Shown here piece by piece: positions 1 through 31,270 of a DNA stretch of 31,270 nucleotides. Under the pieces are notes generated by a model. It ran no database searches, was not told the DNA's origin, and worked only from the letters and a program-made list of their open reading frames with translations. This stretch comes from a virus. The DNA lies in IMG/VR virus record IMGVR_UViG_3300045973_000537, positions 1 to 31,270 of that record; one strand, given 5' to 3'. Position 1 is the first letter of the stretch. Every line of letters begins with the position of its first letter. A program made the translations under genes and the position numbers.

Positions 1-385
1 ACAGAGGCTTACCTACCCATTTCTTATATGCTTTAACTAATTCTTCTTCGGGGAAAATATCACCATTTGAATTTTTATATGGTTTTATTGAAGAATCATT
101 TGATTGCCACTTCCAAGTATCTCCACCTTTATCCCAACCTACCTTTACAGGTTCACCAGTTCTAGTTAATTTAGGAGTACCATCCTCATTTAACGAAATT
201 GCTTCTGCAGCGTGCATCATAACAGCTGAAAAATATAAAAAGTCTTCTGCTTTAGGTGCAATTTTCTTTAAATTAGCTGCAATTTTCTTAAATTTATCTA
301 AAACATCAGAACTAACAGCGGGAATGCAAGATGCAGTATCTTCTATTCTACTGATCTCAATTGCTTCACCTTTTTTAGTAAACAT
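1..385 (-). CDS. Probable prohead protease / capsid maturation protein, N-terminal part
   Basis: The frame opens at an ATG (385-383) preceded by GGGAG and runs off the left edge of the window, giving about 128 residues. The visible part has an N-terminal helical stretch, then a conserved-looking segment with MMHAAEA, DGTPKLTRTGEPV and W-rich residues, and ends in WVGKPLC. A 'GKPL(C/Y)-x-DHK' segment following such an N-terminus is, from memory, typical of head maturation (prohead) proteases of large phages, where the following His would be part of the active site. The decisive residues lie outside the window, so this is inference from the N-terminal pattern and the location in a virion gene block near portal and terminase. 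The gene starts three bases after the stop of the small upstream gene and is probably translated from the same mRNA. Confidence 0.5.
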   Translation of the reverse strand, partial: MFTKKGEAIEISRIEDTASCIPAVSSDVLDKFKKIAANLKKIAPKAEDFLYFSAVMMHAAEAISLNEDGTPKLTRTGEPVKVGWDKGGDTWKWQSNDSSIKPYKNSNGDIFPEEELVKAYKKWVGKPL

Positions 386-388
386 AAA

Positions 389-547
389 TCATCTCCCAGT
401 TGTTTCATCATTTGAATCAGAACTAAATTTATCTTTAGAAGACTTTTGCTTCTTATATAAATCTTCTAGGGCTTTTTTTTGTTCATCTGTTAATTCTTCT
501 TCTTCTAAAACAGATACTATATTACCATCGCCATGCTTAACAAACAT
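389..547 (-). CDS. Small hypothetical protein (52 aa)
   Basis: A 52-residue acidic and lysine-rich protein starting MFVKHGDGNIVSVLEEEELT. The inner ATG at 547-545 is chosen over upstream in-frame starts because GGAGAG lies 4 bases before it. The middle contains an ELTDEQKKALEDLYKKQK helix that could form a short coiled coil, and the tail is rich in Ser and Asp. It ends four bases before the start of the probable prohead protease, so the two are likely cotranscribed and may be translationally coupled. No function is recognised; small proteins at this place in phage head operons are often scaffold- or head-associated, but nothing in the sequence proves that. Confidence 0.6.
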   Translation of the reverse strand: MFVKHGDGNIVSVLEEEELTDEQKKALEDLYKKQKSSKDKFSSDSNDETTGR

Positions 548-658
548 TATACTCTCCATGTTGGGAGAATCTACAATAGATTGCAATTATTATAATAATT
601 ACCACAATTTCTGAGACGTTATAAGAATATAACATTATTCCCATTTAATATGAAATTA
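548..658 (-). promoter_or_regulatory. 111-bp gap with a 16-bp perfect palindrome; possible promoter region
   Basis: This AT-rich gap precedes the small gene and the probable protease. It contains the perfect palindrome AATTATTATAATAATT at 585-600, which includes a TATAAT-like core. Further upstream on the minus strand is TGTTATATT, an extended -10-like match. No GC-rich hairpin or T-run is visible. Whether the palindrome binds a dimeric regulator or is an AT-rich coincidence cannot be decided from sequence alone. Confidence 0.3.
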
Positions 659-1306
659 TTATTTAGATTGCGTCCTATTTTTCAATTCTTCATTTAACTG
701 TTCCTGCCTTTGATTAAATAAATCTAACATAAGCGGAGTTTTCTTTTCTATTTTAGTCTGTAATTTATTACTTACAGAGTCAACCCAGCTTTTGGCTAAT
801 ATATTTGATTGAATATGTTCTTTTATTCTTTCATCAACTATCTTATCAATCTCTTCACATTGATTTTGAATATCTTCAATCGCGGCAACTGCTTCTTTTG
901 CAAAATCTTTACTATCTAATTCATCAAATAACTTAATAAACTCATTTACTTTTAATTCTAATTTATCAATTGCTGAAATAAATGACTTCATTAACTTAAT
1001 AGTTTGTGTGTCTGCTGAAAACTCTTGCATCGCATTAACACATTTAAATGCTGAATCTTTAAAATCATTAAAATTATCAGCAGATTGATCTCTGAAACGC
1101 CTTATAGACGCTCTTGCTTTTAATATAGCTTCAGGAGTCATATCCTGATTTTCTGAAAAAGGAGTTTTCATTACATTTAAATGATTAGATGCCAATGATA
1201 ACATTTTTAATGTATAATTAAAATGTAAAATTGCCTTTTCTGCCTGTTGTTTTTCGGCATCTGAAACATCATAAGTCATTTGTACAGAATAAGCTCTTTT
1301 AATCAT
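659..1306 (-). CDS. Hypothetical helical protein (215 aa)
   Basis: The start at 1306 (MIKRAYSVQM) is preferred over a longer in-frame start because GGTGG lies about 7 bases upstream and the shorter start leaves only an 8-base overlap with the preceding phosphatase gene rather than a 77-base one. The product is almost wholly predicted helical with many Lys/Glu/Gln, no Cys clusters, no signal peptide and no transmembrane stretch. Residues from about 100 to 200 have spaced Leu/Ile and could form a coiled coil. No family is recognised. It lies in the virion block between the phosphatase and the head-protease genes. Confidence 0.65.
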   Translation of the reverse strand: MIKRAYSVQMTYDVSDAEKQQAEKAILHFNYTLKMLSLASNHLNVMKTPFSENQDMTPEAILKARASIRRFRDQSADNFNDFKDSAFKCVNAMQEFSADTQTIKLMKSFISAIDKLELKVNEFIKLFDELDSKDFAKEAVAAIEDIQNQCEEIDKIVDERIKEHIQSNILAKSWVDSVSNKLQTKIEKKTPLMLDLFNQRQEQLNEELKNRTQSK

Positions 1307-2048
1307 AAAAAAATCCACCAGCATTTTCAGTAGGTCCAAAACCACGCCCAGCTGTATCATTATTGTATAGACCAACTATAGGAACTACATCTTCTTCATT
1401 ATTATGTTCTGTTATTGCCTTAATATTATCTCTTGTTGGTGATTGTTCTAAATCTGAATGATAAACAAAATCATTTGGAGACGATTTTGTTTGATCTAAA
1501 TACGGAGCAAACGATCCTTGAGGTCCACTTTCTAAAATACTACCACGATTATCATCAATATATTCACGTTCATTTGAAACTATATCAGCAGAATTAGAAT
1601 CTTTGTTTGACTTACAATGCATTATTAATTTTTCATATAACTTAACTATTTTAGGATCTACACCTATTCCAAATCCAAGAGATTTGGCTTCCATTAAAGC
1701 TCTTTGAGGGTCTTCTCCGAAAAATTTACACTTAATAATTGCTGACACTAATCCAGTTCTATCTTTACCTGCAGCACAATGAATAAATGTTGGACCACCT
1801 TCTAAAAATAACTTTTTAAAATCATAACTAAATAAATTTATTAAAGATGATTTTGTAAATGTAATTGGTATCATTATATGAACAATTCCTAATGATTTAG
1901 TAACTGGATCTATTAAATCACCTGATAATTGATCTAAACTAACAATTTTATTTATACCAAGTTTATGTTTTAATGTTACAACATCTACTGGAGTAGGAGC
2001 GCTTCCTCGATATAAATCTTTAGCTATTTTCCTAAACCTCTGTATCAT
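1299..2048 (-). CDS. Dual-specificity/tyrosine-type protein phosphatase with a disordered tail
   Basis: Residues 1-150 match the cysteine-dependent phosphatase fold. An early YRGSAPTP motif is followed by a beta-rich segment (NKIVSLDQ) and the signature HCAAGKDRTG at residues 90-99, which is the canonical HC-x5-R-T/S P-loop with Cys91 as nucleophile and Arg97 binding the phosphate. Asp96 within the loop is reminiscent of the KxxKD/KDRTG type seen in DSP and lipid-like phosphatases. The general-acid Asp, normally 30-40 residues before the Cys, is not obvious. Residues about 150-249 are acidic, Asn/Ser-rich and look disordered. The ATG overlaps the previous stop by one base (TAATG). The position inside a virion block suggests a virion-linked or head-assembly-linked role, but the substrate is unknown. 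Confidence 0.85.
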   Translation of the reverse strand: MIQRFRKIAKDLYRGSAPTPVDVVTLKHKLGINKIVSLDQLSGDLIDPVTKSLGIVHIMIPITFTKSSLINLFSYDFKKLFLEGGPTFIHCAAGKDRTGLVSAIIKCKFFGEDPQRALMEAKSLGFGIGVDPKIVKLYEKLIMHCKSNKDSNSADIVSNEREYIDDNRGSILESGPQGSFAPYLDQTKSSPNDFVYHSDLEQSPTRDNIKAITEHNNEEDVVPIVGLYNNDTAGRGFGPTENAGGFFYD

Positions 2049-2794
2049 TATAGATTCCTAACTATATTATTTATTACTTCCCTAACATATCTAGCATTAT
2101 GATTAAATAAAACATGCTTAACGAACGTAATAGACTGCCCTATGGCAGATGAAGGTGGTAAATTCTTACCAGAAATTTCTGATTCATTAAGATTATATAT
2201 TTTATTTTTTAAACCTTCTAATGACTGAACTCGTCTTTCAGGAGATATTCTTGTTAAAGTAAATCTAATAATATCAGATAGATACTTACCTACTAATCTA
2301 GGGTCTCCTAATTCTGTAACTGCTGCATTCTTAACAATATCCATATTTAACTTAATTTTATGTTGTTTGTTAAATTGAATTAATGAATTTTGCATAGCAA
2401 TAGCTTCAGGTTTTTGTAACTTATTCTTAACTGCTCGATTAAATTGATTCTGATATAATATCAAAAATTCTTTAACACATTCCTTGGGCGCTTTCTTTCT
2501 CAATTTTCTTAACAAAGAGGAATATGATAATTCTTCAATATCTGTTAAGTCTATTACTGGTATATTTTCATCTTGTATATTATTCGAATCTTCCATATGT
2601 TTAAAGAATTCTATTTGTTTAAGGCGTTTCTTCGCAGATACTTCAGATGTATATGTTCCTAAATTTTTACCTTTTTGAGACATAACTCTATATTTACCAT
2701 TAGGTAATTTTTTAATTACAGCAACTTTAAATAAACTAACTAAACAAGTTCGTTTATAATCATCAGCTAGCTTTAAAATATTATCATAGTTCAT
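2048..2794 (-). CDS. Hypothetical phage protein with an N-terminal KGKNLGTY-type module (248 aa)
   Basis: Residues 24-66 contain VIKKLPNGKYRVMS, KGKNLGTYTS and RLKQIEFFKHM. This compact beta-hairpin plus helix module is one I have seen in many uncharacterised phage proteins, but no function is known to me. The rest is helical and basic (pI likely high) with no Cys motif. It ends at a TAATG junction with the phosphatase gene, so the two are probably translationally coupled. No ribosome site is obvious before the ATG at 2794, which follows the stop of the duplicated small gene (2796) almost immediately. Function unknown. Confidence 0.65.
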   Translation of the reverse strand: MNYDNILKLADDYKRTCLVSLFKVAVIKKLPNGKYRVMSQKGKNLGTYTSEVSAKKRLKQIEFFKHMEDSNNIQDENIPVIDLTDIEELSYSSLLRKLRKKAPKECVKEFLILYQNQFNRAVKNKLQKPEAIAMQNSLIQFNKQHKIKLNMDIVKNAAVTELGDPRLVGKYLSDIIRFTLTRISPERRVQSLEGLKNKIYNLNESEISGKNLPPSSAIGQSITFVKHVLFNHNARYVREVINNIVRNL

Positions 2795-2795
2795 A

Positions 2796-3206
2796 TTATT
2801 TCGTTTTTGTAGTTAAATTTTTAACTTCCGTTGCTTCACGACTTCTTAAAAAGATATCATCAAGAATACCATTACCATCAACTTCACAAAATCCTCTAAT
2901 AGATCTTTCACTAATAAAAATTTGCTTGCCTATTTTACTAGCTCTAGTGCGTCTATCAATATAAGCACCTTCCATTACTAAACACTCTTTATAAGCAGCA
3001 ATAACTCTTCCAGAAAATACTGCAGCATATGGTGTTGATACTTGTTCTGTACTTATATCCTCATATGAGTCGCCAAGATATACTTCAACAAATTTATCTT
3101 TAAATAATGTATATAAAAATTCAGCAATAGTAGAATGACTTCCTTTGCTTTCATTATCTATATTCATTTTTGTGATTACATCATCTAATTCTTTTTGTGG
3201 TATCAT
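2796..3206 (-). CDS. Hypothetical protein, downstream copy of a tandem duplicated pair (136 aa)
   Basis: This protein is clearly paralogous to its neighbour at 3209-3604. Roughly 70% of aligned residues are identical over about 105 positions, with shared blocks such as AAVFSGRVIAAY, GKQIFISER, DGNGIL and DIFLRSREATEVK. The start at 3206 (MIPQKELDD) is chosen over the ATG at 3212 because GGAGA lies 6 bases before it and it aligns with MISQVELDN of the paralog. The 3212 ATG has no room for a ribosome site. It is mixed alpha/beta with no Cys motif or membrane segment. No family is recognised. Compared with its paralog it has an insertion of several residues (about 17-22) near the N-terminus, and the C-terminal few residues differ completely. 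Confidence 0.7.
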   Translation of the reverse strand: MIPQKELDDVITKMNIDNESKGSHSTIAEFLYTLFKDKFVEVYLGDSYEDISTEQVSTPYAAVFSGRVIAAYKECLVMEGAYIDRRTRASKIGKQIFISERSIRGFCEVDGNGILDDIFLRSREATEVKNLTTKTK

Positions 3207-3208
3207 AA

Positions 3209-3604
3209 TCATTCTCCATTTAAATATAAATCTTTAACTTCTGTCGCTTCACGGCTTCTTAGAAAAATATCTTCAAGGATACCATTGCCATCTATTTCAC
3301 AAAAACCTTTAATTGCTCTTTCACTAATGAAAATTTGTTTACCAACTTTCCATTTGTTTGTAGCTCTATCAATATAAGACCCTTCAAGAATTAAACATTC
3401 TCGATAAGCAGCAATAACTCTTCCAGAAAATACTGCAGCAAATGTAGATGATACTTGTTCCGTGCTAACTTGTTCGTATATGTCACCAATATAAACTTCT
3501 ATAAATTTACCTTTAAATAATTTAAATAAAAATTCAGCTACAGTTGCTTTCCTAGTAACATTCATCTCTTTAATTACATTATCTAATTCTACTTGTGATA
3601 TCAT
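3209..3604 (-). CDS. Hypothetical protein, upstream copy of a tandem duplicated pair (131 aa)
   Basis: It starts at an ATG with AAGGA seven bases upstream and runs straight into the second copy. The paralogs share the order: N-terminal helix with LDNVI, TVAEFLFKLFK, IEVYIGDIYE, a central beta-rich FSGRVIAAYRECL, then ISERAIKGFCEIDGNGIL. The strong conservation of the centre and C-terminal half, with divergence at both ends, suggests both copies are selected and fold alike. They could form a heteromer or successive rings. The function is unknown. The genes sit directly downstream of the transglycosylase gene in the virion block. Confidence 0.7.
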   Translation of the reverse strand: MISQVELDNVIKEMNVTRKATVAEFLFKLFKGKFIEVYIGDIYEQVSTEQVSSTFAAVFSGRVIAAYRECLILEGSYIDRATNKWKVGKQIFISERAIKGFCEIDGNGILEDIFLRSREATEVKDLYLNGE

Positions 3605-3616
3605 AATTAATCCTTA

Positions 3617-4828
3617 TCATGCAAATTTAAGTAAAAATCTTCTGTAATTACCAAGAGCTGATTTTATTGTTAATCCTGAATAAGATGATATTTTATTCAT
3701 AACTATATTTGTTTTAATATCAATTCCACCTATTTTTAAAGTAGCAATCTTAAATTCACTAGCAATAGAATTTGTTAATTGTTTAACTGTATCATAACAT
3801 ATTTTTTGCGGACCCTGTATATTACATTGAATTTCAATATTATTATTAAATTCATGAATATATGATTTAGATAATAATTCTTCATCTAATGCCGAACATA
3901 ATATACGACTAAATTCTATAGCATCAGTTTGATCATTTGCAAAAACTTGAATTACCATATTATGTGTAGGTAAAAACTTTTTATATAATCCTTTATAGTT
4001 TTTTTCAGAAGCCCTAATATCTTGTAATAACGAATCGACCATTGTTTCAATTTGTGGAGCTGATTCATTAGCAGTAGAAGATGTATCTACTGAAATATGA
4101 CTACTATCTATATTAGGTTGTTGTAAAAAACTCATATTATCTCCCGCCTCACCATTTTGTTCGATATAGCGCCTAACTAATTCATTATATTCAGAGTCTT
4201 TTGACTTTACATTTGTTGGTGTTGTTGATGTTACAGAACCATTATAGCCAGTATGTGCTTTTAAATTAGATATTTGTGTTAAATAATTTTTACCACTTGC
4301 TACTTGTGCTAATTTATTAGTTAAATCACCATAAGTTATTTGATGATCATGATTAAAATCCAAACCTGAATTTCTATTATATATTTTCTTTTCATATTCT
4401 ATAGAAACACTAGGTATATGTGGTTCTGTTGGATTTTCAGCAGCAATTATTGCATTAGGATCTTCATTTATAATATCTTGTCTTGTTAAACACGCTGGAA
4501 CAAAATTAGAAACATAATATTGAGTAACTGATTTAAATGGTTTACCTCCATTAAAAGCTCTCATATTTTTTTGAATCAATCGTTCAATATATATAAGTTG
4601 TTCTTCACCTGGAGAATTCCTAAAATCAGCTTCTGTTCCTTTATAACCTAAATTAGACAAATACTTTGGTAAAATTTGAACTAAACCAGCTGCAGAACCT
4701 GGCTTCCCTACACTAGGATTAAATCCAGACTCTAATCCCATAACATTTAAAATGCTTTCAGGTGGTAAACCAACAGATGCTGATACTTCAAGTAATTTTT
4801 TATAAAAATTTGGACCAAGATCACTCAT
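3617..4828 (-). CDS. Virion-type lytic transglycosylase with EF-hand loop (403 aa)
   Basis: Residues 8-115 form an SLT-type (soluble lytic transglycosylase) domain that cleaves peptidoglycan between MurNAc and GlcNAc. The catalytic Glu33 lies in GLESGFNP, the family GSAAGLVQI motif is at 44-52, and a Y-rich TQYYVSNF helix follows. Residues 157-168 form a textbook 12-residue EF-hand/dockerin-like loop with D157, N159, D161, Q163, I164 and D168, so calcium binding is likely. A Ser/Thr/Asn-rich linker follows (about 185-255). The C-terminal domain (about 260-403) is alpha/beta and unrecognised. There is no signal peptide, so this is most likely a particle-borne enzyme acting during genome entry rather than an export-dependent lysin. 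The gene is one base downstream of a structural gene. Confidence 0.85.
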   Translation of the reverse strand: MSDLGPNFYKKLLEVSASVGLPPESILNVMGLESGFNPSVGKPGSAAGLVQILPKYLSNLGYKGTEADFRNSPGEEQLIYIERLIQKNMRAFNGGKPFKSVTQYYVSNFVPACLTRQDIINEDPNAIIAAENPTEPHIPSVSIEYEKKIYNRNSGLDFNHDHQITYGDLTNKLAQVASGKNYLTQISNLKAHTGYNGSVTSTTPTNVKSKDSEYNELVRRYIEQNGEAGDNMSFLQQPNIDSSHISVDTSSTANESAPQIETMVDSLLQDIRASEKNYKGLYKKFLPTHNMVIQVFANDQTDAIEFSRILCSALDEELLSKSYIHEFNNNIEIQCNIQGPQKICYDTVKQLTNSIASEFKIATLKIGGIDIKTNIVMNKISSYSGLTIKSALGNYRRFLLKFA

Positions 4829-4829
4829 T

Positions 4830-6443
4830 TTATACCTTAATAGATTCTACTATATTAATTAACTTATCATATGTATCTGGATCTGATGTTTTAATACCTT
4901 GTGCATACTTTAAAATAAACTTTGATAATATTATAGGGTGTTCATTAGAAAGCGATTCTAATGAATTTATAAATTTATTATGACTTCCACTACTTTGCCT
5001 ATCAGATACTTGTTGTAATAATTGAGCTATTTCTGGAGATCCGGCTAATCCTGATTCAACATCCTGATCTACTTGCTGTTGAGCAGCTTGTTGTGGTGCA
5101 GACTGCTGTTGAATTACTTGTTGTGCGGCTCTTGCTTTTTCTGCTCTTAATGCAGCTAAATCACGTTTTTGTTTTTCAGCAAGTGGATTTGGGGCGGCTT
5201 TAATATCGGCAACTCTTTGTGCCTCTATTCGAGCAGCTTCTAATTGTTCTGGTGTTCTATTATCAACATGAACTGCTTGTTGTTGAGCTTTTTGCGCTCT
5301 TTGTAAAGCACCTGCTCCTAATTGTGTCGCTTGAGGACCTGGTTGATTTGCTTTACCTTTTCTTTTTGGTGGAGGTGGTGGTACATCTAATGCAGTTTGT
5401 TGTAGTCGTTTTTCTACAATTTGTTTTGCTTCATCCAAGCTTGTTTCCCACGGAACTTGAAGAGGATCTGCTAAAATTGCTTGTTGTGTTGTAGTAGCAA
5501 CATTTTCTGGTGCAGAAGGAGGATCTATTGTAGTACTACCAATAGAAGATGGATCTACTACTGGCTCACTTTTTGGATCACCAATATCTTGGCTACCAGT
5601 TTCTGTTGAAGTATCTACTGATTTACTTGGAAATAATAATTCTTGTGTATCTAAAAACTTTTTCACTTGTGAATCATAATATGTTTTAAAAGAATCATCA
5701 TATGTTTTATATGCTGCTACGATTCTGTGTGCATGTTTTACATAATCATCTACTTTTCTAGTAGCTCTAGCAGTTGCCATTGCTTTTAAAACAGTTATCA
5801 TTCCAGATAATAATTTTTCAGAATGATCTATTAATCTTAATGTTGTTGATTTTAACTCTTTTACACGTCCAGGATATCTTTTTTCCCAAGCAGATAATGC
5901 TCTGCCTCTTTCTGTTCCGATATTTTTAAAGAAATCTATAATGCCTGCATTTATAATTAACATATCAGCATCATAATTTGCTTTTTTTGCAGCAGGAGGT
6001 GGTGTGAATCTTTGTTTTAAATCATGCAAATATTCAGCATATTCTCTATTATAGCCAGCAGTTTCTGGTTTTAATTCATCAAACAAAAATCTATGATGAA
6101 CTTTATCTAAATTAGAATCAAATGCTTTTATTCTTGAGACTATATCATTAACTCTTTTATGAAATCTACCAAGATCAGCAACACATTTCATATATTCTTT
6201 TGTATTAAAATTACTTCTAGCTGATTTTAATATATCTTTCAAAGATAATTTATCATCAGGTATATAATCACCTATTTGTTGACCAGATATAATTGCACGA
6301 ATAGGATCATCAGTATCTGCACGTAGCTTATCCATAATCTCTTTAAATTCAGGATCAAAAAAATTCTCTGTAGCTATGCCGCCAATATTAGTTTTTTCGC
6401 GTAATTTATTTAAAAGACTTCTTTTTTGTGCCGTTTTTTGCAT
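4830..6443 (-). CDS. Putative virion structural protein with Gln/Ala-rich tail (537 aa)
   Basis: The start at 6443 (MQKTAQKRSLL) is chosen because AAGGG lies seven bases upstream. A longer frame exists only with a TTG codon. Residues 1-280 are helical and charged, with a conserved-looking core (YPGRVKELKSTTLRLIDHSEK). Residues about 285-345 are Ser/Thr/Pro-rich, and residues about 360-500 are rich in Gln and Ala with repeated QQ tracts and an acidic patch, suggesting a disordered or coiled-coil linker. The last 50 residues return to a regular helix (HPIILSKFILKYAQG). No named family is recognised. The position right after the portal gene and before the transglycosylase supports a head or neck role, but only by context. 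Confidence 0.65.
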   Translation of the reverse strand: MQKTAQKRSLLNKLREKTNIGGIATENFFDPEFKEIMDKLRADTDDPIRAIISGQQIGDYIPDDKLSLKDILKSARSNFNTKEYMKCVADLGRFHKRVNDIVSRIKAFDSNLDKVHHRFLFDELKPETAGYNREYAEYLHDLKQRFTPPPAAKKANYDADMLIINAGIIDFFKNIGTERGRALSAWEKRYPGRVKELKSTTLRLIDHSEKLLSGMITVLKAMATARATRKVDDYVKHAHRIVAAYKTYDDSFKTYYDSQVKKFLDTQELLFPSKSVDTSTETGSQDIGDPKSEPVVDPSSIGSTTIDPPSAPENVATTTQQAILADPLQVPWETSLDEAKQIVEKRLQQTALDVPPPPPKRKGKANQPGPQATQLGAGALQRAQKAQQQAVHVDNRTPEQLEAARIEAQRVADIKAAPNPLAEKQKRDLAALRAEKARAAQQVIQQQSAPQQAAQQQVDQDVESGLAGSPEIAQLLQQVSDRQSSGSHNKFINSLESLSNEHPIILSKFILKYAQGIKTSDPDTYDKLINIVESIKV

Positions 6444-6483
6444 AGAGATACCCTTATTTATATTCAATCGTAAATAATACAAG

Positions 6484-6494
6484 ATTATACATAA
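6484..6494 (-). promoter_or_regulatory. Candidate late-type promoter element TTATGTATAAT
   Basis: The minus strand reads TTATGTATAAT, the same 10-11 base element found upstream of the portal gene (8451-8461) and the gene at 20149 (20640-20650). The TATAAT hexamer is 40 bases before the ATG at 6443, allowing a leader of about 34 bases that contains the AAGGG ribosome site. No clear -35 box is visible. Confidence 0.4.
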
Positions 6495-6520
6495 ATCATT
6501 TACTTCAAATTGTAATAGGA

Positions 6521-8422
6521 TTATTTTGTAGGACTAGGTGGTGGAGAAGGAGATGATGGAGGAGGTGGTGGTGGAGCTGGAGGTGTTCCTCCTCCTGAAG
6601 GTCCACCCATTGGAGGTGGTGGTGGTAAACTACCCATATCTAATCCTGGCAATCCACCTGATTCACCTGGTAAAGGTGGTTCGCTGCCTGGTGCACCTGG
6701 GGCACCTGGTGCTCCTGGTTGTACTTCTGGTTCTGGAATCTCATCTTCTTCATCTAATGCTCTCAACGCATTAAGATTCATTGCTTGCAAAGCTACTTTT
6801 TCTTTTGCAAAAATTTCTAATTGAACAGCTTCTTTTCTCATTTTTCTAGTTTCATCTTCATACTCTAGTCCCATTGAACGATATAATGTATGTAATGAAG
6901 CACGCTTTTGAGAACCTTCACCTTGTGTTAATGTAACAAGATTATTAATATAATCACCAGCATCAAATAATGACATATGATTCCAGTCAATATCTGGAAC
7001 TATTAATTGTTTCTCACCACCAGAATAATCATAAAATCCTTGGATCTTTGATATTGGCGCAAAAATCTTTCTCTTAAGCCAAATAGACATCATATTTCTA
7101 AATTGCATATAACGTTGTCTTAAAACATCTAATGCAACACCACCATTTGCATATGTAGTATCAGCGCCGCCATCCATTAATACTGGTGGGACTTGTAAAC
7201 CAACATATATTTCTTTTATGATCTGTGTAATATCACCAGAAATATCATAAATACCTTGATTATAACCAACTCTTTCAACAGCAATACCTTCATGAGTAAA
7301 TATCTTAAAGTCTTTATCATATTGTGCTGATTCGAAAACATTTCTCCATGCTTCTAAATCTGCAAATGTTGGCTTAAAATCTGCTGATCCAATCTTAACT
7401 AATGTAAGAGGATTAATCATATTATCAGCTTGTGCATATTTAGATTCACGAAGTTTATCAAATAACATTAATTGTCTAAATATACAAACAGGTAATCCTG
7501 TACCTCTAATCTCATAAGGACTTATTCTTCTAGCTAAATGAGATACATGAAAATTATCTAAAGGAATATTCTCTCCATGTTTAACTGATTCAATTATATG
7601 TTGATTTAATTGTTTTCTTTGTTCAATATCAGATGGTTTATTTGAAAATACTATTTTCTTTAAATTTTCATCTGGACGTAACATTATAATTGGTTCATTA
7701 GCAACTACTGTTCTTTTAACAATCATATAGTCAGGATTTTGAATTAATAATCGACTCCATTTACCTTTGCTTTCATCTAGCTCAGCATAAACAAAAGACT
7801 CTCCTAACAACCAAAATTCTTGAGCTATTTGAACACAAATATTCATTAAATCAATTTCTTCAATCATATCATTGAAGAATTTTTCAATATCTTTATTTGG
7901 ACATTTTATATTTAATTTACTAATTGGATAAGTACTATGTAAATTGATAGCATTTTGTACGAATGGATTTAAGGCATAGAAACTACGACACCAAGCATTA
8001 ATAGTTGGACGATCTCTAGGTAAATTAAGATTACTATTTAACCATAATGGAGAATAAACTTCTGGTGTTTGTTTTACAACATCACCATTACCTCCTCGAT
8101 AATTACTTCCACCACTTACAACTTGGGATTGCTTAACAATTCCAATAGATGAAGATACTACAGAATTAGATGTAATACCTTCTTCATTTATAGATGGACC
8201 TGATCCATCTCGAAACATACCTTGCTTTACTTCATCAGTTAGTAATTCTCTTCTAAATTGTGAAACACTTTTAGCCATCAATGAGCTAACTTGCGGAACA
8301 CCTTCCGACATGTGTACACTACTTTTTGCTATTCCAGGCGAGCTTAAAGAACTATCTATTTGTGAAATAAATCCTCTTTTTTCCATAAACTGTTCAGATT
8401 TAGATTTTTTAAAATTCGACAT
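6521..8422 (-). CDS. Portal protein with collagen-like and proline-rich C-terminal tail (633 aa)
   Basis: The dodecameric portal at the head vertex through which DNA is packaged. The body (about residues 120-540) shows portal-like features: a YSPLWLNSNLNLPRDRP entry, LNPFVQNAINLH, a clip/stem-like LLGESFVYAELDE region, 'QNPDYMIV', and a C-terminal helical region with GLQVPPVLMDGGA and 'ANGGVALDVLRQRY' typical of large-phage portals. Residues 1-120 are Ser/Gly-rich and look disordered. Residues 564-633 are unusual: three GAP repeats in the style of collagen, then long proline runs (28 prolines in 70 residues). The start has GAGG five bases upstream. It lies directly downstream of the terminase, the usual packaging order. 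Confidence 0.9.
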   Translation of the reverse strand: MSNFKKSKSEQFMEKRGFISQIDSSLSSPGIAKSSVHMSEGVPQVSSLMAKSVSQFRRELLTDEVKQGMFRDGSGPSINEEGITSNSVVSSSIGIVKQSQVVSGGSNYRGGNGDVVKQTPEVYSPLWLNSNLNLPRDRPTINAWCRSFYALNPFVQNAINLHSTYPISKLNIKCPNKDIEKFFNDMIEEIDLMNICVQIAQEFWLLGESFVYAELDESKGKWSRLLIQNPDYMIVKRTVVANEPIIMLRPDENLKKIVFSNKPSDIEQRKQLNQHIIESVKHGENIPLDNFHVSHLARRISPYEIRGTGLPVCIFRQLMLFDKLRESKYAQADNMINPLTLVKIGSADFKPTFADLEAWRNVFESAQYDKDFKIFTHEGIAVERVGYNQGIYDISGDITQIIKEIYVGLQVPPVLMDGGADTTYANGGVALDVLRQRYMQFRNMMSIWLKRKIFAPISKIQGFYDYSGGEKQLIVPDIDWNHMSLFDAGDYINNLVTLTQGEGSQKRASLHTLYRSMGLEYEDETRKMRKEAVQLEIFAKEKVALQAMNLNALRALDEEDEIPEPEVQPGAPGAPGAPGSEPPLPGESGGLPGLDMGSLPPPPPMGGPSGGGTPPAPPPPPPSSPSPPPSPTK

Positions 8423-8439
8423 ACAGCCTCGTTATCACC

Positions 8440-8461
8440 ACTATACTATTACTATACATAA
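8440..8461 (-). promoter_or_regulatory. Candidate promoter region upstream of the portal gene
   Basis: On the minus strand, TTATGTATAGT (8461-8451) is followed closely by a second AGTATAGT (8447-8440). The first copy matches the elements at 6484-6494 and 20640-20650. Its TATAGT hexamer is 28 bases before the portal ATG, leaving a leader of about 22 bases with the GAGG ribosome site. The second would give a leader too short for that site, so the first is favoured. Confidence 0.4.
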
Positions 8462-8479
8462 TAAATAATATAACATGTA

Positions 8480-10366
8480 TTAGAATCTTCTTGGTACAAA
8501 TCCAGTTAATATTAAAGGTTTATTTTGATCTTTAAAATTCTGTTGTTGTAAAAGAGGATTGTTATTTGTAAATCCAGATGTAACAAGAAACTTATAACCT
8601 AAATAAGCGTTCAATAATGCCATAAATCCATCGTTTGGAGTACTTCCTTTTACATAATGAATTACAGGATCAGAACCTGTTTTTGATATAGATGGTTTTA
8701 CTTCCATACTAGAACAATGATCAATTAGCCAAGCTAACTTTTCAAAATCTCCATATGGAAATCTAATTTGTCCCTTCTTCATTTGTTCATAAAGTTCTCT
8801 AATATAAAAATCTCTTTCAAAATCTAATTCTTTTGGAAAAGCTTCTTTCATAAATAAAACATGATTATTAACTTTACCTCTTGCTCTAGAAACAATATAT
8901 CTATCACCATAAATAGTGTGTAATGTTTCAGATAAATCTTGTGAGAACCCAATATCTCCAACTGCTAATTGAATACTATATTGTCTCATTATCTGATCAA
9001 TAATACCTTTTTTACTTTCCATATCGTTTCGTTTAAATTTAGTAGCAAATTCAATAGATAATAATCCTGGTCCTTTAGCAACTAATACCACTGCAGTACT
9101 ATAAGATTGTCCAGCAACTTTTACTTTTTCTGGATTTGCTAATTGCTCTATGTCTGCTCTTAATCCATAGTCTAATCCAAGAACTACCATTTGTTCTTCA
9201 CCAGGATTAATTCTAGCTTTAAACTTCCTCCCAGCATCACCACAATGTTCTGCTATCTCTTCAGGAGTTATTGGGCTTGTATCACCTTGAAAAAATTCTC
9301 CTAAAACTTCTGTATGATAAATTCTTTCAGTATTAATTGGATGCTTTCCTGGCTTTTCATTCTCAAGATCTGATTTTTTAAATGTAGGCATATATAATTG
9401 ATTGATATGAAATCCAATCATTTTACAATCTTCACTATTATGATCTTTTAAAGCTACCCATTTACCACGTTCTGCGGCTTCTCTTTTATCTTGTTCAAAT
9501 CCACAATGAGGACATTTAACTATATAATCATACAACCAAATACTTTCCCATTCGTCAGATCCTGGAGTATATAATGGAAAATGTTCTCCACATTTTTCAC
9601 ATCCAAGATAATAATATTGTTGAGAAGATGACATCCACATTTTATGGAAATCAGATCCTTTACGACGTGGAGTACCAAAATATACTTGAACACCTTTACT
9701 TGGCTTACCATATTTAGCAGTTGTTAAAATCTTAAGCGCATTTCCCATTGCTAAACCAGTTGTTCTTTGTACTTCATCAAAAAAAATAACATCTGCTGTA
9801 CGACCCATTAATCTATCTGCATCAATACCTGTAGATTCAATCCATATATGATTTCCACCAACAAATTGTTTAAAATGTAATGAATCATTTGTAGGACTAG
9901 TTGGATCTAATAATCCTTGCATATAAGATTTTATTTTACCAGCAGAATTCTTTTTATCATCATCTTCTAATCTAGCTGATGTAGAAATCATTTGATTTAA
10001 TTTTGTTTTTGAATATGCTGCAGCTAATTCTAATAATGGAAAAGCATGAATTACTCTTATAGGTGGTTTACTACCTACTCCAAATAAACCAGAACCCATA
10101 AAATACATTTCAAGGGCTCCTGCCATAGTTGTTCCGCCAACCTGACGACCTTTAACTAAAATTACTGGTAACGCATTTGGTTCTAACGCTTTAATTCCAA
10201 TATATCTATAAATATCTGCAAATGGTTTATAGCCATTTCCATGCAGTCTAAATGGTTCACCATCTAACGTTAAGTATTTTTCTACGAAAGCTACAGGATC
10301 AATCATTGCTAATTGATCTTTTAACTGATTAAATAAGTCTTTAGATTCATTCGTTGGCTTGCTCAT
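8480..10366 (-). CDS. terL: Terminase large subunit (ATPase-nuclease packaging motor), GpA/zinc-ribbon type (628 aa)
   Basis: The motor that cuts concatemeric DNA and pumps it into the prohead. The ATPase domain (about 20-240) has a deviant Walker A VKGRQVGGTTM (71-81) and Walker B DVIFFDE (192-198), followed by FGTPRRKGSDF as the coupling motif. A zinc ribbon is inserted with Cys256/Cys259 and Cys285/Cys288 (CEKC, CPHC), as in GpA-like terminases. The RNase H-fold nuclease begins VVLGLDYG with Asp399, and Asp471 lies in AVGDIGF. No ribosome site is evident upstream of the ATG at 10366. MIDPVAFVEKY at residue 21 is a possible internal start. The upstream gap is only 26 bases to a divergent plus-strand gene, and a strong terminator at 10902-10928 separates it from the operon upstream, so it probably has its own promoter. 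Confidence 0.93.
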   Translation of the reverse strand: MSKPTNESKDLFNQLKDQLAMIDPVAFVEKYLTLDGEPFRLHGNGYKPFADIYRYIGIKALEPNALPVILVKGRQVGGTTMAGALEMYFMGSGLFGVGSKPPIRVIHAFPLLELAAAYSKTKLNQMISTSARLEDDDKKNSAGKIKSYMQGLLDPTSPTNDSLHFKQFVGGNHIWIESTGIDADRLMGRTADVIFFDEVQRTTGLAMGNALKILTTAKYGKPSKGVQVYFGTPRRKGSDFHKMWMSSSQQYYYLGCEKCGEHFPLYTPGSDEWESIWLYDYIVKCPHCGFEQDKREAAERGKWVALKDHNSEDCKMIGFHINQLYMPTFKKSDLENEKPGKHPINTERIYHTEVLGEFFQGDTSPITPEEIAEHCGDAGRKFKARINPGEEQMVVLGLDYGLRADIEQLANPEKVKVAGQSYSTAVVLVAKGPGLLSIEFATKFKRNDMESKKGIIDQIMRQYSIQLAVGDIGFSQDLSETLHTIYGDRYIVSRARGKVNNHVLFMKEAFPKELDFERDFYIRELYEQMKKGQIRFPYGDFEKLAWLIDHCSSMEVKPSISKTGSDPVIHYVKGSTPNDGFMALLNAYLGYKFLVTSGFTNNNPLLQQQNFKDQNKPLILTGFVPRRF

Positions 10367-10392
10367 ACATAAATGATGATATATTAACTAGT

Positions 10393-11037
10393 ATGAATGC
10401 GCAGAAAAATCAAGATCCAATGAAATGTATCAAATGCAGTGTTATCATAAATAGTTCAAATTGGAATATTTACGACAAAATTAATAATAGATACATATGC
10501 AATACATGTAGGAAAATACAAGACAAAGAGCGTCATTCTAAAAATGAGAATTATAACAAATCTCAATTACACAGATACCATAATAAAAAGAGTGCTGTCA
10601 TTCATTTTTATGGAGATATGTGTGAGCAATGTGGAGAAACAGAATATACAAAATTAACAATTGATTACAGAAACCAAACAAAAACAAAATTAACAAATTA
10701 TGCATTATATAGTTTATTGTATGACAACATAATAAATATAAACAAATATCAAGTATTATGTTTTAATTGTAAAAAAATCAAAAATATAACCAATAAAGAC
10801 AAATACTCTTTTAAAGCCAAAAACATAGTTATCAATCAATATGGCGGAAGTTGCGTTAACTGTAAAGAAGCTAGAATAAATTGCCTAACTATTGAACAAA
10901 AAAAAAGCACTGATAATCAGTGCTTTTTAAAAGGTATTAAATTGTATAGGTGGCTAATAAAACAACAATTTCCAGATTTAGACTTGCAAATTATTTGTTA
11001 TAATTGTAGTAAATCAAGTTGTCTTGGCGGGGACTAA
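10393..11037 (+). CDS. Degenerate double HNH-like zinc protein; the only plus-strand gene
   Basis: A Lys/Asn-rich 214-residue protein with three Cys-pair modules: C12/C15 with C36/C39 (zinc ribbon), C77/C80 with C123/C126, and C154/C157 with C202/C205. The last two resemble HNH endonuclease modules of the kind common in phages (CxxCG...LTIDH...FQVLCxNC). The catalytic DH is DY (91-92) in the first and EQ (168-169) in the second, and the following His-containing stretch is missing, so nuclease activity is doubtful. Codons 170-179 are formed by a terminator hairpin. The ATG at 10393 is preferred; a longer frame from a TTG at 10354 would overlap the terminase start, and ATG 10420 is also possible. 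No clear ribosome site precedes any of them. The 3' end overlaps the opposing gene by 24 bases. It may be a domesticated or decaying mobile gene. Confidence 0.7.
   Translation: MNAQKNQDPMKCIKCSVIINSSNWNIYDKINNRYICNTCRKIQDKERHSKNENYNKSQLHRYHNKKSAVIHFYGDMCEQCGETEYTKLTIDYRNQTKTKLTNYALYSLLYDNIININKYQVLCFNCKKIKNITNKDKYSFKAKNIVINQYGGSCVNCKEARINCLTIEQKKSTDNQCFLKGIKLYRWLIKQQFPDLDLQIICYNCSKSSCLGGD
10902..10928. terminator. Bidirectional intrinsic terminator inside a reading frame
   Basis: A perfect 12-bp stem (AAAAAGCACTGA, loop TAA, TCAGTGCTTTTT) with GC-rich core GCACTGA. On the minus strand the stem is followed by nine T residues (plus-strand A-run 10898-10906), a strong rho-independent terminator about 110 bases beyond the stop of the gene at 11014-11676. 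On the plus strand only about five Ts follow, so it would be weaker there. It lies entirely within the plus-strand coding sequence. Confidence 0.85.
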
Positions 11038-11676
11038 TCCACTAAAAAAGTCAGTATTAGCAGAATCAATATCATCATTTGCAGCATCATCTCGTGTGCC
11101 TAAATTCATTGACTCATTTTGTTGTGGCGCTTTGCTTTTTTCATCTAAATTTAATCTACTAACATATTTAACCAAATCATCACATTCCCAATCTTTAGCT
11201 TCTGAAACATCATTTTGATGAATATCTCTAGTTCTACCAATAATTGCAGGAAGTGATAAATTGCCTTTTGTACTTTTTATTATATTTTCTATGGTTCGTT
11301 TAATATGAGGAGCTTTTAATAAAAGTGCTGGAAGTTTTTGTTCAACTGGAACTTGTTTAGCTATCGCAGAATTATTATCTGATGCTTTTTTTGATTGTTG
11401 TCCTGATTGGTCATCTTCTGATATTTTGACATTATTTAAAAATGCAGATAAACCACTTCTATCTTTCATATCTTCAACAGCTGCAGCTACTGAAGGATAC
11501 TTTGATTTATTATTCATTATAGAATTAATTTGATCAAACAAAAAACTATCAGTTGATTTTGGTTGAACAGCTTCTTTTTCTATTAATTTCTTTTGAAATT
11601 GTTTTAACCAATGATCTTCGTCAATGCCTTCATCTGCATTTCTAGAAATAATTGATAAATATCTATTATTGCTCAT
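11014..11676 (-). CDS. Hypothetical virion-block protein (220 aa)
   Basis: A soluble, mostly helical protein without Cys clusters or membrane segments. It contains a YPSVAAAVEDMKDRSGL segment (about 60-76) and a later helix pair, LPALLLKAPHIKRTIENIIK and LPAIIGRTRDIHQNDVS, with WECDDLVKYVSRLN. I have a sense of similar uncharacterised phage proteins but cannot name a family. The C-terminal 35 residues are acidic and probably disordered. AGAGG lies five bases before the ATG, inside the end of the upstream gene. The gene's tail is convergent with, and overlaps, the plus-strand gene; the terminator at 10902-10928 would end its transcript. Confidence 0.65.
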   Translation of the reverse strand: MSNNRYLSIISRNADEGIDEDHWLKQFQKKLIEKEAVQPKSTDSFLFDQINSIMNNKSKYPSVAAAVEDMKDRSGLSAFLNNVKISEDDQSGQQSKKASDNNSAIAKQVPVEQKLPALLLKAPHIKRTIENIIKSTKGNLSLPAIIGRTRDIHQNDVSEAKDWECDDLVKYVSRLNLDEKSKAPQQNESMNLGTRDDAANDDIDSANTDFFSGLVPAKTT

Positions 11677-11677
11677 A

Positions 11678-12721
11678 TTAACCTCTGTAATTAGCTGCCC
11701 AATCTAAATTATCACTACTAGAAATTTCAACATCATCATCTGGCATATAACCACGATCTTGGCGTAAAGGATAACCCATATCAGATAATAATTGCATAAC
11801 TTCAGCCTGCTCTCTATCTGTAAGTTTCCATTTCTTTACTTGTTTACTATATAAATCTTCAATATCATGTCCAGCAGATACTGTACCATTAATACAAATT
11901 CTAGCAATTCTAGAAGCAAATAATGGAGCCATAATATAAACGCCTTGTACACCAGTAATTTTTTGAGCTTCTTTTATAAAAGAATTTGGATTTTCATCTG
12001 TTGATGATTTTTTCTTACGACTATCTTTTTTGGTTTTCTTAATTTTATCAAGTCTATCTTGTAATCTTTCAATACCATTTTCAATTTTAGATCTAATCTC
12101 TTCAACTTTATTAGCATCTAACTCTTCTTCTAAATCCAATCTCATTGCTTTAGAGATTTCAGAATCAAGTTTTTCTAAATAAGAAACTGCTCTTTCTAAT
12201 CCTGCAGTATCATATCCTGAATGCTTTGGAACAGTTTCAAAACGTTCTTTTACCCAAGCAATAAATCCTGTAGCACCTTTAGATTCCCAATCCCACCTAT
12301 CACTTTTTTTAGACTTCTTGGCATCATTTTGATCCATAGCATTTTCTTCATCTTTTTTAGAAGATTCTTCAACATCTAATGCAGGTTCAACTACCATCAT
12401 AGGCTCTTCACTATTAGGTGCGCCTGGTAATTTACCATCTTTTACACCATCAAATTCAATTTCTAATACAACTTCTAAAGGATGTTCTTGATCTTGAACA
12501 ATTAATCCACCTTCATGATCATCATGATTATGTTCATTAGACTCTTCTACAGATAATTCACTTAAAGGTTCACCCATTAAAAATTCTTGTGGAGGATTTG
12601 TATTTATATGTAAATTAGATGAATGTTCATGATCATGGTCATAAGCTTGATCATCCCCTTCTTGTTCTACGATAATAAAATTAGTATCTGATAAGTCTTG
12701 TGCAGTAGATTTTAATGACAT
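11678..12721 (-). CDS. Acidic hypothetical protein with His/Asp-rich N-terminus (347 aa)
   Basis: Residues 1-135 are strongly acidic and low in complexity, with unusual His/Asp clusters (DHDHEHSS near 28-35, EHNHDDHEGG near 62-71) that could bind divalent metal or simply be disordered. A Lys/Asp segment leads into WDWESKGATGFIAWVKERF (about 142-160), then a coiled-coil region (about 170-235) and a compact C-terminal domain with GVQGVYIMAPLFASRIARICING and LTDREQAEVMQLLSDMGYP. No family is recognised; context and acidity suggest a head-assembly or virion protein. GAGG lies six bases upstream of the ATG, and the 66-base gap upstream could hold a promoter. Confidence 0.65.
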   Translation of the reverse strand: MSLKSTAQDLSDTNFIIVEQEGDDQAYDHDHEHSSNLHINTNPPQEFLMGEPLSELSVEESNEHNHDDHEGGLIVQDQEHPLEVVLEIEFDGVKDGKLPGAPNSEEPMMVVEPALDVEESSKKDEENAMDQNDAKKSKKSDRWDWESKGATGFIAWVKERFETVPKHSGYDTAGLERAVSYLEKLDSEISKAMRLDLEEELDANKVEEIRSKIENGIERLQDRLDKIKKTKKDSRKKKSSTDENPNSFIKEAQKITGVQGVYIMAPLFASRIARICINGTVSAGHDIEDLYSKQVKKWKLTDREQAEVMQLLSDMGYPLRQDRGYMPDDDVEISSSDNLDWAANYRG

Positions 12722-12787
12722 TGAATACCTCTAGGTCTAACTCTTTGATATGTTTATATGCATTTATATGTAATAATAGTCTGTATT
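12722..12787 (-). promoter_or_regulatory. 66-bp AT-rich gap, possible promoter region
   Basis: The minus strand contains ACATATAAATGCATATAAAC, two closely spaced TATAAA-like boxes, about 30-45 bases before the ATG at 12721, and the ribosome site GAGG. It lacks exact copies of either recurring element seen in other gaps. No hairpin terminator is visible. Confidence 0.25.
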
Positions 12788-13669
12788 TTAGTATGAAATT
12801 TTATCATAGAGAGTATTTCCTGAATCTGTTATTCCATAATAAGGATTTTCAGTAGCACTTGGTTCTTCTAAATCTTCTTTAGAATCTATGCCATCAGGCA
12901 ATCCATATAAATCAGGTTCTTTTGCATTTAAATGTTGATTTTTACCATTTAACTCATTAAACTGCTCGGTTAATTCATCTAATAATTGAGACAAATCTAA
13001 ATTATGTGGCGTCTTTTTATTTTCTGAATCTATTTTTTGATTTAACTCATCTAATAACGATTGTATATGATCCATAGTATCTGATGGTTTTTTATTATTT
13101 CCTTCAGTATAGTCTCTACTAAAATCTAATTTATCTGGACTCTTGCCTTCAAAATCTGGCATAGTTAAATATTCATCTAATTGTCCACCAATAGGAATTG
13201 AATCAGCGTAAGATGAGCCTGACTCACCTAAAATTGGATCAGACCCTAAATCATCAGAAGGAAAATCTATTGCAGTTTTAACAAGACAAGATAATAACAT
13301 CATTCTTCTAGCAATTTTATTACTTTTCTTTTGACTTTTTGTTATTGAACCATCATCTTGTATATATGAATCATCAGATTTATATTTATGTTTATTTCGT
13401 TTGTGTTTTTGATTTAAAAAATCATTTACACTTTTATACTTACTCATATTTTGATAAAGTCCTTCGCCTGGACCATGTTTAGCGGGACCATCAACACCAG
13501 GAACATCATATAGATCATAATTTTTAAATAAAGGTTCTTTAAAACGAGGCTGCATAACTATAGCAACTTCTGATTTATACTTTTTCTTTTTTGGAGTTGG
13601 TTCATTAACACCACCACCACCTTGATAATAAGCTATTTTATTTAAAAGTTCCTCAAATGAGTCAAACAT
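12788..13669 (-). CDS. Hypothetical charged protein (293 aa)
   Basis: The N-terminal 20 residues (SFEELLNKIAYYQGGGGV) are followed by Lys-rich segments (KKKKYK, HKRNKHKYK). Near residue 120 is a short hydrophobic stretch MMLLSCLVKTAID, too short to be a confident membrane anchor, and the C-terminal half is acidic with two amphipathic helices (IQSLLDELNQKI, LSQLLDELTEQFNELN) that may form a coiled coil. No domain is recognised. The ATG overlaps the end of the nucleotidyltransferase gene by 8 bases with AAAGGCGG as ribosome site, so translation is probably coupled. The mix of basic N-half and acidic C-half recalls scaffold-like proteins, but this is only an impression. Confidence 0.6.
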   Translation of the reverse strand: MFDSFEELLNKIAYYQGGGGVNEPTPKKKKYKSEVAIVMQPRFKEPLFKNYDLYDVPGVDGPAKHGPGEGLYQNMSKYKSVNDFLNQKHKRNKHKYKSDDSYIQDDGSITKSQKKSNKIARRMMLLSCLVKTAIDFPSDDLGSDPILGESGSSYADSIPIGGQLDEYLTMPDFEGKSPDKLDFSRDYTEGNNKKPSDTMDHIQSLLDELNQKIDSENKKTPHNLDLSQLLDELTEQFNELNGKNQHLNAKEPDLYGLPDGIDSKEDLEEPSATENPYYGITDSGNTLYDKISY

Positions 13670-14429
13670 TTGTTCCGCCTTTAACGTGTTTTATATAATA
13701 AGGATAAACTGATTGATTTATTGGAATATAATTCCATAAATTCATTTGAGTTATAAAATAACTTGCTCTATCAGGATTCCATTTAAATGCTTCATTCAAT
13801 TTTTCTGATAAAGCTTTACTAGTTGAAATTTTTACTGATTCAGGATGTTGCTTAACATATTCAATAATTGACTTATCAATATCAAAATCTAATTTTGCTG
13901 CCAAGTAAACTGATCTGATTACTCTATTTTTATTAGTTGTTAAAGTTATATTTGGAGCTAAACAAGTTCTAATAGTTTTATCTTTAATATCCTTAAATCC
14001 CCTATTTGTAGGATCAATAACATTCTTTAAATCAAATGAAAGTAATAAAGAGTTACAAGTAAAATCTCTACTAAATAATTCTTTTTGCATACTAGTTGGT
14101 TTAGCTATTCCAATATCATTTAATATCTTGTCTATTCCAGGAGCATTAAAATTAGATGAAAAATCCATCTTTAAATTTCCAATAAAAATAGAACTATGAC
14201 CATCACTCATAGTTTTACGTACAATATTATATTGTTTTTTTAATTCAATTGCAAATTCTTGAGATAAATAATCAACTGTCTTATCTCCAGTAGTAATATC
14301 TACATCCGATATTTTATCTAATTGATTCAGATATTTATCTCTTGGCGTACCTCCGCATATATAGGGCTGGGTTGAGCCTATGCGCTTTTGCACTTCCAAC
14401 ATTTTTTGAAGCAATTGACGAAGTTTCAT
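13662..14429 (-). CDS. Poly(A) polymerase/CCA-adding-type nucleotidyltransferase, short form (255 aa)
   Basis: A class II polymerase-beta-fold nucleotidyltransferase, the family that adds CCA or A residues to RNA 3' ends. GGTPRD (26-31) is the helical turn motif, SDVDITT (41-47) carries catalytic Asp42 and Asp44, KMDFSSNF gives the third carboxylate Asp89, and SRDFTCNSLL (120-129) is the conserved neck motif with Arg121/Asp122. NVIDPTNRGFKDIKDKTIRT and RVIRSVYLAAKL match the end of the head domain and the first helices of the RNA-binding region. At 255 residues it is much shorter than typical 380-450 residue enzymes and lacks most of the tail domain. It sits between virion genes. No tRNA gene is visible in the window, so substrate (tRNA ends, mRNA tails) is open. 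Confidence 0.85.
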   Translation of the reverse strand: MKLRQLLQKMLEVQKRIGSTQPYICGGTPRDKYLNQLDKISDVDITTGDKTVDYLSQEFAIELKKQYNIVRKTMSDGHSSIFIGNLKMDFSSNFNAPGIDKILNDIGIAKPTSMQKELFSRDFTCNSLLLSFDLKNVIDPTNRGFKDIKDKTIRTCLAPNITLTTNKNRVIRSVYLAAKLDFDIDKSIIEYVKQHPESVKISTSKALSEKLNEAFKWNPDRASYFITQMNLWNYIPINQSVYPYYIKHVKGGTNV

Positions 14430-14443
14430 TAGTTATCTTCATG

Positions 14444-16069
14444 TTAAGCTAAAGATTTTGCGGGAGCTGGAGGAGGTGGTGAAGGTAAAGGTTCTGATTT
14501 CTCAGGTGGTTTATTACCCAAATCTTCTTCTACTTCTATTTCTGGAGTTTCTTTAACTTGACTTTCTAATTCCTGATCCTCTAGATCTTTTCTCATTTGT
14601 TTCTTGGCTTTATTTTTCTCTTCTTGAGTCTTAAGCGCTTCTTGTGTTTTTGAAATTTCTGGAGACATCATTTTATTTTCTTCATCTTTCATATCAATAT
14701 CTCTAGTTTTCATTGTTCCACGAAGTTTAGAAATAATATCCTCTAAACGAGTAGAAATATAGTTATTAGCTTCTAATGCTTTATTAGTTGCTTCTGATAG
14801 AGAAGGGAAAAACGGAGCTAATCCAAGACTATCTAACATCATATCAGCAAAAGCTAATTGACGTGGCATTTCTCTTGTTTTATAAAACTTTGCAATATCT
14901 TCAAATTTTGCAACTACATCTGCAATCGTTAGATTTGAAAATATAGCTTCCATCATATGATCAAAATCTTTAGTTGGTGCTGGTCCTGGAGTATCATTTT
15001 CTTTAACTTCCAAAGAAGAATCTGGTTTCTTATCTAAAAGTGTTGGAGTTGGATTAATTGATTTAGGATCAGGTAATACTTCTTTTGTAGACTCTGGTAA
15101 AGGTTCTGGTAAAGGTTCCATAGCTTGTGCCTCAACCACTAAATCTTCTTCTTCATCCATAACTTCTAGAATATCTTCATCTACATCATTAGCATCTGTA
15201 GCATCTGTAGTAACATTTCCATTTTCTAATTTATTTAGAAATTGATCAACACCTTTAGATTTAGATTTAGATTTATCAGTATCTTCAATTAAATTAGGTG
15301 GATTATTTCCACTTGGAGCTTCAACTGGTAAACCACCTACTGCGCCACTACCATTCATTGGTGGAGCTGGTGGTAATTCTGCTTTTGGATCAGTTGGTTT
15401 ACTATCAGCTAATGAATATAACATATTTGCTGCTTTAACAAATCCTTTATTAGTTAAACGATTTGCTTCTCTAATAATCATATCAAAATACAATTTATCA
15501 GAAGAGCTTATCTTATTTACCATTTGAATCTTCTTTTTTAATTCATAAATGGTTTCTAATAATGAAGAGAATTCTTTATCAGCAAACATCTGTCCGTCTT
15601 GAGATCTTAATAATTTTTCAGCCGAATCAAGTCTACCAATAATTTTGTTACGTTGTTTTTCAATTATTTTTTTCTTTTCAGACGCAGATAATTCATCATC
15701 TGCAGAATTTCTAGCAGAATCAATGTTATGACCATCAACTTGTGTTGGTTCTTCTTTTTTAGGATCTTGTTTTATTGGAAGTAAATAGCCTGTATCAGCA
15801 TTACCATACCAGAATTGTGCAGTTTTATATTTCAAGTGAGTACCCTCTTCATAAAATCTTAACCAATTAGTAAAATCATTTACCTCTGTAACCATCCAAC
15901 CTTGAGTAACTTTACGTATAGAATCTTTTCTACTTGCATTATTTTTTGATTCATCATAATATAATGCTTTAACAGCTTGAAGCCATTTATCCATATCATG
16001 AGTCCCAGGTATATTTTGAATTTGTTCAAAATTAGGATAAGCTTTTTTATTAGAAGTTTGATTTGACAT
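14444..16069 (-). CDS. Hypothetical acidic virion-block protein (541 aa)
   Basis: The N-terminal 90 residues look globular, with DFTNWLRFYEEGTHLKYKTAQFWYGN (about 65-90). Residues 130-220 are a helical domain ending in LTNKGFVKAANMLYSLADS. Residues 225-350 are Pro/Asp/Glu-rich with short repeats (KSKSKSK, TDATDA, LPEPLPES) and probably disordered. Residues about 355-450 form a second helical domain (FDHMMEAIFSNLTIADVVAKF). The end is a charged coiled coil and a Pro-rich tail. No named family. Weak ribosome signal (GAG) before the ATG, only 5 bases after the previous stop. Its length, multidomain layout and position suggest a structural or assembly protein. Confidence 0.65.
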   Translation of the reverse strand: MSNQTSNKKAYPNFEQIQNIPGTHDMDKWLQAVKALYYDESKNNASRKDSIRKVTQGWMVTEVNDFTNWLRFYEEGTHLKYKTAQFWYGNADTGYLLPIKQDPKKEEPTQVDGHNIDSARNSADDELSASEKKKIIEKQRNKIIGRLDSAEKLLRSQDGQMFADKEFSSLLETIYELKKKIQMVNKISSSDKLYFDMIIREANRLTNKGFVKAANMLYSLADSKPTDPKAELPPAPPMNGSGAVGGLPVEAPSGNNPPNLIEDTDKSKSKSKGVDQFLNKLENGNVTTDATDANDVDEDILEVMDEEEDLVVEAQAMEPLPEPLPESTKEVLPDPKSINPTPTLLDKKPDSSLEVKENDTPGPAPTKDFDHMMEAIFSNLTIADVVAKFEDIAKFYKTREMPRQLAFADMMLDSLGLAPFFPSLSEATNKALEANNYISTRLEDIISKLRGTMKTRDIDMKDEENKMMSPEISKTQEALKTQEEKNKAKKQMRKDLEDQELESQVKETPEIEVEEDLGNKPPEKSEPLPSPPPPAPAKSLA

Positions 16070-16074
16070 GGGTT

Positions 16075-16830
16075 TTACTCATTAATTTTTTTGTTAATAG
16101 TTTCATTTAACAATTTAACTTCAGCTAATCTTATTTCTGTATTTGGAATTTCTTTTTCAGTTGGTGGTTTTAATTTTGCCATCTCTTCTTGAAACACTTC
16201 CAAAAAATACATTGACGCTTCTAAATCCATTTGAGATAATACTTTTTTAATAACATCATGAATTACTGAAACATGTTCCGTTATTTGTACATTTACAGTA
16301 TTATTTTGTATAATTTGAGTTGCAGGAACTTCTGTAAATTTATAGTATTTTTCTAATGAGTTTCCCAAAATTTCCATATAGTCAATTAATAATCTATCCA
16401 CTCTTGTGTTAATATCTCTTGGATTTTCTTGTATTTCATCAAATACTTGAGCCACTCTAGTTTCAATTGCGGCACACATAGTAGTTACTATTGATCTTAT
16501 ATCTAATTCTTTTCCCGCAGTCTCTAACATCTTATTTTTATAAGTTGGATTATTTTGAACAGATAAAAGTAACTGATCTTCTGTACTTGTAGCTAATGCA
16601 GATTTAGATTTTGCTAAATCTTCATAAATCGTATTATAAATATCAAGATAATTATCTTGAAATGATTTTACTGATTTTTCAGCAATAACAAATTTAATTT
16701 CACTAACATTAGTATATTTCGCTGCTAGCCAATCATGAACATCTTTAGGTGATATTCCTATAACTAGTTTAGATATAATCTCATCTTTATCAGGATGATT
16801 AAGTATTTTTTGAAGAGCATTTTTATTCAT
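16075..16830 (-). CDS. Hypothetical protein with possible N-terminal HTH; small-terminase candidate (251 aa)
   Basis: Residues 12-40 (DKDEIISKLVIGISPKDVHDWLAAKY) have the spacing of a helix-turn-helix resembling those at the start of phage small terminase subunits. The remainder is long helices with Leu/Ile heptads and an NNTVNVQI beta segment near residue 177. The small subunit is otherwise not visible in the window, so this is the best candidate, but the genes are not adjacent and the assignment is inference. There is no ribosome site; instead TGATATAGT lies only eight bases before the ATG, which would make the mRNA nearly leaderless. Confidence 0.6.
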   Translation of the reverse strand: MNKNALQKILNHPDKDEIISKLVIGISPKDVHDWLAAKYTNVSEIKFVIAEKSVKSFQDNYLDIYNTIYEDLAKSKSALATSTEDQLLLSVQNNPTYKNKMLETAGKELDIRSIVTTMCAAIETRVAQVFDEIQENPRDINTRVDRLLIDYMEILGNSLEKYYKFTEVPATQIIQNNTVNVQITEHVSVIHDVIKKVLSQMDLEASMYFLEVFQEEMAKLKPPTEKEIPNTEIRLAEVKLLNETINKKINE

Positions 16831-16838
16831 TATTCATT

Positions 16839-16847
16839 ACTATATCA
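16839..16847 (-). promoter_or_regulatory. Candidate extended -10 promoter TGATATAGT
   Basis: The minus strand reads TGATATAGT in the 20-base gap before the gene at 16075-16830. Exact copies lie at 21434-21442 and 28724-28732. The hexamer ends eight bases before the ATG, so the transcript would start one or two bases before or at the start codon. Confidence 0.4.
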
Positions 16848-16850
16848 GTT

Positions 16851-17564
16851 TTAATCAGATTGACCTAATCTACTTTCTCTTGAATCAAAAATAGCATAGT
16901 AAGGAATGTTTGGTCCTTGAGTTTGACTAGCTACATCACCACCAGGTACTTTATTTCCATTATTTAAAGTAAAGCCCGTTTCATAATTATAAGTTTTTTT
17001 ATCTAACTCACATTGCCACATATGTTCACCAATACGAGCAATTTGTGTTCCTGGATGATCTGGACAATATCTAGAGCTAAGAGGAGCTTCTAAAATATTC
17101 ATTTCTTTAATCATATTGCTTTTATCTATAGCTTTAATAGAATCTGCAATTTTATTATTCTCTGCTAAATCCTTACTTGGTTGCTCATATTTTTTTTTAA
17201 GCTCATCCAATCTCTTATCAACTAAATCTTTTCTTTGTAACATAGCATCTGGAGGAGAAGCAATAGTTAATAACAATTCATCAATAACAGATGCTTGTTT
17301 TTGTAATGCTGGATCACCTGATTCATCAAATGCTGTAGCTAGTTGTGCTAGGTCATCTAGTGCCTCTGGAGTAATGTTTGACTCTGCAGGTGGCTCAATA
17401 TCTTCTACAGCTTCTGCTGTAATCTTTAACAATGCTGCAGCCTCAACACAAGCATTTGCAACAATCTGAAGACACTCTTCATCATTTTCGGCTAAAAGAA
17501 GAGCTTCATTATTTGGACTCTCTAACCAAGCGGCTATAGCTGTTAACATTTCTGAAATTCTCAT
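16851..17564 (-). CDS. Hypothetical protein with C-terminal Cys/His motif (237 aa)
   Basis: The start at 17564 (MRISEMLTAI) is used because GAGG lies six bases upstream and it limits conflict with the preceding gene, which ends at 17572; a longer frame would overlap that gene by 100 bases. The N-terminal 100 residues are Ala/Leu/Glu-rich helices (EECLQIVANACVEAAALLKIT). Residues about 110-150 are a charged helix. Residues 165-195 hold YCPDHPG, C185 (MWQCELDKK) and TYNYETG, a partial zinc-ribbon-like arrangement with Cys167, His170 and Cys185. No family recognised. It lies in a run of virion-block genes of unknown function. Confidence 0.65.
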   Translation of the reverse strand: MRISEMLTAIAAWLESPNNEALLLAENDEECLQIVANACVEAAALLKITAEAVEDIEPPAESNITPEALDDLAQLATAFDESGDPALQKQASVIDELLLTIASPPDAMLQRKDLVDKRLDELKKKYEQPSKDLAENNKIADSIKAIDKSNMIKEMNILEAPLSSRYCPDHPGTQIARIGEHMWQCELDKKTYNYETGFTLNNGNKVPGGDVASQTQGPNIPYYAIFDSRESRLGQSD

Positions 17565-17571
17565 AATTGCC

Positions 17572-18513
17572 TCATTCGGATGGATTTGCTGGATTTCCTG
17601 TATGGAAAGTATCAAACATATTAATAGTTTCTGGAGGTACGGATGTTGGTGTAGAAGGTGCTGCAGTCTCACCTTTATTTAAATAGTCTATATTATTTTT
17701 TTGACGAGATCTGTATTCTTGAATAATATTATCTAGCTCTGTAATTAATTCTAAATTAAAAACAGAATTATTTTTTTTCCAGCTATGTACTAGTCTAACT
17801 AATCTTTGTCTTAATGTAGGGTCAGTAAACATAGAATCCCAATTACTTCTATTAAGACCATATCTATCAGCGCCTGGTGACTGCAAGAATCTTATAATTA
17901 ATGGCTCTTCTAATGTACTAGATGGTATATCGACTACACCTACATTTAATTGTTTATTATCTTCTGTTAATAGTGGAGTATTCTCTGGAACAAAACGTTT
18001 TAAAGTCTTAAGCATTTTAGATAAAATACCTGTTACAGTTTTCATTCTATTTTCTAAACCACGTAATAATTGCATTCTATTTCTTATTGATGGTCTATTT
18101 ATTCTGACAGTTTTATCAACTTCACCTGTTTCAGGATTATAACCCATTAAAAAATCACCTACAACATTTTTACCAACAGACTTATTACATTTATCTAATA
18201 TAGTTGCAATATACTTATATAAATCTACAATATCCATTGTTTCTAAATTTGCAACTAATTTATGCATTAAATCAAATATGCCAACAATATTAGGCTCGCC
18301 TAGATCACGTAATTCAAATAAAGATTCGGTTGATGTAGTTCTTACTTTATGAATGCCTTGATCATTAAACATATTATTATAAAGAACTATAATATCACGT
18401 TTTATTCCATCAATAATTTTAGATGGTGCAGGAATAGGTACTTCTGTAGCTGCTATACGCAAATTATATTTATAATCTATTAAATTAGCTAGTCTAAATA
18501 ATCTGTTTGACAT
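17572..18513 (-). CDS. Hypothetical protein (313 aa)
   Basis: A basic N-terminus (MSNRLFRLANLIDYKYNLR) is followed by a mainly helical body. Recognisable blocks are FELRDLGEPNIVGIFDLMHK, YIATILDKCNK, 'RPSIRNRMQLLRGLENRMK' and a conserved-looking RFLQSPGADRYGLNRSNWDSM (about 207-228), then a Thr/Pro-rich tail. The protein has no Cys cluster, signal peptide or membrane helix. No family is recognised. It starts four bases after the stop of the upstream gene and ends eight bases before the start of the next, typical of one translated operon in the virion block. Confidence 0.65.
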   Translation of the reverse strand: MSNRLFRLANLIDYKYNLRIAATEVPIPAPSKIIDGIKRDIIVLYNNMFNDQGIHKVRTTSTESLFELRDLGEPNIVGIFDLMHKLVANLETMDIVDLYKYIATILDKCNKSVGKNVVGDFLMGYNPETGEVDKTVRINRPSIRNRMQLLRGLENRMKTVTGILSKMLKTLKRFVPENTPLLTEDNKQLNVGVVDIPSSTLEEPLIIRFLQSPGADRYGLNRSNWDSMFTDPTLRQRLVRLVHSWKKNNSVFNLELITELDNIIQEYRSRQKNNIDYLNKGETAAPSTPTSVPPETINMFDTFHTGNPANPSE

Positions 18514-18516
18514 GTT

Positions 18517-20127
18517 TTATCCAAAAATTTTAGCATTCATAAAAGAAGCAGCTTCATAAGTTTCATCCATGCCACGTCTATACATTGGTCTACAGTTTCC
18601 ATCTTTATCTTGATAGACTTTATGTAAAGGTAAACCTGTATGTCCACAAACTGGATGTTGACTTGACGCACTCTTAATAATCATATTGCATGTACATTGT
18701 GCAGAAGCTTGAGCAGTTTTCCCACCTAAACTTTGTAAGAATAATTGAAATCCTGTAGCATAAGCTTTTTCATCACCAGTGTTAGCTAATACATTAAGAG
18801 CATCTTCTGCTTTTGCAGAATTACCTTCAGATACTGCTAATCTAATATTATTAATTAAATCACTTGGTTTTAAACCAAATTGTGGAGATGCTGCAGCGGC
18901 TGCTTTATAATCAGATTCATTATTAATATATAGTGAGTCAATATTAGATTTATCAAATACTGATACTGATCCATTACATAAAATAACAGTTGGTTTACTT
19001 ACTTTGCCAGCAGTAATTTTTACAGGAATTGTAAAGGCAACTTTTCCACCATCTAAAGATACACTATAAAATACTGTACTTGCATTATGATCTGAAATTG
19101 CTATTTGAGAATTCTTATATCCAATACTAGATAATTCTCGTACTATATTATCACTAGCAATTTTAATTTTATCTGCACCAAAATTAAATGAAGCTGATCC
19201 AGTAGCTGATGAAAATTGTTCTTCAAATGAAGCAAATTCATTAGACTTTGGTAATTCAACATCTTTTGGCATTTCTTCTGCTAATTTTTGACCAACAATT
19301 TGATTTTGAAAAAATTCTGATTTACCTTGACGAGTAGCATGTAATCTAGTTAAAGCTAATTCTGCATCACTAATCTCACGATTTTCAGATGAAGCCTTAA
19401 TCAAAACATTTAATATACTAGAACCATTTACTTTTAATTTCATACCAGAATTGTTTACTATATATTGTTTAATACTATTATAATTTAATTCTTGTGGTCC
19501 ACCATTACCCATAAATACAGACGCTTCTGATATTTTGTTATTATGAATTTCTATAGGAACATAAAAACTAGTAATGCCTTTAGGTGTTTCATAATCAGCT
19601 TTTAGTACTAAAAACTTATCACTCCCATCACTTACAGCTAATGAAGTTGGTTTTAGTCCCCAAGAATCTAAATCAGTGCTAACTGAAACTAAAGCTTTAT
19701 CGGCTAATGCTTGAGAATATAGTTTTAATGGAATATTCTTATCAAACACACTATTTAATGCATTAGATAAAATAGGATCGGCTATTTCATAAGTATTAAT
19801 GTTGGTAGAGTCGTCTCTTGTTGATTGTTTCTGCTCTTCAACAACTTCTTCCTCACCAAGCTCATTACCAAATAATTGTGCAAATTTAGTATTTCTAGAA
19901 TACAATTTTTGATAAAGACTCTTTAAGTCTGTCCTGCTAATAAAAAGAGTATTGTTAGATGCCATTTTTTCAATGACTCTTGACATTGCTCCCATTGTTT
20001 GATCGTGTGGGTAAGAAGCAAGACATTTTGCTAATTTAGAGGCTAATACTGGAGTAGCGATCTTGTGATTACCCTCTACTGTTTTTGTGATAGAACTAAT
20101 TAATTGCTGTATTTTTTCGAGGCTCAT
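18517..20127 (-). CDS. Large hypothetical protein with duplicated middle domain (536 aa)
   Basis: The body appears to contain two related beta-rich units. The first has ADKALVSVSTDLDSWG, SFYVPIEIHNNKISEASVFMGNG and 'LNYNSIKQYIVNN'; the second has SQIAISDHNASTVFYSVSLDG, VAFTIPVKITAGKVSKPTVILCNG and 'FDKSNIDSLYINN'. The matching order (FYVPIEI/AFTIPVKI, KISEASVFMGNG/KVSKPTVILCNG) suggests an internal duplication. The C-terminus has a Cys/His cluster (CTC, HPVCGH) followed by a charged tail RPMYRRGMDETYEAAS. Function is unknown; size and place suggest a virion protein. AGGTG lies six bases before the ATG. It is the second gene after the inverted-repeat junction. Confidence 0.65.
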   Translation of the reverse strand: MSLEKIQQLISSITKTVEGNHKIATPVLASKLAKCLASYPHDQTMGAMSRVIEKMASNNTLFISRTDLKSLYQKLYSRNTKFAQLFGNELGEEEVVEEQKQSTRDDSTNINTYEIADPILSNALNSVFDKNIPLKLYSQALADKALVSVSTDLDSWGLKPTSLAVSDGSDKFLVLKADYETPKGITSFYVPIEIHNNKISEASVFMGNGGPQELNYNSIKQYIVNNSGMKLKVNGSSILNVLIKASSENREISDAELALTRLHATRQGKSEFFQNQIVGQKLAEEMPKDVELPKSNEFASFEEQFSSATGSASFNFGADKIKIASDNIVRELSSIGYKNSQIAISDHNASTVFYSVSLDGGKVAFTIPVKITAGKVSKPTVILCNGSVSVFDKSNIDSLYINNESDYKAAAAASPQFGLKPSDLINNIRLAVSEGNSAKAEDALNVLANTGDEKAYATGFQLFLQSLGGKTAQASAQCTCNMIIKSASSQHPVCGHTGLPLHKVYQDKDGNCRPMYRRGMDETYEAASFMNAKIFG

Positions 20128-20148
20128 TTAAACACCTATTCCGTAAAT

Positions 20149-20610
20149 TTAAACCAATTCAGGGTATTTACTTAATACCTCTTTTTTAGCTGTTTCGTTT
20201 AGCTCATTTAACAAAGCACTAACTAATTTTTTATTATTAGCTAATTTCTCTGGTAAATATTGTTCTGTTTTATTTAATTCAGTTCTAGGAATCCCTAATT
20301 TACTATAAGCTAATCTAACTAAAGGATCACCTTTATAAGAAACTTGTAAATCACCACTGATTTTATTAAAAACAACAGACCAATCATTAGTTGCTATTTT
20401 TTCTACACTTTCAGGATCATAAATAGCCACAATATAATCGCCATCATCTGCACTTTGAATCTGCCATAAATTGGCACTATTATCATCATCTTTAAATCGA
20501 ACAACATCAAAAGCAACTCTTTCAATGCTGTCTTTTACGTCTTCAAGACGATATGCCTTCTTATAAATAGTATTTTCTAAACCTGAGTAATTTATCGGAA
20601 ATCTTGACAT
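20149..20610 (-). CDS. Hypothetical protein, first gene of the virion block (153 aa)
   Basis: The start at 20610 (MSRFPINYSG) is chosen because GGGAGA sits five bases before it. An in-frame ATG four codons upstream has no ribosome site and itself overlaps the GGGAGA. The protein is mixed alpha/beta (WQIQSADDGDYIVAIYDP, WSVVFNKISGDLQVSYKGDP) with a helical C-terminus (LVSALLNELNETAKKEVLSKY). No family is recognised. The gene follows the 16-bp inverted repeat and a TTATGTATAGT element, so it likely heads a transcription unit running into the 536-residue protein gene. Confidence 0.65.
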   Translation of the reverse strand: MSRFPINYSGLENTIYKKAYRLEDVKDSIERVAFDVVRFKDDDNSANLWQIQSADDGDYIVAIYDPESVEKIATNDWSVVFNKISGDLQVSYKGDPLVRLAYSKLGIPRTELNKTEQYLPEKLANNKKLVSALLNELNETAKKEVLSKYPELV

Positions 20611-20639
20611 TACGTCTCCCATTATACAGAATATGCCAC

Positions 20640-20650
20640 ACTATACATAA
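20640..20650 (-). promoter_or_regulatory. Candidate late-type promoter element TTATGTATAGT
   Basis: Third copy of the TTATGTATA(A/G)T element on the minus strand. The hexamer TATAGT ends 29 bases before the ATG at 20610, which allows a leader of about 23 bases holding GGGAGA. It lies five bases beyond the inverted repeat. Confidence 0.4.
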
Positions 20651-20654
20651 AGAA

Positions 20655-20716
20655 ATATTGATAATATTCTAATTTATTGTTAACAGCTTAACTACACATC
20701 AGAATATTATCAATAT
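20655..20716. repeat. Perfect 16-bp inverted repeat with nested hairpin at the module junction
   Basis: The arms ATATTGATAATATTCT (20655-20670) and AGAATATTATCAATAT (20701-20716) are perfect reverse complements separated by 30 bases. The spacer contains a second, smaller hairpin, GTTAA-CAGC-TTAAC (20679-20692). The structure begins 4 bases beyond the stop of the 79-residue gene and is adjacent to a promoter-like element. It lacks a GC-rich stem and a long T-run, so it is not a standard terminator; operator, cruciform or origin-like roles are possible. Confidence 0.7.
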
Positions 20717-20719
20717 AAT

Positions 20720-20959
20720 TTATTTAAGTTTTAGTATTAAAGCTTCCAAATTTTCTTTATCATTCAATATATCATATAAATCAAACATAGATATACTTCC
20801 ATCTATAGGCGATTGATAACTAGTACCTTTTTTATAACCACATAAATAATATTCGATTACTTCAAATGGTATTCCTAATTTAACCATAAATGCGAAGACT
20901 TCATCAAATTGATTTAGTCTGTCTTCATGAGATCTATGTTTAATAGACTTACCAATCAT
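20720..20959 (-). CDS. Small hypothetical protein (79 aa)
   Basis: The ATG at 20959 shares its A with the stop of the sigma-like gene (TAATG), with GAGG seven bases upstream. An upstream TTG extension is not needed. The sequence has a basic start (MIGKSIKHRSHEDRL), an amphipathic helix (FDEVFAFMVKLGIPFEVIEYYL), a Gly/Ser turn and an acidic-basic helix at the end. No domain is recognised. Coupling to the sigma-like gene suggests a functional partner such as a cofactor or antagonist, but nothing in the sequence establishes that. Confidence 0.6.
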   Translation of the reverse strand: MIGKSIKHRSHEDRLNQFDEVFAFMVKLGIPFEVIEYYLCGYKKGTSYQSPIDGSISMFDLYDILNDKENLEALILKLK

Positions 20960-21399
20960 TACCAAGCCTCATCACGAATATCGCGCATCTGACCTAATAT
21001 CTCTTTAATACGATTATCGTTTTCAATTATTTTTCTTATCTTTTTTCGAGCCCCACCATATATTTTTTTACCATTTTTATAATCAACATTGCCATTTAAA
21101 GACTTTGTGATTGAACTTTGATTAACATTTAGCATTTTAGCTATCTCCATTTGAGTATAGCCATCAGCATATAATCTAATTACTTCCTTTTGTCTTGGTG
21201 TTAATAATGTATCAACTACTCTCCAAAACTCTACTTTTAATTGGTCTTCTAATTCCATGAGATCCTCATTATAACCAAATGGATTTAATCTATTATAAAT
21301 TCCATCTTCATTACAAAATGCTTCCATCATGTCATTACTGCAAACCGTTTCCAAAAGTACCCATTGATAACGATCACTCCTGTTTTGCCTTTTAATCAT
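20959..21399 (-). CDS. Sigma-70 region-4-like HTH protein (146 aa)
   Basis: Residues 66-100 (LTPRQKEVIRLYADGYTQMEIAKMLNVNQSSITKS) match the region-4 helix-turn-helix of sigma factors and related regulators, with the conserved LTxRQ-xVhxL start, GYTQxEIA turn and recognition-helix positions QSSITK. It is followed by a basic stretch (KNGKKIYGGARKKIRKI). Residues 1-60 are acidic and do not look like a full region 2. The protein is therefore either a phage sigma-like factor with a divergent core-binding part or a DNA-binding regulator. It could recognise one of the two recurring promoter-like motifs. AGGA lies six bases before the ATG, and a TGATATAGT element is 35 bases upstream. Confidence 0.8.
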   Translation of the reverse strand: MIKRQNRSDRYQWVLLETVCSNDMMEAFCNEDGIYNRLNPFGYNEDLMELEDQLKVEFWRVVDTLLTPRQKEVIRLYADGYTQMEIAKMLNVNQSSITKSLNGNVDYKNGKKIYGGARKKIRKIIENDNRIKEILGQMRDIRDEAW

Positions 21400-21433
21400 G
21401 TGCGTCCTTTGTATGCAAATTGATGTAACTTAA

Positions 21434-21442
21434 ACTATATCA
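21434..21442 (-). promoter_or_regulatory. Candidate extended -10 promoter TGATATAGT
   Basis: Exact copy of the element at 16839 and 28724, in the 58-base gap before the sigma-like gene. The hexamer is 34 bases before the ATG, leaving space for a leader with AAGGA. The upstream AATAGTTT is also seen before the copy at 28724. Confidence 0.45.
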
Positions 21443-21457
21443 TTAAAACTATTTAGT

Positions 21458-22213
21458 TTAATCCTTAACAATAAAAGACAATGAATCAAAAGTATTATTT
21501 GATAAATACTCATCTATGTCTTTATATTCTTCTGGCAAATACATATTTCTTATGTTGGCATACTGACCAAAAACTTCAACTATACGCTTCCTTCCAGTTA
21601 TGCCCGCCTCATCATTATCTAATAATAAAAATATATTATTAGTGTATCTGCTAATGAGAGAAAATTGATAGTAAGTTAAATGAGAACCACCTAAAGCTAC
21701 TACATTTTTAAATCCAGCTTCAACAGATTTGATAACATCAAATTGTCCTTCTACAATATAAACACAATCTTGATCTAAAATTGCGGCTTTATTTTCATAT
21801 AAACCAAATAAATGATTCTTTTTTGAAAATATTGTATTCTTATATTTTGGTAATCCGATTTTCTTTCGCTCTTCATCAGATAATAAACTTCTTCCAACTA
21901 ATGATACGAATCTTCCATATACATCTCTAAATGGAACGACAAGTGGATAATTTTCAAAAAATGAAATATTAACTTTTCTTGGAGAAAAACTATCTTCAAT
22001 ATCTTTAGAGAAAAATATCTTAGCATCTTTTAATGTATCTTCACCAATTAAAGATACTAATGCTGCTATATTTTTAATTCCTGGAAAATATCCAAATTGA
22101 AATAGCTCTTGGCTATCAGTATTAAGTCTAGAATTAAGATATTCTTTACAATCTTCAGCTTCTGGGAAATTATTTAATAGAAATCTACAAGATTCAACTA
22201 TTTTATTTAGCAT
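21458..22213 (-). CDS. DnaG-type primase core without its zinc domain (251 aa)
   Basis: Synthesises RNA primers for replication. The protein starts where the DnaG catalytic core starts, with CKEYLNSRLNTDSQELFQFGYFPG (about 22-45) matching the YLxxRgl...FxlGY pattern. The basic nucleic-acid binding part is LVVPFRDVYGRFVSLVGRSL and KYKNT (91-127). The Toprim active site is complete: VEGQFD with Glu155, ALGG (173-176), and LLLDNDEAG with Asp199 and Asp201. The zinc-binding domain of DnaG and the C-terminal helicase-binding domain are absent, making it about 40% of normal length. The gene immediately upstream encodes a stand-alone double zinc ribbon that might supply the missing part. Confidence 0.9.
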   Translation of the reverse strand: MLNKIVESCRFLLNNFPEAEDCKEYLNSRLNTDSQELFQFGYFPGIKNIAALVSLIGEDTLKDAKIFFSKDIEDSFSPRKVNISFFENYPLVVPFRDVYGRFVSLVGRSLLSDEERKKIGLPKYKNTIFSKKNHLFGLYENKAAILDQDCVYIVEGQFDVIKSVEAGFKNVVALGGSHLTYYQFSLISRYTNNIFLLLDNDEAGITGRKRIVEVFGQYANIRNMYLPEEYKDIDEYLSNNTFDSLSFIVKD

Positions 22214-22222
22214 ATAAATTCC

Positions 22223-22564
22223 TCATGCTACATCTCTACCTACTGTTTTTAGTTTTTCTTTTAACATATTTTTAAATGGCACACTTAATTTATCCAAAGA
22301 CTTATTACATCCTGAACATACAACATCATCATTAACTAACTTTGGTCTAGCTTCTTTGCCACACTTATCACATTTAACCGCAAATGATACTACAACTTTT
22401 TGTTTAAATTGTTTTAAGCTTTTCATTTGCGCTTTAGCAAAATAAGTAACATTCTCAATTTCTTTATCACATAAAGAACAATAAACTTTATCAGTTTTAG
22501 AATCTATATATGGCTCTTGTGTTTTACCGCAACCTTTATTTGTACAATTCATAGAAAATGGCAT
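22223..22564 (-). CDS. Double zinc-ribbon protein (113 aa)
   Basis: Two four-Cys zinc ribbons: C7/C12 with C29/C32 (CTNKGC, CSLC) and C65/C68 with C83/C86 (CDKC, CSGC), joined by a basic helix (AKAQMKSLKQFKQK). The C-terminus is a basic helix (FKNMLKEKLKTVGRD). Such ribbons bind nucleic acid or proteins. The gene has AAGGA six bases upstream and is eight bases before the primase core, which lacks its own zinc domain, so a role as a detached primase zinc module is a reasonable guess, not shown. Confidence 0.75.
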   Translation of the reverse strand: MPFSMNCTNKGCGKTQEPYIDSKTDKVYCSLCDKEIENVTYFAKAQMKSLKQFKQKVVVSFAVKCDKCGKEARPKLVNDDVVCSGCNKSLDKLSVPFKNMLKEKLKTVGRDVA

Positions 22565-22575
22565 GATTAATCCTT

Positions 22576-23535
22576 TTACGCTAATACATTTACTTTTGTT
22601 AATGATGCTACTAATTTAATTATATCATCAGGATATATTACATCTAATATAACTCTTTGACATCCAGTACCATTAACACCTATATTTTTAATAACTACTT
22701 CGTCTTTGTTTCTAGATTTTGGATCTATAACTATTTTTTCAGATCCATTTATAGTATCTACAGATTTAATACAACCACTAATCGCTTCTAATAAAGATAT
22801 CTTCAAATCAAACACAACATCATTACCCTGTATTTTTAATGATTCGTGAGGAGTAACAGAAACAAATAAATGAGCATCAGTATATTGATCCATACCCATA
22901 AAATTAGTTACATAATTACCCATTCCTCCTAATCTTAATATATTACCGTTCTGTATACCTCCAGGTATTTGTACTTGAACGGATACCTGTGATTCTAAAT
23001 TTCCTTCAGATTTACACTTATCGCAATCTTGTGATTTAACTCTACCACCACATTTATCACAAGTTTGAGTAAATATCATATTACCTTGTCTATTTGTAAT
23101 AGATCCAAGACCTTTGCATTTATCACATCCATTATTCAAATTGACTTCACCACTACCATCACAATCTGGACATTTAGCTTTTCTAGAAAAAGATACTTCT
23201 TTCTTACAACCTAATACCGATTCCTTAAATGATATTGTTGTATTGACTTGTATGTGTTGTGGTTGTTCAGTATACTTTCTTTGCTGTCTACCAAATGGAT
23301 TAATATTAATGTGTTCAAAAGGATTACGAATCATAGGTTCTTCACGATCTGTTCCTTTACCAGATTGAACACAACGATAAGCTTCGTTAATTTTTTTGAA
23401 TTTATCCTCGGCTCCTAGCTCCTTATTTACATCAGGGTGGTACTTTTTTGTAAGTTCCCTATACTTCTTCTTTGCGTCATCTGGCGATACGCCTGGAGAT
23501 AATTCTAAAATATCGTGAGCTTCTTTAAGATTCAT
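22576..23535 (-). CDS. dnaJ: DnaJ (Hsp40) co-chaperone, type I-like (319 aa)
   Basis: The J-domain occupies residues 3-60 with HPD at 33-35, which stimulates a partner Hsp70/DnaK ATPase. The zinc-finger region has all four CxxC pairs (C122/C125, C137/C140, C159/C162, C171/C174; CPDCDGSG is canonical), and is followed by the two beta-barrel substrate domains with VQVQIPGGIQNGNILRLGGMGN. The Gly/Phe linker is short and reduced. No DnaK is visible in the window, so the partner is the host Hsp70 or an off-window gene. The place among replication genes recalls the DnaJ-dependent remodelling of replication complexes of phage lambda, but assembly help for virion proteins is equally possible. AAGG lies seven bases upstream. 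Confidence 0.93.
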   Translation of the reverse strand: MNLKEAHDILELSPGVSPDDAKKKYRELTKKYHPDVNKELGAEDKFKKINEAYRCVQSGKGTDREEPMIRNPFEHININPFGRQQRKYTEQPQHIQVNTTISFKESVLGCKKEVSFSRKAKCPDCDGSGEVNLNNGCDKCKGLGSITNRQGNMIFTQTCDKCGGRVKSQDCDKCKSEGNLESQVSVQVQIPGGIQNGNILRLGGMGNYVTNFMGMDQYTDAHLFVSVTPHESLKIQGNDVVFDLKISLLEAISGCIKSVDTINGSEKIVIDPKSRNKDEVVIKNIGVNGTGCQRVILDVIYPDDIIKLVASLTKVNVLA

Positions 23536-23544
23536 TTTCTTACC

Positions 23545-23889
23545 TTAATCAATGTAAAATTGCTCTGGGCAATATGCTATACCAAAACATCCTAAAATAA
23601 TATTATTTTGTTTATCCAAACATTTTGATGGAAATTCATCATCTCTATAATTAACAATATAATACCCATCTTTTTCAAATAACCATTTAGTATATTCGTC
23701 TTGAGATTGAGTAGTTAAATAAAAATCTATACTCCATGTTGGTATGATAATCATATTTTTTGCTTCATTACAATATTTTGATTGTTCATATATTAACACT
23801 TGTGATAACACTAATATTGTTTTATTTGGTAGTACTCGAACTCTACTTATTTCTCCATCTAAAATTTTATTATATTTTATTTGCTTCAT
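23545..23889 (-). CDS. Small hypothetical protein (114 aa)
   Basis: It overlaps the RuvC-like gene by the ATGA junction (ATG at 23889-23887), so it is very likely translationally coupled to it. The sequence is beta-rich: KQIKYNKILDGEISRVRVLP, NKTILVLSQVLIYE, a middle NMIIIPTWSIDFYL, and a C-terminus NNIILGCFGIAYCPEQFY with two Cys. No domain is recognised. Coupling with a junction nuclease suggests an accessory role, but this is inferred only from layout. Confidence 0.6.
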   Translation of the reverse strand: MKQIKYNKILDGEISRVRVLPNKTILVLSQVLIYEQSKYCNEAKNMIIIPTWSIDFYLTTQSQDEYTKWLFEKDGYYIVNYRDDEFPSKCLDKQNNIILGCFGIAYCPEQFYID

Positions 23890-24500
23890 TTACTTTGCTT
23901 TGCTTTGCTTTTAATCTTTCTTGGTTTCTTAACTTTAGGTTTAGCTGGTTTTACTTTCTTTTTCTTGACTCTTCCAGTTAAAACAAAAGCATAATATAAC
24001 GCAACAGCTACGCCGTCCGCTGTGTCATAGCTTTCTTCAGCAATTTTCCCACGATTATTTTTCTCATAAGGAAATGTAATTCCTAAATGTTTTGCGACAA
24101 GCTCTGGCATATCTTCTTTTTTTGGTAGAATTTTATTTAATTTCAATCCGTGCCTTATAGTTAAGACATTAAATAATTCTGGAGATTTATTTAAAAAATC
24201 ATTCGCTAATAAACAAGTCATTCTATTAAAAGTAGCTAACATAACTATTGTATCAGCGCTACTTTTACCTTGCATAAACTTTATAATATCTTCTATTCCA
24301 ATATAATCTGGTGTAATTTTTTTAATTATTTCTAACAACCTATCTCTTGTATGTACTATTCTTTCTGTTATAGTTCCTTCTTTAAGAGGTTTAATATAAC
24401 CTGCATCTAGAAACTTTATATCTCCAGATAATTCATCAATAGATAATAATCCCCATCCAATAGTGGTTGAAGATACGTCAAAACCTAATACTTTATTCAT
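23886..24500 (-). CDS. RuvC-like Holliday-junction/branched-DNA nuclease (204 aa)
   Basis: An RNase H-fold resolvase that would cut four-way or branched DNA before packaging. The four acidic residues of the active site are visible: Asp8 in GFDVSSTTIGWG, Glu70 in YIGIEDI, and Asp159 and Asp162 in ESYDTADGVAVAL. The C-terminus from about residue 178 is a Lys/Pro-rich tail (KKKKVKPAKPKVKKPRKIK) that probably binds DNA non-specifically. There is no ribosome site upstream; TGATATATA lies so close that transcription would start at the ATG itself. A terminator sits 33 bases farther upstream, so the gene appears to begin a new transcription unit. Three TTTGC-type pentamers lie at its 3' end. Confidence 0.9.
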   Translation of the reverse strand: MNKVLGFDVSSTTIGWGLLSIDELSGDIKFLDAGYIKPLKEGTITERIVHTRDRLLEIIKKITPDYIGIEDIIKFMQGKSSADTIVMLATFNRMTCLLANDFLNKSPELFNVLTIRHGLKLNKILPKKEDMPELVAKHLGITFPYEKNNRGKIAEESYDTADGVAVALYYAFVLTGRVKKKKVKPAKPKVKKPRKIKSKAKQSK

Positions 24501-24506
24501 ACAAAG

Positions 24507-24515
24507 TATATATCA
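24507..24515 (-). promoter_or_regulatory. Candidate extended -10 promoter TGATATATA of a leaderless gene
   Basis: The hexamer TATATA is preceded by TGA and ends six bases before the ATG of the RuvC-like gene, so the expected start of transcription is the A of the ATG. It is related to TGATATAGT in other gaps. Confidence 0.4.
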
Positions 24516-24532
24516 GATATTTTTGATAAAGA

Positions 24533-24569
24533 AAAAGGGTCTAAAGTTGTTTAGACCTTAGACCCTTTT
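24533..24569. terminator. Bidirectional intrinsic terminator with alternative inner hairpin
   Basis: The outer stem AAAAGGGTCTAA (24533-24544) pairs with TTAGACCCTTTT (24558-24569), giving a 12-bp perfect stem that ends in T-rich sequence on both strands. An inner perfect 8-bp hairpin, GGTCTAAA-GTTG-TTTAGACC (24538-24557), shares bases with it, so the two folds exclude each other. It lies about 20 bases downstream of the SSB stop and separates that unit from the RuvC-like gene. Confidence 0.85.
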
Positions 24570-24588
24570 ATTTACTTATTTTTTTTGA

Positions 24589-25326
24589 TTAGCTGGCTGG
24601 TTGATCACCGTCATATGCTGGAAAAGTTTCTTCCTCTTCATCAGACATACTTACTGGTGCTGGCACTGATTTAGCTTTTGGAGTTGCTTTTGGAGCAACC
24701 TTTGGAGCTACTGTTTTATCAGTTGGAGAAGAAACTGCTTCTACGCCTTCTCCAGAAGTACCATTAATCTTATCAATTCTCTTTTGAGCATCTGCTGGTG
24801 ATGGAGGAGTTACTCTTCTCTTTAGGTCATCAATATCTGCAGAGTCTTTAATCTGTTGATCTTCAACAGAAAGAGGTTCTTTAGAAATTGGTTGAACTGA
24901 ATAATATCCAGTTGCTCCACCTTGTTTATCAACAACAATGTCAATATCATATTTAGCAGGATCTCCCCAACGTTGAGTATTCTTTGCTAACTTTCTAATT
25001 TGAGAAAATACTGCGAAAGAAATATCTAAAATCTTGTATGTTCCAGTCTTACGACTAATAACTCCAAGCAACCAACGAGGTTTAGCTTTATCACCTACTG
25101 CACATAAAGGACAAGAACCATGAATCATAGAGCAGTTTACTTTTTGACCATATCCCTTGTCATCCTCTTTCTTATATTTATGAACTAAATATTGGAAAGG
25201 TTGAGTGATTAGTCTCATTTCATTTGAGCCTTCATCCAATCTTAACCATAAATCTTTTGAATTCTTCTTCTCTGAACCGGCATAAACGTCATCATTCCAA
25301 GAAACTTCACCAAATGTATTTGTCAT
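24589..25326 (-). CDS. gp32-like single-stranded DNA-binding protein with zinc site and acidic tail (245 aa)
   Basis: Coats ssDNA during replication and recombination, working with the RecA/UvsX protein encoded upstream. The OB-fold core (about 5-150) carries Cys65, His69, Cys72 and Cys75 (CSMIHGSCPLCAVGDKAK), a zinc site of the T4 gp32 kind. KPRWLLGVISRKTGTYKILD follows as in that family. Residues about 165-230 are Ala/Pro/Lys-rich linker, and the C-terminus SMSDEEEETFPAYDGDQ is acidic, as in gp32 and SSB proteins where the tail recruits partners. The ATG at 25326 (MTNTFGEVSW) has GGAG six bases upstream; a TTG extension is rejected. The leader is unusually structured. Confidence 0.88.
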   Translation of the reverse strand: MTNTFGEVSWNDDVYAGSEKKNSKDLWLRLDEGSNEMRLITQPFQYLVHKYKKEDDKGYGQKVNCSMIHGSCPLCAVGDKAKPRWLLGVISRKTGTYKILDISFAVFSQIRKLAKNTQRWGDPAKYDIDIVVDKQGGATGYYSVQPISKEPLSVEDQQIKDSADIDDLKRRVTPPSPADAQKRIDKINGTSGEGVEAVSSPTDKTVAPKVAPKATPKAKSVPAPVSMSDEEEETFPAYDGDQPAS

Positions 25327-25338
25327 TTTGATCTCCAA

Positions 25339-25466
25339 ATTTTATTTCGTTCGTACTTTCGTACATTTATTATTTAACTATCGATCTCTATTTATAGCCA
25401 TTTTCATGGCTCAAGTAAGAAGTTTTATAAAAACTATTTCTTACTTATATATGTATTTTTATGCAC
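25339..25466 (-). promoter_or_regulatory. Structured leader of the SSB gene
   Basis: Most of the 140-base gap before the SSB gene folds on the minus strand as three hairpins: 25413-25446 (9-bp outer stem, 3-base bulge, 5-bp inner stem), 25396-25411 (AGCCAT-GAAA-ATGGCT), and 25352-25365 (TGTAC-GAAA-GTACG, one G-U closure). The last two have the same GAAA tetraloop and the second is about 15 bases before the GGAG ribosome site. TATAAATA at 25389-25396 could be a late-type promoter box. T4 gp32 represses its own mRNA through leader structure, so an autogenous operator is a reasonable but unproven reading. Confidence 0.45.
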
Positions 25467-25790
25467 TTATTTTGCTTTAAATACCAAACTTCTTATGCTA
25501 CAAATTTTGTGCCAGGGTAGCAACACTTCTAAAAATAAGTCCTTCGTAGAATTTGTCAAGAGGCTCGAAAATTTACTTATTATGTCATCTTCAGTCACTC
25601 CACTATCTACAAAAATTCCCTTAACCTGGACAAATCCGTTTAATAATTCAGGTCTATCTAAAGTAATAAAATATCTTAAAGCTTTTGTTTTTCCTAAATT
25701 ATTTTCTAAAGTTATTAAATAAGATGGTTTTGAAGTAATTACACTACCATTAGGAACTCTATTTGAAACCTCTACAGCAATATCAGCCAT
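25467..25790 (-). CDS. Small hypothetical protein between RecA and SSB genes (107 aa)
   Basis: The ATG at 25790 is fused to the RecA/UvsX stop (TAATG) and has AGGAAG upstream, so translation is coupled to RecA. The N-terminal half is beta-rich (SNRVPNGSVITSKPSYLITLENNL, KALRYFITLD), followed by GFVQVKGIFVDSGVTEDDIISK and a C-terminal helix-rich region ending RSLVFKAK. No domain is recognised. The position between the recombinase and SSB genes suggests an accessory to recombination, but the sequence does not show a mechanism. Confidence 0.6.
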   Translation of the reverse strand: MADIAVEVSNRVPNGSVITSKPSYLITLENNLGKTKALRYFITLDRPELLNGFVQVKGIFVDSGVTEDDIISKFSSLLTNSTKDLFLEVLLPWHKICSIRSLVFKAK

Positions 25791-26968
25791 TATTCTTCCT
25801 TCTTACCTTTCTTTTTATCTGCTTTTTCTACAGGAGCTGGAGCTTCAACAACAATTCCTTGCTTACGCATTTGTTGTTCTTTTCTCTTTTGATCTAATTT
25901 AGCTTCACGAGCTTCACTAATCTTCAATACTAACTCTTCAGCGAGTTTAGAATCTTCCTTAATTGCATCACAGAATTTTGTCATACCAACCCATTTCTTA
26001 TCCCCATATTCATGAGTAACTGTAGTTGGTTTGGTTACAACATTATAATCTAAAGCTAATTGAGCAATTTCTTCATGCTTATCAATAACTCCAATTCCAA
26101 AATTAACTTTGAACTCACACTTTCTTGGCCAAGGTCCAAACTTTGATTTTTCAATCGTTGCCCTTAATGGATGACCTATCTTATTTTCTTTTTCATCTAA
26201 AATCATTGAATCTTTACGTTGGACAGCTTCGAAATATACGTTAGCACTCAAAGTATGAGAATAAGTATTGCCTCCAGAATAAGTGTGATCTGCTCCATAC
26301 ATATCCATATTATCTTTTTTATGGTTTATAATAATGAACGGAACTTTAGCTTTAAATAATTCTAAACTCAATTTCTTAAAAGTTGTAGTTAAAAATCTAG
26401 CTAATAAAGCCATATTCATTTTACCAACTGCCGACGTATCTTCTCCAGGTGGAACTATAGATCCTAAAGAGTCTAACACAATTAGATTGATATTTAACTC
26501 TCCATTAGTAATTAAATCTAATAAACCTTCTTTAGATTTGCCTTTTAGTATATGTGTTTTAGCATCTTCCTTTGGAACACCTAAAAGCATCTCAAAACAT
26601 TTACGACCATTAGCAGCCAAATCACCTTCAATTAAAATAACTCTAGATGTATCAACTCCTAATATTTCAGCCCATGAAGGGTCAAAAGTTTGTTCTGCAT
26701 CAATAAAAACTTGCTGTGATGTAGGATCTTGTTTCTGTGCTTCTGCCATTGCAATCATTGCCATTAATGTTTTACCAGAACCAGATGGTCCATAATACTG
26801 AATCAATCTACCTTTAGGTAAACCGCCAGAAGATAAAGCATCATCTAACGCCAATGAACCTGTTGAAATAACTGGAACGGGCTCACCAATAGTTTCATGA
26901 GCCATTTTATAATCTAACTGTTCTTCAGACTCTGCATAACTTTTAAAAAAAGCATCTAATTTCGACAT
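25790..26968 (-). CDS. RecA/UvsX-type strand-exchange recombinase (392 aa)
   Basis: Forms filaments on ssDNA and exchanges strands, used for repair and recombination-dependent replication. Walker A is GPSGSGKT (60-67), catalytic Glu92 lies in FIDAEQTFD, Walker B is LIVLD ending at Asp166, and the loop region has IINHKKDNMDMYGADHTYSGGN with HTYSGGNTYSHTLSANVYFE following. The N-terminal MAHETIGEPVPVISTGSLALDDAL is typical for the RecA core. There is little of the long C-terminal domain of E. coli RecA; instead residues about 330-392 are helical and basic ending in a Lys-rich stretch. The gene has GGAG eight bases upstream and follows a UvsY-like candidate by 11 bases. Confidence 0.93.
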   Translation of the reverse strand: MSKLDAFFKSYAESEEQLDYKMAHETIGEPVPVISTGSLALDDALSSGGLPKGRLIQYYGPSGSGKTLMAMIAMAEAQKQDPTSQQVFIDAEQTFDPSWAEILGVDTSRVILIEGDLAANGRKCFEMLLGVPKEDAKTHILKGKSKEGLLDLITNGELNINLIVLDSLGSIVPPGEDTSAVGKMNMALLARFLTTTFKKLSLELFKAKVPFIIINHKKDNMDMYGADHTYSGGNTYSHTLSANVYFEAVQRKDSMILDEKENKIGHPLRATIEKSKFGPWPRKCEFKVNFGIGVIDKHEEIAQLALDYNVVTKPTTVTHEYGDKKWVGMTKFCDAIKEDSKLAEELVLKISEAREAKLDQKRKEQQMRKQGIVVEAPAPVEKADKKKGKKEE

Positions 26969-26979
26969 TTATTCTCCGA

Positions 26980-27495
26980 TCATTCGTAGCCTTCGGGCAC
27001 TTTCTCAGTAGGTGTACCTGAATTATATCCAAGGATCGTCCTTCGCATACCAGAAGCAATATCTTTAAAATGATGATGGCTTTTTATTAGAATGTCATAT
27101 TTCTTTTCTAATACCATCTTACTTGCTTTGGCTTTCGCTAATTTAATTAATAATTCTTCTACCTCTGATGACGACTCGCCAGCCCACTTTTTCATTTCTG
27201 ATGTTGTACGTGATCCTTCGGGAGCAGTATATTCTAATGATACTCTATTTTTTGTACTATTAACTTTAGTCTCTAAATAGCTTACAGTCTTAACTATCTT
27301 ACATAAATACTCACTTAAAATATCTGCACCACGTAATGATTTCTGTTGTAACATTTCTGCATGTGCTAAATCATGTGCAGAATCTTCCTGCAATGATTGT
27401 AATACTTCTTGAATACTAGACATGTCAAATTCTAAAAAATTCTCTTCTAGATTCGTTCCAACAAAATCACTTAAGATAACTCTATCAGTAGTCAT
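26980..27495 (-). CDS. Helical protein, possible UvsY-type recombination mediator (171 aa)
   Basis: All-helical protein with no Cys motif apart from one Cys. Residues 30-95 form a long amphipathic region (AHAEMLQQKSLRGADILSEYL, IVKTVSYLETKVNS) and residues 100-165 another (SSEVEELLIKLAKAKASKMV, KKYDILIKSHHHFKDIASGMRR). The layout of two helices joined by a Ser/Glu-rich turn and a basic C-terminal helix recalls T4 UvsY, the mediator that loads UvsX onto SSB-coated DNA, and the gene lies just upstream of the RecA/UvsX gene. Sequence identity to UvsY is not evident to me, so this rests on composition and context. AAGGAAG lies six bases before the ATG. Confidence 0.6.
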   Translation of the reverse strand: MTTDRVILSDFVGTNLEENFLEFDMSSIQEVLQSLQEDSAHDLAHAEMLQQKSLRGADILSEYLCKIVKTVSYLETKVNSTKNRVSLEYTAPEGSRTTSEMKKWAGESSSEVEELLIKLAKAKASKMVLEKKYDILIKSHHHFKDIASGMRRTILGYNSGTPTEKVPEGYE

Positions 27496-27550
27496 AATTA
27501 ACTTCCTTCATAATATAGAATAAAACGAACAATATCTCGACAAACTAAAA

Positions 27551-27853
27551 TTATTTATCTTTAAATTTGTCTCTTACTTCGGCGCACAATTCATCCACTT
27601 TTTTATACATAAGTCGTAAATGTTGATGTTGCTGAATTGACATTAGAAATAAAAATACCTCAAAACTAGTATAACGTTTAGATGGTGGTTTTAAAAAAAT
27701 AATAATACCATTGTCATCTGTTTCAAATAAATCAGAAAATAAATCTTCACCTTTATTTGTTAAACTAGTATAAGATGCTACAATCTTTTGATACATTTGA
27801 ATTTCATCATTAGTCAAATCAACGCGCTTATTATCAATAACTATCAATGGCAT
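27551..27853 (-). CDS. Small hypothetical protein (100 aa)
   Basis: The sequence begins with a beta-strand pair (MPLIVIDNKRVDLTNDEI) and a helix, followed by an acidic segment (GEDLFSDLFETDDNGIIIFLKPP), then helices (FEVFLFLMSIQQHQHLRLMYKKVDEL). No family is recognised. AAGGA is about nine bases before the ATG, just after the stop of the preceding zinc-ribbon gene. The 55-base gap downstream has a TATATT box on the minus strand that could serve the UvsY-like gene. Confidence 0.6.
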   Translation of the reverse strand: MPLIVIDNKRVDLTNDEIQMYQKIVASYTSLTNKGEDLFSDLFETDDNGIIIFLKPPSKRYTSFEVFLFLMSIQQHQHLRLMYKKVDELCAEVRDKFKDK

Positions 27854-27872
27854 CTGTTTAAATCCTTACTTA

Positions 27873-28691
27873 TTAGCCAGCTCTAGAAAATCCGCCACCT
27901 TTGCTACCCCTGTTTTCGCCTGATTCAAAGTTCTTATGAGAATTTGCTATTCTGTCATGCATCTGTTGTAACTTTATCATATCTGCAGAATTTGTAGAAC
28001 TCTTTCCTGAACCTTTATTAGCCATCGCTAAAACTACTGAAGGTATAGCATCATCATCATCTGCACTAGATAATGATGATGATATTGTTGTACTTTCAGA
28101 CATTAAGCTTTGCATTTCAGCTACAGCTTCTGGATCTGCATTTTCTATCATTTCAGCAGAAATAAATCCATTTGAATCATTAGTTATAGCTGCTGATCCT
28201 GCTTTTTTGATTTGATTAGCCATGCTTTTAAGATGTTGAGTCTTTTCTGCTGTGGAGCTAAATCCATCAATGTTGGGTTTAACAACTTCGGCTCTTTTAA
28301 AAAATGAAGAAGTTCTCTCTTCCGATTGAATCTTTTCAGCTGAAACCTCCTCTTCACCATGATCTGTTTGTATTTTTACTTTGAATTTAGCATTCTCCAC
28401 TTCATCAGCACCATGTTTAGATTTAATCTCTGTTCTTAATTGATCTTTTGGAACATAATTAATTAAATTAGGTGAGTTAGTAGGAATATATCCATAATTT
28501 GATAAAAGCCAATCTGTTAATTGTTCTGGATAATCAGTAAATAAAGCATCTATAGTTGAGCGTAACTCAGTAAATAAGTCTTTTAAAATTTCTTCCATAA
28601 CATTCTGTCCACAAAATGGACAAATATTACTATCTATCGCATGTTTCCATTTAGGATTTATCTCGGATGTGCAAGACATACATTTCATCAT
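27873..28691 (-). CDS. N-terminal zinc-ribbon protein of unknown function (272 aa)
   Basis: Residues 4-27 form a zinc ribbon with Cys4, Cys7, Cys24 and Cys27 (CMSC, CPFC). A helical region (28-75) contains ELRSTIDALFTDYPEQLTDWLLSNYGYI. Residues about 95-160 are charged, 160-235 Ser/Asp-rich with DDDD, and the C-terminus is Gly/Ser/Arg-rich (GENRGSKGGGFSRAG), which could bind nucleic acid weakly. Homologues of this layout exist in my memory of large phages, but without a function. AAGG lies five bases before the ATG, and a TGATATAGT element 32 bases before it suggests that the gene starts a transcription unit. Confidence 0.65.
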   Translation of the reverse strand: MMKCMSCTSEINPKWKHAIDSNICPFCGQNVMEEILKDLFTELRSTIDALFTDYPEQLTDWLLSNYGYIPTNSPNLINYVPKDQLRTEIKSKHGADEVENAKFKVKIQTDHGEEEVSAEKIQSEERTSSFFKRAEVVKPNIDGFSSTAEKTQHLKSMANQIKKAGSAAITNDSNGFISAEMIENADPEAVAEMQSLMSESTTISSSLSSADDDDAIPSVVLAMANKGSGKSSTNSADMIKLQQMHDRIANSHKNFESGENRGSKGGGFSRAG

Positions 28692-28723
28692 TACGCCCTT
28701 CTATTAACTCAACTCTTCTTTTT

Positions 28724-28732
28724 ACTATATCA
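28724..28732 (-). promoter_or_regulatory. Candidate extended -10 promoter TGATATAGT
   Basis: Exact copy of the element at 16839 and 21434. The hexamer is 32 bases before the ATG at 28691, with the AAGG ribosome site between. AATAGTTT lies upstream, as at the 21434 copy. Confidence 0.45.
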
Positions 28733-28751
28733 ACACATAAACTATTACTTA

Positions 28752-29357
28752 TTAGACTTGGATTTTTTTGCAACAACTTTTTTTTGGCGCTTCGTCAATC
28801 AAATTCTCTTTAGCAACAACTACTTTTTTTCTCAATCTTACACGTTTAGCAGGTTTATCTTCAATTATTTTTTCTCTATTAAGTTGAAGTAAATTTTCAA
28901 TATTAGTACTTAATATACTTTCAAGACTAGTATCTAATATACCGTCAAGATTCAATTTTTCAGGAGTTTCAACTACAGGAATAGTCACAACTACTTTTGG
29001 TGCTTCTGTTTTTAATGTTCTAATCTTATTGATTAGATGTTTAGATTCATCCTTAAATGATTCTTTTAACCAATGAGGTTCATTAAAACAAAAATTAGTA
29101 GACTTGTTACGAGTAGTTGGTCGGTCATCTACTACTGCAACTACTTTAGGAGCAGGCATTACATCTGGATTTAATCCTTTAGAAATAATTGTTTCCTTAA
29201 CATATTGAAGAAATTGTGGCATCATATATTTTAGAATTAACTCTTCTCTTAATTGTAAAACTTTAACATCTAATTTATGTTTTTGTTCAGAAACTAAATG
29301 ATTAACAGTATTAACTTTTACCTTTACATACCACTTTGCTCTATTAAATAACTTCAT
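28752..29357 (-). CDS. Hypothetical basic protein (201 aa)
   Basis: The N-terminal 45 residues are basic and helical (MKLFNRAKWYVKVKVNTVNH). The middle is Val/Pro-rich (VVAVVDDRPTT, VVVTIPVVETPEKLN), followed by a helical repeat-like ILDTSLESILSTNIENLL. The C-terminus is strongly basic (AKRVRLRKKVVVAKEN) and ends with a Cys pair (KSCCKKIQV). No domain is recognised. The start is three bases after the stop of the HTH protein gene, with GGAAAG about 8 bases upstream, so the two genes are likely coupled. The basic tail suggests DNA or RNA contact. Confidence 0.6.
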   Translation of the reverse strand: MKLFNRAKWYVKVKVNTVNHLVSEQKHKLDVKVLQLREELILKYMMPQFLQYVKETIISKGLNPDVMPAPKVVAVVDDRPTTRNKSTNFCFNEPHWLKESFKDESKHLINKIRTLKTEAPKVVVTIPVVETPEKLNLDGILDTSLESILSTNIENLLQLNREKIIEDKPAKRVRLRKKVVVAKENLIDEAPKKSCCKKIQV

Positions 29358-29359
29358 GA

Positions 29360-30226
29360 TTATTTCTTTCCTAAATTCTTGGATGGTTTTCTACCACGTC
29401 TACGTGGAATTGAATCTTCTTTAATTTCATTTGATGAAAATTGTTTAGATAATTCAATCTCTTTTTTCGTAGGAGTAAATGCTCCTGTAGCGCCCTTCAT
29501 TGATAAATCATTCGCCTCTTCAATTAATAAAAGATGTAAATCGTCATCCGCTGTTCCATCTTCTGAAAGTAGACAATCAGAATCATTAATAGATTTAGTA
29601 TAGTTTTGTGGAGTTGATAATCTACTTACTATCGTATTATCTAAATTTTCAGAAGTGGAACTACGGAATTGTTTTTTATTAAAAACTTCAAAAAGTTCAT
29701 TATATAATGAGTTATCTATTGAAGCAATTTCACTATTGTTAGTTGCGCTAATACTGGTAATTTTTGTTGGGTGCTTATGCTCATCTTCTGCCATTAATCC
29801 ATCAAAATCAGCAGCATCTGTAACAAACATATTTGGTTTTGGCTTTTCACCTTTAGGAATAAATTGCTGAAAGTGTCTTTGAATATCTTCTGATCTTGGT
29901 TTATTCTTTGAGTATCTAGGAGATTCTACTGTAGAATTTAACTTTAAAGAGAAGTTAGAAAGAATATATGCTGCAAAATCTTCTACTGTAGCATTGTTTT
30001 TACTAAATTCAACAACTTTTCTTAAGACTATTGAAAAAATATCGTTATTTGGTGCTCCAACATTACTTGTCATAGGCAACTCCATTGTACTAGCATCTTC
30101 ATCATCTACAATTATTGTTCCAGAATCAGACTGATAAGCTTTAACTGGTAACTTGCCATCTCTAAACCATCTATATGCGGTTAGATATGCTATGCCTTGT
30201 TTTCTTGCCCAATCTGCTAGTTTCAT
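29360..30226 (-). CDS. MerR/IS607-type HTH protein with C-terminal AT-hook (288 aa)
   Basis: Residues 1-40 (MKLADWARKQGIAYLTAYRW, FRDGKLPVKAYQ, GTIIV) closely match the N-terminal MerR-like helix-turn-helix of IS607-family serine recombinases. The rest lacks a serine-recombinase catalytic domain: residues 50-270 are Ser/Asn/Asp-rich, partly disordered, with a small helical segment near 60-95 (IFSIVLRKVVEFSKNNATVEDFAAYIL). The last 15 residues (PRRRGRKPSKNLGKK) are an AT-hook-like motif that would bind the minor groove of AT-rich DNA. The protein is therefore probably a DNA-binding regulator or origin/nucleoid factor, not a transposase. GGAG lies nine bases before the ATG. Next to the polymerase gene. 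Confidence 0.8.
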   Translation of the reverse strand: MKLADWARKQGIAYLTAYRWFRDGKLPVKAYQSDSGTIIVDDEDASTMELPMTSNVGAPNNDIFSIVLRKVVEFSKNNATVEDFAAYILSNFSLKLNSTVESPRYSKNKPRSEDIQRHFQQFIPKGEKPKPNMFVTDAADFDGLMAEDEHKHPTKITSISATNNSEIASIDNSLYNELFEVFNKKQFRSSTSENLDNTIVSRLSTPQNYTKSINDSDCLLSEDGTADDDLHLLLIEEANDLSMKGATGAFTPTKKEIELSKQFSSNEIKEDSIPRRRGRKPSKNLGKK

Positions 30227-30254
30227 GATCTTATTCTCCGTTATGCATATACAA

Positions 30255-30272
30255 ATAATATCAGATATATCA
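30255..30272 (-). promoter_or_regulatory. Two overlapping -10-like sites TGATATATC and TGATATTAT
   Basis: The 106-base gap before the HTH gene carries two adjacent TGATAT boxes on the minus strand, the second (30263-30255) being an extended -10 TGATATTAT with about 28 bases to the ATG and the GGAG site between. An A/T-rich tract (30273-30305) lies upstream. No terminator-like hairpin is evident in this gap. Confidence 0.35.
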
Positions 30273-30332
30273 TTTTTATTTAAAAAAATAATTTCACTTA
30301 ACGTTTATTATTTTCTAATATCTTATATATCA

Positions 30333-31270
30333 TCAATCATCTAGTTCTTCATCCAAATCAATCAATCCTTCATCATATAGTTGATCTTCTATTTGTTCTA
30401 GAAGGAGATCAAGATTACTCTTATTAATTACGGTCTCATCTGTTTTAGATTTAGCTTCTTTAAGATTAATCTTTTTTGCTTTAAGGTCTGAAGGTAACGA
30501 TGGATTCATAGAAATATCAAAAAGATTTTCAAGAATAATACCCATATTGTCATCATAATTATTTGTGTTTCCAGAAAAACGAATAGCTAAACCTGGTTCA
30601 AATACTGCTTTACTATGAAACATCTTTAATCGTTCCTGAACTAGAGTCCATTTATCAGGGAAAATAGTACAAGTGCATTGATCTCCATGCATATCTTCAA
30701 TAACTGCTTTAATCATGGGTTGACCATAATACTTGCTTCCTTCTTTTTTAACTTTAAATTCAAAAAAGTCTCGAACAATTGCAATGATTGGAGATAACGT
30801 GGTTTTATCTTTAGATTTTTTAATATCCTTAACTATATTATGTTCTTTATTAAAGAAATCACCATGAGCTTGATGAGGCTTACATATAAATGATTCACCT
30901 AAATAAAATTGCTCTAATGCATATAATTCTGGTGAAGTCCAATCAGTTTCTGTTGGCCATGGATATACAAATGTTTCAGTTAATGGATCATGCTTTTTGC
31001 TCCATACTTGTAATTTCTTTCTATAATCTGAACAATATAAGAAAATTAATTTTCTAGAAATACCAAACACATCCAAACTTCCGCTAGCTGCTAATGCCTG
31101 AATATTATTAGCTCTAACTTTTTTAGAATCTATTCTGGACATAAAATCATAAAAACTATTAAATGGTCTCTTTTCAATAATGTCATTGATAGCATCTTCT
31201 CCAACAAACTTTAAAGCATCTAATCCAGTAATAAGTTTGTTACCCTCTGTAATTGTATAAGAAAGCTTTG
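30333..31270 (-). CDS. dnaE: DNA polymerase III alpha (DnaE-type), C-terminal part; cut by window edge
   Basis: The frame is open to the right edge, so the methionine at 31142 is internal. The first visible part (KLSYTITEGNKLITGLDALK, then EDAINDIIEKRPFNSFYDFM) followed by RIDSKKVRANNIQALAASGS and LDVFG is the helix-hairpin-helix region of DnaE polymerases (RPF-x-S-x-x-DF, KV...L..aGaLD). The region from about 31142 down has a divergent linker with W-rich YPWPTETDWTSPELYALEQFYLG and an OB-fold-like part (IIAIVRDFFEFKVKKEGSKYYG, MIKAVIEDMHGDQCTCTIFPDKW, GLAIRFSGNTN) as in DnaE C-termini. The final 60 residues are acidic. The catalytic PHP/palm parts are off-window. Confidence 0.85.
   Translation of the reverse strand, partial: KLSYTITEGNKLITGLDALKFVGEDAINDIIEKRPFNSFYDFMSRIDSKKVRANNIQALAASGSLDVFGISRKLIFLYCSDYRKKLQVWSKKHDPLTETFVYPWPTETDWTSPELYALEQFYLGESFICKPHQAHGDFFNKEHNIVKDIKKSKDKTTLSPIIAIVRDFFEFKVKKEGSKYYGQPMIKAVIEDMHGDQCTCTIFPDKWTLVQERLKMFHSKAVFEPGLAIRFSGNTNNYDDNMGIILENLFDISMNPSLPSDLKAKKINLKEAKSKTDETVINKSNLDLLLEQIEDQLYDEGLIDLDEELDD

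Follow-up and report, generated by a model that had tools for sequence, protein, structure and literature searches.

Bidirectional terminators between convergent genes are reported to be pervasive in E. coli. In phage T4, the free-standing homing endonuclease genes mobE and segF carry internal intrinsic terminators in the sense direction; that of mobE stops ~30% of transcripts, and nrdB, the gene after mobE, is served by a promoter of its own (PMC2988022). The vicinity of terminase is a known hot spot for HEG-like nucleases, among them T5orf172 and IPA-HNH of ICP1 and the HNH protein of HK97, the last of these being a catalytic protein that works with terminase and aids cos cleavage (PMC10448857). 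Other fates of such proteins are exemplified by WhiA, a relative of homing endonucleases that now regulates transcription (PMC3781837).

The viral locus described here has features in common with each of these systems. As with the bacterial bidirectional terminators, a hairpin with A/T tracts is found near the meeting point of convergent genes; unlike them, it lies ~100 nt inside one coding sequence and its tail is strong on one strand only. The likeness to T4 mobE and segF is that a putative terminator lies inside the coding sequence of a nuclease gene that is free-standing and located between essential phage genes. However, the T4 terminators are sense-directed and near the 5' end, whereas the one considered here is on the opposite strand, in active-site codons near the 3' end, and hairpins of this type recur with different sequences. 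As in ICP1 and HK97, a nuclease gene adjoins terminase, while no antisense gene with an embedded terminator is described for those nucleases in the accessible part of the source (PMC10448857). WhiA provides a precedent for a non-nuclease fate of the homing-endonuclease fold, albeit from another endonuclease family. A literature search that took in few subscription journals returned no published case in which the active-site codons of such a gene contain a terminator for the opposite strand. Internal terminators in phage nuclease genes are known, and judging from sequence the variant here would be one that is antisense and placed in active-site codons.

The window, by which we mean the entire virus contig of 31,270 bp (30% GC), has its genes on the minus strand, including those for the terminase large subunit and portal. 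The sole exception appears to be a plus-strand gene at 10393-11037, as the preliminary description had stated, for which an alternative TTG start is possible at 10354. Elsewhere in the window, two adjacent minus-strand genes (2796-3212 and 3209-3604) have clearly similar products, a tandem duplication. The features relevant to the plus-strand gene are as follows:

8480-10366, minus strand: terminase large subunit, the putative downstream transcription unit
10367-10392: 26 bp of non-coding DNA from which terminase and the HNH-like gene diverge, their start codons flanking it; candidate divergent promoter
10393-11037, plus strand: degenerate two-module HNH/endonuclease VII-like gene of 214 codons, antisense to the late operon
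10426-10509, plus strand: N-terminal zinc knuckle (C12/C15...C36/C39), invariant in all aligned homologues
10621-10770, plus strand: HNH module 1 (C77/C80...C123/C126), with DY and not DH at codons 91-92 (10663-10668)
10852-11007, plus strand: HNH module 2 (C154/C157...C202/C205), with EQ and not DH at codons 168-169 (10894-10899)
10898-10906, minus strand: tract of nine T's (complement of A's), five of which pair in the stem
10902-10928, minus strand: terminator-like hairpin of 12 bp with a 3-nt loop, in module-2 loop codons 170-179
11014-11676, minus strand: gene of 220 aa upstream of terminase (up220), function not known, whose 3' end overlaps that of the HNH-like gene by 24 nt

The product of the plus-strand gene matches phrog_4234 (PHROG 4234, HNH endonuclease) with an E value of 2.8e-7, and its homologues match phrog_2633 and phrog_2255, of the endonuclease VII and HNH families, with E values down to 1e-11. 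Homologues with intact motifs align with the window protein over its full length. No Pfam family scored above threshold, a PDB sequence search gave no significant match, and the HNH proteins 4h9d, 5mkw and 1e7l were among Foldseek matches that were all non-significant. HNH relatedness is therefore based on the PHROG matches and the intact homologues, the Pfam and Foldseek results not being significant by themselves. An AlphaFold2 model (mean pLDDT 84.7) places strands and a helix in both modules, and residues 171-180, which are encoded by the hairpin, are its least confident interior part (pLDDT 63). The window protein shares paired CxxC zinc knuckles with the phage nucleases of PHROG 4234, 2633 and 2255, and all 12 zinc cysteines are present; these 12 are invariant across the nine two-module and loop-deleted homologues that were aligned first. 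Intact members of these families have LTIDH...HR and RR motifs, whereas neither DH pair is present in the window copy, which has also lost the HR/RR residues. On these sequence grounds, the protein is a relative of HNH/endonuclease VII-like nucleases and not an active member. The preliminary description, which had recognized two HNH-like modules with their Cys pairs and without catalytic histidines, was correct on these points, including the HNH relationship itself.

The same codons form the hairpin. On the minus strand the RNA folds at -14.1 kcal/mol (z = -5.65), an energy reached by 0 of 200 shuffles and by ~0.06-0.3% of synonymous recodings of the loop. The features of a Rho-independent terminator are present on this strand, namely a stable GC-containing hairpin followed by U9. 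Since five of the nine T's pair within the stem, an equally valid view of the structure is a 7-bp GC-containing core plus U9, and the perfect 12-bp hairpin with nine T's that had been reported in codons 170-179 is amended to that extent. In a scan of the whole window, this site and an intergenic one tie for the highest-ranking terminator-like site of the minus strand. The intergenic site, at 24533-24569, is a strong hairpin of -21.1 kcal/mol, downstream of which lies ATATATAC...ATG, with the gene start at 24500. The hairpin at 10902-10928 sits 86 nt beyond the stop codon of the opposing up220 and ahead of terminase, in agreement with the original placement, and transcription of up220 is presumed to end there. 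It had been called a strong bidirectional terminator, of which the strength holds for the minus strand; on the plus strand the tail is weak (T5 then AAAA; tail score 3.1 vs 5.6), and a stop in that direction would truncate the HNH-like gene's own mRNA ahead of its stop codon. The computational results thus support one sequence that encodes protein and at the same time forms a terminator-like site on the minus strand.

A search of viral contigs with the window HNH protein alone found no relatives. The family was instead reached via terminase and then by alignments, with 62 loci coming from terminase searches and more added later. Among these relatives, an antisense HNH-like gene is a recurrent tenant of the terminase junction, and exists in three grades. 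Both modules are intact in L017/L018, L035/L047, L066 and L087; the gene is degenerate in the window, L010, L013/L015, L052, L072 and L165; and in L026, L031, L050, L075, L076, L078, L080, L081 and L085 both catalytic loops are deleted with the cysteines kept. The loop-deleted genes form one well supported clade, and the starred branches of the tree require the two-module label to change at least six times. L002-L006 have the closest terminases, and there up220 and terminase are 10-18 bp apart with no gene or hairpin between them. Some loci have further HNH-like copies downstream of terminase in the sense orientation.

We then asked how the module-2 loop compares across these genes, folding the antisense strand of the 18 codons from the LTIDH position and comparing it with synonymous recodings drawn from the gene's own codon usage. 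This energy-based test replaced a gene-wide scoring of perfect stems, which missed the one-mismatch hairpins of L035 and L066. Six of the ten antisense two-module genes exceeded the synonymous null at module 2 (p 0.0006-0.009): the window (-14.1 kcal/mol, p 0.003, or 0.0006 with 5000 recodings), L017/L018 (-18.7 kcal/mol, p 0.001), L035 (-13.3 kcal/mol, p 0.002), L066 (-15.3 kcal/mol, p 0.009), L072 (-15.3 kcal/mol, p 0.001) and L013/L015 (-19.3 kcal/mol, p 0.002). No significant module-2 hairpin was found by this test in L010, L052 or L087, and L165 was marginal (p 0.025), with p at least 0.025 in each of L010, L052 and L165. A replacement terminator sought in L010 and L052 was not found either, and so termination does not seem obligatory there. 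None of 40 comparison sites reached p < 0.01. These comprised the first modules of these ten genes, the co-directional copies found downstream of terminase, copies with one module only, the divergent antisense genes L041 and L054, and HNH genes in other contexts such as L104, where the nearly identical motif TIDHKNNDGAEHRRK gives -2.8 kcal/mol (p 0.83). For 6/10 vs 0/40 the Fisher p is ~1e-5, a value from related loci that are not fully independent and from a loop chosen after the window had been seen. In addition to the window's, 5 of ~26 antisense HNH genes have a strong antisense hairpin with a T tail by gene-wide counts made partly by hand, vs 6 of ~372 other genes. L054 has an antisense hairpin elsewhere, just past its module-2 loop. 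In the antisense single-module gene of L151 (1032-1487, minus strand), a perfect 13-bp hairpin lies in the first-knuckle codons (CRSC; p 0.001).

The six hairpins differ in sequence from phage to phage and occupy the same module-2 codons, with dyad centres that agree within ~3 nt and pairing registers that differ. In L017/L018 a perfect 10-bp hairpin runs through the intact codons KNNDGAVQRRQ, and L035 and L066 have one-mismatch hairpins in intact modules. In the phages that carry it, the hairpin lies ~90-130 nt beyond the opposing stop codon. On the operon strand each of the six is followed by a T-rich tail, which is clear in five and weaker by tail score in L018, where TTTTT follows ATTG; on the HNH strand a T-rich tail is clear only in the window. 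Lys/Asn codons largely dictate the T tail in the intact genes. Strict covariation is comparable only between L018 and L035, where the wobble favours the sense strand (-16.8 vs -13.3). Either the hairpins were passed down while their registers shifted, or they re-formed at one and the same permissive loop, alternatives between which the poorly resolved two-module part of the tree does not decide. As explanations of the structure, a sequence-specific operator was rejected since the hairpin sequences differ among phages, and a tandem-repeat origin was likewise considered and rejected.

At its fixed site, the HNH-like gene is patchily distributed among close terminase relatives, a trait of homing endonuclease genes. 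By this distribution it would qualify as a free-standing homing endonuclease gene; the window copy lacks the catalytic residues. L046 falls into the terminase group of the window, and the short stretch preceding its terminase holds a scrap of an HNH C-terminus, HKLLCYNCNCVK (2386-2421, minus strand), which is evidence for loss of the antisense gene there and suggests that some of the absences are losses. A 13-nt motif, TTTGCACTTACCC, occurs at the up220-terminase junction of L023, L025, L026, L030, L031, L050, L075, L078, L080 and L081, and is inverted in L002/L003. Exact copies in the fetched loci are found only at this junction, including in loci without an HNH gene, and the motif is possibly a scar or target of the cassette. 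A search of the window allowing two mismatches did not find it, so it was rejected as an explanation of the window hairpin. In L044, L046, L049, L052, L054, L056 and L063, interruptions of ~0.4-2 kb, probably introns, divide the terminase coding match near residue 77 or 190-199. Both L052 and L054 combine a split terminase with an antisense HNH gene upstream. Collaborative homing has been described for phages, and the arrangement in these two loci is similar. Several of the related records are hundreds of kilobases long (huge bacterial viruses), and a search of 13 related records (145-481 kb) gave no match to RNA polymerase beta', making use of the host polymerase likely.

The preliminary description suggested that the terminator had overwritten the active site, and proposed asking whether relatives with intact DH/HR lack the hairpin. 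Homologues combining intact catalytic residues with the hairpin were named there as a refutation, and L017/L018 is such a case. The reading that a hairpin arising in or inserted into the second HNH active site inactivated the nuclease draws on the coincidence of hairpin and degenerate motif in the window, L013/L015 and L072. It is contradicted by L017/L018, L035 and L066, which keep DH...RR alongside the hairpin; by L010, L052, L165 and the loop-deleted clade, which lost the motif without a clearly significant hairpin; and by module 1, which was also lost and never with a hairpin. We regard overwriting as highly improbable. Since L018, L035 and L066 have both, hairpin and catalytic decay are separable, and the sequence comparisons indicate that the nuclease motifs were lost repeatedly and independently, and not through the terminator. 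Another possibility, that both gene and hairpin are relics, the hairpin being incidental to a decaying homing-endonuclease pseudogene and neither being functional in this phage, would account for the very long branch of the window protein in the HNH tree (1.66 vs 0.10 for the window terminase), for the nearest relatives without the gene, and for L046, which retains only HKLLCYNCNCVK. Selection on the window protein itself cannot be judged because of this long branch and the lack of a close homologue. Nevertheless, 214 codons remain open at 30% GC with 12/12 cysteines kept, the hairpin is perfect despite rapid change of the protein, and the sister clade without catalytic loops has a dN/dS mostly of 0.12-0.23, leaving a mere relic very improbable.

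Only slightly less improbable is a chance product of self-pairing DGxx(H/Q)RR codons in an AT-rich genome. The motif can yield GAYGG and CCRTC, and the null means lie a few kcal/mol below zero; however, the hairpins are in excess over synonymous nulls and over the 40 comparison sites, including the near-identical motif of L104, and those of the window, L072 and L013 are retained though the full motif is no longer coded. A role on the other strand deserves more weight, and we still consider it unlikely: the hairpin is also present within a sense (HNH) mRNA, where it could limit the nuclease as an attenuator or through effects on stability or translation. Each of the six can also form on the sense strand, where that of L035 folds better than on the antisense strand via a G-U pair, and the internal terminators of T4 mobE and segF are sense-directed (PMC2988022). 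Against this, most of the six have T-poor tails on the sense strand, no such hairpin occurs in the family's co-directional HNH copies, and the hairpin is near the 3' end, distant from the start codon. T tails on the operon strand, a position just past the opposing stop codon and absence from copies that do not face the operon together point to a late-operon terminator. We therefore favour, with reasonable but far from full confidence, Rho-independent termination of the minus-strand late operon at this hairpin, with terminase restarted downstream.

Under this preferred reading, an HNH cassette would split a once continuous operon. The hairpin would stop late-operon transcripts soon after up220, keeping them from running antisense through the HNH-like gene into terminase; we infer actual termination at this site from its features. 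The terminator would be coded in the active-site loop of module 2, which may tolerate sequence change and which, near the 3' end of the antisense gene and just beyond the opposing stop codon, would be a permissive site where a terminator for the opposing operon could be kept or repeatedly rebuilt. If the hairpin ends the late operon, terminase needs its own start, which could be provided by the short conserved sequence that separates the two divergent start codons. The length of this gap (26-27 bp) and an ATAT core are kept in the window and 16 other loci, making it a candidate divergent promoter that would have very short leaders. In the single-module loci L022, L023 and L061, the gap is almost a palindrome, bounded on either side by a start codon. 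Any role of the HNH-like protein in this arrangement would be conjectural. A decidedly speculative extension is that a selfish nuclease gene became a two-part regulator that splits the late operon, the DNA supplying a divergent promoter and an antisense terminator in former active-site codons, and the non-catalytic zinc-scaffold protein regulating one of these elements and setting the timing of terminase.

The loop-deleted clade bears on what the protein may have become. Calculation of dN/dS was restricted to this clade, the two-module group being too diverged for dS, and gave 0.12-0.23 for most pairs (range 0.075-0.233). These proteins are therefore under purifying selection without an active site, so that the open reading frame there is not mere filler and not only an insulator; by sequence, they are apparently a domesticated, non-catalytic HNH scaffold. 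The earlier suggestion that a mobile endonuclease gene was captured as an insulator is thus plausible for the DNA, and sits less well with purifying selection on the protein of this related clade.

Taken together, the locus would represent a single DNA segment read in two ways: one strand encodes an active-site loop, and the other would signal the end of transcription. In several viruses this signal would have been retained or re-formed at the same codons despite change of the protein sequence. Nuclease decay appears separable from gene loss, as a related clade without catalytic loops is under purifying selection. The arrangement suggests a way for an essential operon to accommodate a mobile gene that has inserted in the reverse orientation.
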